From Verrucomicrobiota bacterium (GTDB lineage Bacteria; Verrucomicrobiota; Verrucomicrobiia; Palsa-1439): 64,000 nucleotides of DNA. The translations under genes were made by a program, and so were the position numbers. Shown here one piece after another: positions 1 through 64,000 of this stretch (position 1 is its first letter; each line of letters begins with the position of its first letter). Location of the stretch: assembly GCA_003152315.1 (NCBI GenBank), contig PLZV01000037.1, positions 105,679-169,678 on the forward strand. The letters run 5' to 3'. Under the pieces are notes generated by a model that searched no databases, was not told the origin of the DNA, and saw only the letters and a list, made by a program, of their open reading frames with translations.

Positions 1-1
1 G

Positions 2-1411
2 GGTGGGGACCAATCATCATCGTGGAATGATTTCCCACGGGTGGTGCGGGCAGGACTCAGCGCGGCGCTTTCGGGATACCCTTATTGGGGGCACGACATC
101 GGCGGTTATGCGGGCACACCGACGAAAAACCTCTACATCCGCTGGCTGGAACTCGGCGCGCTCAGTCCGATCATGCAACTGCACGGCACGACGCCGCGCG
201 AACCGTGGTACTACGACGACGAGACGGTGCGCATCGCGAAATACTATTTCGACCTGCGCTGGGCGTTGCGCGATTACCTGCTCGCTGCCGCGAAGCTCGC
301 GCGAGAAGAGGGTGTCCCGATGTGGCGACCGCTCCTGTATGAGTTCCCGAACGATCCCCGGACCTACAACATTGATGACGAGTTCTTTCTGGGCGACGAT
401 CTGCTCGTTGCCCCTGTATTAAGCGAGTCTGGTGAGCGTCCGGTGTATCTGCCGGCCGGTAAATGGCTAAACGCGTGGACGAAGGAGAAACTAACGGGAC
501 CCAAGACCCTTACGGTACGGCCGGGACTCGCGGAGATCCCAACGTTTATTCGCGCGGAACGCGCAGCCGACTTCGAGAGGATTTTCCCGCCATTGCTGAC
601 CGATCAACGCGGCGATGTGTTCGTCGAACTGGCTGGTGCGCCGAATGAACGCGGCATCGTACCCACGCAGCGACTGATTCGTGGACAGAAGTATGAGAAG
701 GTCTTCCTGACGGCGCACAATCGTGGGACGAAAGGCTTGAGTGGTGAAGTGGAGTTGGCTCTGCCAACGGGGTTCACGGCGTTGCCCGGCATGAAACAGA
801 CAATTATCGCACCCGCCGGTGGTGAGGCCCGCATCGCTTTTTATGTAAGTCCACCGCCGATGCTCGAGGTCGGGAGTTATCCTGTAAAAGTCAGGAGTCT
901 GTTGCAGGCCCGCGGTTCGTCGCAGTCAGGTCCCCTAACGCTGGTAATGATCAAGCTGCCCCAGTGGCATGTGCTCGGGCCGTTTGACGGCGGAGTGGGG
1001 GCGAAATTTGCGGGGGAATTGCCCACAGACATTACCACTGAGTATGTGGGTGCAGGCGGTCGACGTGTGAGATGGCGGGCGGTTGGCGATGACTGCGTAC
1101 GAAATGATGGATATGTGGATTTCGAGAAGGCGCTGGGGAAGGACAACAATGGCGCAACAACATTTGGGACGACGACGTTCCGTTTAACCCATGCTGGCAA
1201 GGCGCGGTTGTACGTGGGCAGTGGCGATGCGCTGACAATTTGGCTGAACGGGCAGCTGGTGTTCGACAAGCAAGTGCATCGCGGCGCCGAGTCTGACGAA
1301 GACGCCGTGGAGGCGGACTTGCGCGAGGGAGAAAACTCGGTGTTGGTGAAGATCAGCCGCGGAATCGGTCCGAACGGACTCTACTTCCGTATCGCGGGTG
1401 ACTCTTCGTAG
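2..1411 (+). CDS. GH31 alpha-glycosidase, C-terminal part (5' truncated by window)
   Basis: The reading frame is open from base 2, so the gene starts outside the window. The first residues (GGDQSSSW, then RAGLSAALSGYPYWGHDIGGY) match the region around the GH31 acid/base; the Asp codon at 8-10 is the expected general acid. The nucleophile Asp should lie upstream and is not visible. After the barrel come the usual GH31 beta domains (LLVAPVL, YLPAGKW). The last 150 residues form an extra module beginning WHVLGPF, resembling beta-sandwich domains appended to glycosidases in this phylum. Likely an alpha-xylosidase or alpha-glucosidase acting on plant or storage oligosaccharides; substrate not determinable here. 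Its 3' end overlaps the convergent AraC gene by 31 bp. Confidence 0.9.
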   Translation, partial: GGDQSSSWNDFPRVVRAGLSAALSGYPYWGHDIGGYAGTPTKNLYIRWLELGALSPIMQLHGTTPREPWYYDDETVRIAKYYFDLRWALRDYLLAAAKLAREEGVPMWRPLLYEFPNDPRTYNIDDEFFLGDDLLVAPVLSESGERPVYLPAGKWLNAWTKEKLTGPKTLTVRPGLAEIPTFIRAERAADFERIFPPLLTDQRGDVFVELAGAPNERGIVPTQRLIRGQKYEKVFLTAHNRGTKGLSGEVELALPTGFTALPGMKQTIIAPAGGEARIAFYVSPPPMLEVGSYPVKVRSLLQARGSSQSGPLTLVMIKLPQWHVLGPFDGGVGAKFAGELPTDITTEYVGAGGRRVRWRAVGDDCVRNDGYVDFEKALGKDNNGATTFGTTTFRLTHAGKARLYVGSGDALTIWLNGQLVFDKQVHRGAESDEDAVEADLREGENSVLVKISRGIGPNGLYFRIAGDSS

Positions 1412-2199
1412 GCGGGCAGATGCTTCTTGCGCCACGCGTCGGGACTGACATGGTGGTGCATTTTGAAGACGCGGCAGAAGTCGCTGCTGCTCGAAAACCC
1501 GCATTGCTCGGCGATGGCATCGAGCTTGAGGTTGGAGAGCGACAGCAGCCCCATGGCCCGTTCCAGGCGCACCCGCGTGAACGCGGCCTGCGGGCTTTCG
1601 TGCCGCGACTGCCAGAAGAGGCGGCGCAAGTGGCGGACGGAGACGTTGACGGCTTGCGCGGTTTGTTCGAGCTTTGGTTGCTCGATCATGTGTTCGCTGT
1701 ACCACGAGAGACAGGCCTGGACCTTCTGGAACGGGTGGTCAACGTCACCGGCGTCTGCCGCAGACGGGACATCGGCCAGTGCGATCAGGGAAAGTTCGAT
1801 CAGCGCCTTCTCAAAAAACATCAGGCTCTTCTCGGTCACACGGCCGTAGGGCGCTCGCAACTCCATTTCGATCTCGGCGACCCGCCGAACTTGAGCGGGT
1901 GACAGCGCACAATCCAGGAAGCCGCGTTCGTGGGCGACTTTCTCGAGCAGTGGCGGGGCCTTGCCGAAGTGGAAGACGACAATCTTGCAGCGTTTCGTGC
2001 CGTCACCTTTCCAACCATGCGCCGTTTCCGGTGGGAAGATCCAGAGATGATGTTGCTGGAGGGTGGCCGGGCCGGTTTCGCTCAGCAAAGCACCGCACTT
2101 GCCTCGGAGCACAGCGAAGAATTCCCAATTGTCCCGCTGGTGAATGTACATCGGGTACACCCCGAAGTGCCGGATGCCGGCAACCATGTGACGCAACAT
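1381..2199 (-). CDS. AraC-family transcriptional regulator
   Basis: A 272-residue protein with an N-terminal cupin-like effector domain (about 1-110) and a C-terminal double HTH of AraC/XylS type (about 165-262). The second HTH has the typical IAEQCGFSSSSDFCRVFK stretch. It is divergent from the GH31 gene starting at 2351, with about 150 bp between them, and convergent with the truncated GH31 gene on the left, overlapping its last 31 bp. By position it probably senses a sugar or oligosaccharide and controls the flanking glycosidases; that role is inference. ATG at 2199 is used, with a second ATG at 2187 equally possible. No clear Shine-Dalgarno sequence is seen for either. Confidence 0.9.
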   Translation of the reverse strand: MLRHMVAGIRHFGVYPMYIHQRDNWEFFAVLRGKCGALLSETGPATLQQHHLWIFPPETAHGWKGDGTKRCKIVVFHFGKAPPLLEKVAHERGFLDCALSPAQVRRVAEIEMELRAPYGRVTEKSLMFFEKALIELSLIALADVPSAADAGDVDHPFQKVQACLSWYSEHMIEQPKLEQTAQAVNVSVRHLRRLFWQSRHESPQAAFTRVRLERAMGLLSLSNLKLDAIAEQCGFSSSSDFCRVFKMHHHVSPDAWRKKHLPAYEESPAIRK

Positions 2200-2350
2200 G
2201 GGCTTGATTCTGCCGTAAATGGCCGAATTTGTAAAGCATCTGACCGTTATGCTGGTTCGACAAGAGGCGGGATTCAGGCTAGCTTACGCTTGGTCTGGCG
2301 GGAAGAATGCTACGCACTCGTAATCAGCATTCATGAAGGGTAACAAATCA

Positions 2351-5300
2351 ATGATTCGATATTTCTGCGGTGCTTTGGCGCTGGTTTCCACTTTTCTTAC
2401 CACCGCAACCGCACAGACCGTATTCACCGAAGCCGGGGGTGTGATCGTCATTGAGGCAGAGAGTTATTCCAACAACACGGCGCGGATCACTGACGGCACA
2501 AATTTTCAATGGGTCACCAACAACGCAGTCGCCGGCTTCAGTGGCACGGGATACATGGAAGCGCTACCGAACATCGGGACGAACCTGAACACTACCTGGC
2601 TCACCACAAGCCCGGAGCTGGACTACACCGTCAATTTCGCCAACGCGCTGACGCACTACGTCTGGATTCGCGGCTACGCGGTAACGAATACCGATGACTC
2701 AGTCCATGCGGGAATCAATGGCACGACCAATTCCGCAGCGAACATCACCTTGAACCAGTACGGTGTCTGGCAATGGACGAGGACGAACACACTCAACGGC
2801 GTCGCCACCCTGACCGTCAACACAACGGGCATACAGCCCTTCAGCCTGTGGATGCGCGAGGACGGCTTGCGCGTCGATCGCATCATCCTGACGACCAACA
2901 ACAATTTCCAGACCACGCTTGGGAATGTCTTCCACATTCCCAGCGGCATTGAGGCCGGCAACAGCGGGCTTACGATGCGCAGCCCCCTGAGTGGAATCTC
3001 GTCCAACACGAAGGTGTTCCTCTACACGGGCAACCAGTTCCAGGGCTCGGGCAATCCGGGGAACCAACTGGCTACGGGCAGCACGATCTTTTATCGCAAT
3101 GCCACGAACACGACATGGACATCGATCCCGATGGGGTTCTGGTATCAAGGCGGAGCGAGCGGCAACAACAAGTACTACTCGAACTCGATTCCCGCGAACC
3201 TCTTCAACCCCGGCGACACGGTGCAGTATTATTTCAAAATTCCGTACAGCGACCACCTGCCGACGTTCTTGTACGGGAATGATAATGCTTCTCAGAGCAC
3301 TGAGATCGAGAGTATCGCCCAAGCCGGTCCGTTCAGCTACATTATTGCCGCGGGTCTGCAGCCGTCGGGGCCGTACGTCTCCTACACGAATGTTGTGGGC
3401 GCGACGCTCTTCGAAGCCCGGGTTTACCAAAACACTGGTCACGTTACGCTCACGGGCCCCGATCTCGCGGGCAACGCGCTGACGAACACCATCACCATTG
3501 AGCCAATTTCCGCCATCGTCAACGGTAGTTCGACCAGTGGGGGCACGGTGCTGTCGTCAACCGCGCTCAGCAATGGGGTGCAGTTTACGCAAGCGTTTGG
3601 CGTCACCAGCATCGTCGTGCAAGTCACTTTCCCGAGCCCGAATATCATGCACTATGAAGTCGTTGATTGGGGTGCGCAGGTTCTCACTTCCACGAGTATC
3701 ACCGTACCCTCGGACTCCAGTGAACATTTCTATGGATTTGGCGAGAAGTTCGACACGCTCGATCAAGCGGGCAACCGGGTTCACATGCTGACCATGGATA
3801 TAGCAGGCACGAAGGGCGACAATTCATACAAGGTCGCGTCATGGTTCATGAGTACCCGGGGCTATGGTTTTCACCTGGACTCGACGGACGAAAGCTACTT
3901 CGACATGCGCAACTCGGCGCCCGACCGCTATGTCATTAATAATTTGGTGGGGAACAGCAACTTTGGCGGCTACGTAACCAACGCCGTGAAATTCAACGTG
4001 GTATATGGTCCGTCGTTGCCCGATGTACTGACGCGATATACCAGTTACACGGGCCGGGCTGCGTTGCCGCCGAAGTGGGCATTTGCGCCGTGGATGTCGA
4101 GCGACATCTGGCACACGGGTGGCGAAGTACGCTACACGATCAGCAAGTACCGCGCTCTCGGGATTCCAGGCTCGGTCTTCGTCTTCGATTCACCGTGGGA
4201 GGTCGGGTACAATGATCTAACCTGGAACATGACGCAGTTTGGCAGCGGCGGGACGTACGAGGGCACGAACTATCCGGGATTCACTTCGGTCACCGATATG
4301 ATGACGTTCTTCCGCACGAACGGATTCTATACCGTTTGCTGGTTCACGCCGTTCATCAACACGGACTCGTCCTGTTGCGGTGAAGTGTCGGGACAGAATT
4401 TGGGTCAGTCGCCCAATTACGCGGAGGGCGCGGCGAGCAACTATTTCGCGCGAGCCTCGGCCAATGGGCCACCATTGGTCGTAAACTGGTGGAAGGGTAC
4501 GGGTAGCCCGGTGGACTTCACCAACCCGAATGCAAGACAATGGTTCCAGAACCAACTCAGCAGTTTACTTGCGACAAGCCAGAGTGGCGGCTACAACGTT
4601 ATCGGCGGATTCAAGACCGATGATGGCGAAACTGGCAACGGCGCGAATACCTACATCCCCACGAATGCAGTTTATTTCGACGGGCGCACAGGCGTTGAGA
4701 TGCGCAACGGTTACTGTGTCGAATACCACAAATCCGTGTGGAACGTGCTCGGCACCAACGGCGTGCTCTTCGCCCGTAGCGGTTTTGTGGGATCACAAGC
4801 ATATCCTGGGTACTGGGCCGGTGACAACGAGCCGAATTTCGGCGATGCCAATGGGTTGCCTAGCGTCGTCGTAGCGGGCCTGTCCTCCGCGATGAGTGGA
4901 TTTTCCATCTGGGCCTCAGACGTCGGCGGCTACCAAAACTCGAACCCCAGTTCCGCACGCACAAACTTGTTCATGCGGTGGGCGCAATTCGGGGCCTTTT
5001 CGCCATTAATGCAGATGCATCGCCAAGTCGACACGAGCACCCTGCTGCAATTCCCGTGGGGGTATGGCGCCGACGCACTCACCAATTACCTGTTCTATAC
5101 AAAGTTGCACACGGCGCTGTTCCCTTATCTCTACTCGTACGCATTGCAGTCGAGTACGAATGGTCTGCCGATCATGCGGCCGCTCGTCCTGATGAACCAG
5201 ACCGATACCAACACCTACGGCAGCATATACAACACCAGCCACTCGTTCCTGTTTGGCAATGAGCTGCTCGTGGCGCCGGTCATCACGAACACCGCTACGT

Positions 5301-6208
5301 CGCGCACGGTTTATCTGCCACAAGGTAACTGGTACGATTACTTTAGCAACGTCCGCTATAGCGGTGGCCAGACCATTACCTGGGTGAATGCCGACCAGCA
5401 CCAGATGCCGCTGTTCGTACGCGAAGGCGCGATCATCCCGATGATTTCCACGAACGTGCAAACCCTGGCCGATGCTGCGTACGTCAACAATCCCAACATC
5501 ATTACGGCGGATAGCTCCTTGCAGTTCCTGGTCTACCCGACTACGAATTCCAGTTTTACCGTCTATGACAGCACCAGCCTCTCATGCCAGTCCAATGGCA
5601 CGGTCATCTCGGCAACGCTTCTCTCTGTCCCGCGCCCGATCCTGCTGCGGTTCTTCGCGGCGGCGCCGTTCGGCGTCGAACGCGATGGCATTCGTCTTCC
5701 ACAATTCACCAACACCACCGACTTTGCCGGGGCGAGCCTTGGCTGGATCTACGACAGTGCCGGGTTTGTGAACGTCAAATTCAACCATGTGGGCGGTTCC
5801 GCACAAATTGCGTTTGGGCCGGATTCCATTGGGGATGGCATCTCGGATTCGTGGCGCGCCACTCAGTTCGGATCGCCCACCTCGACGAACAGCACCTCGT
5901 GCGCGACTTGCGACCCGGACGGAGACGGCTTGAACAACCGTCAGGAATATCTGGCCGGTACTTCGCCACAGGACGCCAGCAACTTTCTTCGGGTGAATTC
6001 ATTCCTGCCGAACGGGAACGACGCGAACATGGCCTTTGGAACGGTTTTGGGTATGAATTATCGCGTCGAGTATAATTCCGATCTTGTTACTGGCGTTTGG
6101 CTTGTGTTGAGTAATAATATTCCTGGCACCGGTGGAATCGTTCAGATCGTCGATCCGGGCGCGGTCAATCAATCGACAAGATTCTATCGAGTTAGATTGT
6201 TGCCATAG
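2351..6208 (+). CDS. secreted multidomain GH31 glycosidase with CBM35-like and Ca-binding C-terminal modules
   Basis: A 1285-residue exported glycosidase. Start ATG 2351 is preferred over the in-frame ATG 2333, because the GAAGGG ribosome site at 2335-2340 covers the earlier ATG and lies 10 nt before 2351. After a signal peptide ending near TATAQ, residues about 20-190 look like a CBM35-type galactose-binding fold (EAESYSNNTARI). The GH31 core follows. Asp757 in FKTDDGE is the expected nucleophile and Asp825 in YWAGDNEPN the expected acid/base. Most relatives have Phe after the nucleophile; here it is Asp. The C-terminus has a thrombospondin-3/dockerin-like calcium motif (DPDGDGLNNRQEYLAGT) and a final beta domain common in exported verrucomicrobial enzymes. 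Probably AraC-controlled. Substrate unknown; alpha-xylose or alpha-glucose linkages are likely. Confidence 0.9.
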   Translation: MIRYFCGALALVSTFLTTATAQTVFTEAGGVIVIEAESYSNNTARITDGTNFQWVTNNAVAGFSGTGYMEALPNIGTNLNTTWLTTSPELDYTVNFANALTHYVWIRGYAVTNTDDSVHAGINGTTNSAANITLNQYGVWQWTRTNTLNGVATLTVNTTGIQPFSLWMREDGLRVDRIILTTNNNFQTTLGNVFHIPSGIEAGNSGLTMRSPLSGISSNTKVFLYTGNQFQGSGNPGNQLATGSTIFYRNATNTTWTSIPMGFWYQGGASGNNKYYSNSIPANLFNPGDTVQYYFKIPYSDHLPTFLYGNDNASQSTEIESIAQAGPFSYIIAAGLQPSGPYVSYTNVVGATLFEARVYQNTGHVTLTGPDLAGNALTNTITIEPISAIVNGSSTSGGTVLSSTALSNGVQFTQAFGVTSIVVQVTFPSPNIMHYEVVDWGAQVLTSTSITVPSDSSEHFYGFGEKFDTLDQAGNRVHMLTMDIAGTKGDNSYKVASWFMSTRGYGFHLDSTDESYFDMRNSAPDRYVINNLVGNSNFGGYVTNAVKFNVVYGPSLPDVLTRYTSYTGRAALPPKWAFAPWMSSDIWHTGGEVRYTISKYRALGIPGSVFVFDSPWEVGYNDLTWNMTQFGSGGTYEGTNYPGFTSVTDMMTFFRTNGFYTVCWFTPFINTDSSCCGEVSGQNLGQSPNYAEGAASNYFARASANGPPLVVNWWKGTGSPVDFTNPNARQWFQNQLSSLLATSQSGGYNVIGGFKTDDGETGNGANTYIPTNAVYFDGRTGVEMRNGYCVEYHKSVWNVLGTNGVLFARSGFVGSQAYPGYWAGDNEPNFGDANGLPSVVVAGLSSAMSGFSIWASDVGGYQNSNPSSARTNLFMRWAQFGAFSPLMQMHRQVDTSTLLQFPWGYGADALTNYLFYTKLHTALFPYLYSYALQSSTNGLPIMRPLVLMNQTDTNTYGSIYNTSHSFLFGNELLVAPVITNTATSRTVYLPQGNWYDYFSNVRYSGGQTITWVNADQHQMPLFVREGAIIPMISTNVQTLADAAYVNNPNIITADSSLQFLVYPTTNSSFTVYDSTSLSCQSNGTVISATLLSVPRPILLRFFAAAPFGVERDGIRLPQFTNTTDFAGASLGWIYDSAGFVNVKFNHVGGSAQIAFGPDSIGDGISDSWRATQFGSPTSTNSTSCATCDPDGDGLNNRQEYLAGTSPQDASNFLRVNSFLPNGNDANMAFGTVLGMNYRVEYNSDLVTGVWLVLSNNIPGTGGIVQIVDPGAVNQSTRFYRVRLLP

Positions 6209-6292
6209 AATAGGTCACAGCGTAGCAAAGTGTCAGATTCGTCCGAGCGCTGTCACGAAAGGCGGATCTCTCCTTGCTATTACCCTTTAGAA

Positions 6293-6320
6293 TTGACATT
6301 TTTGCACAAATCTATACACT
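6293..6320 (+). promoter_or_regulatory. sigma70-like promoter for the giant PEP-CTERM gene
   Basis: A perfect TTGACA at 6293-6298 is followed 16 bp later by TACACT at 6315-6320; an overlapping TATACA at 6313 would give a 14-bp spacer. It sits in an AT-rich pocket 45-95 bp before the candidate starts of the giant surface protein gene. The preceding gene ends at 6208, so this gene probably forms its own transcription unit. Confidence 0.55.
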
Positions 6321-6364
6321 CCCGCCGCGTGAGGTAAAACGTTCTTGCGGGGACGTGTAGCGGG

Positions 6365-9300
6365 TTGGCACAGGGGCGATTCCAAGAGATTCCTTTTTCG
6401 CGAGTTAAGAATTCGGTGAGGATTTTTTTCACACGCTTTTTGTCTGGTTGGATTGTAACGCATTTACTGGCGTTTACCTTTGTGATTTCCGTCTACGGCG
6501 CTTCGACCGATTTTACCCCAACGACGTCAGGCACGTCCGATTCCAATGTCAGCGGTAATTGGGACAATGGTCGGCCCACGAACAATGGCTTGGATGACAA
6601 CTTCACGATGTCTTTCAGTGGTGCCATTACGGTCACGAATTTTCTGAGTGCAGGTGGCGGGTCCCTTAACTTTGTTCGGCTCTCAACGGCAGGCTCCGGC
6701 ACGCTGACGGTGATCAGCTCTGCGGGGTTCGATTCAAATTTCGGGCTTCAGCTCAACAATAACGACACGCTTATCATCGCGAATAACTCGACAATTAGCC
6801 ACGGCAACAATGCGTTCGGTGACAGCGGCGGCACGCTAACCGTTAGCAACAGTGCGTCGGTCTTTATCAACATCGGCGCCAACGCCGTACAGAACACCGG
6901 CACGATTCAACTGACCTCGACCAGCGGGCAGACTTCTGACATCAACTACGGCCAGTCAACGGGCGGCGCGTTCAACAACAGTGGTACGGGTACGATCATT
7001 CAAAACGGCACCGGCACGGGCACATTCGTCGGGAACTTTGGCGCGAACAGCATTGCGTTCCTCAATAACGGTAAGATTATCGTGAACGGCGGCACGTTAT
7101 CCATCGACCCGCGTGACGCGCAGTCTAGCGGCGGTTTCAGCAATGCAGCGGGGGGCGTGGTGCAAGTCAACGCGGGCGCCACGTTTGCGATCAACCGAAG
7201 CACAGCCGCATGGAACGCCAATGACGCCCCTAATGTCGGCACCATCATTCTGAATGGCGGCACGGTTACGACGCTGGAGGGCGGCAGTCAGGTTGTTACC
7301 CATACGATTCGGAACTCCGGCACGATCATGGGCAATGGTACGCTGGCGTTCGGTTTGTTCAACCCGGCAAACACGGGCAACGTCATCGCCTCGAACGGCG
7401 TTCTGGTTGTTGGGCAGGTCTTTGGCAATAACGGCACCTGGTTGGCGATCAACGGCGGTACGATGTTGATCTCGAGCAACACGGACCTGGGAGCCAGCGT
7501 GATGTCAAACGGCGTGGGCGGCACCTGGCGGATTGGCCAGACAGGAAGCATCAATAATACACTGACAATGTCCACGTCGTTTTTTAATAATGACGGCACG
7601 CTTTTGCTCGGGAATAGCAGTGGATCCGGTAGCACGTTGACCATTGCGGGCAACACGGGCATTGACGGCAAGACGTTCACAAACTCCACGACCGGGATAA
7701 TTGCTGGACGCGGTACGTTTTTCTTTGGCTTCGGGCAATCGGCTGGTCAAAGCACGAATGTTGGCTTTATCAACAATGGCAGCATCCTGGCGGGCCAAGG
7801 TGGCGCGGGCAGCCTGTCATTTAACATGGGGGACACGGCGAATGTCCCGTTTAGCAACTCGGCGTCCGGCACGATCGTCATCAGCAATGGCACTTCCCTG
7901 GCCGTGCAGCGCACTGCGAATGCCTGGAACAACGCGACACTGGACTCCCAGCGCGTCGGGAACGCCGGAACAATTATCATCAACGGCGGCACGTTTGTAA
8001 GTCAGGCGGGGAACGGCGCCGACGCGTCACGCCTGATACTCAACGGGGGGACAATCATCGCACAGGGGGTCGGCACGGCCACGAATTCCTGGCGAGCGGG
8101 CTTGGAGAACCGCGGAACAATTTACGTGACGAACAATACCTCGGTCTTCAACATGCTTACGTCCGTAGCTGTCACCAATCGATCCACGGGCCAGATATTC
8201 CTCGGCGGCGCTGGTGGCGCGGTCGGTACGATCGTCGCAACCAACATTGGACAGAACGGCAATTCACTCTTCAATCAGGGATTAATTCAAGGTCAGGGCA
8301 CCCTCACACTGGGGGTGGTCAATGACCCGCGCAGCAGCGGCGCGAGCGCCAACTATGTCAACTCCGGGACCTTACTGGCGACCAATTGGGGCAGTGCCAC
8401 GGCCGGCACTCTATTTATCAGTGTCGGTAACGCGTTTTCCAACGGCGGCTTTAGTAATACTTCCGCTGGCACGATCTTGATTGCGACCAACACAACACTG
8501 ACGATCAATCGCACCGAAAACGCGTGGGTGAACAGCGATAATTCAGTGGCCAACTTTGGGACCATCGCGCTGGCGGGGGGCACGTTGAATCTGGCAGCCG
8601 ATGGGGTTGTCAGCAACTCAGCCAGCTTCATCAATACGGGACTGATCACTGGTTATGGGACGATCGATAGTGTGGTCATCACAACCAACGGTGGCAAGAT
8701 GCTGGCCATTGCCACAAACCTTACCAGTGTCGGCACGCTGACGGCCAGGATCGCGAGTACGACCAACAACTCCAGCGCGACACTTGGCACCATTGGCACC
8801 AACTCCGTCCTTAACCTCATTGCCCCGGGCGGCCAAAACTTCTTGATTAACTTTGGCACCATTTCCGTGTCGGGCGGCACGATCAACTTCAACGGCAGCG
8901 CCGCCACGATCACCAACTTCTTTGTCGTCGGCGGTGTGGGGAATCTCAGCAGTTTTGGCATTGTGAACACTGGCGCCTTGGCCTCGGTCGTGGCGCAGGG
9001 GCCGGTTTCTGGTCTGAGTAACTTGATCGCCAGCGTCGGCGTCACCAATTCCGCGCTGCTTGGCGCCAATAACTTGATTGGGGGCGCGGCCACGCTGACC
9101 CTCGGCACCACCACCGGTGGCGGCCTGGTTAACAACGGCACCTTGGCGATTCAGGGCGGGTTCATCACCGTGACCAATGCGGCGGGGGTCGATGCGGGCG
9201 TGACCAATAACTTGGGTCAGATTTACGGTAATGGCATGCAGACCTTCAGCGTCGTTAATTTGGCCGGCGGATCAATTGTTGCCAGCAACGGATTGCTCAA

Positions 9301-12300
9301 GCTCGGCCTGACCGGCGCCAATGCCGGGACCTTGGGCAATTTCAATTCCTCTTCAACGATCATCTTGACCAACACAGTATTGGTGAACTCGGGCCGCATC
9401 GCCCTCAATGGTGGCGGCTTGGTTATGGGCGGCAGCACGATCACCAATGAGGGGACCATCACGGGCCCGGGCGATTATTCTTCCGGCCTTTACAATGATG
9501 TGAACGGTTTTGTGGCGGCGACCAACGGCACATTGAATATTGCGACCAATGGCACGACAGAATCCGTTCAGAACCTTGGTGCTTTCAGCATTGCCAGCGC
9601 TAGCGTGCTCAATGTCATACCCGATTGGAATAATACCGACGGTCTTGTCGGTTTGGCCGGTGGCACGTTGACCGGCGGGGCGGTCACGAACATGGGGACG
9701 ATCACGGGCAATGGTACAATTACCAGCGCCGCCTTCATAAACGCGGCGAATGGCACGGTCACCGCATCCTCGGGTGGCACGCTGAACATTCTATCGGCGA
9801 CGGCAGCGCTGAACGGGACAATGATTGCCGGCACGTCGCAGTCGATCGTCATGACCAACCTCACCAGCCTCGTGAACAATGGTACGATGATCCTCAACGG
9901 CGCCGCCAGCGACGCCAATACATCCTTCTTAATTCTGCGTAACGGCGGAGCGGGTGATTTCACCAATGCGGCGGGGGCGGTCATTCAGGGGGCGGGTTAC
10001 TTCGCAACGGGCGTCAGCGGAGGCACCAGCTTTACTGAATGGAACCAGGGGGCCATCGTGGCCACAAACGGCTCTTTGATTCTGCAACCCCTGCATGCGT
10101 TTGGGAACGGCGGTTTTGTGAATATGGCAGGAGGAAGTGTCACCGTTGCGCTGAATTCCACCTTGGGTATCCAACGTAACAATGATGCCTGGAGTTCCAG
10201 CGGGACGGTACCGATCAACGCCGGCCTGATCCAATTGAATGGCGGCTCGGTGACGTTTTATGGAGACGGCCTGGCCATCGCCAATGATCGCGCGTGGAGC
10301 AACGCGCCGAGTGGGGTGATTAGTGGCTTTGGAACGCTGATGTCCAGCGTGAATAACCTGGGCACAGTGGTAGCGACCAACGGCAATCTCAACATTAACA
10401 ATGCTTCAGCCGTCACGCAAAACGGCACCATCAGCATCGCCAACGGTGCGATATTGACGGTGTTGGGTTCAGCGGGAAGTTTCCAGAACAACGGTCGGAT
10501 GGCGCTGTCCGGCGGCGCGTTCGTGGGCACCAACTTCTCGCAATTGGCCAATGCGGGCACAATCACCGGTTTTGGCACGATTCAAACCGGCCGACTCAAC
10601 GGCAGTGGCGGCGCGAACCAGCAGATCATCAACATGGCCGGCGCGCTCATCGACGCCACCAACGGCACGCTATTCCTCAACCCCGGCGACACCTTCAGCA
10701 ATGGCGGGTTCAGCAATGCAGCCACCGCGACGGTGCGGGTCGAAAACAACGCGACGCTTGCGCTGAACCGCACGGCGAATGCGTGGAACAACAGCGGATT
10801 GAACCCTCGCAACCTTGGCACGATCTCAGTACTGGGTGGGTCGGTGGTGTTGTATGCGGACAGCGCGGTGGACCCCTCACGATTCATCGATAACGTCAGC
10901 GGGACGATCAGCGGCTCTGGTACAATTTCCGCCAGCCTCACGAATCTTGCCGCCGGCACGATTCGGGCGACGGGCGGGACGCTGGCACTGCAGGGTACGG
11001 GCGTGTTCGGTCAGCAGGGTACGCTCCAAGTGGACGGTGGAGCGACGATGCTGATCAGCAATGCGAACGGTCTGGTGTCGTTGAAAAATGCCGGCACCAT
11101 CAACATGAACGGTGGCACGCTGTTCGCCGGAATCGTGAGCAACGCCAACTGGATCTTTGGTAGCGGCGTCATCACGGGCAACGCGAGCGCGGGGGTCGTG
11201 AATATCAGCAACACCTTCCTGTTCGCGAGTAACGGCGTCTTATCGGCCAGCTTGGGGAGCTTTACAAATGGCGCCGGTGTGACGATGGGGACGCTCAGTA
11301 CGGACGCCGTCCTGAACGTGCAGATGCCCGGCGGCGCATCGCAGCCCTTGATTAACCAGGGCCTGCTCAGCTTCGCGGGTGGTACGCTGCTGGCCAACGG
11401 AACAGGCGGCGGCGTGATCACGAACACCAGCACCGGCGTTATCAGCGGCGTCGGCAACGTCACCCAGACTGTCGTCAACAATGGCACCATCCTGGCCGCC
11501 AACGCTGTCGGCACCTTAAATATTTTTTCCGTCGGGCTTAGCGACCTGAATTCCGCGACGCTCGGCGCTAGTAACGGGGCGATCCTCAACGCCGTCATCA
11601 GCGGAGGCACCGGCAGTAGCTTCAACAACAACGGCTCGATTTCGATGATCGGTGGCACGCTAATCATCTCCAATGCCACACCCGGCGTCATCACCAACAA
11701 TCTGTTTGTCAGCGGTGTCGGCACGATCACGCCGAACATCGTGAACGACGGCACGATCCAGGCAACTGTTAACGCTGGGGTGCTGGATTTCTCGCTCCTC
11801 GGCGGTACGAATGCAACTGGTGGTTACATCGGAGCCGGATTGGTAGCCGTGGCCCAGATGGAGAACGGTTCCTTGGTCAATCTGGGCACCATCGGCGCGG
11901 TCGGTGGTAATGGTGGCACGATCCAACTGGCTGCCGGTTCGGGCATCATCACCAACCGCGCGTTGATTACGGGTAACGGGAACCTGGCGATCAACAATTT
12001 CATCCAGAACGATTCAGTCGGTCGCCTCACCGCCACCAACGGCACGTTCACAGTCAATTCTATCAATGGGTTGGCCAACAACGGTACGATTGACGTCCAG
12101 AACGGCGGCACGTTCCAATCTAACTCATCGAACTCGTGGAGCAACGCCGGCAATATCGACCTGCGTGGCGGCACGCTGCGCACGGGCGGGTTCACGAACG
12201 CGGCGGTCAGCGCCAGCTTCACCAATTCTGCCAGCGGCATCATCAGCGGCTACGGCACCCTGATCGGCGGCGGCGCCTTCGGCCAGACCGGGTCCGGGTT

Positions 12301-14365
12301 CGACAAATCAATCATCAACCTTGGTCTGATCATCGCGACCAATCCGCTGAGCGGCGCGGCGCAGACGCTGTTCCTTAGCACGGGCGGAGCCACGACGGGC
12401 GGTGGGATCCAGAATTTGGGCACGATGATTGTTTCGTCCAATAACACCCTGACGCTTGACCGCGGCGGGCTGCCCGTGCTGAACACCGGCACGATTACGG
12501 TCAACAACGGTACGCTGTCGAGCACGAGCACAATCACCAATACCTCGAACGGAATCATCCAGGGCTATGGCACGCTGACCGCCAGTATCGTGAATCAATC
12601 CGGCGGCACCATTCGCGCCACCAACGGGCTGTTGACAATGACCAGTACGGTCTTCCCAATCAACCAAGGTACCTTCGAGATCGACAACAGCTCGACCATG
12701 ACCTGGGACACGAGCAACTCCTGGATCAACAGCGGCACGGTCGACCTGCGCGGCGGTACTCTGCGCACGGGCGGGGCGACCAATGCGGGCGTCACGGCCA
12801 TCTTCACGAATCTCAATACCATTATCGGGTTCGGCACAGTCTATGGTGGGGGTGCGTTCAACACCAATGGCGTTGGCATTGATAAGTCGATCGTCAACAT
12901 TGGCACGGTCATCGCGAGCAACGGCGTCTTGACGTTAAATACCGGCGTGGCCACCTCACAGCGCGGCCTGGCCAACCTCGGCACGATGATCATTGCCACG
13001 ACCAACGATACGCTCGTGCTGGCGCGCACGGCGGAGGTTTCCCCGGTCCTGACCAACCTGAACTACGTGTACAACAGCGGGACGATCCTGATCAATGGCG
13101 GCACGCTGACATCCAACACCTCTGTGACCAATAACAACGAGAACGTCAGTCTGCCGGGTTTGATCCAGGGCTTTGGAACCATCGCGTTGACCAATCAGTT
13201 GGTGAATCTGGGCACGATTCGGTCCACCAATGCCGTGACTGGCGGCGACGGGATATTGCGATTTGTGAATCCCGCGGGCAGCGCACTGCAGATCAACCAG
13301 AGCGGCACACTTGCGGTCGAAGCCGGCAGTCAGATGGTGTTCGGTGGCGACACCAACGTCCCCTTGTTGAACAGTGGCACGATCGCCATGAACGGCGGTA
13401 TCTTGCGCAGCGGCCTGTTGACCAACAGTTTCGGAGCCACGTTCCGGGGCTTTGGCACCATCACTTCCAGCATCATTAATTCAGGCACGGGGTTGGCCAC
13501 CGCTCTTTCCGCACCACTGCATTTGACCGGCAGCACGGTGTTCAACCAGATCAACGGCGTATTCGGAGCCAACAACGGACGCTTGATTGTGGATACGGTG
13601 TTCACCAACGCCGGCACGGTCAGCTTCATCAATAGTGTGGGTACTTTCGCGAGCGCGGTCGTCAATAGGGGCGCCTGGATCATGGACCCGAGCACCAACG
13701 TCTTTCTCGCCGACTACACTGTCGCCACCAACGGCTACGTCAGCATGACCGCAGGTGACGTGAGTATCTTCAAGAGCAACTTCGTCAACGTCAGCACGCT
13801 TTCCAACAAGTACAATACGGTCAATGGCAAGTTTGTCATGGATGGGCAGGGCACGCAGCAGTTCTTCGTGGCGGGGATCAACCTGGGTGGCTTCGCCAGC
13901 AGCGTGCAATCCTCTAACGAGATCTTCTTCACCAATGGGAGCGGGACATTCTCGACGAATGCGTTTAGCATGGGCAAGGACGACACGATCTACGGCTACT
14001 CCAACAACTTCGCGCTGGGTGCCCTGGAGTTGAGCGACCTGTCAACCACCGTAGTGATGGACGCCTTCGGCGCGGTCGGCACCAATGACGGACTGGTGGC
14101 CGGGTTGTACTTGAACACCCTGACACTCGATCCCGGCTCGCTGCTGATCATCAGCAACAACGTCGAGTTGTACTTTCAGAGCACCAACGGAGTGACGGGA
14201 GTGGGCCTCGGGGTGCTGGGTGCCGGTGACAACATCATGGTCCTCGATGGCGGCTCCTTGCACCAACTCACTGTAGTCCCCGAACCCAGCATCCTTATGC
14301 TGCTCACCGTCGGAGCTTTCGCAATCCTGAAGTACCGACGCCGGTCTGTTAGGAAGCAAGCGTGA
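6365..14365 (+). CDS. giant secreted beta-solenoid adhesin-like protein with PEP-CTERM tail
   Basis: About 2,650 residues, low in charge and very rich in Gly, Asn, Thr and Ser. An N-terminal hydrophobic segment ending ISVYGA acts as the signal peptide. TTG 6365 is the outermost start; in-frame GTG 6416 gives a more usual signal peptide, and neither has a strong ribosome site. The body is dozens of degenerate repeats of the type NNGTI..NGGTL..FTNAASG.I.GFGT, spaced roughly 40-60 residues, as in autotransporter-associated beta-helix passengers. There is no outer-membrane beta-barrel. The protein ends with VVPEP, a hydrophobic helix and KYRRRSVRKQA, a PEP-CTERM signal recognised by exosortase. 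It is likely displayed on the surface or released into exopolysaccharide. No exosortase lies in this window. Function (adhesion, matrix) is inferred from architecture only. Confidence 0.88.
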   Translation: MAQGRFQEIPFSRVKNSVRIFFTRFLSGWIVTHLLAFTFVISVYGASTDFTPTTSGTSDSNVSGNWDNGRPTNNGLDDNFTMSFSGAITVTNFLSAGGGSLNFVRLSTAGSGTLTVISSAGFDSNFGLQLNNNDTLIIANNSTISHGNNAFGDSGGTLTVSNSASVFINIGANAVQNTGTIQLTSTSGQTSDINYGQSTGGAFNNSGTGTIIQNGTGTGTFVGNFGANSIAFLNNGKIIVNGGTLSIDPRDAQSSGGFSNAAGGVVQVNAGATFAINRSTAAWNANDAPNVGTIILNGGTVTTLEGGSQVVTHTIRNSGTIMGNGTLAFGLFNPANTGNVIASNGVLVVGQVFGNNGTWLAINGGTMLISSNTDLGASVMSNGVGGTWRIGQTGSINNTLTMSTSFFNNDGTLLLGNSSGSGSTLTIAGNTGIDGKTFTNSTTGIIAGRGTFFFGFGQSAGQSTNVGFINNGSILAGQGGAGSLSFNMGDTANVPFSNSASGTIVISNGTSLAVQRTANAWNNATLDSQRVGNAGTIIINGGTFVSQAGNGADASRLILNGGTIIAQGVGTATNSWRAGLENRGTIYVTNNTSVFNMLTSVAVTNRSTGQIFLGGAGGAVGTIVATNIGQNGNSLFNQGLIQGQGTLTLGVVNDPRSSGASANYVNSGTLLATNWGSATAGTLFISVGNAFSNGGFSNTSAGTILIATNTTLTINRTENAWVNSDNSVANFGTIALAGGTLNLAADGVVSNSASFINTGLITGYGTIDSVVITTNGGKMLAIATNLTSVGTLTARIASTTNNSSATLGTIGTNSVLNLIAPGGQNFLINFGTISVSGGTINFNGSAATITNFFVVGGVGNLSSFGIVNTGALASVVAQGPVSGLSNLIASVGVTNSALLGANNLIGGAATLTLGTTTGGGLVNNGTLAIQGGFITVTNAAGVDAGVTNNLGQIYGNGMQTFSVVNLAGGSIVASNGLLKLGLTGANAGTLGNFNSSSTIILTNTVLVNSGRIALNGGGLVMGGSTITNEGTITGPGDYSSGLYNDVNGFVAATNGTLNIATNGTTESVQNLGAFSIASASVLNVIPDWNNTDGLVGLAGGTLTGGAVTNMGTITGNGTITSAAFINAANGTVTASSGGTLNILSATAALNGTMIAGTSQSIVMTNLTSLVNNGTMILNGAASDANTSFLILRNGGAGDFTNAAGAVIQGAGYFATGVSGGTSFTEWNQGAIVATNGSLILQPLHAFGNGGFVNMAGGSVTVALNSTLGIQRNNDAWSSSGTVPINAGLIQLNGGSVTFYGDGLAIANDRAWSNAPSGVISGFGTLMSSVNNLGTVVATNGNLNINNASAVTQNGTISIANGAILTVLGSAGSFQNNGRMALSGGAFVGTNFSQLANAGTITGFGTIQTGRLNGSGGANQQIINMAGALIDATNGTLFLNPGDTFSNGGFSNAATATVRVENNATLALNRTANAWNNSGLNPRNLGTISVLGGSVVLYADSAVDPSRFIDNVSGTISGSGTISASLTNLAAGTIRATGGTLALQGTGVFGQQGTLQVDGGATMLISNANGLVSLKNAGTINMNGGTLFAGIVSNANWIFGSGVITGNASAGVVNISNTFLFASNGVLSASLGSFTNGAGVTMGTLSTDAVLNVQMPGGASQPLINQGLLSFAGGTLLANGTGGGVITNTSTGVISGVGNVTQTVVNNGTILAANAVGTLNIFSVGLSDLNSATLGASNGAILNAVISGGTGSSFNNNGSISMIGGTLIISNATPGVITNNLFVSGVGTITPNIVNDGTIQATVNAGVLDFSLLGGTNATGGYIGAGLVAVAQMENGSLVNLGTIGAVGGNGGTIQLAAGSGIITNRALITGNGNLAINNFIQNDSVGRLTATNGTFTVNSINGLANNGTIDVQNGGTFQSNSSNSWSNAGNIDLRGGTLRTGGFTNAAVSASFTNSASGIISGYGTLIGGGAFGQTGSGFDKSIINLGLIIATNPLSGAAQTLFLSTGGATTGGGIQNLGTMIVSSNNTLTLDRGGLPVLNTGTITVNNGTLSSTSTITNTSNGIIQGYGTLTASIVNQSGGTIRATNGLLTMTSTVFPINQGTFEIDNSSTMTWDTSNSWINSGTVDLRGGTLRTGGATNAGVTAIFTNLNTIIGFGTVYGGGAFNTNGVGIDKSIVNIGTVIASNGVLTLNTGVATSQRGLANLGTMIIATTNDTLVLARTAEVSPVLTNLNYVYNSGTILINGGTLTSNTSVTNNNENVSLPGLIQGFGTIALTNQLVNLGTIRSTNAVTGGDGILRFVNPAGSALQINQSGTLAVEAGSQMVFGGDTNVPLLNSGTIAMNGGILRSGLLTNSFGATFRGFGTITSSIINSGTGLATALSAPLHLTGSTVFNQINGVFGANNGRLIVDTVFTNAGTVSFINSVGTFASAVVNRGAWIMDPSTNVFLADYTVATNGYVSMTAGDVSIFKSNFVNVSTLSNKYNTVNGKFVMDGQGTQQFFVAGINLGGFASSVQSSNEIFFTNGSGTFSTNAFSMGKDDTIYGYSNNFALGALELSDLSTTVVMDAFGAVGTNDGLVAGLYLNTLTLDPGSLLIISNNVELYFQSTNGVTGVGLGVLGAGDNIMVLDGGSLHQLTVVPEPSILMLLTVGAFAILKYRRRSVRKQA

Positions 14366-14399
14366 CATACGTAGCTGTAAGCCGTCTGTAACCATTTTT

Positions 14400-15485
14400 C
14401 TAACCCGTTCCGTCAAGAGCCAGTGGGAGTTGCACATCCAGTGTCGTAGCCCAGGGAACCAGCGCCGGCAAAATTGTCGGATGTAGAGTGACGCCGCTTG
14501 CCAATTGTTCCTTACGACGCAAGAGCGCCGCTTGCCCCGGCAGACGGACGGACGGTTTTCCCCGGGGCACTGGAGTTTCCTGGCAGAGCCGGGAAAGAAA
14601 GCTCATCTCGCGCAGAAAAGATGTTCGCCCACCAAAACGCTCGGGATCCAGAATCTGCAGGAACACCGAAGCTCCCCAACGCGATTCATCGTCGGCGCGT
14701 CCATGCCCGCCGAGTGCGTTCGTGAGCGCCTCGACAAAAAGCGCCAGGGCGAAGCCCTTGTAGCCGAGATCCATGCCACCCAAAGGGAGGATCGCTCCTC
14801 CCTGCAGGTCATCCAGAACACGCGGGTCGTCGGTCGCATCTCCATCACGGTCGACAAGCCACGGCCCCGCCAGCCGTTCACCGGCCGCAGCCAGTCGATT
14901 GCATAGTCCGTTGGAAGTCGAGGAGGTGCTGATGTCGATCAAAATCGGGTCGCCGTTCGTTGGAATGCCGGCGGCAAGCGGATTCGGGCTGAACCGAGGG
15001 GCGACTCCGCCGTGCGGCGTGACCGTGCGCGACGCGGGGTCAGAGCAACAGAGCAAGATGACAAGTCCAGCTTCGGTGACATGTTGGAGGTATGCCTGCA
15101 GGCAGCCGATATGGTGACTGCGGCGAATGCAGACCGTGACGACCGGGTATTCGACGAGGCGGGTCCGGGCGACCGCAATCGCTCGGCGTACAAGCCAGGG
15201 CCCCGGCAGGTAACGTCCATCCCAGGTCAGGGAAGAACCATGATCAGCGACAACACCGGGTTCACCGACCGTTTCCATCGTCCGCTCCTGGATGGCCTTG
15301 AGGTAGGCGGGGAGCAACGCGAAGCCGTGGGTGGTATGCCCAAGCAGGTCGCCTTCCAGAAGCACTTCGGCCACATCGCGCGCCCGATCTTCCGCGAGAC
15401 CGCAAGCCGTCAAAAGAGATTGGCCGAAGCCTTGCAGGTTTGCGGCGTCGAATTTACGGACGCCGGGGTCTGTGCGCAGCGACAT
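14400..15485 (-). CDS. malate/L-lactate dehydrogenase family (Ldh_2) oxidoreductase
   Basis: A 361-residue NAD(P)-dependent oxidoreductase of the Ldh_2 family, which includes malate, ureidoglycolate and sulfolactate dehydrogenases and imine reductases and is unrelated to Rossmann-type lactate dehydrogenases. It shows the early GHTTHG motif (residues 49-54), the SHHIG segment near 123-127 and a Gly-rich NPLAAGIPT region around 170. The exact 2-hydroxyacid substrate cannot be told. Its start lies 3 bp after the lon stop codon on the same strand, so it is probably co-transcribed with lon and hsp20. Coupling of a metabolic dehydrogenase to a protease is not an obvious functional pair and may be incidental. 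Confidence 0.85.
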   Translation of the reverse strand: MSLRTDPGVRKFDAANLQGFGQSLLTACGLAEDRARDVAEVLLEGDLLGHTTHGFALLPAYLKAIQERTMETVGEPGVVADHGSSLTWDGRYLPGPWLVRRAIAVARTRLVEYPVVTVCIRRSHHIGCLQAYLQHVTEAGLVILLCCSDPASRTVTPHGGVAPRFSPNPLAAGIPTNGDPILIDISTSSTSNGLCNRLAAAGERLAGPWLVDRDGDATDDPRVLDDLQGGAILPLGGMDLGYKGFALALFVEALTNALGGHGRADDESRWGASVFLQILDPERFGGRTSFLREMSFLSRLCQETPVPRGKPSVRLPGQAALLRRKEQLASGVTLHPTILPALVPWATTLDVQLPLALDGTG

Positions 15486-15488
15486 GGG

Positions 15489-17870
15489 CTATAAGGTGAA
15501 CTTCAGCGCGGCTTCGATCGTCTTGGCGAAATGAAAATGCAGTTTCTTCCGAATTTCAGCCGGCACATCGGCCAGGTCCTTGCGGTTCTGGTCGGGCAGG
15601 ACGACGGTGGTCACCCCCGAACGCGCGGCCGCCAACACTTTCTCCTTGATGCCACCAACAGGCAGGATCTTCCCGCGAAGCGTGATCTCACCGGTCATCG
15701 CCAACGCCGGTTTGACGGGTTTGCGCACGAGCAACGAGGTCAGGGCAACCGCCATCGTTACACCGGCCGACGGCCCGTCTTTCGGGATCGCGCCGGCGGG
15801 GACATGGACGTGGATGTCCGACTTCTCAAAGGTCTTGGGGTCGATGCCCAATTGCGTTGCCCGCGAGCGCACGTAGCTGAGCGCCGCTTGTGCGCTCTCC
15901 CGCATCACGTCCCCCAACGAACCGGTCAAAATCAAATTGCCCCGACCGGGCATTTGCGTGGCCTCGATAAACAAAATATCACCACCCGCCGCCGTCCACG
16001 CCAGCCCGATCGCCACGCCCGGATCAGTCGTGCGTTCCGCCACGTCGTGGAAGAACTCGGCGGAACCCAGAAAGCTCTTCAGGTTGCGCGCCGTGACAAC
16101 CACCGACTTCGCCTTGTGTTCCACGATGCGTCGCGCCGTGCGCCGGCAAATCGTCGCGATTTGTCGCTCCAGGTTGCGCACGCCGGCCTCCCGCGTATGG
16201 TCGCGGATGATGGCGGCCAGCGCGTCCTTGCTCACGCTGAGCTGCGTTTTGTTCAGCCCATGCTCGGTCAATTGTCGCGGCACCAGATACTTCATCGCGA
16301 TGTGGATCTTGTCGTCTTCCGTGTAACCCGGTAACTCGATGACCTCCATGCGGTCGCGCAGCGCCGGCGGAACCGGCTCCAGCAGGTTCGCCGTGGCGAT
16401 GAACATCACGTGCGACAAATCAAACGGGATCTCGAGATAGTGGTCCGAGAAACTGTTGTTCTGATGTGGGTCGAGCACTTCCAATAGCGCAGCGCTCGGA
16501 TCGCCTCGGAAGTCCGCGCCCACCTTGTCAATCTCATCCAGCATGAAGACCGGGTTGTTACTCTCGGCCCGCCGCAATCCCTGGATCACCCGACCCGGCA
16601 GCGCGCCGATGTACGTGCGCCGGTGACCGCGGATCTCCGCTTCGTCACGAACACCCCCCAGCGAAATGCGGATGAATTTTCGGCCCAGCGCGCGCGCGAT
16701 GCTCATGCCGAGTGATGTCTTGCCGACCCCCGGCGGTCCAACGAAGCACAGGATCGGGCCTTTGCCGGCCGGCGCCTCGGTCGACCCATTGCTCTTGAGC
16801 TTCAATACGCTGAGATACTCCAGAATGCGCTTCTTGACGTGCTCGATGTCGTAGTGGTCTTCATCGAGAATCCGCCGGGCCTGCGCAATGTCCAGTTTGT
16901 CATCGGTCGCCTTTGACCAGGGCAGCGCGATCAGCCAATCCAGATAGGTCCGAGCCACCGCATACTCCGCGGCGGCGGGCGTGATCGTCGCCAGGCGGTC
17001 AGCCTCCTTGATCGCGACCTTCTTCACCTCGGGCGGCATCTTCGCCTTGTCGATCTTGTCCCGCAATTCCCCGACCTCCGTGCCTTCACCGCCTTCTCCG
17101 AGTTCCTTCTGGATCGCCTTGAGCTGTTCGCGGAGGAAATACTCGCGCTGGCTCCGGCTCAGCGCCGTGTTGACCTTGCTCTGGATCTCCGTGCCGAGGT
17201 GGAGCACTTCGACCTCGCGATTGAGCAGGCCGGTGAGCAGGGTGAGCCGCGCCTTGACGCTGACCGCTTCCAACAGCCGCTGTTTCTCCTGCAAGGGCAC
17301 GTTCAGGTTGGCGGCGATGACGTCCGCCAGTTTGCTCGGGTCTTCGATGTTGACGACGGCCACCTTCAGCTCGTCGGGCAGCGACGGCGAAAGGCTGATA
17401 ATCTCCTGGAACAGGTTGCCGGCATTGCGCGCCAGTGCGGGCGTTTCGAGACTGGGGTCGAGTACATCGTCAAGCGGTGCAATCTCGGCCTGCAAATAAG
17501 GCTTCTCTGATTCGACGTGGACGATCCGCATCCGTTTCAAGCCGTGGATGAGCACGCGAACGCTGTCGTCCGGGAATTTCAGCATCCGCATCACCCGCGC
17601 GACGCAGCCGTACGGGAGCAACTGGTCGGGTCGCGGCTGTTCGAGATCGGGATCGGTCTGCAAGGTCACGGCGAGCAGGCGATTGCCGGCCACCACCTCG
17701 TCAATGAGCTGGATTGATTGCCGATTGGACACGAGCAGCGGCGCTACCATGTGCGGGAACACCACCACGTCGCTCAGCGGCAGAATCGGCAAATGCGTGG
17801 GCAGTTCTTGCGCGGGCGTCTCGGTCTTGACGACGTCCGTAATCAATTTGTTTTCCGTTGGGTCAGCCAT
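15489..17870 (-). CDS. lon: ATP-dependent Lon protease
   Basis: A 793-residue LonA-type protease, full length for the family. The N-terminal substrate domain covers about 28-220, then a coiled helical region and the AAA+ module with Walker A GPPGVGKTS (378-386) and Walker B VFMLDEID (441-448). The C-terminal peptidase has the Ser-Lys dyad: Ser701 in KDGPSAG and Lys744 in GGIKEK. It degrades misfolded and short-lived regulatory proteins in the cytoplasm. It is 63 bp downstream of hsp20 on the same strand, which suggests a proteostasis operon in which the small chaperone holds and Lon removes damaged proteins. Confidence 0.97.
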   Translation of the reverse strand: MADPTENKLITDVVKTETPAQELPTHLPILPLSDVVVFPHMVAPLLVSNRQSIQLIDEVVAGNRLLAVTLQTDPDLEQPRPDQLLPYGCVARVMRMLKFPDDSVRVLIHGLKRMRIVHVESEKPYLQAEIAPLDDVLDPSLETPALARNAGNLFQEIISLSPSLPDELKVAVVNIEDPSKLADVIAANLNVPLQEKQRLLEAVSVKARLTLLTGLLNREVEVLHLGTEIQSKVNTALSRSQREYFLREQLKAIQKELGEGGEGTEVGELRDKIDKAKMPPEVKKVAIKEADRLATITPAAAEYAVARTYLDWLIALPWSKATDDKLDIAQARRILDEDHYDIEHVKKRILEYLSVLKLKSNGSTEAPAGKGPILCFVGPPGVGKTSLGMSIARALGRKFIRISLGGVRDEAEIRGHRRTYIGALPGRVIQGLRRAESNNPVFMLDEIDKVGADFRGDPSAALLEVLDPHQNNSFSDHYLEIPFDLSHVMFIATANLLEPVPPALRDRMEVIELPGYTEDDKIHIAMKYLVPRQLTEHGLNKTQLSVSKDALAAIIRDHTREAGVRNLERQIATICRRTARRIVEHKAKSVVVTARNLKSFLGSAEFFHDVAERTTDPGVAIGLAWTAAGGDILFIEATQMPGRGNLILTGSLGDVMRESAQAALSYVRSRATQLGIDPKTFEKSDIHVHVPAGAIPKDGPSAGVTMAVALTSLLVRKPVKPALAMTGEITLRGKILPVGGIKEKVLAAARSGVTTVVLPDQNRKDLADVPAEIRKKLHFHFAKTIEAALKFTL

Positions 17871-17933
17871 CTATATATAGGATGACGCTTGTGCCTCGTG
17901 TGTTCCGGACTTTCGAGCGTCGTCGCCGCGCTC

Positions 17934-18347
17934 CTAGCCTGTCTGCTCGATAATGACAGTGAAAGTCGCGCTTTCGGTCTTCTGGGATTTCGGCAATTCG
18001 ATGTGCAGAAAACCATTCTGGAACTGCGCCCGAACGCGGCTGCCATCCACCGAACGGGGGATCACGATCCGCCGCTCAAACGGGCCATAATCGATTTCCA
18101 TCTGGCGGAACGAACAGCGCTTCTGGCGGCACGGGTCTTTGCGATGTCCCCGCACCAGCAACAGGCGGTCATTCAAGGTGATTTCGAGATCGTCCTTCTC
18201 AATCCCCGCAATCTCCATCTTTACGACAAGGCCCTCGGGCGTCTCGTAAACATCCGTATTGGGGGTCCAGGAACTATGGGATGCCAGGGCGGGCAGTCCC
18301 AGATAGGCAAGGCTGTCGTGTAAATGTTGATCGTACGTCTTGGCCAT
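17934..18347 (-). CDS. small heat-shock protein (Hsp20/alpha-crystallin)
   Basis: A 137-residue alpha-crystallin-domain protein. The domain covers about residues 30-125, with the typical start (TDVYETPEGLVVKMEIAGI) and the segment FERRIVIP near its centre. The expected C-terminal IXI tail is replaced by a hydrophobic TVIIEQ stretch. ATG at 18347 follows AGGATGAAGTG, a reasonable ribosome site; the in-frame GTG three bases upstream is less likely. Members are ATP-independent holdases. It is the first gene of the leftward hsp20-lon-ldh2 unit, with a promoter just upstream. Confidence 0.93.
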   Translation of the reverse strand: MAKTYDQHLHDSLAYLGLPALASHSSWTPNTDVYETPEGLVVKMEIAGIEKDDLEITLNDRLLLVRGHRKDPCRQKRCSFRQMEIDYGPFERRIVIPRSVDGSRVRAQFQNGFLHIELPKSQKTESATFTVIIEQTG

Positions 18348-18367
18348 CACTTCATCCTACCAAGAGC

Positions 18368-18396
18368 AGAATAAACGCCTTCACCCCAAAACGCAA
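18368..18396 (-). promoter_or_regulatory. promoter of the hsp20-lon-ldh2 unit
   Basis: On the minus strand TTGCGT (18396-18391) and TATTCT (18373-18368) are separated by exactly 17 bp, a sigma70-type promoter giving a leader of about 15 nt before ATG 18347. No CIRCE palindrome (TTAGCACTC-type) and no sigma32-type CCCCAT box were seen, so how heat induction would work is not evident. Confidence 0.5.
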
Positions 18397-18556
18397 GTTG
18401 CCGCAAACGTTTTCCGCGTCTTGGAGTTTGCCGTTGTAGGCCGCGTCCCCGACGCGGCGTCCTCATTTACCAAACCACGCGGCCAATTTCGGAGCAAAGT
18501 CCGAAAAGCTCCAAAGAAGTCGTCCCCGTATCCTCGAACCCTAAAAGACCCTCCAT

Positions 18557-18588
18557 AAATGGGTTCGTTTTCAAAAACGAACCCATTT
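18557..18588. repeat. 32-bp perfect palindrome
   Basis: Two 15-bp arms (18557-18571 and 18574-18588) are exact reverse complements around a 2-bp centre (CA). The arm begins AAATGGGTTCG. There is no T-run on either side, so an intrinsic terminator is unlikely. It could be a cruciform, a protein-binding or recombination site, or a dispersed palindromic unit. Confidence 0.8.
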
Positions 18589-18730
18589 GGTTCTTCGCGC
18601 AGTTTTCGCCACATCACTAATATGCACAATTACTTACATCGTTTGCAGAACCGTTTGCAAATGCGTTCGTTTCGCAGAATGGCATGTTTGATGCGCCCCC
18701 TCCCACGCCACTTTGCTCTACCGGCTATCT

Positions 18731-18802
18731 CCTCTCCCCTTGGGGGGAGCGGAGTCCGACGACACGCCGTCGTCGTATACGGCAAAGGATTAAGGTGAGG
18801 GG
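18731..18802. repeat. REP-like GC-rich element, partial copy
   Basis: It begins CCTCTCCCCTTGGGGGGAG and ends AAGGTGAGGGG, the same building blocks as the complete 99-bp element at 37103-37201. The left outer arm is missing and the middle carries a different hairpin (GACGAC-ACGCC-GTCGTC). This looks like a degraded copy of a dispersed palindromic repeat. Confidence 0.6.
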
Positions 18803-18843
18803 TTTCCGCCCCTGAAGAAGGCTCGCCCTTGTCCGCCATCTCG

Positions 18844-18940
18844 TCCGCCGAAGCTCTGGCGAAGGAGGAAGCACAACACGACGGCGGAAGCGTCCCCGCG
18901 AAGGCGGACCTGTCGCGCCGTAGCTTTAGCGAAGGCGGAT
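18844..18940. repeat. pair of inverted GGCGGA-type short repeats
   Basis: At 18844-18869 the sequence TCCGCCGAAGCTCTGGCG leads into GAAGGAGGA. At 18915-18940 a related unit is present in the opposite orientation (GCGCCGTAGCTTTAGCGAAG followed by GCGGAT). Each is a short imperfect hairpin with a CGCC/GGCG core. A third relative lies at 38504-38528, so this is probably a small dispersed repeat family. Confidence 0.5.
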
Positions 18941-19100
18941 GTCAAAGAACTGGGCGAACTATACCCATCCCTCCACAGCGTGTCCAGCAAAAAAATATCA
19001 ATTTGCGATATGCATTCGTTAGGAGCGCTCGCATTTCTCGCCGTAAACTTTCTTACTGTCAGGTCGTCTTCGTTCTGGTACAACATCACATGGACAGTCA

Positions 19101-20081
19101 ATGCACGACCTCGTGAAGCAATTACCACACGTTCTAAACTTTCCGCCGTCATCGACCAAAGGCGAATGGTGGAAGGACCAGATCATCTGCGGCGATTCCT
19201 TGCCGATTTTACGCGTCATGTCGGATGAAAGCATCCACCTGGCAATCACCTCGCCACCCTACAATGTCGGCCTCGAATACGACTCGCACAACGACAAGAT
19301 GCCTTACGAGGAGTATTTGCAGTGGCTCACGTTGTTTTGGAAGGAACTATACCGCGTCCTCGTGCCCGGCGGCCGTTTTGCCCTCAACATCGCCCCGACC
19401 AGCATCAAGGACTTTCGCCCGATCCACTACCACATGACGCGTGACCTGGTGAATCTTGGATTCATTATGCGCACCGAGATTCTCTGGTACAAACAGACCA
19501 TGCGCCGCCGTACAGCATGGGGTTCGTGGAAAAGCCCGCACAATCCGCACATGGTCCCAAGTTGGGAATACGTACTCGTGTTCTCAAAGGGGTCTTGGGC
19601 ATTGGAGGGCAATAAGGCTGATGCGGATATTACCGGCGAAGAATTCATCAAGTATTCGGATGCGTTCTGGCAAATCCAACCCGAGACACGTGGCCGTCAA
19701 CCATTCCTGAAAAGCCTCTATCCACCACGCCGAGGTCGCAAAGCCCCGGAGCAGAAGGCAAATAGCCACCCGGCTCCATTTCCCGAAGAGTTGATCAAGC
19801 GCCTGATCAAGTTTTACAGCTACCGGGGCAATGTCATCCTCGACCCCTTCGGCGGCATTGGGACTGTGGCTGCAGTGGCCCAACGATACGGCCGCCACTT
19901 CGTTCACCTCGATCTCTCGAAGAAATACTGTGCAATCGCTGTGGAACGCGTGGCCGCTGAAATGAAACAAATGCGCCTTGATGAAATACCGGTCCGCAAG
20001 CCCGAAAACACTCCGGTGGCCGCTTCGGTCGCCGTGGCCAAGAGGAAGTACGCACCTCGCAAGAAGGTCAGGCGGAAATGA
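19101..20081 (+). CDS. DNA methyltransferase, beta class (N4-cytosine or N6-adenine)
   Basis: A 326-residue amino-methyltransferase with catalytic motif IV (TSPPYNVG, residues 50-57) before the SAM-binding motif I (DPFGGIGT, 248-255), the order of the beta class. The SPPY form is more typical of N4-cytosine enzymes, but N6-adenine is possible. The tail (from about 300) is Lys/Arg-rich and probably unstructured. Target sequence unknown. The gene is followed 31 bp later by a restriction-endonuclease-like gene that is interrupted, so together they form a type II restriction-modification locus, now probably methylation-only. Confidence 0.88.
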   Translation: MHDLVKQLPHVLNFPPSSTKGEWWKDQIICGDSLPILRVMSDESIHLAITSPPYNVGLEYDSHNDKMPYEEYLQWLTLFWKELYRVLVPGGRFALNIAPTSIKDFRPIHYHMTRDLVNLGFIMRTEILWYKQTMRRRTAWGSWKSPHNPHMVPSWEYVLVFSKGSWALEGNKADADITGEEFIKYSDAFWQIQPETRGRQPFLKSLYPPRRGRKAPEQKANSHPAPFPEELIKRLIKFYSYRGNVILDPFGGIGTVAAVAQRYGRHFVHLDLSKKYCAIAVERVAAEMKQMRLDEIPVRKPENTPVAASVAVAKRKYAPRKKVRRK

Positions 20082-20112
20082 CCGACAATCGTAGCGCTTA
20101 AGCGTGCGATCA

Positions 20113-20919
20113 ATGAGTGCTTCTGACTATTACGATCAGGTCAAAGGCGATCTAACGGATTTCGGCAAGAACGCTGTCGCAGATGTAGGCAAGATCATGA
20201 CACTGGTTCAGGCTTTGGATCTGCCAGAGAAAGAGGTGATGCCTACAGCCCAATACATCTACATCACCCATTATCAAAAGGTGAATGTGGCCGACGCGAA
20301 TTAAGCGCGCCAGAGTTGGGTTGCCGCCAGCGGCAACAATTTCGAGACGTTCATGCGTAATTTCATCAACCTCAATCTGAACGGCGAAGGTATCCTTGCC
20401 GTGAAAGGTGATCGACTAAAGACCAGCCCGAAGGCCGTGAATATCGTGAGCTTTCTGACACTGAAAGCGAACCGCCGTTGCACGCAAACGACCACCGGCG
20501 TGTGGCCCGATTCGGATATTGTCGTCTTGACGAGAGATAAGACCGCCACTCTTAAGGCATTTGCCCTGCTAAACTGCAAAACAAGCGATCACAGCCGGAA
20601 CGATGCGGTGCTGTTTTGGGCGTTAGCTTTGAGGGACACCAACATTAAGTACTGCCTACTCACCCAAGATTTGGACAAGCGATTTGATAAAGGGGATGGT
20701 GATACCCGCGTGAGCAGCTTGAGGAGAAAGGCAGAGGCGTTTCTGGATCGTGTGTACTCCACCAGTCCTACGACGACGGAATGTTCCCAGGTAAAGAAGC
20801 TGGATTTCAAGACTCTCACGGGAGCCGATGCTCTCCTCACAGACTTGCGCCGCTGGCGTCAGGATGTAGTGCCGAATTATTCATCCGCCATGCTGCGCGA
20901 AGGTTTTCTCTCCGCCTGA
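20113..20919 (+). pseudogene. type II restriction endonuclease (BsaWI-like PD-(D/E)XK), interrupted by in-frame TAA
   Basis: Frame 1 is open from ATG 20113 to 20301, stops at TAA 20302-20304, and continues in the same frame to 20919. The residues just after the stop (ARQSWVAASGNNFETF) join smoothly to those before it, so this was one gene of about 268 codons. The catalytic region is in the second part: PDSDIVVL near 20506 and LLNCKTS near 20569-20586, matching a D..(Q/N)xK form of the PD-(D/E)XK nuclease site. From memory the layout resembles BsaWI, including a SW..SSG..FE segment and a QSKTS-type catalytic strand; this needs a profile search. A single base change could have made the TAA. If ATG 20353 initiates, a 188-residue fragment keeping the catalytic residues could be made, probably inactive. 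Confidence 0.65.
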
Positions 20920-20997
20920 CCAATCGTTGTCCAAATCGTGGCTCAATTCGTTTTGCGGTTGCTGCTCTCCTTGCGAAGCCGTAGATTGACGATCAGC

Positions 20998-22638
20998 ATG
21001 AAGATTGCGCTGGCGCAGATAGATACCACCGTGGGCGATTTACGCGGGAATTCCGGGAAAATTCTCGAATTCTACCGCCGTGGTGTCGCTGCGGGTGCCG
21101 AAGTGGTCATGACCCCCGAGTTGGCCATCACGGGATATCCGCCGCGCGATTTGCTGGCGAAACACCGTTTCGTCGACGATAGCCTCCGCGCCCTCGACGA
21201 TCTGGCCGCGCAAATCGGTTCGACCGCGCTGCTGGTCGGGTACGTGGACTTTAATCCCAAGCGTCCCGGCCGCGACTACGTCAATGCCGTCGCGCTGGTT
21301 CAAAACGGGAAGATCGTCGCCCGCCGCAACAAAATGCTCTTGCCGACGTACGATGTATTCGACGAAGACCGTTACTTCCAGCCAGCAGACTCGAACACCG
21401 TACTCGAATACGCCGGCCAACGGCTTGGCCTGACGATTTGCGAAGACATTTGGACGCAGGACTATTTGCCCGCGCGATTGTACGAACGCAGCCCCATTCA
21501 CGATCTCATGCGGGACGGGACACGCGCGCAACTCCTGCTGAATCTTTCCGCGTCGCCGTATCACCTCGGCAAGGAGCGGGTCCGTCACGACATGCTGGCG
21601 GCCGTCGCGCAACAATACAAAGTGCCGGTCGTGTACTGCAATCTGGTCGGCGGCAATGATGAATTGATTTTCGACGGCAACAGCCTGGCCTTTGACGCGT
21701 ACGGCAAACTCCTCGCGCAGGGCGCGGCCTTCGCGGAGGACCTGGTCATCGTTGACTTGGCGGGCCCACCGCAACCATTCCATCCACAGGAACCCGCCGC
21801 GGCGCTCCATGAGGCGCTGGTGCTCGGCCTCCGCGACTACACGCAGAAGTGCGGCTTCAAGTCCGTCGTCCTCGGCCTCAGCGGGGGCATCGACTCTGCC
21901 GCGACCGCCTGTCTCGCCGTCGCCGCGCTCGGACGCGAGAATGTCCTGGGCGTCTCCATGCCTTCGCAATTCTCGTCGAAAGGCAGTATCGAAGACGCCC
22001 GCGAGTTGGCAAAGAACCTCGGTATTCGCTGGGAGACGATCCCGATTCAGGATGTCTTCGAGAACTTCAAGGAGACGTTGCAACCCCTGTTCAAGGGACG
22101 GCCCGAGGACACCACCGAGGAGAACATCCAGGCGCGCATTCGCGGCACGACATTAATGGCGCTCTCGAACAAGTTCGGCCACATGCTGCTGACCACCGGC
22201 AACAAATCCGAGTTGGCCGTCGGTTATTGCACGCTGTACGGCGACATGAACGGCGGCCTCGGCGTCATCGCCGATGTTCCGAAGACGATGGTCTACGAAC
22301 TCGCCCGCTACATCAATCGCCAGCGCGCGGTCATTCCCGAAACTTCGCTCGCAAAACCACCGTCCGCCGAACTTCGCGCCAACCAAACCGACCAGGACAC
22401 GCTCCCGCCGTATGACGTGCTCGATGCCATCATCAAACACTACATCGAGGAGGCGAAGTCCACCGCCGAGATCGTGAAGGAAACCGGCTACGACGAGAAG
22501 CTCGTCCGCGACGTCGTCCGCAAGATTGACCTCAACGAGTACAAGCGCAAACAAGCTCCGCCCTGCCTCCGCGTCACCAGCAAAGCCTTCGGCATCGGCC
22601 GCCGCGTCCCCATCGCCCAGCGCTATGTGGAGCGGTAG
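20998..22638 (+). CDS. nadE: glutamine-dependent NAD+ synthetase
   Basis: A 546-residue fusion of an N-terminal nitrilase-type glutaminase and a C-terminal NAD synthetase. The glutaminase triad is Glu41 (TPELAITGYP), Lys112 (RNKMLLP) and Cys148 (LTICEDIW). The ATP pyrophosphatase loop is SGGIDS at 295-300. It makes NAD+ from deamido-NAD+, ATP and glutamine in the cytoplasm. The open frame extends upstream to 20938, but those 20 residues do not resemble the family and MKIALAQI at 20998 is the standard beginning. Confidence 0.95.
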   Translation: MKIALAQIDTTVGDLRGNSGKILEFYRRGVAAGAEVVMTPELAITGYPPRDLLAKHRFVDDSLRALDDLAAQIGSTALLVGYVDFNPKRPGRDYVNAVALVQNGKIVARRNKMLLPTYDVFDEDRYFQPADSNTVLEYAGQRLGLTICEDIWTQDYLPARLYERSPIHDLMRDGTRAQLLLNLSASPYHLGKERVRHDMLAAVAQQYKVPVVYCNLVGGNDELIFDGNSLAFDAYGKLLAQGAAFAEDLVIVDLAGPPQPFHPQEPAAALHEALVLGLRDYTQKCGFKSVVLGLSGGIDSAATACLAVAALGRENVLGVSMPSQFSSKGSIEDARELAKNLGIRWETIPIQDVFENFKETLQPLFKGRPEDTTEENIQARIRGTTLMALSNKFGHMLLTTGNKSELAVGYCTLYGDMNGGLGVIADVPKTMVYELARYINRQRAVIPETSLAKPPSAELRANQTDQDTLPPYDVLDAIIKHYIEEAKSTAEIVKETGYDEKLVRDVVRKIDLNEYKRKQAPPCLRVTSKAFGIGRRVPIAQRYVER

Positions 22639-22667
22639 GACCGTCGGCCCCTCTGTGGCGGCACTGT

Positions 22668-22795
22668 TTGGTGACGGCGGTTCCGGCACCAAACGAGAGC
22701 CGCCGGACCGGACGGATCAAGCGGCTCTCTTGCTCCGGGGCTTACTTGACTACTTCTTGCGGCGAATGACAGCCAGCGCTCCAACCAAACTCAAC
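22668..22795 (-). repeat. 128-bp repeat, copy 1: PEP-CTERM gene end plus terminator hairpin
   Basis: This block covers the last 15 codons of the PEP-CTERM gene at 22750 and the hairpin beyond it. It recurs without gaps at 23996-24123, with 8 differences by my reading (about 94% identity). See the second copy. Confidence 0.85.
22695..22729. terminator. hairpin between convergent nadE and PEP-CTERM gene
   Basis: Arms GAGAGCCGC (22695-22703) and GCGGCTCTC (22721-22729) pair perfectly around a 17-nt loop. On the minus strand the hairpin is followed by GTTTGG, a weakened T-run. The duplicate copy at 24016-24057 has TTTTTT there, so this copy may be a partly decayed terminator. Confidence 0.55.
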
Positions 22796-23388
22796 CCTAC
22801 CAGCGCCACGGTGCCCGGTTCGGGAACGTCGCTGATGATGATGTAGGTTGGTTGATTAAGCGGGTTATTCGGGTCGGACCCCGGTTGACCCACAGCCGGT
22901 ACGTACACATACCCGTTGGGTCCCCTCTCTGAATACGGCTGCCCGAATAAGCCAGTCTCAGTAACAGAGAACACGTTGGGATACGATGCGCCGGGCAACC
23001 CAATGTCGGCCGAATCAAAGGGGGGCAGATCGTTGGTCTCAATATCCGAATAGAACACCAGCGTGGCGTTGTTGGCGTTCCACCGAATCAGATCCGAATA
23101 TCCACCGCCTGGCTCAAGTAGCACAAGGTCTCCCTGCACAAGTCCGGCCGGCGTCGTAAACGTCAGCGCGTTTGGAAGACCACCCGGACCGGGATCCTGC
23201 ATCAGGAAACCGGGATGATCTGCACCATTGAGCAAGTTGAACACTTGGGCGTCGACAAAGCCGTTTGTCCTTTCGGTAACTTGTAACGTGAAACCTTGCC
23301 CACGGGCGCTTGGAACAGCTAGCAGCAAACACACCATGGCTGCCAGGATGGCTGTCAGGGACAGCCGGTCGATGCGAACACGTTTCAT
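22750..23388 (-). CDS. exported PEP-CTERM protein 1
   Basis: A 212-residue protein with a signal peptide (from MKRVRIDR, cleaved near SARGQ), a middle of no recognised family, and a C-terminal PEP-CTERM signal (SDVPEPGTVALVGLSLVGALAVIRRKK). The middle is reminiscent of other verrucomicrobial PEP-CTERM proteins in length and Gly/Asp/Pro content. ATG 23388 has AAGGAG five bases before it and is preferred over upstream in-frame codons to 23430. Likely anchored or processed by exosortase. It is the leftmost cargo of the tandem HTH-leader-cargo array. Confidence 0.82.
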   Translation of the reverse strand: MKRVRIDRLSLTAILAAMVCLLLAVPSARGQGFTLQVTERTNGFVDAQVFNLLNGADHPGFLMQDPGPGGLPNALTFTTPAGLVQGDLVLLEPGGGYSDLIRWNANNATLVFYSDIETNDLPPFDSADIGLPGASYPNVFSVTETGLFGQPYSERGPNGYVYVPAVGQPGSDPNNPLNQPTYIIISDVPEPGTVALVGLSLVGALAVIRRKK

Positions 23389-23497
23389 GAGGACTCCTTT
23401 TGGTTGCCCAGCACTCGCTATGGCTGACAACCGATGACGATCCCTGCCCGTGCGGCCACCACTTCGTAAGTACGAAAGAACAGCACAGCACGGAAGG

Positions 23498-23579
23498 AAT
23501 CAGTTTCCCGCCTTCTCGCGGCGGTATGTATGCATCCGCCGATCCATTCGCGGAAGTCGGCTGTTCAGCCGTCAGCTAC
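23498..23579 (-). repeat. palindromic leader element, copy A
   Basis: About 80 bp shared with 24890-24970 and 26130-26210. On the plus strand it reads CAGTTTCCCGCCTTCTCGC, then a TATGTATGCATCC segment, and GTCGGCTGTTCAGCCG near its right end. It lies upstream of the PEP-CTERM 1 start (23388). About 110 bp of unique sequence separates it from the start codon. Confidence 0.75.
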
Positions 23580-23738
23580 GCAGTGGACAGCGGCCGGCAG
23601 TCCGGTTGGCACAGACGGAGGGTAAGGTACTGTCCGGTGCGGCCGTCAGAGTGAGGAATTCAGCCGTGACGCGCAGAACCAGTTCCACCCGGTCGGCTAC
23701 AGCCAGCTTGTGGTGAAGGCGCTCGATGTGCGTGTGGA
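23572..23738 (-). pseudogene. LuxR-type HTH gene, copy A: C-terminal remnant
   Basis: The minus-strand frame keeps the recognition-helix end and dimer helix of a LuxR/GerE domain (HTHIERLHHKLAVADRVELV) and a diverged tail ending RTAGRCPLRS. Homology to the copies at 24985 and 26223 stops abruptly at about 23738. Beyond it the sequence belongs to a different gene fragment on the plus strand. Faint homology resumes near 23915-23975. There is no intact start or first half of the HTH, so it cannot make a working regulator. Confidence 0.75.
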
Positions 23739-23877
23739 TGAGACCGACGCCGAATGCACTGTCGTCGCCACGCTCTACGCGCTGGCCAAACGCGACGCGA
23801 TCGACAGGAAGACCGTTGCCCAGGCGATCAAGGATTTGGGCATCGATTCCGAAAAGGCATTTCCGCATGTGGTGTGA
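23713..23877 (+). pseudogene. 3' fragment of an unknown plus-strand gene inside HTH copy A
   Basis: From about 23738 to the TGA at 23875-23877 the plus strand reads DETDAECTVVATLYALAKRD, then AIDRKTVAQAIKDLGIDS and EKAFPHVV. This is a plausible amphipathic helical C-terminus, while the minus strand here reads as non-protein. In-frame GTG codons at 23713/23716 exist, but the upstream half is antisense HTH sequence and has a stop further left. I take it as the tail of a gene inserted or recombined into the HTH copy. Family not recognised. Confidence 0.4.
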
Positions 23878-23995
23878 GCGGCATGTGAGTCGATGCTGGT
23901 AGCCAGAATCGGTTGGCAATCCCGTGTGCTTGCTGAGCGATGGCCGGTGCAGTTCGTTCCCTCCACAGGAGTTTCCAGAATTCCATGACGATGCG

Positions 23996-24123
23996 TTGGT
24001 GATGGCGGTTCCTGCAAAAAACGAGAGCCGCCTGACCGGACGGATCGAGCGGCTCTCTTGCCCCGGGGCTTACTTGACTACTTCTTGCGCCGAATGACAG
24101 CCAGCGCTCCAACCAAACTCAAC
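23996..24123 (-). repeat. 128-bp repeat, copy 2: stranded PEP-CTERM gene end
   Basis: Gap-free near-copy of 22668-22795. It still encodes the end of a PEP-CTERM tail on the minus strand (LSLVGALAVIRRKK and TAG at 24078-24080), but homology stops at 24123, so the rest of the gene is gone and replaced by AT-rich sequence. This marks a recombination breakpoint. Confidence 0.85.
24016..24057 (-). terminator. intrinsic terminator in repeat copy 2
   Basis: Perfect 9-bp stem (24023-24031 with 24049-24057) followed on the minus strand by six T residues (24021-24016), a standard Rho-independent terminator. It would end leftward transcripts arriving from the membrane-protein gene at 24349-24777. Confidence 0.75.
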
Positions 24124-24348
24124 AGTTATCACCATTTCCTTAAAAAATTTCTCTGGCGCGCGGCGAAATCGTCGACGACTGGTTCCGTCAGCTTGAGCGA
24201 CTGGTTAGAACACACGCGGTAGAATATTTTATTAACAAGTGCTAAGAGCACTATTTGAAAAATCTAGTTAAGTCGCTAAGAAATCAATCATTGTAGCTAA
24301 CGTTTGGTCACTCCTTTTATACCTTCGTTGTTTTGCAAAGAGAAGTAG

Positions 24349-24777
24349 TTATGCACTTGGGGTCGCTCTCCTTTTCTTGTACCAAGAAACGATGAATAGT
24401 ATTCCTATAACCAACAGTGGAATTGCCATGACTATAGCCATATCGCTGTCTCTATGCAAAGTCGTCGAGACCCAGATGGCCATACAAACCATCAGAATGA
24501 ACCAAAATAGGAATATCAGCCCAGCGATTCTTCCGTTCTTCCAAGAATAGAAATACCCCACAAGGAAAACGACAAAAAGGAGTTTGACAAATATCATTTC
24601 GAGATCCCACGGATCAAAATTTGGGTTGTCGCTGATAGGATTTCCCGCGCCGGATGTATGAATGAAACTCCAAATAAAGAAATCCAGGTACAACAGTCCA
24701 AAGATTGTGGTGGCTACTTGAAGCGCAGAGGGAAATCTTCTCTTCTTTGCGTTTGGAGTGCCAATGAGATCTACCAT
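24349..24777 (-). CDS. small four-helix membrane protein, AT-rich, unknown function
   Basis: A 142-residue protein starting at ATG 24777, with AAGGAG seven bases upstream; the frame runs further up to 24825 without support. After a basic N-terminus (TPNAKKRRFPS) there are four clear membrane segments: about 19-41, 57-77, 84-104 and 113-131. The C-terminus is basic (WYKKRRATPSA), so both ends are probably cytoplasmic. No family recognised and no PEP-CTERM tail. Base composition is clearly more AT-rich than the genes around it, suggesting recent acquisition. It is the second cargo of the tandem array, preceded by HTH copy B and leader copy B. Confidence 0.75.
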   Translation of the reverse strand: MVDLIGTPNAKKRRFPSALQVATTIFGLLYLDFFIWSFIHTSGAGNPISDNPNFDPWDLEMIFVKLLFVVFLVGYFYSWKNGRIAGLIFLFWFILMVCMAIWVSTTLHRDSDMAIVMAIPLLVIGILFIVSWYKKRRATPSA

Positions 24778-24889
24778 TGGATAACTCCTTTCTTTGTTTG
24801 ATTGCGAATGATAATTACGACGCAAAACATCGACGCATAACTCATGTAACTACGCCATATGTAATTCGTGTGTTCTAACAATCAGTTTC

Positions 24890-24970
24890 CCGCCTTCTCG
24901 CAGTGTTACATATGCATCCGCCGATCTATTCGCGGAAGTCGGCTGTTCAGCCGACGGCTACAAACAGGAC
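24890..24970 (-). repeat. palindromic leader element, copy B
   Basis: Same element as copies A and C. Here the core GTCGGCTG-TT-CAGCCGAC (24938-24955) is a perfect 8-bp inverted repeat. It lies between HTH copy B and the membrane-protein gene, with about 110 bp of unique AT-rich sequence before that gene's start. Confidence 0.75.
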
Positions 24971-24984
24971 AGAACGTCGGTTTC

Positions 24985-25353
24985 TTAAGAATGACTGGTA
25001 GGAGGAGGGGACGGAGCAGACCTGGATCTTTCAATGAGCAACGGGCAGCGGCCAGCGGCTCGGCTGGCGCAGATGGATGGTAAGACCGTTGCCGGCGCGA
25101 TTGTCAGCGCGACGAATTCCTGCATGACGCGCAGGACCAGTTCCACCCGGTCGGCCACCGCGAGCTTGTGGTGCAGGCGCTCGATGTGGGTGTGGACGGT
25201 ATGCGGCGAGATGCCGAGGTCGGCGGCAATGGTAAAGTCGGTATGGTCGTCGCAAACACCGCGCACGATTTGCAGTTCACGCGACGATAACGTGAGCGAG
25301 CGGGCGATTTCCGCCCATGCCTGCTCGCTGAACGAACAGATGGCCGGAGAAGC
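24985..25353 (-). pseudogene. LuxR-type HTH gene, copy B: no start codon
   Basis: The frame encodes a nearly complete single LuxR/GerE HTH (SLTLSSRELQIVRG to VELVLRVMQEF) with the same tail as copy C, differing from C at about 8 residues over the shared 93. At the position of copy C's ATG this copy has TCG, and no other start precedes the HTH. The frame continues upstream into the TAA of PEP-CTERM gene 2 (25357-25359). Only a GTG at 25266, within the HTH, could initiate. It is therefore probably a pseudogene unless translated by an unusual route. Confidence 0.75.
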
Positions 25354-25356
25354 TTG

Positions 25357-26121
25357 TTACCTCCGCAGGAGTTTCCGGCGTATCCGCCAAAGGCCCATGA
25401 TGCCACCGATACATACGAGCACCATCGTGCTAGGCTCAGGAACGGAGTGGATGTTTCCTGCGTCGGCTCCCTCTCCGTAGTGTGTGATTCGACCAGGCCA
25501 GAAGTCCTCGGTCGTGTCGCTTCCATTCAATAGGTAGTTCACGTTGGTGATGACAGGAGGGTAACTCCCGTCGCGAGTCCATGCGGCTCCATAGTTCCAC
25601 AGCGCGCACTCGTTACTCATCACAATAGTGCCTGTCAGGCTCCCGAATCTCAAGTCAAAGAACACATCCAACGTATCAGTGAAAGTTCCGTTAGTGCCTC
25701 CCGAATTAAAAGTCATCGTGCCGGTGTCAGTGCTGGCCGGACCACCGCGAGCACTTTGCAGCGTCAAGTAGTAATAACCCGGACCGGCGCCCCAATTCAG
25801 TTCGTTCACAGAGCGAAGCTGCCAAGCCACCAAATTCGCCGTGAAGTTTGTTGAGCCTCCTCCGTCAGGGCCAACGATGTTTGTGGGCCGGTACACAATG
25901 GTGTCCACGTCGCCGACGTTTTGATTGGTGCCGCCAAAATCAAAAGTCCCCAAGGGGACACCTTGAAATGGTTCATAATTGAACGTCGTCACGCTCGAAT
26001 CGGTTATGAACAGATCCCAGCCCGAATGGATAGTCAGTTCGGCCCGGCTTGCGACGGAACCTCCCAACCCGAACACAACCATCCCTGTGAGAACAATGTT
26101 TCTAACGAATCGACGACTCAT
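25357..26121 (-). CDS. exported PEP-CTERM protein 2
   Basis: A 254-residue protein with a signal peptide (MSRRFVRNIVLTGMVVFG, cleaved near SRAE), an unclassified beta-rich body and a C-terminal PEP-CTERM signal (VPEPSTMVLVCIGGIMGLW then RIRRKLLRR). AAAGGAG six bases before ATG 26121 gives a strong start. The body does not resemble PEP-CTERM protein 1, though both share leader and upstream HTH sequences. It is the third cargo of the array and the only one placed directly behind an apparently intact HTH gene (26223-26573), 101 bp downstream of it. Confidence 0.85.
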   Translation of the reverse strand: MSRRFVRNIVLTGMVVFGLGGSVASRAELTIHSGWDLFITDSSVTTFNYEPFQGVPLGTFDFGGTNQNVGDVDTIVYRPTNIVGPDGGGSTNFTANLVAWQLRSVNELNWGAGPGYYYLTLQSARGGPASTDTGTMTFNSGGTNGTFTDTLDVFFDLRFGSLTGTIVMSNECALWNYGAAWTRDGSYPPVITNVNYLLNGSDTTEDFWPGRITHYGEGADAGNIHSVPEPSTMVLVCIGGIMGLWRIRRKLLRR

Positions 26122-26129
26122 AGAATTCT

Positions 26130-26210
26130 CCTTTCTCGCGGCGGCACATATGCATCCGACGATCCATTTACGGAAGTCGGCTGTTCAGCCGTCGGCTACA
26201 ATCAGGACAG
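26130..26210 (-). repeat. palindromic leader element, copy C
   Basis: Third copy of the leader. Here it begins directly before the ribosome site of PEP-CTERM gene 2, so the element forms the gene's whole 5' leader. Copies B and C share homology continuously from the leader through the HTH gene, about 430 bp at roughly 94% by eye. Confidence 0.75.
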
Positions 26211-26222
26211 AACGTCGGTTTC

Positions 26223-26573
26223 TTAAGAATGACTGGTAGGAGGACGGGACGGAGCAGACCTGGATCTTTCAATGAGCAACGGGCAGCGGCCGGCGGCTCG
26301 GTTGGCGCAGATGGATGGCAAGACCGTCGCCGGCGCGATTGTCAGCGCGACGAATTCCTGCATAACGCGCAGGACCAGTTCCACCCGGTCGGCCACCGCG
26401 AGCTTGTGGTGCAGGCGCTCGATGTGGGTGTGGACGGTATGCGGTGAGATGCCGAGCTCAGTGGCAATGGCAAAGTCGGTACGGTCGTCGAAAATACCGC
26501 GCACGATTTGCAATTCACGCGCCGATAACGTGAGCGAGCGAGCGATCTCCCTCCACGCCTGGTCGCTCAGCAT
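26223..26573 (-). CDS. single-domain LuxR/GerE-type HTH protein (intact copy C)
   Basis: A 116-residue protein, MLSDQAWREIARSLTLSARE onward, with a complete LuxR C-terminal HTH (about residues 12-70, including GISPHTVHTHIERLHHKL) and a 45-residue Arg/Pro/Ser-rich tail. There is no receiver or ligand domain. ATG 26573 is chosen; the open frame reaches 27044, but upstream residues look non-coding and overlap the opposite gene. Ribosome site weak. It probably binds DNA as a dimer and could control the downstream PEP-CTERM gene or itself; this is inference from position. Confidence 0.75.
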   Translation of the reverse strand: MLSDQAWREIARSLTLSARELQIVRGIFDDRTDFAIATELGISPHTVHTHIERLHHKLAVADRVELVLRVMQEFVALTIAPATVLPSICANRAAGRCPLLIERSRSAPSRPPTSHS

Positions 26574-26877
26574 CGCTGAACCTGTTGCCTGTCGTCGTGA
26601 ACGGGCATCATCGTGACTCAATCCCGGTTTCTTCACGACACGTTGGCTCCTGTCGCACAGCAGACCGCCATGCACCATGCCTGCGTCTGACCACAATTGT
26701 CCTACGGTCAGGCTGAAAAGCAAGCATTTCTCAGAAAGGACGGCCCCAGCCGGAACAATCGCCCACCGCTTAGCGGTATGCGGAGCGATAGGCTGCCTGC
26801 CGAGCCAAGCTAACGCTTGCCCTGCAAGGCTATCGAGGAGTTGTTTCGGCTCGGAAAATGCAGTAGTGTAACAGCCT
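26574..26877. other. intergenic region between divergent HTH and 390-aa genes
   Basis: About 300 bp with no credible gene. It should contain promoters for both divergent genes, but no strong -35/-10 pair was found. A small inverted repeat (CCGC-TTA-GCGG) lies near 26768. Nothing else recognised. Confidence 0.5.
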
Positions 26878-28050
26878 GTGAGGCGATACTGGACAAAAAT
26901 AGCAATCGGTTTGCTCGTGGCGGCGATTGGCGTTCTCGCGGCTCGCCAGAATGGATGGTCGTTGCCAGCGCGTGTGGAAGGCGAGACCCGGGCCAATGGC
27001 AGCAATTGGGTCGAGGTTGTCTCCAAGCCATACACACTCGACAAGATTTACCTGTCGATGACCGGGCCGAGCGGCAACCACCCCGTGACCTGTCTGTTGC
27101 CCCACGCGAAACCGCAACTCGTCTGGCTCACCGGCTTGCGGACGGAAGTACTCGACGCCGACAATCGCGAGACAATTTCACCCGAGTTTTGCTGCCACGC
27201 CAACCTGACATTCGACCCAAAGCGAATCTCACCCGAGAAACATAACGCCGAGTTCGATAATTCCACGCACATGGATTGGCGTTTCTTCACGCTTGTTCCG
27301 GGCCGGCTGCAGGAATCGCTACCACCCGGCTACGGCATACCTGTGCGGTCGGACACACCGCTGGATTTCTTCACGATGTCGCTCAATCTCAACGTCCCGG
27401 ATCGCGCGGTGAAAGTCCGTTTCAAAACGACCATCGATTTCGTCCGCGATGCCGACCTGACCGCTCCCATGAAGCCGCTGTTTCGCCGCGCGCTCTACGT
27501 GGTCCAACCGTTGGCGGGCTCCGGGATGGAACACATGAAAATGTGTACCTCCATGACGCATCCGGGAGAAGGTTGCGTGGAACCGATGGCGACAAACGTC
27601 GTGGGCGGAGTTGCCACTATGAAGGGCGGAGTGCAGGCCCAGTTCGGCAACGACGTGACCTATCACTGGATGGTGCCGCCCGGTCGTCACAGTTATCGCG
27701 TGAAAGTTGTCGCGAACCAATTGAACCTCACCACCTCGACAACCTTGCACTACGTCACGGCGCATCTGCATCCGTACGGTGAATCGCTGGAATTATACGA
27801 CCTCACGGCCTTGCGAAGTGTTCTGAAAATTCAAGCCGAGGATTTCCACGACAAAGTCGGCGTCAAGCATATGGGAGAATTTCAATCCGCCAGCGGCATC
27901 GTCGTTGACCCGGCGCATCAATACGAATTACGCGCCGAATACAACAACACCACTTCCAAGGACGTGGACGCGATGGCGATTCTCTACCTCTATCTTCTCG
28001 AAAACGATTTCCACTATCCGCCCAAGAGTGGGATGTTAGCGAAGAAATGA
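26878..28050 (+). CDS. exported His/Met-rich protein of unknown function
   Basis: A 390-residue protein starting at GTG 26878, with a short basic N-terminus and one hydrophobic segment (IAIGLLVAAIGVLAA), so it is anchored or secreted. The mature part carries possible metal-binding clusters: MEHMKMCTSMTHPGEGC near residues 220-236, YHWMVPPGRHS near 261-271 and VTAHLHPYGESLELYD near 292-307. The HLHPYG pattern faintly recalls copper sites of peptidylglycine monooxygenase-like or Nod19-like proteins, but I cannot assign it. Paired Cys-Cys (EFCCHAN) lies near residue 105. It is alone on this strand between leftward genes. Confidence 0.7.
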   Translation: MRRYWTKIAIGLLVAAIGVLAARQNGWSLPARVEGETRANGSNWVEVVSKPYTLDKIYLSMTGPSGNHPVTCLLPHAKPQLVWLTGLRTEVLDADNRETISPEFCCHANLTFDPKRISPEKHNAEFDNSTHMDWRFFTLVPGRLQESLPPGYGIPVRSDTPLDFFTMSLNLNVPDRAVKVRFKTTIDFVRDADLTAPMKPLFRRALYVVQPLAGSGMEHMKMCTSMTHPGEGCVEPMATNVVGGVATMKGGVQAQFGNDVTYHWMVPPGRHSYRVKVVANQLNLTTSTTLHYVTAHLHPYGESLELYDLTALRSVLKIQAEDFHDKVGVKHMGEFQSASGIVVDPAHQYELRAEYNNTTSKDVDAMAILYLYLLENDFHYPPKSGMLAKK

Positions 28051-28091
28051 TCCCGTAGCCGCAGGCTTCAGCCTGCGTCCGCTGAGCATCC

Positions 28092-28886
28092 CTATTGCGT
28101 GCCGAGCTTGGCGAGCAGGCCCTTGTCGCGAGCGACTTCAAACATGTAGTTGAAGAACAGACCCGCGCCGATCAGGTACACCACGTTCAGCCCGAACGCC
28201 CACATCATCTCGTGCGTGGAAAGTCCTTCCCCGCGCAGCACCTGCCGCATCCCCTCGAAGACATACGTCGCCGGAATGGCCCGCGAGATTGGCTGGATCC
28301 ACTTCGGCAATACGCTGAGCGGATAAAAAACCGCGCAAATGGGCTGGATGAGAAACGGAATGCCCCATGCCAGCGCTTCGGCGGATTGGCCCCAGCGCAT
28401 GATGAGCGCCGTGGTGATCATCCCCACCGCCCAACCCATCAGCAGCAGGCTGGCAAAGAGGGGAATGAGCGGAAGACCCATTTGAAACAGGTTCCAATGA
28501 TAGAACCATAACGCCAGCCCGGCCAGGATCCCCACCGTCACCAGGATCTTCACGAAGCCAACAATGTAGGTCGCCACGATGAATTCGCTGACGCGAATGG
28601 GTGAGACGAAAAGATTGAGGAGATTGCGCGCCCAGATGTCTTCGAGGAACGAAATGGTCACGGCCTGTTGTGCGCGGTACAGGATGTCCCAAAAAATCAT
28701 CGAGCCGAGTAGGAATGTGACCAGCGCCGGCGGCTGGTGTTCCAGTTTTTGGAGGTAGACCGTGATAAAACCCCACACCAGCAAATCCATCACGGGCCAG
28801 AAGAACATTTCGGCCACGCGCGGCACACTGCGCGTGTAGAGGAAGGTGTAGCGCAACACGAGTGCGCGAATGTGACCCCAGTTCAT
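28092..28886 (-). CDS. ABC-2 type transporter permease
   Basis: A 264-residue integral membrane protein with about six hydrophobic segments and the ABC-2 arrangement, including the late sequence AEALAWGIPFLIQPICAVFYP. It pairs with the ATPase encoded immediately upstream; the ATG of this gene overlaps the ATPase stop (shared bases 28883-28886), so translation is coupled. Such two-gene exporters move lipids, polysaccharides or drugs; the substrate is unknown here. Confidence 0.9.
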   Translation of the reverse strand: MNWGHIRALVLRYTFLYTRSVPRVAEMFFWPVMDLLVWGFITVYLQKLEHQPPALVTFLLGSMIFWDILYRAQQAVTISFLEDIWARNLLNLFVSPIRVSEFIVATYIVGFVKILVTVGILAGLALWFYHWNLFQMGLPLIPLFASLLLMGWAVGMITTALIMRWGQSAEALAWGIPFLIQPICAVFYPLSVLPKWIQPISRAIPATYVFEGMRQVLRGEGLSTHEMMWAFGLNVVYLIGAGLFFNYMFEVARDKGLLAKLGTQ

Positions 28887-29644
28887 CGCGCCTCCTCTCC
28901 GCCGCCGGCCAGCACGTCGCCGCCGCGCGCGACGCTGATGAAGACATCCTCCAGCGACGTTTGCTTGAACTTGTCCTTCACTTCTTGCGGCGTGCCCTCC
29001 GCAATGATGCGGCCCTTGTGCATGAACAGCACGCGATCGCAGACCTCCTCGACGTCGCGCATATTGTGCGAGGTGTAAACCATCGTGATCTGCCGTTCAC
29101 TCTGGATGCGCCGTAAAAGCTTGCGCACTTTGTCCGCAATGTCGGGATCCAAACTGGCGGTCGGTTCATCCAGCATCAACAACTCGGGATCGTTCAGCAG
29201 CGACTTGCACAGATTCACGCGCGTGGATTCGCCCGATGACAGGTTACCCGTGATTTTGGTCCGCAGGTGCGTGATCTCGAACATCTCGAGCAGGGCATCG
29301 ATTTTCTGGCGATGGTCACGGACGCCGTAAATCATGGCGAAAATGAGCAGGTTCTCCCAGACCTTGAGGTTCGAGGGCAGCCCGGTGTACGCCGAGGAAA
29401 AATTGGAGCGCTGGAGGATCTCGATGCGGTGCCGCTCGAGGTCCTTGCCAAAAATCGTGACTTTCCCTCCTGACGGCTTGATCAACCCGAGCAGGATTTG
29501 GATCGTGGTGGTCTTGCCCGCGCCGTTGGCGCCGAGGACCCCGACGATCTCCCCGCGCGGCACCGTGAACGACACGTCCGCCACGGCCACCGTGCCGGCA
29601 AATTCTTTGCGAAGATTCTGGACCTCGACAAGGATCTCAGCCAT
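28883..29644 (-). CDS. ABC transporter ATP-binding protein
   Basis: A 253-residue ABC ATPase. Walker A is GANGAGKTT (38-46), the signature is LSSGES (135-140; the usual LSGGQ is altered) and Walker B is LLMLDEP (155-161), followed by the switch His in YTSHNM. It energises the permease encoded by the overlapping downstream gene. It lies 17 bp after the upstream Arg-rich protein gene, suggesting a three-gene unit. Confidence 0.93.
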   Translation of the reverse strand: MAEILVEVQNLRKEFAGTVAVADVSFTVPRGEIVGVLGANGAGKTTTIQILLGLIKPSGGKVTIFGKDLERHRIEILQRSNFSSAYTGLPSNLKVWENLLIFAMIYGVRDHRQKIDALLEMFEITHLRTKITGNLSSGESTRVNLCKSLLNDPELLMLDEPTASLDPDIADKVRKLLRRIQSERQITMVYTSHNMRDVEEVCDRVLFMHKGRIIAEGTPQEVKDKFKQTSLEDVFISVARGGDVLAGGGEEAR

Positions 29645-29661
29645 GCGCGCGTTCCACCCCG

Positions 29662-31311
29662 CTAGGAGGCGATGGGCGTGTTCGGATTCAGATCGCCATC
29701 CTCTGCGGCCGTTGGAGCCGTCTCCTCGGCGGGTGGCGGTTCCACAGGCGTCTCGGTCGCCGCCGGAGCCGGTGACTCCGCTACATTCTCGGCAGGAGTC
29801 TCGGGTGCGGCAGTCTTCGGTTTTTTCGTCGAAACCTGCTGCGGCGGTTTGTCAGCCAGTGCCCACAAACGACCGTCCGAGAACTCGACCACGTAACCGT
29901 CCTGGATCAGCCAATGAAGGTCGGCCAGCAGCCGATCTTCCGCAGACGGCATCACCAGAGCCGGAGTAGCGGGGGCATTGACCTCCGCAGTCAAACCGGA
30001 TGCGATCGCAACGGTGTCACCCGTCGGTGCTGGAGCCGGGGCTGGTGCGGCCGGCGGTGGTACAAAATGCTCGATCAACCGCTTGCGTTTGCAGCCGACA
30101 TGCTCGCGCAAGAACAGGATGATCTTCTGGATCTGTTCCGAGAGATGCCCGATGGACTCGAACCGTTGCGGCTTGATGCGACTGATGAACGTGATGCCTT
30201 TCGGGTCTTTGAAGAAGTGGAAGCCTTCATGACGAAGACGACCACGCATTTCGTTCGCGGTCTTCAACGGAAACTTGCGTTCCTGCTCCCACGCCAGTCG
30301 AACGGTCTCAAGGAGCGCGGGATTTTGCAGCTGGCGGCTGGCAGTGCCGCTGATCCGCACTTCAGGCGCGGATGTGACAAACTTCGCCAGATGATTCTCG
30401 ACGAAATGTTTTTCCACTTCGTCACGGGTGGAGAACGTTTTCGGCTCGGCATCGAGAAGGCACTCGTACTCGGTCTTGAAGCTCATCGAATCCACCCACG
30501 CCTTGACCGCTTCGGGGTCCTTCACGGTCTGGATGCGCGACTTGAACTCCTCAAAGTGCATGTGCCGCAATCGCTGCTGGTGATGCCGGACCAATCGGCT
30601 CTGGTACTCATGATAATTCGGCGGGCCGAGCCACACTCCCGTCAGGCCGCACCGATTCACAAACGTGAAATTGCCTTTCGGCGGATCGATGGGCGTCTTC
30701 TTTTCCTTGAGGATCATCGCGGCATGCTGGCGCAGCGCGAATCGCACCGCTTCGTCCTGTCGCAAAAACACGCTCTCGCCCGGCGTCACCAGAAACAGCG
30801 GCTCGGGAGTGCCACTCGCCATGGGCGGACGGGTGAACTTCACCACATGTCGCTCGGGTTTGTTAAGGACGAGCTTGGCGATGTCAAACAAGGTATACGC
30901 CCGCTGCGTTTGTTTCATCGCCTCAACCATCCCGGCGAAGCCCTTGTCTTCCGGCTGGAACGCGACCTCAATCGGCAGAGTGGGTGGGGCTGACGGCGCA
31001 GCGGGTGGGCGTTCCGCATCACGGCGCGGCGGCGGCCCACTGCGGCGCTGCTCGGGACGTGGTCCGCGGCGGTCGCCGGACTCGGGTGGCCTCGGCGGAC
31101 GTGGTCGCTGGTCGCGGTCATTGCTGCGACGGCGGTCACCATCGGGACGGCGGCCCTCGCCGCGTCGCGGTCCGCGGTCTCCGCCGGAATGATCGGCGTA
31201 GGACTTGCCGGATGACTTGACCCATTGCGGGGTTAGCTCCAGTTCCTCCAGTGGCAACGCCTCGTCTTCCGCGGGCGTTGTGTTCGCTACCGGTGAATCA
31301 CTCTCTGTCAT
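29662..31311 (-). CDS. Arg/Pro-rich cytoplasmic protein, unknown function
   Basis: A 549-residue protein without signal or membrane segment. Residues about 40-110 are a low-complexity Arg/Gly/Pro/Asp tract (repeated RRPDGDRR- and GPRRGEG-type units) like disordered RNA-binding tails. The middle (about 115-400) is a folded domain I do not recognise, with conserved-looking CGLTGVWLGPPNYHEYQSR and a helical LLREHVGCKRKRL-type stretch. Near 465-485 there is a winged-helix-like end (LIQDGYVVEFSDGRLWAL), then an Ala/Pro/Glu-rich tail. A nucleic-acid role is plausible but unproven. First gene of the leftward unit with the ABC exporter. Confidence 0.75.
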   Translation of the reverse strand: MTESDSPVANTTPAEDEALPLEELELTPQWVKSSGKSYADHSGGDRGPRRGEGRRPDGDRRRSNDRDQRPRPPRPPESGDRRGPRPEQRRSGPPPRRDAERPPAAPSAPPTLPIEVAFQPEDKGFAGMVEAMKQTQRAYTLFDIAKLVLNKPERHVVKFTRPPMASGTPEPLFLVTPGESVFLRQDEAVRFALRQHAAMILKEKKTPIDPPKGNFTFVNRCGLTGVWLGPPNYHEYQSRLVRHHQQRLRHMHFEEFKSRIQTVKDPEAVKAWVDSMSFKTEYECLLDAEPKTFSTRDEVEKHFVENHLAKFVTSAPEVRISGTASRQLQNPALLETVRLAWEQERKFPLKTANEMRGRLRHEGFHFFKDPKGITFISRIKPQRFESIGHLSEQIQKIILFLREHVGCKRKRLIEHFVPPPAAPAPAPAPTGDTVAIASGLTAEVNAPATPALVMPSAEDRLLADLHWLIQDGYVVEFSDGRLWALADKPPQQVSTKKPKTAAPETPAENVAESPAPAATETPVEPPPAEETAPTAAEDGDLNPNTPIAS

Positions 31312-31379
31312 GAAAATTCAAGGCTCTAAAACTATACCACAAGACGCTGGAAGGCCATCCAATTTAGCTGTGACTTGAA

Positions 31380-32780
31380 GTGACAAATCAGCTAACGTCC
31401 CGTCCCGTGGTCACGATCCAAAAATATCTTTCGCAAAATCGTCGCCCGTTCGTCGAGCAACTTAAATCACTGGTGCGTTTCCCCAGCGTTTCAACCCAGC
31501 CGGAGCACCGACATGACGTATTAAGCTGTGCGGACTGGCTCGCCAGACATTTTCGCACCTTGGGGCTGGATGTCAAACTGTACCCGACGAAAGGGAATCC
31601 AATTTTAGTGGCACGCACGCCACCGATGCGCGGCCCCAAAGTTCCGAGCGTGCTCATCTACGGGCACTACGATGTCCAACCGCCGGAGCCGCTCGAGTTG
31701 TGGAAGACCTCGCCGTTCGAACCCGTGGAGCGCGCCGGCAAACTTTTTGGACGCGGCGCCTCCGACAACAAGGGACAGTTCTTCGCGCACGTCAAGGCGG
31801 TTGAAGCATACCTAAAAACGCACACGCCACTTCCCGTAAATGTGACGTTCCTTATCGAAGGCGAGGAGGAAGTCGGCAGCCTGAACCTCATGTCATTCGT
31901 GAAACAGCGCGCGAAGCAATTGCGCGCAGATTACATCATTGTTTCCGACACTTCGATGTTTTCGAAGGACCACCCGACGATTACGTATGCCACCCGTGGC
32001 ATCGCCGCGCTCGAAGTCCGCGTGGACGGGCCGTCACGCGACCTGCATTCCGGCGTGTTTGGCGGCAGCGTGGCGAATCCAGTGATGACCTTGGCCCGGT
32101 TGCTGGCCGCCTGTGTGGACGCGAACGGTCACGTTGTGGTGCCAGGTTTTTATGATGACGTGCGTCCGCTGGAAAAATGGGAGTGCGAACAATTTCGCGG
32201 TCTCCCCTTCAACGAGCGCGCCTACGCCCGCTTCCTCGGGGTGCCATCTCTCGTGGGTGAGAAGGGATACACGACGCTCGAAAGGCGCTGGGCCCGGCCG
32301 ACGTTCGAGATCAATGGAATCTCCGGCGGCTATCAGGGACCCGGAACCAAGACCATTGTGCCGGCCTGGGCAGGAGCCAAGATTACGTGCCGACTTGTTC
32401 CCAACCAGAAACCGGAAGCGATCGCGCAACTCGTGACGCGGCATCTGCGGCGGGTCTGCCCATCTTCCGTGCGGTTGACCACTACGCCAGGCCATCATTC
32501 CCATCCCTTTCACGAATCCCCGCGCGGTCGTGGAGCGAAGGCGGCGGCAGTCGCATTGCGAAAAGCGTTTGGTAGCGAGCCAGTATTCGCGAGGGAAGGC
32601 GGCTCGCTGCCGATCCTCGACGTCTTCAAGCGGCACTTGCGCGGCGAGATCATTTTGGTCGGGCTCGGGTTGCCCGACGACAACTGGCATTCGCCCAATG
32701 AGAAGATGGACTTGGCCAATTTTCACCGCGGCATTGCCATGAGCGCCGAACTGTTGCGCGAATTGGGGACGGCGCACTAG
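31380..32780 (+). CDS. M20-family metallopeptidase (dipeptidase type)
   Basis: A 466-residue cytoplasmic peptidase of the M20 carnosine/dipeptidase group. Expected zinc ligands and catalytic residues are present: His96 and Asp98 (YGHYDVQ), Asp129 (GRGASDNKG), Glu163/Glu164 (EGEEEVGS), a later Asp in VSDTSMF, and a C-terminal His in DDNWHSPNEK. The dimerisation lid begins after DLHSGVFGG. GTG 31380 is the outermost start; GTG 31407 is an alternative. It is just upstream of a tricorn-like protease on the same strand, so the pair may take peptides down to amino acids. Confidence 0.92.
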   Translation: MTNQLTSRPVVTIQKYLSQNRRPFVEQLKSLVRFPSVSTQPEHRHDVLSCADWLARHFRTLGLDVKLYPTKGNPILVARTPPMRGPKVPSVLIYGHYDVQPPEPLELWKTSPFEPVERAGKLFGRGASDNKGQFFAHVKAVEAYLKTHTPLPVNVTFLIEGEEEVGSLNLMSFVKQRAKQLRADYIIVSDTSMFSKDHPTITYATRGIAALEVRVDGPSRDLHSGVFGGSVANPVMTLARLLAACVDANGHVVVPGFYDDVRPLEKWECEQFRGLPFNERAYARFLGVPSLVGEKGYTTLERRWARPTFEINGISGGYQGPGTKTIVPAWAGAKITCRLVPNQKPEAIAQLVTRHLRRVCPSSVRLTTTPGHHSHPFHESPRGRGAKAAAVALRKAFGSEPVFAREGGSLPILDVFKRHLRGEIILVGLGLPDDNWHSPNEKMDLANFHRGIAMSAELLRELGTAH

Positions 32781-32834
32781 AGAGTTTGTACTTCCACAAC
32801 GAAAACCGGCCTCGTATAACTCCACAGGGATTTC

Positions 32835-35800
32835 ATGAAAACGCAGGGCTACTACCGACTTCCAACAATTCATAACAGCACAGTTGTATTTGTCAGCGAC
32901 GACGATCTCTGGACGGTTTCCGCCGATGGCGGGATCGCCCGACGGCTCACCTCCGGCCTCGGCTCGGTCAGCCATCCCGCGCTCTCGCGCGATGGCAAAT
33001 GGCTGGCGTTCAGCGGACGCGACGAAGGCAGCCTGGAAGTGTACGTCATGCCCGCCGAAGGCGGCGAAGCGCGGAGACTCACGTATTTGGGGGCGAACAC
33101 GCTGGTCGTCGGGTGGACTGATTCAGGCAGGATAGTTTTCAACAGCAACGCGCAGCAGCCTTTCGGCAGCCCCCCGCGGTTGTGGAACATTGGGCTGGAT
33201 GGCGGCGCGCCGGAATTGCTGCCGACAGGACCCGCCCAGTCGATTTCGTTCGGGCCGAACGGCGGCTGCGTCATCGGTCGCAACGCGCTCGATCCTGCGC
33301 GCTGGAAGCGTTATCGGGGCGGCACGGCGGGCGATCTGTGGATCGACCCGACCGGCAAGGGGCAGTTCCGCCGGCTGATCCAACTGAAAGGCAATCTCTC
33401 CCGTCCGCTGTGGATCGGTTCGCGCATCTATTTTCTTTCGGACCACGAATCGGTCGGCAATCTCTGGTCCTGTACGTCAACCGGCAAGGGCCTGAAGCGG
33501 CATACGCGCCACGAAGACTTCTACGCGCGCAATCCTGCGACCGATGGACGCCGCATCGTTTACCACGCGGGCGCGGACCTGTTTGTGTTCGATCCCGCCA
33601 CGAACGCGACGGCCCGGATCGAGATGGAGTACGACAGTCCGCGTACGCAACGGCAACGAAAGTTCGTGGATCCGGCGAAGTACTTGGACACTTTCGAACC
33701 GCATCCGCAGGGCCACCTGCTTGCGCTCGGCACGCGTGGGAAATGTTTCACGATGGGGAATTGGGAGGGGCCGGTCCTGCAGCATGGCGACGTGGACGCT
33801 GCGCGCCATCGCCTGCCACGCTGGCTCCATGACGGCAAGCGGATCGCGCTCGTCAGCGACGCGGAGGGCGAAGAGACCCTCGAGATCCATGGTACGGACG
33901 GTCTTGCGAAGACAACGCGCCTGAGCGGACTCGACATCGGTCGGGTCATCGACATGCGCGAGGACCCGAAGGCCGATCAAGTTGCGCTCTCGAACCACCG
34001 CAATGAATTGCTGCTCGTTGACTTGAAGTCCCGCAAGACCCGCGTGCTGGATAAAAGCGCGTGGGCGCAGATCGCGGGGTTCGATTGGTCGCCGGATGGA
34101 CGCTGGATTGCCTACAGTTGCGCGCTGAGCCAGCACACGTCGGCGATTCGGGTGTGCGAAGTGAAAACGGGGAAGGTGCATCCGGTCACCCAACCCGTGC
34201 TGCAGGACGTTTCACCGTCGTTCGATCCCGCCGGCAAGTTTTTGTATTTCCTCTCGTACCGCGAGTTTGATCCGGTCTACGACAATCTCCACTTCGACCT
34301 CGGCTTTCCGCGCGGCGTGAAGCCGTATCTGGTAACGCTGCGCAAAGACATTCCCTCGCCGTTCGTTCCCGTGCCGAAGCCGCCAGAGGAAAAAAAGGAC
34401 GAGGCGAAGGCCAAGGCGGACGCCAAGAAAAACGCGGTGGTGGCGATTGATTTCGACGGCATCGAGTCACGCATCCTGGCGTTTCCGGTGGAGGATGGCC
34501 GCTACCAACAGATCGCGGGCATTCATGGCAAGGTGTTGTTCACTTCATTGCCAATTGAAGGCAGCCTGCATGGCGACAACTGGCCGCCGTCCCCCGAACC
34601 CCAAGGGAAGGCCACGTTGGAAGTGTTCGATTTTGAGACCCAAAAGGCGGAGGAACTTGTCGACAAGATGTCGTACTTCGTGTTGTCTGCCGATCGCAAG
34701 ACACTGGTCTATCGCGCGGGCCGTCGCTTGCGGGTGCTGAAGGCCGGGGAAAAACCGGACGAGAAAATGGCGAAGGAACCGTCCGGCAAAAAGAGCGGGT
34801 GGATTGATTTGGGCCGCATCAAGGTTTCCGTCAAACCGCCGGCGGAGTGGCGGCAGATGTACCGCGAAGCATGGCGGCTGCAACGCGATCATTTTTGGAC
34901 CGCGGACATGTCGAAGGTGAATTGGCAGGCGGTGTACGACCGTTACCTGCCGCTGGTCGAGCGCATCGCGACCCGCGCGGAATTTTCCGACCTGATGTGG
35001 GAGATGCAGGGTGAACTCGGCACGTCGCACGCCTACGAATTTGGCGGCGACCACCGGCAGCCGCCGCGTTACGACCTCGGTCTACTCGGCGCGGATTTTG
35101 TTTACGATTCGACGGTCAAGGCGTGGAAGATCAAGCACATTGTCCGGGGCGATCCATGGGACGTGCAGGGCCGCTCCTCGCTGGCTGCGCCCGCCGTCAA
35201 TGTGCACGTGGGCGACACAATGCTGGCGATTGGTGGACACCATCTCAATGCCGAGACACACCCGAATGCCCTGCTCGTGAACCAATCGGATGCGGAAGTG
35301 CTGATTACTGTCGGCGACGTCAAAGGCAAAGCGGGGCGCACGGTCACGGTGAAGACGCTGGCGAGCGAGTTCCCGGCACGCTATCGCGAATGGGTCGAAA
35401 CAAATCGCCGCCTCGTGCATGAGGGCACGAAAGGGCGGGTGGGGTATGTGCACATCCCCAACATGGGGCCACAAGGGTATTCCGAGTTTCATCGCTATTT
35501 CCTCAGCGAGATCGACCGCGAAGGACTGGTGGTGGACGTGAGATTCAACGGTGGCGGACACGTGTCGGAGTTGATCCTCGAAAAACTGGCGCGTCGCCGC
35601 ATCGCCTACAACCAATCCCGCTGGTCCAATGTCCAGCCCTATCCCGTCGATTCCGTGGCGGGGCCGATGGTGGCCATCACGAACGAGTACGCGGGCTCCG
35701 ACGGCGACATTTTCTCGCACGGGTTCAAGCTTCTGAAACTCGGGCCGCTGATCGGGAAACGCACTTGGGGCGGCGTGATCGGCATCTGGCCGCGGCATTC

Positions 35801-36056
35801 GCTCATGGACGGCAGTTTCACCACGCAGCCGGAATTCTCGTTCTGGTTCAAGGACGTCGGTTGGAAGGTGGAAAACTACGGGACCGACCCGGATATTGAA
35901 GTGGAAATGCGGCCGCAGGATTTTGTGGCGGGCCGCGATCCGCAGATGGAGCGCGCGCTGCAGGAAATCAACAAGGCGTTGCGGACGAATCCCCCGCGGC
36001 AACCGGACTTCGGCCAGCGTCCCGATCTCTCGGTGCCGCATTTGTCGAAAGGTTGA
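32835..36056 (+). CDS. tricorn-like S41 protease
   Basis: A 1073-residue protein with no signal peptide, so probably cytoplasmic. Order: a beta-propeller of TolB/WD-like blades (about 10-320), a second propeller (about 325-620) with a Lys/Ala/Glu-rich linker near 515-535, a core helical domain, a PDZ domain (about 765-850) and a C-terminal S41 peptidase. By comparison with archaeal tricorn, His732 (GTSHAYE) and Ser955 (EYAGSDGD) are the catalytic His and nucleophile. Tricorn cleaves peptides of 6-12 residues released by larger proteases. It follows the M20 peptidase by 54 bp. Confidence 0.92.
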   Translation: MKTQGYYRLPTIHNSTVVFVSDDDLWTVSADGGIARRLTSGLGSVSHPALSRDGKWLAFSGRDEGSLEVYVMPAEGGEARRLTYLGANTLVVGWTDSGRIVFNSNAQQPFGSPPRLWNIGLDGGAPELLPTGPAQSISFGPNGGCVIGRNALDPARWKRYRGGTAGDLWIDPTGKGQFRRLIQLKGNLSRPLWIGSRIYFLSDHESVGNLWSCTSTGKGLKRHTRHEDFYARNPATDGRRIVYHAGADLFVFDPATNATARIEMEYDSPRTQRQRKFVDPAKYLDTFEPHPQGHLLALGTRGKCFTMGNWEGPVLQHGDVDAARHRLPRWLHDGKRIALVSDAEGEETLEIHGTDGLAKTTRLSGLDIGRVIDMREDPKADQVALSNHRNELLLVDLKSRKTRVLDKSAWAQIAGFDWSPDGRWIAYSCALSQHTSAIRVCEVKTGKVHPVTQPVLQDVSPSFDPAGKFLYFLSYREFDPVYDNLHFDLGFPRGVKPYLVTLRKDIPSPFVPVPKPPEEKKDEAKAKADAKKNAVVAIDFDGIESRILAFPVEDGRYQQIAGIHGKVLFTSLPIEGSLHGDNWPPSPEPQGKATLEVFDFETQKAEELVDKMSYFVLSADRKTLVYRAGRRLRVLKAGEKPDEKMAKEPSGKKSGWIDLGRIKVSVKPPAEWRQMYREAWRLQRDHFWTADMSKVNWQAVYDRYLPLVERIATRAEFSDLMWEMQGELGTSHAYEFGGDHRQPPRYDLGLLGADFVYDSTVKAWKIKHIVRGDPWDVQGRSSLAAPAVNVHVGDTMLAIGGHHLNAETHPNALLVNQSDAEVLITVGDVKGKAGRTVTVKTLASEFPARYREWVETNRRLVHEGTKGRVGYVHIPNMGPQGYSEFHRYFLSEIDREGLVVDVRFNGGGHVSELILEKLARRRIAYNQSRWSNVQPYPVDSVAGPMVAITNEYAGSDGDIFSHGFKLLKLGPLIGKRTWGGVIGIWPRHSLMDGSFTTQPEFSFWFKDVGWKVENYGTDPDIEVEMRPQDFVAGRDPQMERALQEINKALRTNPPRQPDFGQRPDLSVPHLSKG

Positions 36057-36059
36057 ACA

Positions 36060-36410
36060 ATGATGAAGGCCTGTGAACTGGCTGCCCAGGAATGTGTCCC
36101 GTGCAAAGGCGGTGTGCCACCGTTGACGGGTGAAAAGTTGCAGTCTCTCTACCGGGCCGTGAACAACGGCTGGCAACTCGTGGGCGAGCATCACCTGGAG
36201 AAGGAATATAAGTTTATGGACTTCCGTGAGGCGCTCGATTTCACGAACCGCGTCGGCGACCTGGCCGAACGGCAGAACCATCATCCCGACATCTACCTCG
36301 CATGGGGCAAGGTGAAGGTCACCATTTGGACGCACAAGATTGACGGGTTGACCGAGAGCGATTTCTTTTTCGCGGCGAAGACGGACATTCTCCTGAAGAA
36401 GGCGCGATAG
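36060..36410 (+). CDS. pterin-4a-carbinolamine dehydratase
   Basis: A 116-residue PCD/DCoH protein with the signature ERQNHHPDIYLAWGKVKVTI followed by WTHKIDGLTESD. The His-His-Pro and later His are the usual active-site residues. The family recycles oxidised tetrahydropterin after aromatic amino acid hydroxylation; a role in molybdopterin or pterin maintenance has also been proposed where no hydroxylase is present. The start lies 3 bp after the tricorn stop, so it is co-transcribed. Confidence 0.92.
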   Translation: MMKACELAAQECVPCKGGVPPLTGEKLQSLYRAVNNGWQLVGEHHLEKEYKFMDFREALDFTNRVGDLAERQNHHPDIYLAWGKVKVTIWTHKIDGLTESDFFFAAKTDILLKKAR

Positions 36411-36418
36411 GTCCACGT

Positions 36419-37096
36419 ATGTCTTCATCGGATCAGCATTCCTCACTCTTGGAAATTGACCAATACATCGAGCGGCTGTTCGTGCCGCGCGATCCGGTAT
36501 TTGAACAGGCGTTGCGGGATGCGACCGAAGGCGGTTTGCCGGAAATCCATGTCTCGCCGAACGAAGGCAAGCTGCTCTATTTGCTGGCGAAGCTTTCCGG
36601 TGCCAGGCGCGTGCTCGAAATTGGTTTGCTGGGCGGCTACAGCGCGATCTGGCTGGCTCGTGCCATAGGCCCGAAAGGAAAACTGGTGACGCTGGAACTG
36701 GACGAGAACCACGTCCGTGTTGCCGGTAAGAACCTGGAGCGCGCGGGTTTGCGCTCGCTGGTGGAGATTCGACAGGGCGCTGCTGCGGCGACGCTCGAGA
36801 AAATGGTTCAGGCGGGAGAAGCGGCGTTCGATCTCGTTTTTATCGACGCCGACAAGAACAACTATCCGGTGTATCTCGATTACGCCATGAAATTGACCCA
36901 CCCCGGCAGCCTGATTCTCGGCGACAATGTCATCCGCGATGGAAAAGTCGCGCGGAGCGGCCAGACGGACCCGCTCGTGCTCGGGATTCAGGAGTTCAAC
37001 CGCAAACTCGCCGCAAACCCCAAACTCGAAACGATCCTAATCACCGTAATGCGCGAAGCCCTTGACGGCCTGGCCATCGCGCGCGTGAAGGATTGA
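36419..37096 (+). CDS. class I SAM-dependent O-methyltransferase
   Basis: A 225-residue methyltransferase of the CCoAOMT-like group (COG4122 type). Motif I is VLEIGLLGGYSAIWLA (about 65-80), the acidic loop LVTLELDENH follows, and FDLVFIDADKNNYPVYLDYA (about 138-157) carries metal-binding Asp residues. Such enzymes methylate catechol-like hydroxyls with Mg2+; the substrate is unknown. It begins 9 bp after the pterin dehydratase gene and likely closes that operon. Confidence 0.9.
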   Translation: MSSSDQHSSLLEIDQYIERLFVPRDPVFEQALRDATEGGLPEIHVSPNEGKLLYLLAKLSGARRVLEIGLLGGYSAIWLARAIGPKGKLVTLELDENHVRVAGKNLERAGLRSLVEIRQGAAAATLEKMVQAGEAAFDLVFIDADKNNYPVYLDYAMKLTHPGSLILGDNVIRDGKVARSGQTDPLVLGIQEFNRKLAANPKLETILITVMREALDGLAIARVKD

Positions 37097-37102
37097 GTCT
37101 CA

Positions 37103-37201
37103 CCCCTCACCCAGCCTCTCCCCCAAGGGGAGAGGAGATGGTCTTTTGTTGTGCTGCCCGAGTTTCCTCTCCCCTCCGGGGGAGAGGATTAAGGTGAGGG
37201 G
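37103..37201. repeat. 99-bp REP/MITE-like element
   Basis: Outer inverted arms CCCCTCACC (37103-37111) and GGTGAGGGG (37193-37201) enclose two hairpins with near-identical stems: CCTCTCCCC-CAA-GGGGAGAGG (37115-37135) and CCTCTCCCC-TCCG-GGGGAGAGG (37166-37187). It is non-coding, just after the methyltransferase gene. The same blocks occur at 18731-18802. A dispersed palindromic repeat; it could also end transcription or shape mRNA stability. Confidence 0.8.
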
Positions 37202-37246
37202 GCGATCCGCAGCTTGGCGGGAGTCTGAAAACTAATTTGGTGCCGA

Positions 37247-37642
37247 CTATTTCCCGCCGCAGACGGTGTAACCCTGCTCCCGCAAGTCCTCAGCCAGTTC
37301 CTTCTCCATCTGACACGCCGCCTCGTAGGGCATCGGGTTGAGATACTCGTACAGTTCAGGCAGCAATCGCACGCCGTATTTGCACGCGTAGTACGACGCC
37401 TTGTACCCGTCCTTGTGGTTCTGAAAGCGTTCGATCGGTGGAATCCCCGTCATCCCGACATACACGCAAGGCTTCTTCGCATCCCGCTTCGGATTCAGCG
37501 CCCTGACCTTGCGCTCTTTCGAGACCGCGCTGTCGAGCAGGATGACATAGACGTTGTGGTGGAATTGCTCGGGCATCTCGGCATGAGTATAGGCGGTTCC
37601 GTCGCGCCGACAAGATTGCGTCTGGGCAACGTCTTGGTTCAA
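37247..37642 (-). CDS. GIY-YIG-like domain protein
   Basis: A 131-residue protein (or about 109 residues from the internal ATG 37576). It has VYVILLD, then after a spacer CVYVGMTGIPPIERFQNH, matching the two strands and catalytic Arg/His region of GIY-YIG nuclease-fold domains, and a conserved-looking Glu near the end (AACQMEKELAEDL). Small stand-alone proteins of this kind have unclear roles in DNA processing. Leftward, after a leftward membrane-protein gene with 40 bp between. Confidence 0.65.
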   Translation of the reverse strand: MNQDVAQTQSCRRDGTAYTHAEMPEQFHHNVYVILLDSAVSKERKVRALNPKRDAKKPCVYVGMTGIPPIERFQNHKDGYKASYYACKYGVRLLPELYEYLNPMPYEAACQMEKELAEDLREQGYTVCGGK

Positions 37643-37682
37643 ATCGTAAAGTCGCGAGCTAGTCTGAGTGGATGGTTGGTTC

Positions 37683-38318
37683 TTATGTTCGCATATACCT
37701 GTACGCGTGCACTCCTTCCGCCATCGAATGCTCGAAAAAGCCGCTCACGTAAGTCCGATTGTCGCATATAATCCCACGTTCATTGCCGAGACTAAACACC
37801 ACTCGATAGTCTCCTTCGACCTTCACGATCGCTACGGCTTTGAAGCGCCCGCGAAGAGAAGGCGACAACTGCGAATCATCTACAACCGTAACGATTTCAG
37901 ACCACACTCCGTCGATGTGTTCAGCAGGCTTCGTGAAAACAAGTTCACCAGCGCGCTGCTTGGCGAGCAGCTGATCGGCGCAAACGCGAAGCTCGGCCAC
38001 CGGGAACTCAGCTCTAAGCCGGTGTGCAATACCGATCATTTCCGACTTAGCACCAGGCGTCGCAAACACGACAATGGTGCACAAGATCAACTGGAAGACT
38101 AACGTGCCAACGAAGACAAGACAGCGGACAAGTCTGGAGGAGCGCGCTATGAGACTGAAGAGAGTCGAAATTAACCAGGGAAGAATGAGCACGATCGCGC
38201 AATCGATAACTAGCCCGGAGCCTTGGGGAATTACACCTCTGCCATCCAGGTATGGCCCTAGAAAACTACCAAGTGGCGCGAGAGCAACCAAAGGCAGCAG
38301 CATGACAGAGCGCTTCAT
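37683..38318 (-). CDS. hypothetical membrane protein
   Basis: A 211-residue protein with about three hydrophobic segments in its first half (about 3-22, 36-58, 64-90) and a soluble C-terminal half of about 120 residues with no recognised domain (LRVCADQLLAKQRAGELVF, then SLGNERGIICDNRTYVSGFF). The N-terminal segment could be a signal anchor. Composition is more AT-rich than nearby housekeeping genes. No functional clue from neighbours. Confidence 0.6.
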   Translation of the reverse strand: MKRSVMLLPLVALAPLGSFLGPYLDGRGVIPQGSGLVIDCAIVLILPWLISTLFSLIARSSRLVRCLVFVGTLVFQLILCTIVVFATPGAKSEMIGIAHRLRAEFPVAELRVCADQLLAKQRAGELVFTKPAEHIDGVWSEIVTVVDDSQLSPSLRGRFKAVAIVKVEGDYRVVFSLGNERGIICDNRTYVSGFFEHSMAEGVHAYRYMRT

Positions 38319-38503
38319 CGTGGCTGCTCAGTGGGAGAAATTGATGTGCTCATGGCCCATCGCTCATTAAACCTCTGACGGAATCCCGAAGGAAGCATAA
38401 AAGTACGCCCGACAAATGACTGACTATCGTAAAGCAATAATTTTGCTGGACTGGGCGGTTGGGAGCGGGTATAGTCGGCGCAGTTCTGTGACATAAGAGG
38501 GCA

Positions 38504-38528
38504 TCCGCGTCGCCAAGGCTATGGCGGA
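38504..38528. repeat. GGCGGA-type short palindrome
   Basis: TCCGCGTCGCCAAGGCTATG followed by GCGGA: an imperfect hairpin with a CGCC/GGCG stem, similar in layout to units at 18844-18869 and 18915-18940. Confidence 0.5.
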
Positions 38529-38583
38529 CAAGGAGGGCGTTTTTTGGGAGAGAGTGAAGCGTGAAAAACATGTGTTTCTGCGA

Positions 38584-38678
38584 AACGAACCGGATTGGTT
38601 TGGGTGCGTTTTTAAGCGGAACTCTCAGGGCGATAGTGGGTTGTGAGAAAGGGGCAGTTTTTTTCAATCCGGTTCGTT
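38584..38678. repeat. 14-bp inverted repeat pair
   Basis: AACGAACCGGATTG at 38584-38597 is the exact reverse complement of 38665-38678. The 67-bp interior has no coding sign. It could be the ends of a tiny miniature element or a regulatory stem upstream of hrpB. Confidence 0.6.
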
Positions 38679-38779
38679 TGGCGCGAAAACCGTGTCGTGA
38701 CGTCCCGTTTTGGGGCGTGGATTTTGAACTTGCTCAAGGTTGGGACAGTGCTCGTGGCTATGATAAGGTCTTGGAGATA

Positions 38780-41320
38780 ATGAGTGTGCGCGACCTGCCA
38801 ATTATGGAAGTACGGGAGTCGCTGCTGTCGGCTTTGGGTCGGCAGCGGCGGTTGATCCTGACGGCTCCGACGGGCTCGGGCAAATCGACGCAGGTGCCGC
38901 AGATGTTGCTGGATGCCGGAGTGTTGGGTAGTGGGCAAGTTGTCATCCTGCAGCCGCGTCGATTGCCGGCCAGAATGTTGGCGGCATGGGTTGCGAAGGG
39001 TCGCGGGGTGAAGTTGGGGGAGGAAGTTGGCTACCAGATTCGCCTCGATGATGTCACCTCGTCCGCGACGCGGATTCGTTACGTCACCGAAGGCATTCTG
39101 CTGCGTCAGATGCTCTCTGACAAAAACCTGCGCGGCATTAGCGCTGTCATTTTCGACGAGTTTCACGAGCGGCATCTTTACGGCGATATCACCCTGGCGC
39201 GCGCACTGCAGATTCAGGAAACGACGCGTCCCGACCTGATCATCATGGTGATGTCGGCCACACTCGACGTGGGACCGCTGCGCGAATACCTGAAACCTTG
39301 CGAGCTGCTGTCTTCCGAAGGCCGCACGTTTCCCGTGGACATTGAATACCTCGACAAAACGTTGGGCGACTGGCCGGTGTGGGAAGCGGCGGTGAAGGAA
39401 TTGGAGCAACTCGTCACGCAGCACGAAGGCGATGCGCTGGTGTTCATGCCCGGCGCGTACGAAATCAGCCGGACCGTGCGCGGTGCGCAAGACGCGCTCG
39501 GCAGCCAGTTCATTGTTCTCCCGCTGCATGGTGATTTGCCGACCAACGACCAGGATGCGGCGGTGGCGCAATATGACCGGCGCAAGATCGTTGTCTCCAC
39601 GAACGTCGCGGAAACCTCGTTGACCATTGACGGCGTGCGGATCGTGATCGACAGCGGCCTGGCGCGCATCCCGCGTTACGATCCGTACCGCGGCATCAAT
39701 ACGTTGCTCGTCGAGAAGATCAGCCGCGCCTCGGCGGACCAACGGGCGGGTCGCGCGGGTCGCACGGCGCCGGGCGTCTGCTTGCGGTTGTGGACGAAGC
39801 ACGAACACGAGCAGCGGCCCCTGCAAGAATCGGCGGAGGTGAAACGTCTCGACCTCGCGGAAGTGGTGTTGACGCTGAAGGCCAGCGGGGTGGAGGACGT
39901 GTATGCGTTTCGATGGCTGGAACCGCCGAGCCGCCAGTCGTTGGACCATGCGGTTCTCTTGCTGAAGGATTTGGGCGCGCTGGAAAACACGACCGGCGCG
40001 TTGACGGAACTTGGGCGGCGGATGCTCGCCTTTCCGTTGCACCCGCGTTATTCGCGGATGCTGCTGGCGGCGCAGGAATACGGTTGCGTCCGGCAGGTCG
40101 CGCTCATCGCGGCGCTCACGCAGGGGCGCGATTTGATGGTGCGGCGGCAGGGGAAGCAAGTGGAGGAGGCGCGCGACGATTTATTTGGCGGCGAGACGCA
40201 ATCGGACTTCTTCGTTCTCATGCGCGCGTGGCGTTACGCGGACCGCAACGGCTACAGCGTCGATCGCTGCCGCCAGGTCGGCATTCACGCGCAAGCGGCG
40301 CGGCAGGTCGGGCCGCTGTTCGAGCAGTTTCTTGATATTGCGAAGAGGGAAGGGCTGGACGTCAGCGAGAAGCGGGCGGCTACTGACGCAATCCAGCGCT
40401 GCGTATTGCTGGGATTCTCGGATCACGTGGCGCGTCGGTTAGACGAAGGAACGTTGCGCTGCCAGCTCGTGCATGAACGGCGGGGCGTCCTGGCGCGGGA
40501 GAGCGTTGTGCAGAGTGCGCCCTTGCTGGTGGCGACTGAAATTCACGAGATCCAAAGTGGCACGGGCAAGAACCGGGAATTGAACGTCCTGCTCAGCCTG
40601 GCGACCGCAATCAAGGAAGAATGGTTGCGGGATCTTTTCCCGGGCGATTTCACGGAAACGGTGGCGGTGGTTTATGACACGACGCAGCGACGCGTGTTTG
40701 GGGAGAAGCGGAAACAATTTCGCGATCTCGTTCTGGAGGCGGGGCGGTCGGAGGATGTCCCGCTGGACGCTGCCGCGCGGATTCTCGCCGCCGAGGTGGT
40801 GGCGGGCCGATGTGTGTTGAAGAATTGGGACGAGGCCGTCGAACAATGGATCGTGCGCGTGAATCGGCTGCGCGAATGGTTTCCGGAACTCGGCGTTCCC
40901 GCGATTGCCGACGACGACCGACAAGCGTTGATCGAGCAAATCTGCCATGGCGCGAGGAGTTACAAGGAGATCAAGGACAAGGCTGTCTGGCCGGTAATGA
41001 AATCGTGGCTTTCGGGTCAGCAGCAAGCGTGGGTCGAGGAATACACGCCCGAACGGATTGAGTTGCCAGGTGGGCGAAAGTCGAAGGTCGTCTACTCAAC
41101 CGACGGGCCGCCGACTATTTCTGCCCGCATTCAGGATTTGTACGGCGTGAAGCAAGGGTTGTGGATCGCCCAGCACCGCGTGCCCGTGCGCATTCAAGTA
41201 CTGGCGCCGAACCAGCGCCCCGTACAAGTGACCGAGAACCTCGCGACCTTCTGGAAGGAGACATACCCGAAACTTAAACTGGAATTACAGAGGAAATATC
41301 CGAGGCACGAATGGCGATAG
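38780..41320 (+). CDS. hrpB: ATP-dependent RNA helicase HrpB
   Basis: An 846-residue DEAH-type helicase, typical for HrpB. Motif I is TAPTGSGKSTQ, motif II VIFDEFHERH, motif III MSATLD, then TNVAETSLTIDGV and QRAGRAGRTAPG (motifs V and VI). The HrpB-specific C-terminal domain follows (to PRHEWR). ATG 38780 starts MSVRDLPIMEV, as expected for the family, with GGAG just upstream. The cellular role of HrpB is not well defined. Confidence 0.93.
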   Translation: MSVRDLPIMEVRESLLSALGRQRRLILTAPTGSGKSTQVPQMLLDAGVLGSGQVVILQPRRLPARMLAAWVAKGRGVKLGEEVGYQIRLDDVTSSATRIRYVTEGILLRQMLSDKNLRGISAVIFDEFHERHLYGDITLARALQIQETTRPDLIIMVMSATLDVGPLREYLKPCELLSSEGRTFPVDIEYLDKTLGDWPVWEAAVKELEQLVTQHEGDALVFMPGAYEISRTVRGAQDALGSQFIVLPLHGDLPTNDQDAAVAQYDRRKIVVSTNVAETSLTIDGVRIVIDSGLARIPRYDPYRGINTLLVEKISRASADQRAGRAGRTAPGVCLRLWTKHEHEQRPLQESAEVKRLDLAEVVLTLKASGVEDVYAFRWLEPPSRQSLDHAVLLLKDLGALENTTGALTELGRRMLAFPLHPRYSRMLLAAQEYGCVRQVALIAALTQGRDLMVRRQGKQVEEARDDLFGGETQSDFFVLMRAWRYADRNGYSVDRCRQVGIHAQAARQVGPLFEQFLDIAKREGLDVSEKRAATDAIQRCVLLGFSDHVARRLDEGTLRCQLVHERRGVLARESVVQSAPLLVATEIHEIQSGTGKNRELNVLLSLATAIKEEWLRDLFPGDFTETVAVVYDTTQRRVFGEKRKQFRDLVLEAGRSEDVPLDAAARILAAEVVAGRCVLKNWDEAVEQWIVRVNRLREWFPELGVPAIADDDRQALIEQICHGARSYKEIKDKAVWPVMKSWLSGQQQAWVEEYTPERIELPGGRKSKVVYSTDGPPTISARIQDLYGVKQGLWIAQHRVPVRIQVLAPNQRPVQVTENLATFWKETYPKLKLELQRKYPRHEWR

Positions 41321-41373
41321 ACACGTTCATTTCGCCTAGCATCAGCGGTGAAACCTGCTAGATTTTTACGGAG

Positions 41374-42639
41374 ATGACCCCAACCCACGAATACTCGGAG
41401 AAACTCTGGCAGGAAGCGCTGCAACATTTTCCGGGTGGAGTGAATTCCCCGGTGCGCGCCTTTCGCGGCGTGGGGGGCACACCGTTTTTCACACAACGCG
41501 CCAAGGGCTCGCGGCTGTGGGACGTGGACGGCAACGAGTATATCGACTACGTCGGCTCCTGGGGGCCGATGATCCTCGGTCACGCGCATCCGCAGGTCGT
41601 GCGCGCCGTGCAGGAAGCCGCGCGGGACGGGACGAGCTTCGGGACGCCCAATCCGCGCGAGATTCGTCTTGCGCAACTGGTCCGCGAGGCATTTCCGTCG
41701 ATGCAAAAAATCCGCTTCGTGAACTCCGGCACGGAAGCGACCATGTCGGCCATTCGACTGGCGCGCGGATTCACGAAGCGGGACAAGATCTTGAAATTTG
41801 AAGGCTGTTATCACGGCCATGCGGATGCGTTGCTGGTAAAAGCGGGTTCGGGCGGCGCGACGTTCGACGTGCCGGACAGCGCCGGCGTCCCTGCGGACTT
41901 CGCCCGTAACACCCTCACGTTGCCCTTGAATGATTTCGCGGCGCTCGACACCGTGAACTGGCGCGAGATTGCCTGCGCGATCATTGAGCCGATTCCCGCG
42001 AACATGGGATTGATCCCACTCAAGCCCGGCTTTTTGGAGAAGCTACGCAAAGTTACACAGGACAATGGCGCGTTGCTGATTCTTGACGAGGTCATCAGCG
42101 GGTTCCGCGTGGCGCGCGGCGGCGCGCAGGAGTTGTTTGGAATCCAGGCCGATCTCACGACACTCGGCAAGATTATCGGCGGTGGCCTGCCCGTCGGCGC
42201 GTTCGGCGGGCGCGCGGACGTGATGGATCTGCTGGCTCCCACCGGTCCCGTATATCAGGCTGGCACGCTTTCGGGCAATCCGCTGGCCATGGGTGCGGGA
42301 ATCGCGACGCTGGAGGAACTTTCGCACAGCGGCGCGTATGAGAAGTTGGAGCGTCGCGCCGCCAGCCTCGGCGATGAGTGGAAAAAAATTGTGAAGGGAC
42401 ATTCAGTACGGATCGGCTCGCTGTTCTGTACATTCTTCACGGACTGCGAGGTGGTGGACTACGCCAGTGCCAAGACGAGCGATACGAAACGGTACGCGAA
42501 GTTTTTCCACGCGATGCTCAACCGCGGCGTCTATCTGGCGCCATCCCAATTTGAAGTCGGTTTCCTCTCCCTGGCGCACACGGAGACGGACATCGAAGAA
42601 ACGTTGCGCGCGGCGGCGGAAGCGGTGGGCAAATTGTGA
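41374..42639 (+). CDS. hemL: glutamate-1-semialdehyde 2,1-aminomutase
   Basis: A 421-residue PLP enzyme of aminotransferase fold type I, converting glutamate-1-semialdehyde to 5-aminolevulinate for tetrapyrrole synthesis. The N-terminus (HFPGGVNSPVRAFRGVGG) is diagnostic for HemL; GCYHGHADALLVKAGSG and the PLP lysine in TTLGKIIGGGLPVGAFGG are present. Length is standard. Transcribed rightward ahead of a four-helix-bundle gene and ubiX. Confidence 0.96.
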   Translation: MTPTHEYSEKLWQEALQHFPGGVNSPVRAFRGVGGTPFFTQRAKGSRLWDVDGNEYIDYVGSWGPMILGHAHPQVVRAVQEAARDGTSFGTPNPREIRLAQLVREAFPSMQKIRFVNSGTEATMSAIRLARGFTKRDKILKFEGCYHGHADALLVKAGSGGATFDVPDSAGVPADFARNTLTLPLNDFAALDTVNWREIACAIIEPIPANMGLIPLKPGFLEKLRKVTQDNGALLILDEVISGFRVARGGAQELFGIQADLTTLGKIIGGGLPVGAFGGRADVMDLLAPTGPVYQAGTLSGNPLAMGAGIATLEELSHSGAYEKLERRAASLGDEWKKIVKGHSVRIGSLFCTFFTDCEVVDYASAKTSDTKRYAKFFHAMLNRGVYLAPSQFEVGFLSLAHTETDIEETLRAAAEAVGKL

Positions 42640-42642
42640 TCA

Positions 42643-43123
42643 GTGACGGGTGATTGGTGATTGGAGGCGGACGCGATGAACGAAAAGACCTATCGAGGAT
42701 TTGAGGAGTTGGATGTGTGGAGGGAAGCGCGAAAGCTGCGTCAGACAATCTATGCGCTGACCAAGACACTCCCTGCAAACGAGAAGTACGTGTTAGTACC
42801 CCCGTTGCGTCGAGCTGCTCTTTCTGTGACTAATAACATTGCGGAAGGTCATGGGCGGTTTCACTATCAGGAGAACGCGCAGTTCTTGCGGCTGGCCCGG
42901 GGCTCGTTGGAAGAGGTGCTGGACGATGTGATGCTTTGCGAGGACGAGCAATACGCCGCCCCGGAACTGGCAGGGCAGTTACGCGTCCAGATCACCTGTG
43001 TCGAGCGGTTGCTCAACGGCTACATTCGTTACCTGCTGAATCAAAAGGGCGCGGCCGGTGTTCGTGAGGCCCGCGCGGAATACGCGGTTGAATCCCAGTT
43101 ACCAACCACCGATCGCCAGTCAC
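42643..43123. mobile_element. IVS-like unit: four-helix-bundle gene flanked by 22-bp inverted repeats
   Basis: The left arm at 42643-42664 (GTGACGGGTGATTGGTGATTGG) is matched in inverted orientation by 43102-43123 with 4 mismatches over 22 positions. The arms enclose the four-helix-bundle gene and sit exactly between the hemL stop and the ubiX start. I recall GTGACTGG..GATTGG-like repeats beside other genes of this family; this and the symmetry suggest a small transposable or retroelement-associated unit. Mobility is inferred, not shown. Confidence 0.5.
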
Positions 43124-43131
43124 TCCAATGA
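42676..43131 (+). CDS. four-helix-bundle (23S rRNA IVS-type) protein
   Basis: A 151-residue helical protein from ATG 42676. It has the family hallmarks FEELDVWREARKL near the start, LRRAALSVTNNIAEGHGR at about 60-77 and RLARGSLEEVLDD afterward. Relatives are encoded in 23S rRNA intervening sequences or act as Avd-like nucleic-acid-binding accessory proteins of retroelements; stand-alone copies are common and poorly understood. Its last codons are formed by the right inverted-repeat arm, and its TGA overlaps the ubiX ATG. Confidence 0.88.
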   Translation: MNEKTYRGFEELDVWREARKLRQTIYALTKTLPANEKYVLVPPLRRAALSVTNNIAEGHGRFHYQENAQFLRLARGSLEEVLDDVMLCEDEQYAAPELAGQLRVQITCVERLLNGYIRYLLNQKGAAGVREARAEYAVESQLPTTDRQSLQ

Positions 43132-43688
43132 GAATTGTCGTAGCCATGACCGGCGCGAGCGGTGCGATTTACACGCAGCGGCTGCTTGATAATCTTGATC
43201 CGCGAAAACACGAAATCCACTTCATCTCCACGAAACATGCCCGTGAAGTCGGCCAACTTGAGTTGCCGAAGGGCGAACTGAAAATCGCGCCGTCCGTTAT
43301 CCAGTATGACGAAAATGGTTCCATGTTTGTCCCCTTTGTAAGCGGATCGGCCAAATTGGATGCGATGGTCATCATCCCTGCGTCGATGGGCACGATCGGG
43401 CGTGTTGCCAACGGCGTATCCGACAACACGATTGCGCGCGCGGCGGATGTTTTCCTAAAAGAGAGGCGCAAGCTCATCCTCGTTCCGCGTGAAGCACCGT
43501 ACAACCTGATCCACCTGCGCAACATGGCCACCCTGACCGAAGCCGGCGCGATGATCATTCCTGCCAGCCCATCCTTTTACACCAAGCCGAAGACAATCAC
43601 GGAACTCGTCGACACGATTATCGCGCGAGTGCTGGACCAACTCGGCATCGAGCACCAACTCGTCAAGCGATGGCGAAGCAACGAGTAG
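43128..43688 (+). CDS. ubiX: UbiX-family flavin prenyltransferase
   Basis: A 186-residue flavoprotein with the UbiX start MRIVVAMTGASGAIY, the central PASMGTIGRVANGVSDNTI and RKLILVPREAPYN. It prenylates FMN to prFMN, the cofactor of UbiD-type decarboxylases. No UbiD-type gene is in the window. With a futalosine cluster 2 kb away, it probably supplies cofactor for decarboxylation in menaquinone synthesis; this link is inference. The ATG overlaps the stop of the preceding gene. Confidence 0.93.
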   Translation: MRIVVAMTGASGAIYTQRLLDNLDPRKHEIHFISTKHAREVGQLELPKGELKIAPSVIQYDENGSMFVPFVSGSAKLDAMVIIPASMGTIGRVANGVSDNTIARAADVFLKERRKLILVPREAPYNLIHLRNMATLTEAGAMIIPASPSFYTKPKTITELVDTIIARVLDQLGIEHQLVKRWRSNE

Positions 43689-43748
43689 TCTTGTAACCTT
43701 CGGGTAAAAGATTTCGTCTCTCTCGATGAACTACTCGAGAGGTGCAAA

Positions 43749-44660
43749 ATGGTAAAACTCGTTTTTGGAATCGTTGTGTTATCGTTACTGGCGATGAGCA
43801 GTCAAGGCGATGAACTAAAGACTGGCGATCGTGTCTTGTCACTAAAAGTTGGCGACCGCGAACGAACCTACCTCTTGCATTTGCCTCCCGTCTACGACGG
43901 GAAGGGTTCGCTGCCGCTGGTGATCGTGTTGCACGGTGGCGGCGGGAATGCGCCGGGCGCTGTGCATATGACAGGATTTAGTGAAAAGGCGGACAAAGAA
44001 GGATTTGTCGTCGTCTACCCCAATGGGTCCGGGCGGTTGAAGAATCGCTTGTTGACCTGGAATTCCGGCAACTGCTGCGGTTACGCGCTGGATAGCAATG
44101 TGGATGACGTTGGTTTCATCCGCGCGCTGATTGATGAACTGGAGAGGACGCGGGCCATCGATCCCCACCGCGTCTACGCCACCGGCATGTCGAACGGCGG
44201 GATGATGACCTATCGTCTGGCGTGCGAGTTGTCTGACAAGATTGCCGCCGCCGCGCCCGTGGCCGGCGCGCTGAACGTGGACAACTGCCAACCCGCTCAT
44301 CCCGTTTCGATGATCATCTTCCACGGTACCGCCGACGAACATGTCCTGTACGACGGCGGAGAGCCGCTCAAGAAAGCGGACACGCATCGGCGTGTCGATA
44401 AATCCGTTTCCTATGCGGTGAGGTTCTGGGTGAAAAATAATGGCTGTTCGGAAACACCGCAGCGGGAGGAGAAGGGGACTATTCGCACGGAGATTTATCA
44501 TGGCGGCAAGGAGGGGACGGAGGTCGCGCTATACTCAGTTAAGGGCGGCGGACACGCGTGGCCGGGTGGAGAGGCTTATCTGCTCGGTACCGAACCAACG
44601 CGGGAGATCTCCGCAACGGATTTGATGTGGTTTTTTTTCGTGCGGCATCCGAAAAAGTAG
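43749..44660 (+). CDS. exported LpqC-type esterase (PHB depolymerase/feruloyl esterase family)
   Basis: A 303-residue secreted alpha/beta hydrolase with a signal peptide (MVKLVFGIVVLSLLAMSSQG). The oxyanion region is VLHGGGGNAPG, the nucleophile Ser148 in ATGMSNGG, and the His near the end in GGGHAWPGG. WNSGNCCG and later Cys residues suggest a disulfide. The family hydrolyses polyhydroxybutyrate, feruloyl or acetyl esters; extracellular plant-polymer esterase activity is likely. GAGAGGTGC precedes the ATG. Confidence 0.88.
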   Translation: MVKLVFGIVVLSLLAMSSQGDELKTGDRVLSLKVGDRERTYLLHLPPVYDGKGSLPLVIVLHGGGGNAPGAVHMTGFSEKADKEGFVVVYPNGSGRLKNRLLTWNSGNCCGYALDSNVDDVGFIRALIDELERTRAIDPHRVYATGMSNGGMMTYRLACELSDKIAAAAPVAGALNVDNCQPAHPVSMIIFHGTADEHVLYDGGEPLKKADTHRRVDKSVSYAVRFWVKNNGCSETPQREEKGTIRTEIYHGGKEGTEVALYSVKGGGHAWPGGEAYLLGTEPTREISATDLMWFFFVRHPKK

Positions 44661-44671
44661 AGCCGGCGGGT

Positions 44672-45604
44672 TCAACGCGGCGACATGGCATTTCTTGCGT
44701 CCAGGAACTTGAGCTGGCGGTAGAGTTGTTCCAGTAGCGGCGACGCAACTCCCGCGTGTTGAATGGCCCGCAGTGGATTGCCGAAAATGGCTTCGACCTC
44801 CAGTGGACGGCGCTCATCATAGTCGATCTTCATGCTCGTGCGATACGGCGTCATTTTTTCCGTGTTGGAAAGCATTTTTTGAACGATCTCACCCGTGACC
44901 GCCACACCGCACGCTCGTGCATCGGCCACGACTTCCCGCATGATCTCCTCAACGAGTTGGCGAGTGTGCGGTTGGGTCATTAGTTCGCTGGTTGTGGCGT
45001 CGAGAACAACCGAAAGCCCGTTGTAGGGAATGTTCCACACCAGCTTTTGCCAACGAGCGACATCGAGGTCGTTCGCCAGTTCGGTTTCGACCTTGGCGCG
45101 CCGAAAATCGTCAGCGATCGCGCGCAGTCGTTCGCTAATCCCGCGCGTGGCGAATTCACCGAGTGCAACCAGGCTGTAGCCGAGATGACGGGTGTGCCCT
45201 GGCCCGACTTTGTTGGAGCAAAGGAAACACAAGCCGCCGGCAACGCGTTGCGCTCCGACAACCTCAGCTGCTTGGGCCTCCATGCCGAGCCCGTTTTGCA
45301 TGACGAGCACGACACCGTCGTCTTTGACAACGGGCGGTAGGAGTTGTGGCAGCAAGTGATTCTGGGTCGTTTTCAGGCAGACGCAAACGACGTCGCATTT
45401 GGGCATGTCACGCACATCCGCATAGGCATTCACCTTCGGCAGGGTGAAATCACCGTCCGGCGATTCGCAAATCAAGCCGTACTGGCGGACGTGTTCGTAA
45501 TCGCAGTGCAACAAGAAATGCAACTCACAGCCGGCGTGTTGCAGTCGCGCGCCGTAAAATCCGCCGAGGGCCCCCGTGCCGATGATGGCGTAGCTTCGTT
45601 GCAT
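44672..45604 (-). CDS. ketopantoate reductase family (ApbA/PanE) protein
   Basis: A 310-residue NADPH-dependent reductase with Rossmann motif IGTGALGGFYGARL at the N-terminus, NGLG in the VLVMQNGLGMEAQ loop and the ApbA C-terminal helical domain with KLVWNIPYNGLS. It probably reduces 2-dehydropantoate to pantoate for CoA synthesis, but the family has paralogues of other specificity, so I leave the symbol empty. Leftward between rightward genes. Confidence 0.85.
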   Translation of the reverse strand: MQRSYAIIGTGALGGFYGARLQHAGCELHFLLHCDYEHVRQYGLICESPDGDFTLPKVNAYADVRDMPKCDVVCVCLKTTQNHLLPQLLPPVVKDDGVVLVMQNGLGMEAQAAEVVGAQRVAGGLCFLCSNKVGPGHTRHLGYSLVALGEFATRGISERLRAIADDFRRAKVETELANDLDVARWQKLVWNIPYNGLSVVLDATTSELMTQPHTRQLVEEIMREVVADARACGVAVTGEIVQKMLSNTEKMTPYRTSMKIDYDERRPLEVEAIFGNPLRAIQHAGVASPLLEQLYRQLKFLDARNAMSPR

Positions 45605-45671
45605 ACCCCTGAGTTTAGCAAAGCCCAGTTCGTTCTTCTATGTCTTCGTAACGTTGTGCTAGAAGAACCAA

Positions 45672-46532
45672 GTGTTCCATATCCGAAAATACTTCGAGTT
45701 CGTGCGGTTTTCACACACGGTGTTTGCGCTGCCGTTTGCGCTGGCGTCGATGGTGGTGGCGGCGAAGGCCGACCGCGGGTGGCCGGGATGGCGCACGTTT
45801 CTGCTGATCCTCGCGGCGATGGTGTGTGCGCGGACGGCGGCGATGGGGTTCAACCGCATTGTTGATCGCCGACTGGATGCGTTGAATCCGCGCACGGCGC
45901 ACCGGCACTTGCCCAACGGACAGATTCCGCTGGCGAATGCATGCGGACTGGTCGTTGTGAGCGCACTTGGGCTGGGCTATGTGGCCTGGCTCATCAACCC
46001 GCTCTGCGGCTGGCTTTCGCCACTGGCCTTGCTGATCGTGTTCTTCTACTCGTTCACCAAGCGATTCACGGACTTCTCGCACATTTTTTTAGGGCTCGCT
46101 CTTGGGATTGCGCCGCTGGGCGCGTGGCTGGCTGTGCGTGGAAGATTCGATTGGCCGCCGGGCGTACTCGCATTGGCCGTGGTTTTCTGGCTGGTGGGTT
46201 TCGATATCATTTACGGGACGCAAGACTGGGAATTCGACAAGTCGCAAGGGTTGCACTCTCTACCAGTGCGACTGGGGATTGCACCGAGCCTACAGGTGGC
46301 GCGCGCGGCGCACGCGATCATGGCAGCGCTGCTACTGGCTTTCGGGTTGATTTCAAGCCTTCGCGTGCCATACTATATTGGGCTTGCGGTCATTCTGGTC
46401 TGCCTGATCGTGCAACATCGGCTGGCGAGAAAGCGCGATCCGATCAGCTTGAACGTGGCATTTTTTCGCATGAATGCGGTCATTAGTGCCGTCTTCCTCG
46501 GAGCGGTCGTGGTCGATGTGGTTTTACAATGA
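45672..46532 (+). CDS. mqnP: UbiA-family prenyltransferase (MqnP type)
   Basis: A 286-residue membrane prenyltransferase with about eight helices. The first Mg-diphosphate motif is Asn61-Asp65-Asp69 (NRIVDRRLDA) and the second region is DIIYGTQDWEFDKSQGL. GTG 45672 gives MFHIRKYFEFVRFSHT, typical for the family. Its place at the head of overlapping mqnE-mqnA-mqnC genes identifies it as the futalosine-pathway enzyme that adds the polyprenyl chain to the naphthoate ring. Confidence 0.9.
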   Translation: MFHIRKYFEFVRFSHTVFALPFALASMVVAAKADRGWPGWRTFLLILAAMVCARTAAMGFNRIVDRRLDALNPRTAHRHLPNGQIPLANACGLVVVSALGLGYVAWLINPLCGWLSPLALLIVFFYSFTKRFTDFSHIFLGLALGIAPLGAWLAVRGRFDWPPGVLALAVVFWLVGFDIIYGTQDWEFDKSQGLHSLPVRLGIAPSLQVARAAHAIMAALLLAFGLISSLRVPYYIGLAVILVCLIVQHRLARKRDPISLNVAFFRMNAVISAVFLGAVVVDVVLQ

Positions 46533-47737
46533 ACAAGTTGATTGAGCGTTCGGAGTTGCGGGACATTTACGAGAAGGTTGAGGCGGCCCAGCGCATCAAT
46601 GAGGACGATTGCCTCCGACTCTACCGGTCGCAGGACCTGGCCGTCATTGGCATGATGGCGAACCTCGTGCGCGAGCGCAAGAACGGGAACGTCGCCTATT
46701 ACATTCTCAACCGCCACATCAATTACTCCAACATCTGCATTCTCGACTGCGATTTCTGCGCGTTTTATCGGCGCCGGCGTGATGCAGGCGCTTATGAATA
46801 CAACCTTCCGCAAATGATCGAGAAAGCGCAGGATGCTCTCAAGCTCGGGATCACGGAAATTCACATCGTCGGCGGGTTGCATCCTTCTTTCAAATGGGAT
46901 TACTACGTTGACATGTTGCGTTCGCTGAAGGCCCTGGATCCTAAGCTGCATCTGAAAGCGTTCACGGCGATTGAGATCCTGCACCTGTCATGGGTGGGCA
47001 AACGCAGCGTGCCGGAGACGCTCGCCGCCTTGCGCGAGGCCGGGCTGGGCTCGTTGACAGGTGGCGGCGCGGAGATTTTCGATCCTGAAGTTCGCAGTGT
47101 GATTTGCCACGCGAAAGAGTCGGCCGAGGAATGGCTCGACGTTCATCGAACGTGGCACAAGCTGGGCGGACGTTCGACCTGCACGATGCTGATTGGCCAC
47201 GTCGAGAAGGAACATCACCGCGTGGACCATCTGCGTCGGCTGCGAGACCTGCAGGATGAGACCAAGGGCTTCACGGCGTTTGTGACGCTGGCCTTTCATC
47301 CGGACAACACGAAGCTGCCGGATCTCACGGGACCGAGCGGCTACGACGTGCTGAAGACGCTGGCGATTGCACGCATCTATCTCGATAACATCGACCATAT
47401 CAAGGCGTACTGGATTTTGATGGGCCTGAAGCTCGCACAAGTTTCGTTGAGCTATGGCGTGGACGATCTGGATGGCACCGTGATGGAGGAGAAGATTTAC
47501 CACATGGCGGGCGCGAAGACCCCGCAGGAAATGGCGCGTGAAGAATTGGTGAAGGCCATTCATGAAACAGGCCGTGAGCCGGTGCAGCGCGACAGCCTGT
47601 ATCGACCGGTGAAAACAGGCGGGGCCGGGCACGGAGTCCCTACCGCAACGCAAGCTGAAACAGGCAGTGACCTGGGCCTTGTCGGGCCCGCTGAAACCGC
47701 CTATGCCGGCGCCAGCAACGAGGGAGGAGCGGCGTGA
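46529..47737 (+). CDS. mqnE: aminofutalosine synthase
   Basis: A 402-residue radical SAM enzyme with the cluster motif Cys70-x3-Cys74-x2-Cys77 (CILDCDFC). It joins SAM-derived adenosine to the MqnA product to make 6-amino-6-deoxyfutalosine. The ATG overlaps the mqnP stop by 4 bp. After about residue 355 there is a low-complexity tail (TGGAGHGVPTATQAETGSD) not typical of the core enzyme. Confidence 0.94.
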   Translation: MNKLIERSELRDIYEKVEAAQRINEDDCLRLYRSQDLAVIGMMANLVRERKNGNVAYYILNRHINYSNICILDCDFCAFYRRRRDAGAYEYNLPQMIEKAQDALKLGITEIHIVGGLHPSFKWDYYVDMLRSLKALDPKLHLKAFTAIEILHLSWVGKRSVPETLAALREAGLGSLTGGGAEIFDPEVRSVICHAKESAEEWLDVHRTWHKLGGRSTCTMLIGHVEKEHHRVDHLRRLRDLQDETKGFTAFVTLAFHPDNTKLPDLTGPSGYDVLKTLAIARIYLDNIDHIKAYWILMGLKLAQVSLSYGVDDLDGTVMEEKIYHMAGAKTPQEMAREELVKAIHETGREPVQRDSLYRPVKTGGAGHGVPTATQAETGSDLGLVGPAETAYAGASNEGGAA

Positions 47738-48507
47738 GCGGAGCGTTGCCGTGGCGGATTGGGAGTGTGCCCTATCTGAACGCGCGTCCACTCATTTACG
47801 GAATCGAAGACCAGGTCACGCTATCCCCGCCATCGCGGCTGGCGGATTTGATGTGCCGCGGAAAGTTTGATGCGGGCCTAGTGCCGATTGCCGAAGTCAT
47901 CCAGCATGATCGCTACGATGTTCTCGACGGGATTGCCATTGCCACCCGTGGCCGGATTCAGAGTGTGTATCTGGTTCACCGCGAGCCAGTCGAAAGGCTG
48001 AAACGTGTGGCGGTGGACACGGCGTCGCGCACGTCGGCCTGGCTGGTGCGCATCATTCTTCGATACGGTTACAACATTACCCCGGAGTTCTATCCGCGGC
48101 CCGAAGGCGGGAAGTTGTCAGAGCATGAGGCAATGATGTTGATTGGCGACGAGGCGCTCTGGTACCGCACGCGGAACGGCTCGCAACCGATCCTCGATCT
48201 TGGCGAAGCGTGGGTGGAATTGACCGGGTTACCGTTTGTGTTTGCGGCGTGGGCTTTGCAGCGCGGGGTGGATGGGAAAGCGATCGGCGGTCCGCTGCGA
48301 GCTGCCAAGGCCCAGGGGCTTGCGAACATTGAGCGCATTGTGCAAGATGCGACGGAAGCGACCCCGGAAGTCCGTCGCGAATACCTGACGAAGAATTTGT
48401 CGTACGAGTTGGACGCGGCGGAGAAGCAGGGAATTCGGCGGTTTCAGCAGTACTTGAAGGAAATGCGGTTGGTGGACGACTGTCATGATTTACGATACGT
48501 CGCTTGA
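47734..48507 (+). CDS. mqnA: chorismate dehydratase
   Basis: A 257-residue periplasmic-binding-protein-fold enzyme that removes water from chorismate to give 3-enolpyruvylbenzoate, the first step of futalosine menaquinone synthesis. It shows IGSVPYLNARPLIYG at the N-terminus, and VDTASRTSAWLVRIIL and MLIGDEALWYR further on. GTG 47734 overlaps the mqnE stop by 4 bp. Confidence 0.94.
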   Translation: MSGALPWRIGSVPYLNARPLIYGIEDQVTLSPPSRLADLMCRGKFDAGLVPIAEVIQHDRYDVLDGIAIATRGRIQSVYLVHREPVERLKRVAVDTASRTSAWLVRIILRYGYNITPEFYPRPEGGKLSEHEAMMLIGDEALWYRTRNGSQPILDLGEAWVELTGLPFVFAAWALQRGVDGKAIGGPLRAAKAQGLANIERIVQDATEATPEVRREYLTKNLSYELDAAEKQGIRRFQQYLKEMRLVDDCHDLRYVA

Positions 48508-49558
48508 CACAATTCAAGGCAAGGTCTTCGACGGCGAGCGGATCACGCCCGCGGAAGCCGTGCGGCTCTATCACGCCCTGACGCTCCCGGAGTTGGGCGC
48601 GCTGGCGGACGTGGTGCGCGAGCGGAAACACCCGGAGCGCCGGGTCACCTACATCATCGACCGCAACATCAATTACACGAACGTCTGCGACGTGTATTGC
48701 ACCTTCTGCGCGTTCATGCGCGAAGAGCGCGACGATGATTCCTACGTGCTCACCCTCGAGCAGGTGGGCGAGAAGATCAAGGAGTTGGTGGCAATCGGTG
48801 GCGTCCAGATATTGATGCAAGGCGGCCATCATCCGAAACTCGGCATCGACTACTACCTGAACCTCCTGCAATACATTCGCCGGAACTTTCCCCAGGTAAA
48901 CATCCACGGCTTCTCACCGCCGGAGTTCAACCATTTTGCCGAGGTTTTCAAGATGCCCGTCGAAGAAGTGATTCGCCGTTTCAAAGAGGCCGGACTGGGG
49001 TCCATTCCCGGCGGCGGCGGCGAAATCCTCGTCGACCGCGTGCGTCAGCGTATTGCTCCGTTGAAGTGCATGAGTGACGAATGGCTCCGCGTGATGGAGA
49101 TCGCCCATGGCTTCGGATTGAACTCGTCCGCGACGATGATGTTCGGGCATGTGGAGACCATCGAGGACCGTGTCGAGCACCTGCTGCGTCTGCGCGAATT
49201 GCAGGATCGCACGCAGGGTTTCACCGCGTACATTTGCTGGACGTTCCAGAGCGAGAATACCCGCCTGAAGGTGCCGTCCGTCGGATCGCATGAGTACCTG
49301 CGGATGCAGGCGTTGTCGCGCATTTTCCTGGATAATTTTGCGAATGTGCAAGCCAGTTGGGTGACCCAGGGGCCGCAAATCGGCCAGGTCGCACTGAAGT
49401 ATGGCGCGAACGACTTTGGCAGCGTGATGATGGAGGAAAACGTCGTTTCGCAGGCCGGAGCCAAGTTCCGCATCAACGAAGAAACGATGCAGCGGTTGAT
49501 CCGCGAACTCGGGTATGAGCCGCATCGCCGCAATAATTGGTATCAGTTGTTGAACTAG
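48485..49558 (+). CDS. mqnC: cyclic dehypoxanthinyl futalosine synthase
   Basis: A 357-residue radical SAM enzyme with Cys68-x3-Cys72-x2-Cys75 (CDVYCTFC). It cyclises dehypoxanthine futalosine, the third enzyme of the pathway. The start overlaps mqnA by 23 bp, consistent with one operon mqnP-E-A-C. It is clearly paralogous to MqnE but lacks the C-terminal tail. MqnB and MqnD are not in the window. Confidence 0.94.
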   Translation: MIYDTSLDTIQGKVFDGERITPAEAVRLYHALTLPELGALADVVRERKHPERRVTYIIDRNINYTNVCDVYCTFCAFMREERDDDSYVLTLEQVGEKIKELVAIGGVQILMQGGHHPKLGIDYYLNLLQYIRRNFPQVNIHGFSPPEFNHFAEVFKMPVEEVIRRFKEAGLGSIPGGGGEILVDRVRQRIAPLKCMSDEWLRVMEIAHGFGLNSSATMMFGHVETIEDRVEHLLRLRELQDRTQGFTAYICWTFQSENTRLKVPSVGSHEYLRMQALSRIFLDNFANVQASWVTQGPQIGQVALKYGANDFGSVMMEENVVSQAGAKFRINEETMQRLIRELGYEPHRRNNWYQLLN

Positions 49559-49575
49559 AGAGGGAGACGTGTCCC

Positions 49576-50217
49576 ATGGAAAAGATCAAAACGATTCTGT
49601 TGTTTGGTTCCCCCGGCAGCGGCAAGGGCACCCAGGGCAAACTGCTCGGCATATTGCCCGGCTTCCACCACCTTGCTTGCGGCAACGTCTTTCGGTCGAT
49701 TGATCTCAGCAGCGAGGTGGGGAAGGTCTTCCTGCAGTATTCGAGTAAGGGGGAATTGGTCCCCGACGATTTTACGGTGCGTCTCTGGCGGGAGCACATC
49801 GATAAGCTCATTCATACGGGGGCCCTTAACCCCACTACCTCCGTCCTGGTCCTGGATGGCATCCCGCGGAATATTCATCAAGCCAAAATGCTCGATCAAT
49901 ACATCGAAGTGGTGAAATTAATCTGTCTGCGCGCGATCCACAATCGCGATGAGATGATTCGCCGCCTTAAATCCCGCGCGCTGAAAGAAAACCGGCTCGA
50001 CGACGCCAACGACCAAACGATTCGACATCGGCTGGATATTTACGACAAGGAATCGCGGCCAGTCCTGGCTCATTATCCGAAGGAGATCAGCGTGGACGTC
50101 AATGCGTTGCAGGCGCCCATTGAAGTTGCCCATGACATTCTCAGCGCCATTCTCGGCCGTTTTCAGGAAATGCGCGAAGTTCCGCCACCGTCACCAGCCG
50201 TTGTCGCAAGGAATTGA
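49576..50217 (+). CDS. adenylate kinase-like nucleoside monophosphate kinase, short (LID-less) form
   Basis: A 213-residue P-loop kinase with GSPGSGKGTQ (residues 11-20), a DGIPRN box (the usual DGFPRT) and the Arg-rich RRLKSRALKENRLDDAND followed by QTIRHRLDIY. The 25-35-residue LID of long bacterial adenylate kinases is missing between the last two Arg motifs. The AMP-site ACGNVFRS replaces the standard STGDMLR. It may act on AMP or another NMP, so I give no symbol. ATG 49576 follows a GAGAGGGAGA ribosome site and lies 17 bp after mqnC. Confidence 0.8.
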   Translation: MEKIKTILLFGSPGSGKGTQGKLLGILPGFHHLACGNVFRSIDLSSEVGKVFLQYSSKGELVPDDFTVRLWREHIDKLIHTGALNPTTSVLVLDGIPRNIHQAKMLDQYIEVVKLICLRAIHNRDEMIRRLKSRALKENRLDDANDQTIRHRLDIYDKESRPVLAHYPKEISVDVNALQAPIEVAHDILSAILGRFQEMREVPPPSPAVVARN

Positions 50218-50450
50218 GGATGTTGAGGTTGACGCAACAGTTTTCGCCGTTACCCCACGCGACCACTTGGCTTTCAATCCCCATTTCTTACTGTCGAGTG
50301 TTGTACGTTTCTGTTAGGTTTCTCACTCGTAATGGGGGACAGCAACTTGTAACTTTGGGCGGTGTTTAACCGTCTACGTTGGCAAAGCTCAGGGTCGCGC
50401 ACTCGGCCAGCGATCCCGACCAGAAAAACAATCCGAGTAAGGAGAGCAAT
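50218..50450. other. spacer before exported protein gene
   Basis: 233 bp without a gene. CCCCATT (50279) and AATGGGG (50330) could pair with help from CGAGTG/CACTCG inside them, giving a loose stem without a T-run. The ribosome site AAGGAG for the next gene is at 50438-50443. Confidence 0.4.
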
Positions 50451-51164
50451 ATGAAAGCTAAACAGTGGATTGTAATCGGGGTGGCAATCTCGGCAGTCGC
50501 GGTCCTAACGGTATTGGCAGTCCCGATCGCCACGCGCACGTTTCGGACAACGGCGTCAATAGGTGCGGTGTTTCAGGTGCCGAATCCAGCAGCCACCAAT
50601 ACGGATCTGCTCGCGTTCGATACGTTTGCAGGCCATGACTTGGTTAACTTGGCGTTGGGCCAAGCCCTCACAACCGTGCAGACCAACCATGTGCTGGCGT
50701 TGGAGATTAATTGCGATTCAACTTTCGCGAGATTGGTGGTCTTCGACACGGGTCTGTTGAGCAACGTAGTGGACATTGCCGGCAGCACAAACATCTATGC
50801 CTTGACGGGCCAGGACAACGCCGCAGCAGCGGGCCCTAACCACGAACGGTTTGTCATGCGTATGCAGGTCAATACCAACGGCTTCGTACTCGGTGGCTTC
50901 CTAACCGTATCCGGCAGAGTTTATCTTGATCCCACGAATGGTTGCCCACGAGCGTTGCTCGTGGACTCTGACCGGTCGCATGACCGGGGTTTTGCAGATG
51001 CGGCAATCAAGAATCACGATCCAGATTCCAAGGTCAAGGATAGGAACATCACCGGAGAGGCGCACCTGATTGGTGTTGTCAACGTCATCTTTGAAGATGG
51101 CTCGACCAATGTTACGCTCCTTCCGTTCGGACAGTTGACAATGAGACGTCAGCTCCTTCCATAG
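50451..51164 (+). CDS. exported hypothetical protein
   Basis: A 237-residue protein with a signal anchor (MKAKQWIVIGVAISAVAVLT), then a beta-rich, Asn/Thr/Val-rich domain I do not recognise and a short Asp/Lys/His-rich stretch (SDRSHDRGFADAAIKNHDPD) near 175-200. AAGGAG eight bases before ATG 50451 supports this start over the longer frame from 50379. Followed by a clear terminator, so it is a single-gene unit. Confidence 0.75.
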   Translation: MKAKQWIVIGVAISAVAVLTVLAVPIATRTFRTTASIGAVFQVPNPAATNTDLLAFDTFAGHDLVNLALGQALTTVQTNHVLALEINCDSTFARLVVFDTGLLSNVVDIAGSTNIYALTGQDNAAAAGPNHERFVMRMQVNTNGFVLGGFLTVSGRVYLDPTNGCPRALLVDSDRSHDRGFADAAIKNHDPDSKVKDRNITGEAHLIGVVNVIFEDGSTNVTLLPFGQLTMRRQLLP

Positions 51165-51185
51165 CGAAGAATCCGATAGTTGATT

Positions 51186-51224
51186 GATGGGCGAGGGGTT
51201 ATGACCTCTCGCCCATCGTCTTTT
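51186..51224 (+). terminator. Rho-independent terminator after exported protein gene
   Basis: GATGGGCGAG (51186-51195) pairs with CTCGCCCATC (51208-51217); the stem extends inward by three or four pairs. GTCTTTT follows. Placed 22 bp after the stop codon. Confidence 0.85.
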
Positions 51225-51276
51225 GGCGGGTAGGACACTTGAATTTCACGGGCGGCTCTGTTAGGGCTCATTTGAC

Positions 51277-52194
51277 ATGCGCATTGCTTTCATGGGAACA
51301 GCCGAACTCGCCTGCCCGTGCCTCGAGGCCGTGGCGAAACTGTCCGGCCAGCAGGTCGTCGCCGTCGTCACACAGTCCGACCGCCCGAAAGGTCGCGACC
51401 TCAAGCCCGCCCCGCCGCCGGTGAAGGTCGTGGCGGAGCGTCTCGGCCTTCTCGTCCAGCAACCCCTGAAGATTCGTGAGCCCGCCGCCATCGATTCCCT
51501 GCGGGCCGCCCAGCCCGACCTCATCATTGTCGTTGCCTACGGCCAGATTCTGCCGAAATCGGTCCTGGAGTTCCCGCGTCTCGGCTGCGTCAATGTCCAC
51601 ACCTCGCTGCTGCCGCGCTGGCGCGGTGCCGCGCCAATTCAATACGCGATCCTGCATGGCGACCATGAGACGGGCGTCACGACGATGTATATGGATGAAC
51701 ACATGGATACCGGCGACATCATCCTGCAGCGCGCCCAACTGATCCACGCCGACGACACCAGCGCCACGTTGCACGACCGCCTGGCAAAACTCGGGGCCGA
51801 TTTGCTGGTGGAGACCGTGCGGTTGGTCGCTGAGGGCAAAGCCCCGCGCGCGAAGCAGGACGAGACACGTGTCACGCACGCCAAGAAAATCACGAAGGAA
51901 GATGGTCGCATCGACTGGACGCGGTCTGCCGTCGAGATCGAACGACAGGTTCGCGCGTTCAATCCCTGGCCCGGCACCCACACTCACTTGGGCGATTTGT
52001 TGTTGAAAGTGTGGAAGGTCGAAGTCGTGGAAGGCGTCTCGGGTAACCCCGGTGAGTTGCTCCCCGATTTCATCGTCGCTACCAGCCAGGGCGGTGTGCG
52101 CATTCAGGAACTCCAACCCGCCAACAGCAAACGCATGCCCACCGACGCTTTTTTGCGAGGCCACGAATCCAAAGTGGGCTCCATGTTGGGTTAA
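51277..52194 (+). CDS. fmt: methionyl-tRNA formyltransferase
   Basis: A 305-residue formyltransferase with the N-terminal 10-formyl-THF-dependent domain (MRIAFMGTAELACPCLEA, and VNVHTSLLPRWRGAAPIQ with the catalytic Asn/His, then MDTGDI with the catalytic Asp) and a C-terminal OB-like tRNA-binding domain from about residue 205. It formylates initiator Met-tRNA. Confidence 0.95.
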   Translation: MRIAFMGTAELACPCLEAVAKLSGQQVVAVVTQSDRPKGRDLKPAPPPVKVVAERLGLLVQQPLKIREPAAIDSLRAAQPDLIIVVAYGQILPKSVLEFPRLGCVNVHTSLLPRWRGAAPIQYAILHGDHETGVTTMYMDEHMDTGDIILQRAQLIHADDTSATLHDRLAKLGADLLVETVRLVAEGKAPRAKQDETRVTHAKKITKEDGRIDWTRSAVEIERQVRAFNPWPGTHTHLGDLLLKVWKVEVVEGVSGNPGELLPDFIVATSQGGVRIQELQPANSKRMPTDAFLRGHESKVGSMLG

Positions 52195-52307
52195 GAGCGG
52201 TCATGTGGTGCGCCAACCATTGCCCCTACCTTGGCGACAAGTTTCTTAGGCCACGCTCTGAATAATCTGCCAAGCGTATCGTCCAATTCGGCAGAGAGGA
52301 ACGCTAT

Positions 52308-53258
52308 ATGAAAATGAGGTGGACGATTTTGGCGGTTGTGGCAGTGGGGCTATCGGGATTTGCCTTTCAACAGGCTTCGGCGGCGTACGCGTACTCGGCA
52401 GGGGTCGATGTGCGTGAGACTGGCGATTTCCGTGAGCCGCTCACGGTGTATGGAAATTGGGTGCAGACCGGTTCGTACGGGTGGTGTTGGTATCCCGCTT
52501 ACGTGGACGATTCCTGGCGACCGTACACGAACGGGTCGTGGCTGTGGACCGATGGTGGTTGGTACTGGACGAGCGACGAACCGTGGGCGTGGGCGACGTA
52601 TCATTACGGCCGCTGGGTGTACGACTCATATTACGGCTGGCTGTGGGCGCCGGGCACACAATGGGCGCCTGCCTGGGTTTCGTGGCGTGAGGGCGGCGAC
52701 TACATCGGTTGGGCGCCGTTGCCGCCGGGCTGCGATTTCGGCCCGCAAGGCACGACGATCTACGCCGACGAAGTCGTGTATGCACCGAACACGTTCGTCT
52801 TCATAGACCGCCGCCACTTTTGCGAGCCGATCCGGCCGTCCGTTGTCATCGTGAACCAGATGATTGTGAATAGGACGGTCAACATCACGAGGATTCAGCG
52901 GATCAATCAGGTCGTGGTCAACCATGGCCCGCGAGTTGAGGATCTCCAGCTGGTCACGAAGCACATCGTGCCCTTTGCGCAAATCCACGACCTGCGCGCC
53001 GAAGGTACGTCGATCCCGCAGCGGGGACACATTCCCGCATCGCGTGATTGCCCGCGCGAGGACCGCGTAGTCTATGTTTCACCACAAAGCCCGGGCCGCA
53101 ATGTTCCGGTGGTCCGTGGGCCGGACCGGTCACGCGACGACCGTTCATCAGTCGCCCAATCCGCAGCGAACAACGGCCGTTATGACACGGACAGGTTGGA
53201 CAAGCGTCACGGACGCGACATCGATGGCGACTCGTCGGGGAACGGACGCCGCAACTAG
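52308..53258 (+). CDS. exported Trp/Tyr-rich protein (DUF6600-like)
   Basis: A 316-residue secreted protein with a signal peptide (to about ASAAYAY). Residues about 45-150 contain repeated Trp/Tyr/Pro motifs (YGNWVQTGSYGWCWYPAYVD, GWYWTSDEPWAWATYHYGRW, GWLWAPGTQWAPAWVSW), as in DUF6600-like cell-surface proteins. A Val/Ile/Asn-rich middle and a disordered Arg/Asp/Ser-rich tail follow. Function unknown; envelope or polysaccharide association is a guess. Good ribosome site (GAGAGGAA) before ATG 52308. Confidence 0.8.
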   Translation: MKMRWTILAVVAVGLSGFAFQQASAAYAYSAGVDVRETGDFREPLTVYGNWVQTGSYGWCWYPAYVDDSWRPYTNGSWLWTDGGWYWTSDEPWAWATYHYGRWVYDSYYGWLWAPGTQWAPAWVSWREGGDYIGWAPLPPGCDFGPQGTTIYADEVVYAPNTFVFIDRRHFCEPIRPSVVIVNQMIVNRTVNITRIQRINQVVVNHGPRVEDLQLVTKHIVPFAQIHDLRAEGTSIPQRGHIPASRDCPREDRVVYVSPQSPGRNVPVVRGPDRSRDDRSSVAQSAANNGRYDTDRLDKRHGRDIDGDSSGNGRRN

Positions 53259-53299
53259 TCGGCTTGCGCATCTGGCATTGGCCGCTACAATGGCGGCCA

Positions 53300-55336
53300 A
53301 TGCAGACCACTTCGGACCATGCGGAGTTCCCGTGGCTTCGTCCTGAATTCGCCCGATTGTTAGCGATCCTCTGGGTGGTTGGGTTGGTGCTGGTTTACCT
53401 CGTTCGCTACGGCGCGTGGGTTCTGCCCTGGCAAGCGGCGAACCTGTTCGGCGCGGCGCTGCCCGCGCTTCACATTGGCCCGCATTTTCAGGAATTCTGG
53501 ATCGCACGGGCCTACGACTTCGCGTGCGTCGTCGGGATTGCGGTCGCGGCGCTGGGTTTGGGCGCAACAGTGACGCACCGGCTCGTGGCAAAGAGTGACA
53601 TTTTCGGCGCGCTGCTTGCCTTGGCCGTTGGTTTCTGGCTCCTGGCCGTGCTCGTGCTCGTGGCGGGATCCGTGTCCATCGCGAACATCCCGCTAGTATG
53701 CCTCGCATTGCTCTGCTGGTTCTTGCCTGCGCCCCGGAAGTTCGTCCGGAACTTTCAGGTTTCAACGGACCGGACTGACGGTTGGGCGAAGCTGATGGTC
53801 GCGTGCATCGTGCTTGCCGCGGTGCTCAACCTTGCGGGCGCGTCGGCCCCGCCGTTTGAATACGACGAACTCGAATACCATCTCGGCGCGCTGGCGGATT
53901 ATCAGCGCGCCGGCCGCATCGTGTTCCTGCCGCACAACTTCTATTCGAACCTGCCACAACTGACCGAGATGCTGTACCTGCTGGCGAAGACCATGACCAC
54001 GGACGTTGCGGCGAAGATGTTGCACTGGCTGTTTGGTCTGCTCGGCGCGCTGGCGGCATTCGGCGTGGCGCGGCGGCTGTGGTCGCGGGCCGTGGGGTTC
54101 ACGGCGGCGGCCCTGTTTTACTGCACGCCGTTCGTGCAGGACCTGGGGCAAACCGCGCGGATTGATTTGGCGACGGCGTTTTTCGCGACACTGGCGTTCG
54201 GCGCGCTGGTGATTTGGAACGAAGATGAAAGGCTCGACCTCGTTTGGTTGTCGGCCCTCTGTGCCGGTGCGGCGGTGGCGACAAAGTGGACGGCGATCCC
54301 GGTCGTGTTGTTACCATTGGCGGTATTGTTGGCATTCCGCCGGAAATTCCGGCTGCTACCGGTCTTCGGCCTTCTCGCCGTGGCTGTCGTCGCGCCGTGG
54401 TTGGTGAAGAATTGGCTGTCGACTGGCAATCCGGTCTACCCGCTCTTCCATCAATGGTTCCCGAACCCACATTGGAGCGCGTCTCAAGCCGCGGTGTTTT
54501 CAGAGAAGCATTATCCGATGTTCGGGTGGGGAACCATCGGACAGTTTTTCTCATTACTGTGGAACTATTCATTCGTTGAGGTGGGCGCAGTCCCGCTGTT
54601 GCTGATGACAACGCCGCTGGTCCTGGTGGTCTCGCGGTTCGAACCGGCGGCGAAGCGGGCGGGTTGGTTGGTCGCGGGCACCTACACGAGCTGGTTTTGC
54701 TTTACCTTTCGACCCTGGCGGTTTTTGTTTCCTGCCTTTGGCATGGCAGCCGTGGCGGGCGCGTTCGCGATGGAGAAACTCGGTCGCGAAACGCTCGTGC
54801 GATTCGCCCTGCGCCTGGCCGTTGCAATTGTCATGCTGGTAAGCCTTGCGACGCTGGCGTTGAATGATTTGGTGGACACGGAAAACCCGGAGCGTGTACC
54901 GCCCCAGATGAATTTCCTGCAGTACACGCTCGGACAATTCACGCGGGACGAATTCATCGCGCGAATGGGGAAGGGTGTGCTCGAGCCGATCATTTGGATG
55001 AACGAAAATCTGCCCAGCAACGCCAAAGTGCTCTATGTGGGAGAAGGTCGCGTGTATTATGCGAAACAGCCTGTCCTGTGGAGCACGGCGTTTGACCAGC
55101 ATCCGCTCACGGCGATGAGTAACGAGGCGAAAACGACGGAGGAGTTGCTGTCGGAACTGCGCGCCAAGGGGGTCTCGCATGTGTACATGAATTTTGCCGA
55201 ATTGGATCGGTTGCGACGCGGTTATGATTACATGCTGGACGCAAATTGGAGCCTGATCCAAAACACCCTGCAACATCATGCGACGGAAGTTCACCGGACG
55301 GGACGCGGGGTTGTGTACGAACTGGCGGATAAGTAG
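53300..55336 (+). CDS. GT39/ArnT-like membrane glycosyltransferase
   Basis: A 678-residue membrane protein with about 11-12 helices and the acidic first-loop motif FEYDELEYHLGALADYQRAG, typical of lipid-phosphate-sugar glycosyltransferases of the GT-C fold. A hydrophilic C-terminal domain of about 150 residues starts near MNEN. ATG 53300 (MQTTSDHAEF) is chosen over the upstream frame from 53264. Probably transfers sugars to lipid or glycan in the envelope. First gene of a glycan cluster with the GT4 and WecA-like genes. Confidence 0.75.
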   Translation: MQTTSDHAEFPWLRPEFARLLAILWVVGLVLVYLVRYGAWVLPWQAANLFGAALPALHIGPHFQEFWIARAYDFACVVGIAVAALGLGATVTHRLVAKSDIFGALLALAVGFWLLAVLVLVAGSVSIANIPLVCLALLCWFLPAPRKFVRNFQVSTDRTDGWAKLMVACIVLAAVLNLAGASAPPFEYDELEYHLGALADYQRAGRIVFLPHNFYSNLPQLTEMLYLLAKTMTTDVAAKMLHWLFGLLGALAAFGVARRLWSRAVGFTAAALFYCTPFVQDLGQTARIDLATAFFATLAFGALVIWNEDERLDLVWLSALCAGAAVATKWTAIPVVLLPLAVLLAFRRKFRLLPVFGLLAVAVVAPWLVKNWLSTGNPVYPLFHQWFPNPHWSASQAAVFSEKHYPMFGWGTIGQFFSLLWNYSFVEVGAVPLLLMTTPLVLVVSRFEPAAKRAGWLVAGTYTSWFCFTFRPWRFLFPAFGMAAVAGAFAMEKLGRETLVRFALRLAVAIVMLVSLATLALNDLVDTENPERVPPQMNFLQYTLGQFTRDEFIARMGKGVLEPIIWMNENLPSNAKVLYVGEGRVYYAKQPVLWSTAFDQHPLTAMSNEAKTTEELLSELRAKGVSHVYMNFAELDRLRRGYDYMLDANWSLIQNTLQHHATEVHRTGRGVVYELADK

Positions 55337-55339
55337 CCG

Positions 55340-56497
55340 ATGAAGATTTGTCATGTCATTACCCGGTTGATCGTCGGCGGGGCACAGGAGAATACCGTGT
55401 CCACGTGCATCGGCCTGCGGAAGCTGGGCCACGAGGTGGATTTGGTGATTGGGCCGCAAACAGGGCCGGAAGGTTCGCTCTACGATCAGGCGAAAGCGGC
55501 AGGTGTGCCGATCGTCGTGGTGGAGGAACTGCGGCGCGCGCCGAATCCGTTACACGATCTGGGCGCGTGTGCCGCGCTACGAAGATTATTCGCGCGCAAG
55601 CGGTACGACATCGTCCACACGCATAGCGGGAAGGCCGGGTTCATCGGGCGCATCTCAGCGAAGCTGGCCCGTGCGCCGATCATTGTACACACGATTCACG
55701 GGCCGTCCTTCTACGACTACCAGAATCCGATTGGCAATTGGATCTTCCGTTGGGCGGAGCAGGTGGCGGGTGGGTGTACGACACAATTTGTCTCGGTTGC
55801 GGACGCGATGACCGGGCAGTATCTCGCGGCGGGTATCGGTACGCCCAATCGGTACGTGACCATCCATAGCGGCATGAACATCGATGCGTTTCTGGGTGGG
55901 CGGCGTGATGATTCTTTGCGCCAATCGCTCGGGATTTCTCCGGGTGATCTTGTGGTTGGCAAGATTGCGCGGTTGTTCCGGCTGAAGGGGCATGAGTTCC
56001 TGTTCGAAGCGGCGCCGCGCATCGTCGCGGCCGTGCCGAACGTCAAGTTCCTGTTGGTGGGGGATGGAGTTTATCGTGAACGGTTTGAGCGACGAGTGGC
56101 GGAGATGGACTTGCGAAGTTATTTTGTTTTTGCGGGACTCATCCCGCCGAGCGAGATTCCGCGGTATGTGGCGTCCATGGATCTGCTGGTGCACTTGTCC
56201 TTGCGGGAGGGACTACCGCGGGCGTTGCCGCAGGCGCTCGCGTGCGGGAAGCCTGTGGTGGCGTTCGACGTGGATGGCGCGCGCGAAGTGTGCGTTGACG
56301 GAGAGACTGGTTTGCTTGTGCGGGCCGGGGATGTGAACGGGTTGGCCAACGCGGTGATTCGGTTGTTGCAGGACGCGAGCCTGGGCAATAGAATGGCTGC
56401 GCAGGGCAGAAATCTGGTCAAGGAGCGTTTTTCGGAGGAGCGGATGGTGAGGCAACTCGACGAGTTGTACCGGCGACTGTGGACGGCGCGGCACTGA
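55340..56497 (+). CDS. GT4-family glycosyltransferase
   Basis: A 385-residue GT-B glycosyltransferase. N-terminal MKICHVITRLIVGGAQENTV with the Gly-Gly-Ala-Glu/Gln pattern, donor-site GKIARLFRLKGHEFLFEA and the EX7E-like region LREGLPRALPQALACGKPVV. Cytoplasmic, using a nucleotide sugar to extend an oligosaccharide. It starts 3 bp after the GT39-like stop. Confidence 0.9.
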   Translation: MKICHVITRLIVGGAQENTVSTCIGLRKLGHEVDLVIGPQTGPEGSLYDQAKAAGVPIVVVEELRRAPNPLHDLGACAALRRLFARKRYDIVHTHSGKAGFIGRISAKLARAPIIVHTIHGPSFYDYQNPIGNWIFRWAEQVAGGCTTQFVSVADAMTGQYLAAGIGTPNRYVTIHSGMNIDAFLGGRRDDSLRQSLGISPGDLVVGKIARLFRLKGHEFLFEAAPRIVAAVPNVKFLLVGDGVYRERFERRVAEMDLRSYFVFAGLIPPSEIPRYVASMDLLVHLSLREGLPRALPQALACGKPVVAFDVDGAREVCVDGETGLLVRAGDVNGLANAVIRLLQDASLGNRMAAQGRNLVKERFSEERMVRQLDELYRRLWTARH

Positions 56498-56498
56498 C

Positions 56499-57593
56499 AT
56501 GCACTGGCTGCTGGTTTATTTTTATGTATTCGATGTCAGCTTCGGGCTGGCGCTGCTTCTTACGCCACTTTTCAAGCGACTTTCCATTCAATGGAATTAC
56601 GTTGACCAGCCGGACCGTGAGCGGAAGATTCATACCGAAGCGATGCCGTTGCTGGGCGGGGCGGCGGTTTTCAGCGCGTTTGCAGCCAACGTGGTCTTCA
56701 ACTATTTGATCCTCCTTCCGCTGGCAAGCCGGGTGGACCTGCCCTTCATCGAGATGCCCGATGTGAAGATGTATTTGGACGGCGCGTTCTCGGTCTGGCC
56801 GAAATTGCTGGTGATCGTGCTCGGGGGCGGCCTGATGGTGGCGCTCGGGATGTACGACGACAAATACGAGATCAAGGCGCGAACGAAGTTGATTGCGCAG
56901 ATCGTCATTGCGTTGTTGGTTGCGCTGGCGGGGATCCGGGCCACGGTGTTCATTCACAGCACCTTTGTGAGCTATGTGCTGACGGTATTGTGGATCGTGA
57001 CCATTACCAATGCGATGAACTTTCTCGATAACATGGACGGACTGTGCGCGGGCATCGGGCTGGTTTGCGCGGCGCTCTTCGGGCTCATTGCGGGGATTCA
57101 ACATGAGTATTTCGTCTGCCTCATCGCGCTGGCGCTCGCGGGCGCCCTGTTGGGTTTCCTGCCGCATAACTTCAAGCCGGCAACAATCTTTCTTGGGGAT
57201 GCGGGCAGTCACTTTGTGGGCTATATGCTGGCGGTCCTACCGATTACTGTCACGTTCTATCGGCATGGGACAACGCCCACGCTATTACCGGTGCTGATTC
57301 CGCTATTGGTGCTGGCGGTCCCGCTGTTCGATCTCGTGATGGTGACGTGGATTCGACTGCGCGGCGGCCAGCCCATTTATCAGGGCGACGTGAACCATCT
57401 TTCTCATCGACTGGTGCGACTCGGCCTGCCGCAAAGCTGGGCGGTGACGCTGATTTACCTGATCACCCTGACCCTCGGCCTGGGGGCCACGGTGCTTTTG
57501 TGGTCGCAGCTGACCGCCGCGCTGATCGTGATCGTCCAGGCCATCTGTATTCTCGCCATCGTGACGCTGCTGGAGCGGCTCGGCGGGAAGTGA
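56499..57593 (+). CDS. undecaprenyl-phosphate sugar-1-phosphate transferase (WecA/MraY superfamily)
   Basis: A 364-residue polytopic membrane enzyme. Conserved cytoplasmic loops: HTEAMPLLGGAAVF (about 43-56), YDDKYEIKARTKL (about 114-126, with the Asp-Asp), NAMNFLDNMDGLCAG (about 170-184), IFLGDAGSHFVGY (about 228-240) and NHLSHRLVRLG. The last His-containing loop fits WecA/TagO more than MraY. It starts lipid-linked glycan synthesis by putting a HexNAc-1-phosphate on undecaprenyl phosphate. It begins 1 bp after the GT4 stop codon. Confidence 0.88.
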   Translation: MHWLLVYFYVFDVSFGLALLLTPLFKRLSIQWNYVDQPDRERKIHTEAMPLLGGAAVFSAFAANVVFNYLILLPLASRVDLPFIEMPDVKMYLDGAFSVWPKLLVIVLGGGLMVALGMYDDKYEIKARTKLIAQIVIALLVALAGIRATVFIHSTFVSYVLTVLWIVTITNAMNFLDNMDGLCAGIGLVCAALFGLIAGIQHEYFVCLIALALAGALLGFLPHNFKPATIFLGDAGSHFVGYMLAVLPITVTFYRHGTTPTLLPVLIPLLVLAVPLFDLVMVTWIRLRGGQPIYQGDVNHLSHRLVRLGLPQSWAVTLIYLITLTLGLGATVLLWSQLTAALIVIVQAICILAIVTLLERLGGK

Positions 57594-57636
57594 GACGGTT
57601 GACTCGGTTGCGTCAAACTGCGAATATCCCGCGTTC

Positions 57637-59148
57637 ATGAAATTTTACGTCACCACGCCGATTTATTATGTCAACGACCGACCGCACATTGGCCATGTGT
57701 ATACCACGACAATTGCGGATATCGCGGCGCGGTTTCATCGGTTGTGCGGCGACGAGGTGTTTTTTCTCACGGGCACGGACGAGCATGCGGCGAAGGTGGT
57801 GGACTCGGCGGCCGAACACGGCATGACGCCCCAACAGTGGGCCGACCAGAATGCGCAGGCGTTTCAGGAGACATTCGCGAAGCTCGGCATCACGAACGAC
57901 GATTTCATTCGCACCAGTCAGCCGCGGCACAAAGAGAAGGCGCAGCAATACATGGCCGAGTTGCTGAAGACGGGGGACGTGTATCTTGGGGAGTACGAGG
58001 GCTGGTACGACGCGGGGCAGGAAGAGTATTTGCCCGAGAATAAGGCGAAGGAATACGAGTTCAAGTCGCCCATCAACGGCAAGCCACTGGTCCGTAAACG
58101 GGAGAAGAACTACTTTTTCCGTCTCAGCCAATACAGCGACGCTCTCTTAAAACTGCTCGAGGAGCGGCCGGGGTTCGTCCAGCCGGATGTACGCCGCAAA
58201 GAAGTTGCGAATCGTATTCGGGAAGGCCTCAACGATATACCGATCTCGCGTACCAGCGAACACAATTGGGGCATTCGCGTGCCGGGGGATGAAGCCCACG
58301 TCATTTACGTATGGATCGATGCGCTGTTCAACTATCTCTCCGCGGTCGACAACCCCGAGCGGCGACATTTCTGGCCCGCAGACGTGCATTTGATTGCCAA
58401 AGACATTCTCTGGTTTCACGCGGTAATCTGGCCGACAATGTTAATGGCGCTGAAGCGTGAGTTGCCGCGGCAGGTTTACGCCCACAGCTTCTGGATTAGT
58501 GAAGGCCAGAAAATGAGCAAGAGCCTGGGCAATTTTGTCGACCTTGAAAAAATCGACCGGTATGTCGCGGATTTTGGGCTGGACGCGCTGCGCTACTTTT
58601 TGGCGCGCCATGGTCCACTCGGAATCAACGACAGTGATTTTGCTGACGCCCGATTCAATGATGTGTACAACGCGGAGCTGGCCGACAAGATGGGGAACCT
58701 GGTGAATCGCACGCTCACGATGATCCAGCGCTATCGAAATGGCATCGTACCGCAGCCGAAAGATGAGGCGTTGCGCGCGGTCGCGGAGAAGATGGTGAGC
58801 GCCTATCGGGAAGGGATGGGGTGTTTGGATTTTGTCGGCGCCCTCGAGGCGCTGTGGGATTTTGTGGTGCGCTCGAACCAGTACGTCGAAGAGAGCGCGC
58901 CGTGGAAGTTGGCCAAGGATCCGGCGAACGCGCGCCAACTCGATGGCGTGCTTTACAATCTGGCAGAATCGGCTCGGCTGATTTCCGTTCTGGTAACGCC
59001 GTTTATGCCGACAATCGCGCAGCAGATTCGCACGCAATTGGGCGTTGCGGACAAACTCCAGGTGTTCAGTGACGAGATCGCGTGGGGGCGCCTTGCGGCG
59101 GGGACGAAGATCGGGCTGGTTGCGCCGTTGTTCCCGAAACGCACATGA
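57637..59148 (+). CDS. metG: methionyl-tRNA synthetase
   Basis: A 503-residue class I synthetase with HIGH at 17-20 (RPHIGHVY) and KMSKS at 292-296 (EGQKMSKSLGN). The connective domain has no CxxC zinc knuckles, and there is no C-terminal tRNA-binding EMAP-like domain, so it is a short form. Length and motifs match bacterial MetG of the about 500-residue group. The esterase ATG overlaps its stop. Confidence 0.95.
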   Translation: MKFYVTTPIYYVNDRPHIGHVYTTTIADIAARFHRLCGDEVFFLTGTDEHAAKVVDSAAEHGMTPQQWADQNAQAFQETFAKLGITNDDFIRTSQPRHKEKAQQYMAELLKTGDVYLGEYEGWYDAGQEEYLPENKAKEYEFKSPINGKPLVRKREKNYFFRLSQYSDALLKLLEERPGFVQPDVRRKEVANRIREGLNDIPISRTSEHNWGIRVPGDEAHVIYVWIDALFNYLSAVDNPERRHFWPADVHLIAKDILWFHAVIWPTMLMALKRELPRQVYAHSFWISEGQKMSKSLGNFVDLEKIDRYVADFGLDALRYFLARHGPLGINDSDFADARFNDVYNAELADKMGNLVNRTLTMIQRYRNGIVPQPKDEALRAVAEKMVSAYREGMGCLDFVGALEALWDFVVRSNQYVEESAPWKLAKDPANARQLDGVLYNLAESARLISVLVTPFMPTIAQQIRTQLGVADKLQVFSDEIAWGRLAAGTKIGLVAPLFPKRT

Positions 59149-59942
59149 TCCAGTTGCCTGAGTCGTCCCGCTTCCACATCATCGACGAGTTGAAGGTGTT
59201 GCCTCGTTTCGGCCATCTTACGCCTCGGCCGATCTATGTGTATCTTCCCGAACTCGCGGAGCACGATCACCGGCGGCGCTTCCCCGTGCTGTACTGTCAC
59301 GACGGTCAGAATATCTGGGACGATCCGCATTGCTGCTTTGGTCACGGCGGCTGGTGTCTCAACCTGATCGCCGATGAGTTGACACGCGAGGGGAAGATGG
59401 AGCCGGCGATCCTTGTCGGCATCCCGAACACGCACGCGCGATTCCGCGAGTACTCACCGGGGAAAACGTACGACGACATTCTCGCGCATCCGTACGCGAA
59501 TTACGTTGTCGATGTTGTGAAGCGCCACGTCGATCGAAAGTTCCCGACGAAGAAAGATCGCGGGCAGACCGCGCTGCTGGGTTCGTCCCTGGGGGGGCTC
59601 GTCTCGTTGTGGATGGCGCATAAACTTCCCGAAACGTTTCACAAAGCCGCCTGTCTCTCCGGCGCGTTCCAGGTACGGGATCGACAGAACAAATCGTTCG
59701 TCGAGTTCGTCAAGGAACGCGAACGCCAGGATCTGCGCATCTATCTTGACTGCGGCACGGTGCGGGACGGCGCGCCGCAATCGCGCAAGGTGCATCAGGC
59801 GTATCTTGCGCGCGGCTGGCGCGAGGGAGAAGATCTCTGCTACTTCGAAGACGATGGCGGTGAGCACAATGAGCGCTGTTGGCGCGAGCGTGTGTGGCGC
59901 GCGCTCGTTTTCCTCTTCGGAAACGCCACCGACGCGAAGTAA
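59145..59942 (+). CDS. esterase of the Esterase_D/PF00756 type
   Basis: A 265-residue alpha/beta hydrolase without signal peptide. Nucleophile Ser148 lies in LLGSSLGGLVS; His appears in GGEHNERCWRERV near the end, and an acid residue in LRIYLDCGT. Relatives hydrolyse carbohydrate esters, siderophore esters or acyl-CoA-derived esters. ATG 59145 overlaps the metG stop (ATGA), so it is translated with metG; the longer frame from 59082 lies within metG. Confidence 0.85.
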   Translation: MIQLPESSRFHIIDELKVLPRFGHLTPRPIYVYLPELAEHDHRRRFPVLYCHDGQNIWDDPHCCFGHGGWCLNLIADELTREGKMEPAILVGIPNTHARFREYSPGKTYDDILAHPYANYVVDVVKRHVDRKFPTKKDRGQTALLGSSLGGLVSLWMAHKLPETFHKAACLSGAFQVRDRQNKSFVEFVKERERQDLRIYLDCGTVRDGAPQSRKVHQAYLARGWREGEDLCYFEDDGGEHNERCWRERVWRALVFLFGNATDAK

Positions 59943-60263
59943 AGAGCCGCGTCGGAATCTCCGCGAACGCAACACGAAACTTGTAATCCGGAGATTACTT
60001 GCGCTTCAAAGGTTGCTCAAACCTCATTGCCGTTCTGCGTCCTCCTTCCCAGAGAATTACGGCTCTTCACGCCTGCTCAAACTTGTCCATTTGAAGCGAG
60101 CGAACAAGATAGAACACTATTGCATCTGGTTTGAGAATTCCTTGTAGTGGTGCGGTCTGTGAGGAACTCACTGAAAAATTCCTTCCGTGGCGTTTCATTC
60201 TACCACCAATCACTTACGGTAAAGCCATGAGTGAAGATTTTTCGGATTTTTTCAGGAAAGGTA
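59943..60263. other. spacer upstream of mraZ
   Basis: About 320 bp without a credible gene. AATCTCCG (59956) and CGGAGATT (59989) form an 8-bp stem with a 25-nt loop just after the esterase stop, a possible but weak transcript end. AT content rises toward the mraZ promoter. Confidence 0.5.
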
Positions 60264-60292
60264 TTGACACATCATGGGTAGCTGTGTCAGAA
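60264..60292 (+). promoter_or_regulatory. mraZ promoter
   Basis: TTGACA at 60264-60269 and, 17 bp on, TCAGAA at 60287-60292. The -10 is poor, which suits an activatable or tightly regulated promoter. It overlaps the first two MraZ boxes. Confidence 0.5.
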
Positions 60293-60309
60293 AGTGGGGC
60301 GTTGTGGGG
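60275..60309 (+). promoter_or_regulatory. MraZ operator: four boxes at 10-bp spacing
   Basis: TGGGT (60275), TGTCA (60285), TGGGG (60295) and TGGGG (60305) recur at exactly 10-bp intervals, ending 33 bp before mraZ. Known MraZ operators are direct TGGGN repeats spaced by one helical turn. The second box is degenerate. The array overlaps the -10 region, fitting autorepression. Confidence 0.7.
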
Positions 60310-60341
60310 ATGGTGATTTTCAAGGAGGAATCACGATCCAA

Positions 60342-60794
60342 ATGGTTAAGGCACTAACAAGGACGGTGTTCGTTGGCACGTTTCGTCACTCGGTGGACGA
60401 AAAGAAGCGTGTAGCGATCCCGGCGAAATGGCGGGCCGCCGCGAAAGGCTCGCAGGAGTTTTACGTGTTGCCCGACCCAAAGAATTGTCTCGTGGTGTTG
60501 CCGGCATCGGCGATGGAGAAGATGCTGGAGCGCGCCGACGACATTTCGATTGGGGAATACGAGCGACGCGATGTACTCCGTTTGATCGCCTCGCGGGCGC
60601 ACGGTTCGCCCTGCGACAAGCAGGGGCGTATCGCTTTGACCGATGAGCTCCTGGGGCACGCCGGCGTTGATAAAGAGGCAGTGCTGGTGGGGATGCTGAC
60701 ACGGTTTGAGATTTGGTCGCCCGCCCGCTGGGCTGAGGTTGACCGCAACGCGATGCAGAAATTTTCGGAAGCCGCCAAGCAGGTGGGATTGTGA
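60342..60794 (+). CDS. mraZ: transcriptional regulator MraZ
   Basis: A 150-residue protein of two AbrB-like MraZ halves (FVGTFRHSVDEKKRVAIPAKW near the start; ASRAHGSPCDKQGRIALTDEL near 85-105). It forms ring oligomers that bind TGGGN repeats and control the dcw operon. ATG 60342 starts MVKALTRTVF; AAGGAGG at 60322-60328 lies 13 bp away, a little far. The frame is open further upstream, but that part overlaps the operator. Confidence 0.93.
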   Translation: MVKALTRTVFVGTFRHSVDEKKRVAIPAKWRAAAKGSQEFYVLPDPKNCLVVLPASAMEKMLERADDISIGEYERRDVLRLIASRAHGSPCDKQGRIALTDELLGHAGVDKEAVLVGMLTRFEIWSPARWAEVDRNAMQKFSEAAKQVGL

Positions 60795-60801
60795 GATCGA
60801 A

Positions 60802-61170
60802 ATGAGTCGAGATAACGTCATGAGTTTTTTGAGTTTAAGCCGCAGCCTGACCAATCTGGGCGGCGAAATGCGGCAGTTCCGACTGCCGCGGATGAATCCA
60901 TTTCCGAAGTTGGACGGCAGAATTGTCCACTCGGCAGGCAGCAACGGAGTAACGCGGTCCGCCTCGCGCCCCGTAGCGCGAGGCACGGTCATCATCGAGG
61001 GGGGCTGTGGTTGTTTGCCGGAGATGGCCACCGACGTGATTGATACTTCCGCGAGTTACACCGTGGAGAACGTGAAACGCGAGCGTTCCAGCAGCAACCC
61101 GTGGTCGCGCGTTGGAATTGGACATTTGGTCGGAAGAGTGTTGGGCAGTCATCGTGCCGCGCGCTTGTGA
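60802..61170 (+). CDS. small ORF between mraZ and rsmH, unknown
   Basis: An open frame of 122 residues (MSRDNVMSFLSLSRSLTNLG onward) fills the gap between mraZ and rsmH, starting 7 bp after the mraZ stop with GAGATCGAA before the ATG. It has no domain, signal or membrane segment that I recognise; the middle is Gly/Cys-containing (IIEGGCGCLPEM) and the end Arg-rich. It may be a lineage-specific gene or a fortuitous ORF in a long leader. Position and orientation favour a real gene, but codon use was not tested. Confidence 0.4.
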   Translation: MSRDNVMSFLSLSRSLTNLGGEMRQFRLPRMNPFPKLDGRIVHSAGSNGVTRSASRPVARGTVIIEGGCGCLPEMATDVIDTSASYTVENVKRERSSSNPWSRVGIGHLVGRVLGSHRAARL

Positions 61171-61214
61171 GAGGGGACTCGCAAGGCCGTCGCGGTCTCG
61201 TGAGGCGATGACGG

Positions 61215-61232
61215 CGGGAGTGAAGGCTCCCG
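61215..61232 (+). other. small hairpin in the rsmH leader
   Basis: CGGGAG-TGAAGG-CTCCCG, a 6-bp stem in a G-rich leader between the small ORF and rsmH. No T-run, so not a terminator; possible mRNA structure. Confidence 0.4.
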
Positions 61233-61314
61233 TGAGTGGGTCAGGGAAGTGTGTCAGAGGAGGCTTGGATCGGCGTACGTAAGTCGTCGATTTCCTACCG
61301 ATCAAGGCTTCCGC

Positions 61315-62262
61315 ATGACCTATCACACCCCTGTCCTAATCAAGGAGGTCGTAAACCAGTTGCAGCCGCGCCGCGGCGGATTGTACGTGGATTGTACTGT
61401 TGGCGGCGCCGGGCATGCGCGGGAGGTTTTGCGCGCGTGCGGGCCGGAGGGACAGTTGGTCGGGCTGGACTGGGACGAGGAGGCCATCGCGGCTAGTCGC
61501 GAGCGGTTGGTTGAATTTGGTGCGCGCGTTCAATTGGTTCGCGCCAACTACGTGGAGTTGGAGAAAGTGTTGATGAGTTTGAGAGTGACAGCGGTGGATG
61601 GGGTCGTGTTCGACCTCGGCGTGAGTTCGCGTCAGTTTGACGAGCCCGGGCGGGGCTTCAGCTTTCAGCGGGAAGGCCCGCTCGATATGCGCATGAGCCG
61701 CCAGCCCCGGGAATCCCATGGTGAACGCGGAGCCACCGCCCAGGACATCCTCCGCACCGCTGGTCTCGATGAACTCGCCAGGATCTTCCGCGTGTATGGC
61801 GAAGAAAGACGCGCCCGCGCGATCGCCCGTGAAATTGTCGCCGAGCGCGAGCACACGCCGCTGGAAACCACAACGCAACTCGCCCGATTGGTGGAATCCG
61901 TGCTCGGGCCAAAGCATGGTGGAATTCATCCGGCGACGCGCGTTTTCCAGGCGCTCCGTATCGCGGTGAACGACGAACTCGGTAATCTCAAGCGGGGCCT
62001 GGAGACCGCGACGCAATTCCTGAAATCAGACGGGCGTATCGCTGTGATCTCTTTCCATTCATTGGAAGACCGCATTGTAAAACGATTTTTTGTGGAGAAA
62101 AGCACCGGTTGCACTTGCCCGACGGATTTGCCGGCGTGTGCGTGTGGCCGGAAAGAAACGCTGCGGATAGTAACTCGGAAGCCCATCACGGCGGGTGAAG
62201 TGGAAGTGCGCAACAATCCCCGGGCGCGCAGCGCGAAGCTGCGGGTCGCGGAGAAACTTTGA
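61315..62262 (+). CDS. rsmH: 16S rRNA (cytosine(1402)-N(4))-methyltransferase
   Basis: A 315-residue MraW/RsmH protein from ATG 61315 (MTYHTPVLIKEVV). SAM site VDCTVGGAGHAREVL, then GLDWDEEAIAAS, VDGVVFDLGVSSRQFDEPGR and the late HPATRVFQALRIAVNDEL and AVISFHSLEDRIVKRFF, all diagnostic. It modifies 16S rRNA in the decoding centre and is a standard dcw gene after mraZ. The frame reaches up to 61249 without family similarity. Confidence 0.95.
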   Translation: MTYHTPVLIKEVVNQLQPRRGGLYVDCTVGGAGHAREVLRACGPEGQLVGLDWDEEAIAASRERLVEFGARVQLVRANYVELEKVLMSLRVTAVDGVVFDLGVSSRQFDEPGRGFSFQREGPLDMRMSRQPRESHGERGATAQDILRTAGLDELARIFRVYGEERRARAIAREIVAEREHTPLETTTQLARLVESVLGPKHGGIHPATRVFQALRIAVNDELGNLKRGLETATQFLKSDGRIAVISFHSLEDRIVKRFFVEKSTGCTCPTDLPACACGRKETLRIVTRKPITAGEVEVRNNPRARSAKLRVAEKL

Positions 62263-62293
62263 AAATTCGAATTCTGAGATTGGCAATATTCAA

Positions 62294-62342
62294 GGGGGTG
62301 GGGAACCCCCCAGGGGGCCGGTTCAAGGAGGCCGGCCCCCTG
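62294..62342 (+). other. tandem hairpins between rsmH and ftsL
   Basis: A small stem (GGGGG 62294-62298 with CCCCC 62306-62310) is followed by a strong 11-bp stem CAGGGGGCCGG (62311-62321) with CCGGCCCCCTG (62332-62342). The loop of the second is TTCAAGGAGG, a Shine-Dalgarno-like sequence. No T-run, so an RNA processing or translational control structure is more likely than a terminator. Confidence 0.6.
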
Positions 62343-62356
62343 GACAGATTTGAGTG

Positions 62357-62758
62357 ATGAAGAGAAATCGTAAACGTGAGTCGCTGAGATTCGGTACCGT
62401 GACCAAATCGCTGGTCGTGTGCATGTGCATCGCCATCAGCGGCTTGGGTTACGTCTGGCAGAAGAACGCGATCTATCGCCTGGGCGATGAGATCAAGAAG
62501 CGTGAGACAGCTCTGTCCTCGGCGCACAAACGCAACCTGATGCTGGCCGCGCAAATGGCGCATTTGGAGTCACCCGCGCAACTGGAGGCGGAGTGCCAGC
62601 AGTACAACCTGAGCCTCGTCGCACCGAAGGAGAGCCAGGTAGTGCGGCTGTATGAACCGGGGCAGGAGTGGGACATGCAAATGGCGAACGCGCCGCTGCC
62701 GGCCCAACTCCCGCCGCAAGCGCGCGGCCCGCAGCCCAAGACATTGGCGAAACGATGA
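62357..62758 (+). CDS. ftsL: FtsL-like cell division protein
   Basis: A 133-residue protein with a basic N-terminus, one membrane helix (about 17-36, SLVVCMCIAISGLGYVW) and a short coiled coil (IYRLGDEIKKRETALSSAHK), then a Pro-rich tail. Size, topology and position between rsmH and ftsI identify it as the FtsL component of the FtsQLB division complex, although sequence similarity is weak in this family. ATG 62357 is preferred to the adjacent GTG 62354. Confidence 0.75.
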   Translation: MKRNRKRESLRFGTVTKSLVVCMCIAISGLGYVWQKNAIYRLGDEIKKRETALSSAHKRNLMLAAQMAHLESPAQLEAECQQYNLSLVAPKESQVVRLYEPGQEWDMQMANAPLPAQLPPQARGPQPKTLAKR

Positions 62759-64000
62759 TTCTGGCGCCACAAAAAGGCAGGGCATTGATCGTGATCGGCG
62801 CATTGGCGTCGGTCTTCGTGGCGCTTGGTTTTCGTCTCTTTGACTTGCACGTCCTGCAGCACAAGGAACTCAGTGCTTTGGCCCAGGCTAACCGCGAGCA
62901 GGTTGTCCATCAGCAAGGTCGCCGTGGTGCGATCCTGGATGCGAACGGCAATCTGCTCGCCAATAGTTTGTCCGTGCGCATCGTCACCGCGGATGCGACG
63001 ATCACCGCGACCCAAGCCGCCGCGATCGCGGAAAAGCTGGCGCCGTTGCTGAAGACGGACGTTGAATCGCTGTCCCAGAAACTCAGCAGCCCGTCGCATT
63101 ATGTTCGCTTGAATCCGCGCGCGAAGCTCGACGAAGACACCGTCCAGAAGATACGCGCCATGAAGTTGAAGGGTATTTTCTTCGAGGACCAGTTTATCCG
63201 CTCGTATCCCAACGGCCCGCTGGCGAGCCACGTCATTGGTTTTGTCAATTCCGAGCATAAGGGAGTCCAGGGCATCGAAGCGTCCATGGACGATTACCTG
63301 GAGGGGCAGGCGGGGTACGAAATTATCGAGCACGACCGCAAGGGTCACGAGATTCGCGCGCTGCGCAACGAGGAACTCGGCCCGCGCGACGGTTTCAACG
63401 TCGTGCTAACAATCGACCAGGTCATTCAACACGTTGCGGAACAGGAACTCGAGAAGGCGATGGTTGAGTTCAAGCCGCAAGCGGGTGTGATCATCGTCTC
63501 GCGCCCCAAGACTGGCGAAATCCTCGCGATGAGTTCGCGGCCAACGTTTGACCCCACCGACATCAGTGGCGCGTCGGTTGACGCTCGTCGCAATCGCTGC
63601 ATCAGCGACGTGGCCGAGCCAGGCTCGACGTTCAAGATTGTCGTTTGCTCCGGTGCGCTCAATGAAGGGATTGTCAGTCTCAACGATCAGTTTGACTGCG
63701 AGAACGGCGCGTTCATGTATGCCGGCCGCATTTTGCATGATGCGCACCCGTATGGAGTCCTAAATGTGGAGGAGATTCTCTTCCATTCCAGCAACATTGG
63801 CGCCGCGAAAGTCGGGCTGCGCATGGGACCGGCGCGACTTGCCGAGTACATTCATCGCTACGGGTTCGGCCACAAAACGGACATCGCTTTGCCCGGAGAA
63901 GTGTCTGGTATCGCGCATCCGCTGGCCCGCTGGAACAGCCTTTCGATCACCCGCATCCCGATGGGCCACGAGATTGCCGTCACGCCTCTGCAGATGCTGA
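62755..64000 (+). CDS. ftsI: division transpeptidase FtsI/PBP3 (3' truncated by window)
   Basis: Open to the window end; 415 residues visible. An N-terminal membrane anchor (LIVIGALASVFVALGF), then the PBP dimer/pedestal domain (RRGAILDANGNLLA near 61-74) and the transpeptidase with nucleophile Ser291 and Lys294 in EPGSTFKI and the SxN motif in LFHSSNIGA. The KTG motif should lie beyond the window. It cross-links septal peptidoglycan. ATG 62755 overlaps the ftsL stop. Confidence 0.93.
   Translation, partial: MILAPQKGRALIVIGALASVFVALGFRLFDLHVLQHKELSALAQANREQVVHQQGRRGAILDANGNLLANSLSVRIVTADATITATQAAAIAEKLAPLLKTDVESLSQKLSSPSHYVRLNPRAKLDEDTVQKIRAMKLKGIFFEDQFIRSYPNGPLASHVIGFVNSEHKGVQGIEASMDDYLEGQAGYEIIEHDRKGHEIRALRNEELGPRDGFNVVLTIDQVIQHVAEQELEKAMVEFKPQAGVIIVSRPKTGEILAMSSRPTFDPTDISGASVDARRNRCISDVAEPGSTFKIVVCSGALNEGIVSLNDQFDCENGAFMYAGRILHDAHPYGVLNVEEILFHSSNIGAAKVGLRMGPARLAEYIHRYGFGHKTDIALPGEVSGIAHPLARWNSLSITRIPMGHEIAVTPLQML

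Follow-up and report, generated by a model that had tools for sequence, protein, structure and literature searches.

PEP-CTERM proteins are numerous in environmental Gram-negative bacteria. The closest described system, in which such proteins are the cargo of exosortases (TIGR02595 and TIGR02602), was set out by Haft et al. 2006 (PMC1569441), whose account names Cys, Arg and His motifs of the exosortase. Among more recent reports, deletion of the exosortase in Nostoc punctiforme is stated to have abolished motility and biofilm formation (PMC12188702), a PEP-CTERM gene is stated to be involved in floc formation in Aquincola and PEP-CTERM proteins to be required for it in Zoogloea resiniphila (PMC9850573, PMC9012009), and in Akkermansia 23 PEP-CTERM proteins were reported as predicted, with 9 seen by mass spectrometry (PMC4960237). 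Among the matches listed from the open-licence literature, no title or abstract start describes giant beta-helical PEP-CTERM proteins. Further comparisons are offered by the beta-helical passengers of type Va, such as Ag43 and TibA, in which PATR (PF12951) or TIGR02601 repeats are common, though not strictly required, and by the type Vb exoproteins of the EtpA and FHA type. Against this background, the locus analysed here encodes a protein that is of uncommon size within an already known kind, the PEP-CTERM cargo.

The locus lies in a 64,000-nucleotide stretch of a Verrucomicrobiota genome, referred to below as the window. An open reading frame at 6365..14365 (+) runs from TTG to TGA over 2,666 codons, with no internal stops, and occupies a stop-to-stop frame of 2,675 codons; residue numbers below are those of the 2,666-residue translation from TTG 6365 (P0001). 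A second genome of the same genus (G002) holds a syntenic ortholog of 2,720 codons stop to stop, and the surrounding gene order is common to both, with a GH31 gene upstream and Ldh_2 and Lon genes downstream. Since a frame of similar length occurs in the same context in G002, both an assembly artefact and a chance frame can be ruled out. Across the C-terminal half, pN between the two genomes is far under pS. The original prediction of an eight-kilobase PEP-CTERM gene at 6365-14365 is therefore borne out by the open frame, by the syntenic ortholog and by a TIGR02595 match over its cut-off. It had left the start codon in doubt between TTG 6365 and GTG 6416. In the alignment with G002 the former stands opposite GTA and the latter opposite GTG; as only GTG 6416 is kept, it is most likely the translation start, so that the gene would span 6416..14365 (+), GTG to TGA, and encode 2,649 aa (2,666 aa with the TTG 6365 start), in agreement with the predicted length of about 2,650 residues. 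From the same codon, a putative signal peptide (6416..6499, +), with a basic n-region and a hydrophobic core recognised by eye, would likely be cleaved near the VYG-A junction; the N-terminal structural model has a helix at 2-20, and this start region can be aligned in G002 and in a further genome, G008. A search of the host genome with the whole protein returned the giant itself as its sole match, the gene contains a single pair of DNA repeats (96 nt, 78%), and Rfam at gathering thresholds gave no match anywhere in the 64-kb window.

The protein ends in VPEPSILMLLTVGAFAILKYRRRSVRKQA, which was annotated as a PEP-CTERM signal (14276..14362, +) made up of VPEPS, a hydrophobic helix and the basic stretch YRRRSVRKQA. 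The PEP motif, helix and basic cluster that characterise PEP-CTERM cargo are thus all present at the C-terminus, and the terminal helix is also predicted by structural modelling (residues 592-616 of the C-terminal model). The NCBIfam PEP-CTERM model TIGR02595 scored 17.3 bits on the protein (22.0 bits in the genome search) against a cut-off of 16, while the Pfam model PF07589 reached 18.5 bits, just under its cut-off of 20.7. This signal, at residues 2638-2660, is the sole family match in the giant protein (Pfam E<=0.1; NCBIfam E<=1). Exosortases, on whose presence in the genome the original prediction depended, were found: TIGR02602 has three matches, of which two exceed the cut-off (172 and 144 bits versus 105.6), and all three translations carry C-x-G, N-x-x-R and H-x-x-x-G motifs, so that the genome holds exosortases with the Cys, Arg and His motifs expected of this system. 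Downstream of one exosortase lie an EpsI/DUF3485 protein (Pfam 45.4 versus 26.1; NCBIfam TIGR02914 29.8 versus 42.8, below cut-off) and a partial sugar-transferase-like protein (CoA_binding_3/EPS_sugtrans-like; over the Pfam and below the NCBIfam cut-off). Another adjoins a downstream TIGR03016-like outer-membrane protein that scores below cut-off. The third exosortase-like protein (L003, contig C3), under the TIGR02602 cut-off and best matched by exosortase W, also below cut-off, shares its contig with one of the two over-cut-off exosortases.

The host genome as a whole is rich in candidate cargo, with 61 PEP-CTERM matches at E<=10, of which 51 are over the cut-off; because this search also gave over-cut-off matches in 2 of 14 control genomes, a few of these matches may be due to chance. 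The next-longest over-cut-off frame has 669 aa, making the giant about four times longer. The earlier description of the protein as unusual therefore holds for its length within the genome, but less well for its kind, given how common PEP-CTERM signals are here (51/61), the occurrence of a 545-aa frame that pairs PEP-CTERM with PATR, and module-sharing giants elsewhere in the family. In this 545-aa frame (contig C18, ~99480-100109, -) the PEP-CTERM match passes its cut-off and the PATR match falls short of its own, so that passenger-like repeats with a PEP-CTERM tag occur twice in the genome. Two more small PEP-CTERM proteins are encoded in the window itself, at 22750-23430 (-) and 25357-26121 (-), and the former has a tail like that of the flocculation protein PepA (NF033554, 28 residues, below cut-off).

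The DNA upstream of the gene was described in the original prediction as a consensus promoter. It contains a promoter-like site, TTGACA-16-TACACT (6293..6320, +), with TTGACA at 6293-6298, a 16-nt spacer and TACACT at 6315-6320. The first hexamer has all six consensus letters and fits this description, whereas the second has four of six and fits it less well. In G002 the site is kept with one letter of the second hexamer changed (TACAGT), and a 37-nt block around it is identical at 33 of 37 positions; for the intergenic DNA that flanks it, the figure is 91 of 133 aligned positions (binomial P 0.003, calculated post hoc). Sites with at least 9 of 12 consensus letters numbered seven in the region, versus 3.9 +/- 1.7 in shuffles, and TTGACA-N15-18-TAYACT occurs eight times in the host genome and once in a reversed control. 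Taken by itself, the sequence TTGACA-16-TACACT is weak evidence for a promoter. TTGAC is also found upstream of relatives in G007 and G008, where a four-way alignment left the boxes out of register. Two extensions were rejected. The site did not emerge as the motif of a PEP-CTERM regulon: the mean best upstream score was 8.10 for 29 genes versus 7.92 for letter shuffles, and no sign of a shared sigma-70 motif was seen upstream of these 29 PEP-CTERM genes, which were the 30 best of the 61 matches less one with too little upstream DNA (L032), with starts guessed as the first ATG or else the first GTG/TTG. Likewise, a leader element, GTAAAACG, spotted by eye 3' of the box in the orthologs, had 2 sites versus 13 in the reversed control.

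In composition the giant protein is dominated by Gly (16.2%), Thr (12.3%), Asn (11.9%) and Ser (9.7%); it has no Cys, only 17 Glu, 67 Asp, 14 Lys and 19 Trp in 2,666 residues, and 71 N-x-S/T sites. The abundance of Thr, Asn and Ser and the lack of Cys agree with the features of PEP-CTERM proteins given in Haft et al. 2006 (PMC1569441). With the cargo described there, the giant shares this composition, the signal-peptide-like start, the tail of PEP motif, helix and basic residues, and a genome with exosortases and an EpsI-like protein; it differs in being about four times the length of the next over-cut-off frame of its genome, in the beta-helix of its modelled parts and in a C-terminal module of its own before the tail. 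Elsewhere in the window, a PMT_2-type glycosyltransferase (53264-55336, +) was noted that could possibly glycosylate Asn/Thr/Ser-rich surface proteins.

The chain is periodic. Hydrophobicity in 120-residue windows has a period near 7 residues (2.5 versus 1.0 in shuffles), a signal confined to the windowed spectrum, as the whole-chain spectrum does not rise above shuffles (top peak 8.0, shuffle maximum 9.2). Self-similarity is at a maximum at lag 7 and peaks again at lag 21, as expected from three strands per coil; the predicted strand repeat is ~7 residues and the coil ~21 residues. AlphaFold2 with alignments of the relatives was used to model both ends, together 1,260 of 2,666 residues. The model of residues 2050-2666 (10 sequences) reached pLDDT 77.5 and pTM 0.77, with pLDDT <50 at model residues 456-498 and 557-594, and that of residues 18-660 (6 sequences) reached pLDDT 69.4 and pTM 0.67; both consist mainly of strand. 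In comparisons with known structures by VIA-align 2, TibA (Z 16.5, rmsd 3.1 over 247 aligned residues) and Ag43 (Z 16.5, rmsd 3.5 over 250) ranked first for the C-terminal model. For the N-terminal model the first place went to the EtpA secretion domain (Z 16.8, rmsd 4.7 over 277 aligned residues), followed by TibA (Z 16.3, rmsd 4.1 over 260). In both cases many further beta-helices, among them polysaccharide lyases and the tailspikes of phages, score slightly below the top Z. Foldseek alone gave no match with E <0.001 for the C-terminal model (best 0.0068), and a sequence search of PDB chains gave one chance match (E 0.088). These data predict that both ends of the protein are beta-helices, so that the fold on which the original prediction had staked itself is the one obtained in each modelled end; the middle 1,389 residues, which have the same style of repeat, are inferred to be beta-helical too.

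These structural likenesses bring the giant close to several systems with which it does not otherwise agree. Like the passengers of Ag43 and TibA, its modelled parts are predicted beta-helices (Z ~16.5), and a beta-helical passenger of the type Va kind is found in the models of residues 18-660 and 2050-2666 only. It differs from them in having a PEP-CTERM tail in place of a C-terminal barrel, and in lacking sequence matches to them in Pfam, NCBIfam or PDB chains. The 12-stranded autotransporter barrel PF03797 was found neither in the protein nor in the genome by a search that matched 2 of 14 control genomes, in keeping with the earlier statement that an outer-membrane barrel is missing. PATR and TIGR02601 repeats have no match in the giant (E<=0.1 in Pfam, E<=1 in NCBIfam), and none of the genome's 15 PF12951 matches falls in its gene. 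The genome does encode other very long predicted repeat proteins on contig C41 (1,470-2,455 aa); these differ in that they match PF12951, which the giant does not, and end in a '..R[FY]YRVR..' module without PEP-CTERM. The frames concerned (L084, L085) measure 2,455, 1,547, 1,473 and 1,470 aa, where the final one was read over part of its length, and all four resemble the C-terminal end of the GH31 protein next to the giant (window 2333-6208, +) in the pattern '..DPGG/A..R[FY]YRVR..P'. That end of the GH31 protein lies outside every Pfam and NCBIfam match, and the '..R[FY]YRVR..' module appears to be another C-terminal signal or domain in use alongside PEP-CTERM.

The resemblance of the N-terminal model to the EtpA secretion domain, its best structural match (Z 16.8, rmsd 4.7, 277 aligned), raises the alternative of a type Vb two-partner-secretion exoprotein that has acquired a PEP-CTERM tail and is threaded across the outer membrane by a TpsB barrel. 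NPNL/NPNG is the motif of the TPS domain, and it is absent from the giant protein, as is any Pfam match to the TPS domain itself (E<=0.1). The EtpA score is, moreover, tied with that of TibA (16.3) and close to those of other beta-helices, and a search for ShlB (PF03865) gave no match in the genome, but none in any control genome either, so that it does not establish absence. The PEP-CTERM tail further separates the giant from EtpA and FHA-type proteins, and a type Vb origin seems highly improbable.

Such structural matches would also be given by an exported enzyme of beta-helical fold, or by a fusion of several domains that act on polysaccharides. With Z ~13 to 15.5, the matches include PL6 lyases, GH110, polygalacturonases and tailspikes, the top Z-scores being barely over those of other beta-helices, and the gene just upstream encodes a GH31 enzyme that carries a GH115_C domain. 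Against this, no enzyme family of Pfam or NCBIfam is matched in the 2,666 residues, and a repetitive Gly/Asn/Thr chain with few Glu, Asp, Lys and Trp would provide poor material for active sites. We therefore consider it very unlikely that the protein is an enzyme rather than an adhesive rod. Pfam and NCBIfam name no binding domain in it.

Relatives of the whole protein were found in 8 of 93 genomes, the host genome included, while a full-protein scan of named genome contigs found none. What they have in common is a C-terminal module (13505..14275, +; residues 2381-2637), the first part of which continues the solenoid and portions of which, beyond that part, are modelled at low confidence. A model of ~290 C-terminal residues (A4) matches 8 of the 11 genomes of the family; one of these matches, in G009, covers the last 63 positions only, and the module proper is therefore counted in seven. 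At a threshold of 1e-10 and with at most 8 candidates scored per genome, a class-wide search with A4 matched 15 of 286 genomes, seven in the family and eight outside it, the latter more weakly (best 1.5e-23) and mostly in part, with one match covering positions 25-294. Complete stop-to-stop frames of relatives have 2,622 and 2,880 codons in G007 and 2,791 codons in G002, and several others, in G002 (contig C34), G006, G008 and G010, are broken off by contig ends. A relative's frame in G001 (contig C73; L057, L083) extends over at least 5,087 codons to the contig edge, with a PEP-CTERM tail at its end. G007 is the Verrucomicrobiia MAG Bin_23R, two loci of which were matched in a search with a close alignment of this module. 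Spread over several of its contigs, eleven frames that range from 620 to 2,880 codons match the module at E <= 2.2e-58, a strong expansion compared with the single copy in the host genome.

The relatives were compared without composition correction, a setting in which unrelated solenoid stretches cross-match at ~25-30%, and only clearly best pairs were used. The 2,880-residue protein of G007 matches the giant at 58% identity, and residues 61-640 of the giant match residues 1177-1797 in the middle of this protein, in line with the order of the matches in the whole-protein search. In addition, G002 has a 495-aa PEP-CTERM frame that joins the same module to a tail of its own. On this evidence, modules have been shuffled among relatives. 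A new observation is that 7 of the 11 genomes of the family carry the C-terminal module, and that it sits on giant, module-shuffled proteins.

Divergence between the giant and its G002 ortholog is unevenly distributed along the gene. Variable segment 1 (6545..8584, +; residues 61-740) is followed by a conserved solenoid segment (8585..9490, +; residues 741-1042), variable segment 2 (9491..10264, +; residues 1043-1300) and a conserved segment (10265..13504, +; residues 1301-2380), with the beta-helix model beginning at residue 2050. In the neighbouring GH31, Ldh_2 and (in part) Lon genes, which served as controls, pS was 0.408 +/- 0.072 with a maximum of 0.544 (19 windows of 100 columns). In the giant gene, 11 of 27 full-size 100-column windows exceeded this maximum, all within residues ~1-768 and ~1069-1324, as did the short last window (pS 0.60 on 42 codons). 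Of the 50-column windows, whose values show more scatter than the 100-column controls, all 14 across residues 61-742 lay at pS 0.61-0.83 and 4 of 6 across residues 1043-1298 were over 0.544, whereas those elsewhere lay at 0.17-0.54, except for the last 18 codons (0.85). Protein identity in 50-column windows of segment 1 was 28-63% up to residue ~640 and 82-84% at 643-742. Alignment gaps are concentrated in the variable segments, where pS is near saturation and alignment error can inflate it; at residues 643-742, however, pS is 0.70 with 82-84% identity and no gaps, and misalignment is therefore not the cause there.

Replacement of a native segment by a diverged homologous one, whether by recombination or by gene conversion from a paralogue, would account for the rise of both pS and pN. 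The compared sequences yielded no donor of segments 1 and 2, and repetitive domains mutate and slip readily, which, like the clustering of gaps in the variable segments, would also fit relaxed selection or a local mutation rate without any exchange. Relaxed selection alone, however, would leave pS unraised and is insufficient for values of 0.61-0.83 in 14 of 14 windows, gap-free residues 643-742 among them; a local hot spot of mutation might still produce such values, but we regard this second account as unlikely. By comparison of the two sequences, residues ~61-740 and much of ~1043-1300 have probably been exchanged, while the promoter, start and C-terminal half were retained. These distal, probably exchanged segments are the part of the finding most worth following.

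Taken together, these results partly support the original interpretation, whose readings of fold and sorting hold as predictions, with an adhesin role and good expression as possibilities. On balance, we favour a 2,649-residue exosortase/PEP-CTERM cargo that would form a beta-helix rod at the cell surface or in the exopolysaccharide (EPS), with the C-terminal module as its base and exchanged distal segments. The rise of a beta-helix is 0.48 nm per coil. At 21 residues per coil, ~2,590 residues would give ~120 coils and hence a rod of 55-60 nm; a surface- or EPS-associated rod of this length, with a variable distal half, is the most likely form of the protein. Sec would export the protein, an exosortase would cleave its tail at the inner membrane, and the product would, after transit of the outer membrane, become attached to the cell surface or to the exopolysaccharide. 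It would be oriented with the C-terminal module as base and the N-terminus as tip, the conserved C-terminal half serving as stalk and attachment, and the distal N-terminal segments, exchanged between lineages, would probably do the contact work, with glycan, EPS, other cells or phage as possible partners. Most likely it would serve in the matrix as a structural or an adhesive protein.

More tentatively, and with considerable doubt, this Verrucomicrobiae lineage may display rods longer than the width of its own periplasm by the exosortase route, without an autotransporter barrel, and swap whole solenoid cassettes at the far end between lineages without change to promoter, signal peptide, stalk or anchor, which would amount to a cassette-exchange system of surface variation on the PEP-CTERM pathway. 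Being a large and clearly marked cargo whose base is fixed and whose tip appears exchangeable, the giant is a concrete test object. It lets one ask whether folded beta-helices can travel by the PEP-CTERM route across the outer membrane, and whether the distal half faces diversifying pressure from surfaces, neighbours or phages.

Follow-up and report, generated by a model that had tools for sequence, protein, structure and literature searches.

Does a locus in which an intact methyltransferase gene precedes a nuclease frame cut by a single stop codon represent a Type II restriction-modification (R-M) system that is turning into a solitary methyltransferase? The origin of solitary methyltransferases is disputed between decay of R-M systems in place and arrival as single genes, and Oliveira et al. 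2014 (PMC4176335) favour the latter, solitary genes rarely arising by in-place decay. The locus lies in a window of 64,000 nucleotides, the whole stretch of DNA analysed here, taken from contig C34 of a draft genome of 4.9 Mb in 62 contigs (G000). We give a probability of about 70% to the reading that the nonsense-inactivated nuclease gene (R) beside an intact methyltransferase gene (M) is a Type II R-M system under conversion to a solitary methyltransferase. The features of the locus, in window coordinates, are the following.

18415-20950, no strand assigned: insertion holding the M and R genes, flanked by hsp20 and NAD+ synthetase and missing from a same-genus genome (G001)
19101-20081, + strand: M gene, beta-class amino-DNA methyltransferase, intact ORF of 326 aa
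20113-20919, + strand: R gene, BsaWI-like Type II restriction endonuclease frame of 268 codons, interrupted
20302-20304, + strand: in-frame TAA at codon 64 of R; the predicted helices of the N-domain lie before it and the long helix H4 after it (domain boundaries taken from BsaWI, PMC4652773)
20344-20346, + strand: E78 codon, counterpart of the BsaWI active-site E92 (profile alignment to 4zsf and PMC4652773)
20353-20355, + strand: ATG81, the first in-frame ATG, GTG or TTG past the stop, located after E78
20509-20511, + strand: D133 codon in WPDSD, presumed counterpart of BsaWI D145 (sequence, PF18643 match and PMC4652773)
20578-20580, + strand: K156 codon in NCK, presumed counterpart of BsaWI K165 (same basis as D133)

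An intact methyltransferase and an interrupted BsaWI-like nuclease

The upstream gene is open throughout, as the initial annotation had it, and matches PF01555 in Pfam (E 1.7e-42), MTase_II in PADLOC (E 2.5e-67) and 2zie in the PDB (E 6.8e-29). Its motif IV (TSPPYN) stands ahead of motif I (DPFGGIGT), the order of the beta class. Identity to homologues within its bacterial family is 66-87%, and omega against G001 is 0.093. R follows on the same strand after 31 bp, so that the two genes would form a Type II R-M cassette probably read as one transcript.

The R frame contains exactly one internal stop, the TAA at 20302-20304, which is its sole visible lesion; the coordinates first given were right. 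Both sides of the stop align continuously with an intact R in three other genomes, at 89% identity in G001, 62% in an Omnitrophota MAG and 63% in a Chisholmbacteria MAG. The original proposal that the protein reads through the TAA in the same frame is thus borne out, the intact relatives being continuous with a sense codon at this column. Across all relatives compared here, the residue is Gln in G001, G009, L003 and L005, and Lys in L006. Recoding of TAA was considered and rejected, since the codon is an ordinary stop in other ORFs of the window and a sense codon is found in the relatives.

The part of R past the stop matches PF18643 (RE_BsaWI) with 40.6 bits (E 2.9e-10, cut-off 26.2). Three intact relatives also score above the cut-off (38-39 bits), and in them the match is likewise confined to the catalytic part. 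The 63 residues ahead of the stop have no meaningful Pfam match; the PF18643 model does not cover the N-domain. The restriction of the match to the downstream part is what one would expect if the two ORFs were distinct genes, one encoding a small N-terminal protein and the other a nuclease that stands by itself. However, both parts are one continuous protein in three genomes, BsaWI itself has an N-domain followed by a C-domain, and a profile of R relatives gives a match to BsaWI (PDB 4ZSF), weak as it is (E 0.027), that spans the stop (R residues 13-104, 4zsf residues 18-118). We regard separate genes as scarcely credible. The refuting outcome named in the initial annotation, two parts from different families, did not come about: the PF18643 match, the continuous homologues and the 4zsf profile place the sequence ahead of the stop and that past it in a single BsaWI-like enzyme.

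Other searches with R were negative within their scope. A single R protein compared with the PDB by phmmer gave chance matches only, NCBIfam and PADLOC hold no model for R, no R relatives were found in viral contigs, plasmids or phages, and a wider phylum sample gave no further R. Structure prediction of an intact R relative produced a poor model as a whole (pLDDT 57), with which a Foldseek search of the PDB found nothing; helices are predicted at residues 3-13, 21-33, 39-58 and 62-92, and pLDDT is mostly >70 up to residue 70.

The N-domain of BsaWI (residues 1-69) is helical and is exchanged between subunits when the dimer forms; helix H4 touches the DNA in the minor groove, and the putative active site consists of E92, D145, K165 and D175 (PMC4652773). 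R resembles this enzyme in length (268 versus 272 aa) and in an E..PD..xCK-type active site, and helices are likewise predicted ahead of its catalytic domain. The placement of E78 comes from the profile alignment to 4zsf, that of D133 and K156 from the Pfam match and the spacing of the motifs; all three are present in the window R and in the intact relatives. The D..NCK catalytic site noted at the outset can thus be assigned by BsaWI homology to D133 and K156, with E78 as a further member of the set. The ARQSW..SGNNFE segment corresponds to BsaWI helix H4, with its minor-groove contacts and E92.

By alignment, the stop falls at the boundary between the N-domain and H4, and would hence remove the whole catalytic domain: translation would end after the predicted N-terminal helical domain and no catalytic domain would be made. 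A working or regulated nuclease could still be produced if the TAA were read through, or if translation restarted at ATG 20353 as the initial annotation had suggested; selection past the stop is indeed intact (see below). Readthrough is opposed by the use of TAA as an ordinary stop elsewhere in the window and by the fact that no relative has a stop at codon 64. As to restart, its product should, by analogy with BsaWI, be dead, since it would lack both the N-domain, which is dimer-swapping in BsaWI, and E78, the presumed active-site Glu equivalent to BsaWI E92. Moreover, ATG81 is not conserved, being Val or Ile in L003 and L005. Continued production of the nuclease by either route is very improbable.

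Selection on the nuclease and age of the stop

Past the stop, R compared with G001 has a dS of 0.95, a dN of 0.060 and an omega of 0.063, indicating strong purifying selection; ahead of the stop omega is 0.084. When changes past the stop were polarised with G009 as outgroup, the window lineage had 36 synonymous and 10 nonsynonymous changes and the G001 lineage 34 and 11 (Fisher p 0.81), so there is no excess of amino-acid changes in this part of R on the window's lineage relative to that of G001. About 113 nonsynonymous changes would be expected if the whole window branch were neutral. A model in which a fraction f of the window branch is neutral fitted best at f = 0 and disfavoured f >=0.1 (2 delta lnL >=4.3), these values being approximate, as the likelihood was computed from parsimony counts under a simple Poisson model. 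With no sign of relaxed selection, the stop is either very recent or an assembly error. If real, it probably arose in about the last 10% of the window branch, as measured from the divergence from G001.

The same absence of relaxation is equally expected from a base-call error or a minority allele. The TAA call is a single consensus of a fragmented draft assembly; it could be a miscall in that consensus or come from a minority strain, in which case the real R would be intact and the system would still cut. One substitution accounts for the stop, the assembly is broken into 62 contigs, and the 1-base frameshift in a second M of this genome, described below, could be an error as well. However, 23 other ORFs of the window compared with the sister genome G002 (∼12,800 codons) have zero in-frame stops, and three more that seemed to contain stops turned out to be antisense frames or 5' extensions of intact genes. 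Stop-making errors are therefore rare in the window, and one falling in R would be unlucky. We consider this explanation unlikely, and retain the reading that a nonsense substitution at codon 64 very recently put the BsaWI-like R out of action, and that the intact M upstream would continue to methylate the genome as a solitary enzyme.

The pair in related genomes and its place in the genome

The 89% identical R of G001, which corresponds to the Verrucomicrobia bog MAG bog_1451 (L002) as judged from an identical match, belongs to an intact M-R pair. An intact R also stands beside M in L003, and L005 has an intact R with M nearby. M lies directly upstream of R in G001, in G009 and in L006, and likewise, with a more divergent M, in L003; in L005 it is beside R on the opposite strand. 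We also observed that the M frame of L005 (4832-6241, - strand, Chisholmbacteria) is fused N-terminally to a sequence that by eye resembles a LexA-like repressor, and this part might serve as a regulator.

Two further genomes, both draft MAGs, have M open and R broken in other ways. R of G009, from the same family as the window genome, is split over two contig ends, its halves being 78% and 82% identical to the query; the break has 14-16 bp perfect inverted ends and a 6-8 bp repeated target, as from an insertion element. The gene mutS follows R in G009 and also neighbours the R-less M of G004, which supports joining the two G009 contigs. R of L006, a Spirochaetaceae MAG, lacks codons 1-28 and about 208-236 and carries a frameshift. 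Finally, M is present without this R in G002, G003, G004, G007 and G008 and, in a second family, in four genomes. These could be R losses or M genes never paired with this R, and the M tree is too poorly resolved for the number of losses to be counted on it.

Other proteins with a PF18643 match were seen as well. Two of ∼220 aa in G006 and G009 (L074 2-670 and L075 740-1399) do not adjoin the M family, have a hydrophobic start resembling a signal peptide and are possibly exported nucleases; one further match lies in G003 (G003:C79). In G000, the interrupted R is the sole PF18643 match, and no RE_MjaI was found.

The genes hsp20 and NAD+ synthetase are adjacent in G001, an empty site, and are separated by ∼2.5 kb in the window, where the cassette appears to have been inserted; no clear target duplication was seen at the inserted segment. 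The M-R pair of G001 lies elsewhere, next to a Fic-like gene and a Cas3-like helicase (named by eye). Between window and G001, dS is 0.90 for R and 1.18 for M, similar to the 0.83-1.30 of lon and NAD+ synthetase, which suggests that the pair may date back to the origin of the genus and have been relocated.

The gap between hsp20 and NAD+ synthetase seems prone to insertions, since G002 carries a different ORF there (L052 12236-13444, in G002:C4), 403 aa long and by eye like an AI-2E-type permease. Within the inserted segment, just upstream of M, window positions 18640-19000 hold a dispersed repeat that resembles a REP- or MITE-type element; pieces of it match 56 places in the genome (at up to 98%, in short pieces).

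A second M of the family occupies the same position in G000, G001 and G007, close to a gene that by eye is queG-like. It is intact and syntenic in G001 and G007; its frame in G000 (G000:C40, near 8240; L050 near 4745) is shifted by 1 base directly ahead of the SAM-binding motif. Thus, the resident M of G000 is frameshifted and the cassette M intact, and in G001 both are intact. In G002 the neighbours of the queG-like locus are kept and M is gone; the only close M of this genome lies elsewhere and is closest to the window M (87%). Each of the three genus genomes (G000, G001 and G002) consequently has at least one intact M, not the same copy in each, and this suggests that the methylation mark itself is maintained in the genus.

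Possible DNA targets and the proposed conversion to a solitary methyltransferase

R departs from BsaWI, a CCGG-family enzyme cleaving W/CCGGW, in the residues that contact DNA. The base-contact residue K85 of BsaWI is Ala71 in R and N81 is Gln67. The CCGG-reading motif R169-D170-R171 is not conserved either: the R-(D/E)R motif of the family is absent after NCK, R having HSR at 160-162 and L005 having HAR. With these replacements, WCCGGW is an unlikely target of the system as judged from sequence, and we rejected the filing of R as CCGG-specific by analogy with BsaWI.

For M, another motif comes forward. The M of cyanophage S-CAM3, the closest phage M that has a partner endonuclease, shares 43-47% identity with the window M over ∼260 aa and adjoins an RE_MjaI endonuclease gene (E 1.6e-45), and a similar gene pair occurs in S-RIM32. 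MjaI cleaves CTAG. The m4C CTAG methyltransferases M.MjaI, M.MthZI and HVO_0794 (zim) resemble M in TSPPY and in the beta motif order. This likeness, together with the S-CAM3 pair, makes m4C in CTAG the leading candidate, a tentative lead drawn by analogy and less likely right than wrong. In the window CTAG is the rarest 4-base palindrome (observed/expected 0.50), which says little, as CTAG is scarce in many bacteria. The window's pair differs from the MjaI-type pairs in that its R is BsaWI-like, not MjaI-like. Beta-class CTAG m4C methyltransferases include, besides M.MjaI, the widespread solitary HVO_0794 of Halobacteria, and the halobacterial CTAG enzymes are, like M, often solitary and family-wide (PMC5867850).

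Loss of M while R works is lethal, so that loss of R first is the permitted order, as would be the case in the window. We infer that cutting by R has been lost and methylation by M retained, and the lineage presumably keeps M for its own sake. As in solitary methyltransferases derived from R-M systems, M would be retained and R lost; in contrast to the picture of Oliveira et al. 2014 (PMC4176335), decay would here be seen under way at the locus itself, through lesions that differ between genomes. The event is of a known kind and unusually clear: the genus also holds an intact pair, the lesion here is single and fresh, and those of relatives are different. A broader scheme is rather doubtful: that the family keeps one conserved methylation mark, and that R-M cassettes with matching specificity bring in a new M time after time and afterwards lose R. 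If this were true, giving up R or the cassette would be less costly to a genome that already has a resident M of that specificity.

The locus also points to an uncharacterised group of BsaWI-like enzymes with altered DNA-contact residues. Moreover, one small family that holds an intact pair, differently broken R genes and M alone makes the decay route to solitary methyltransferases directly testable.
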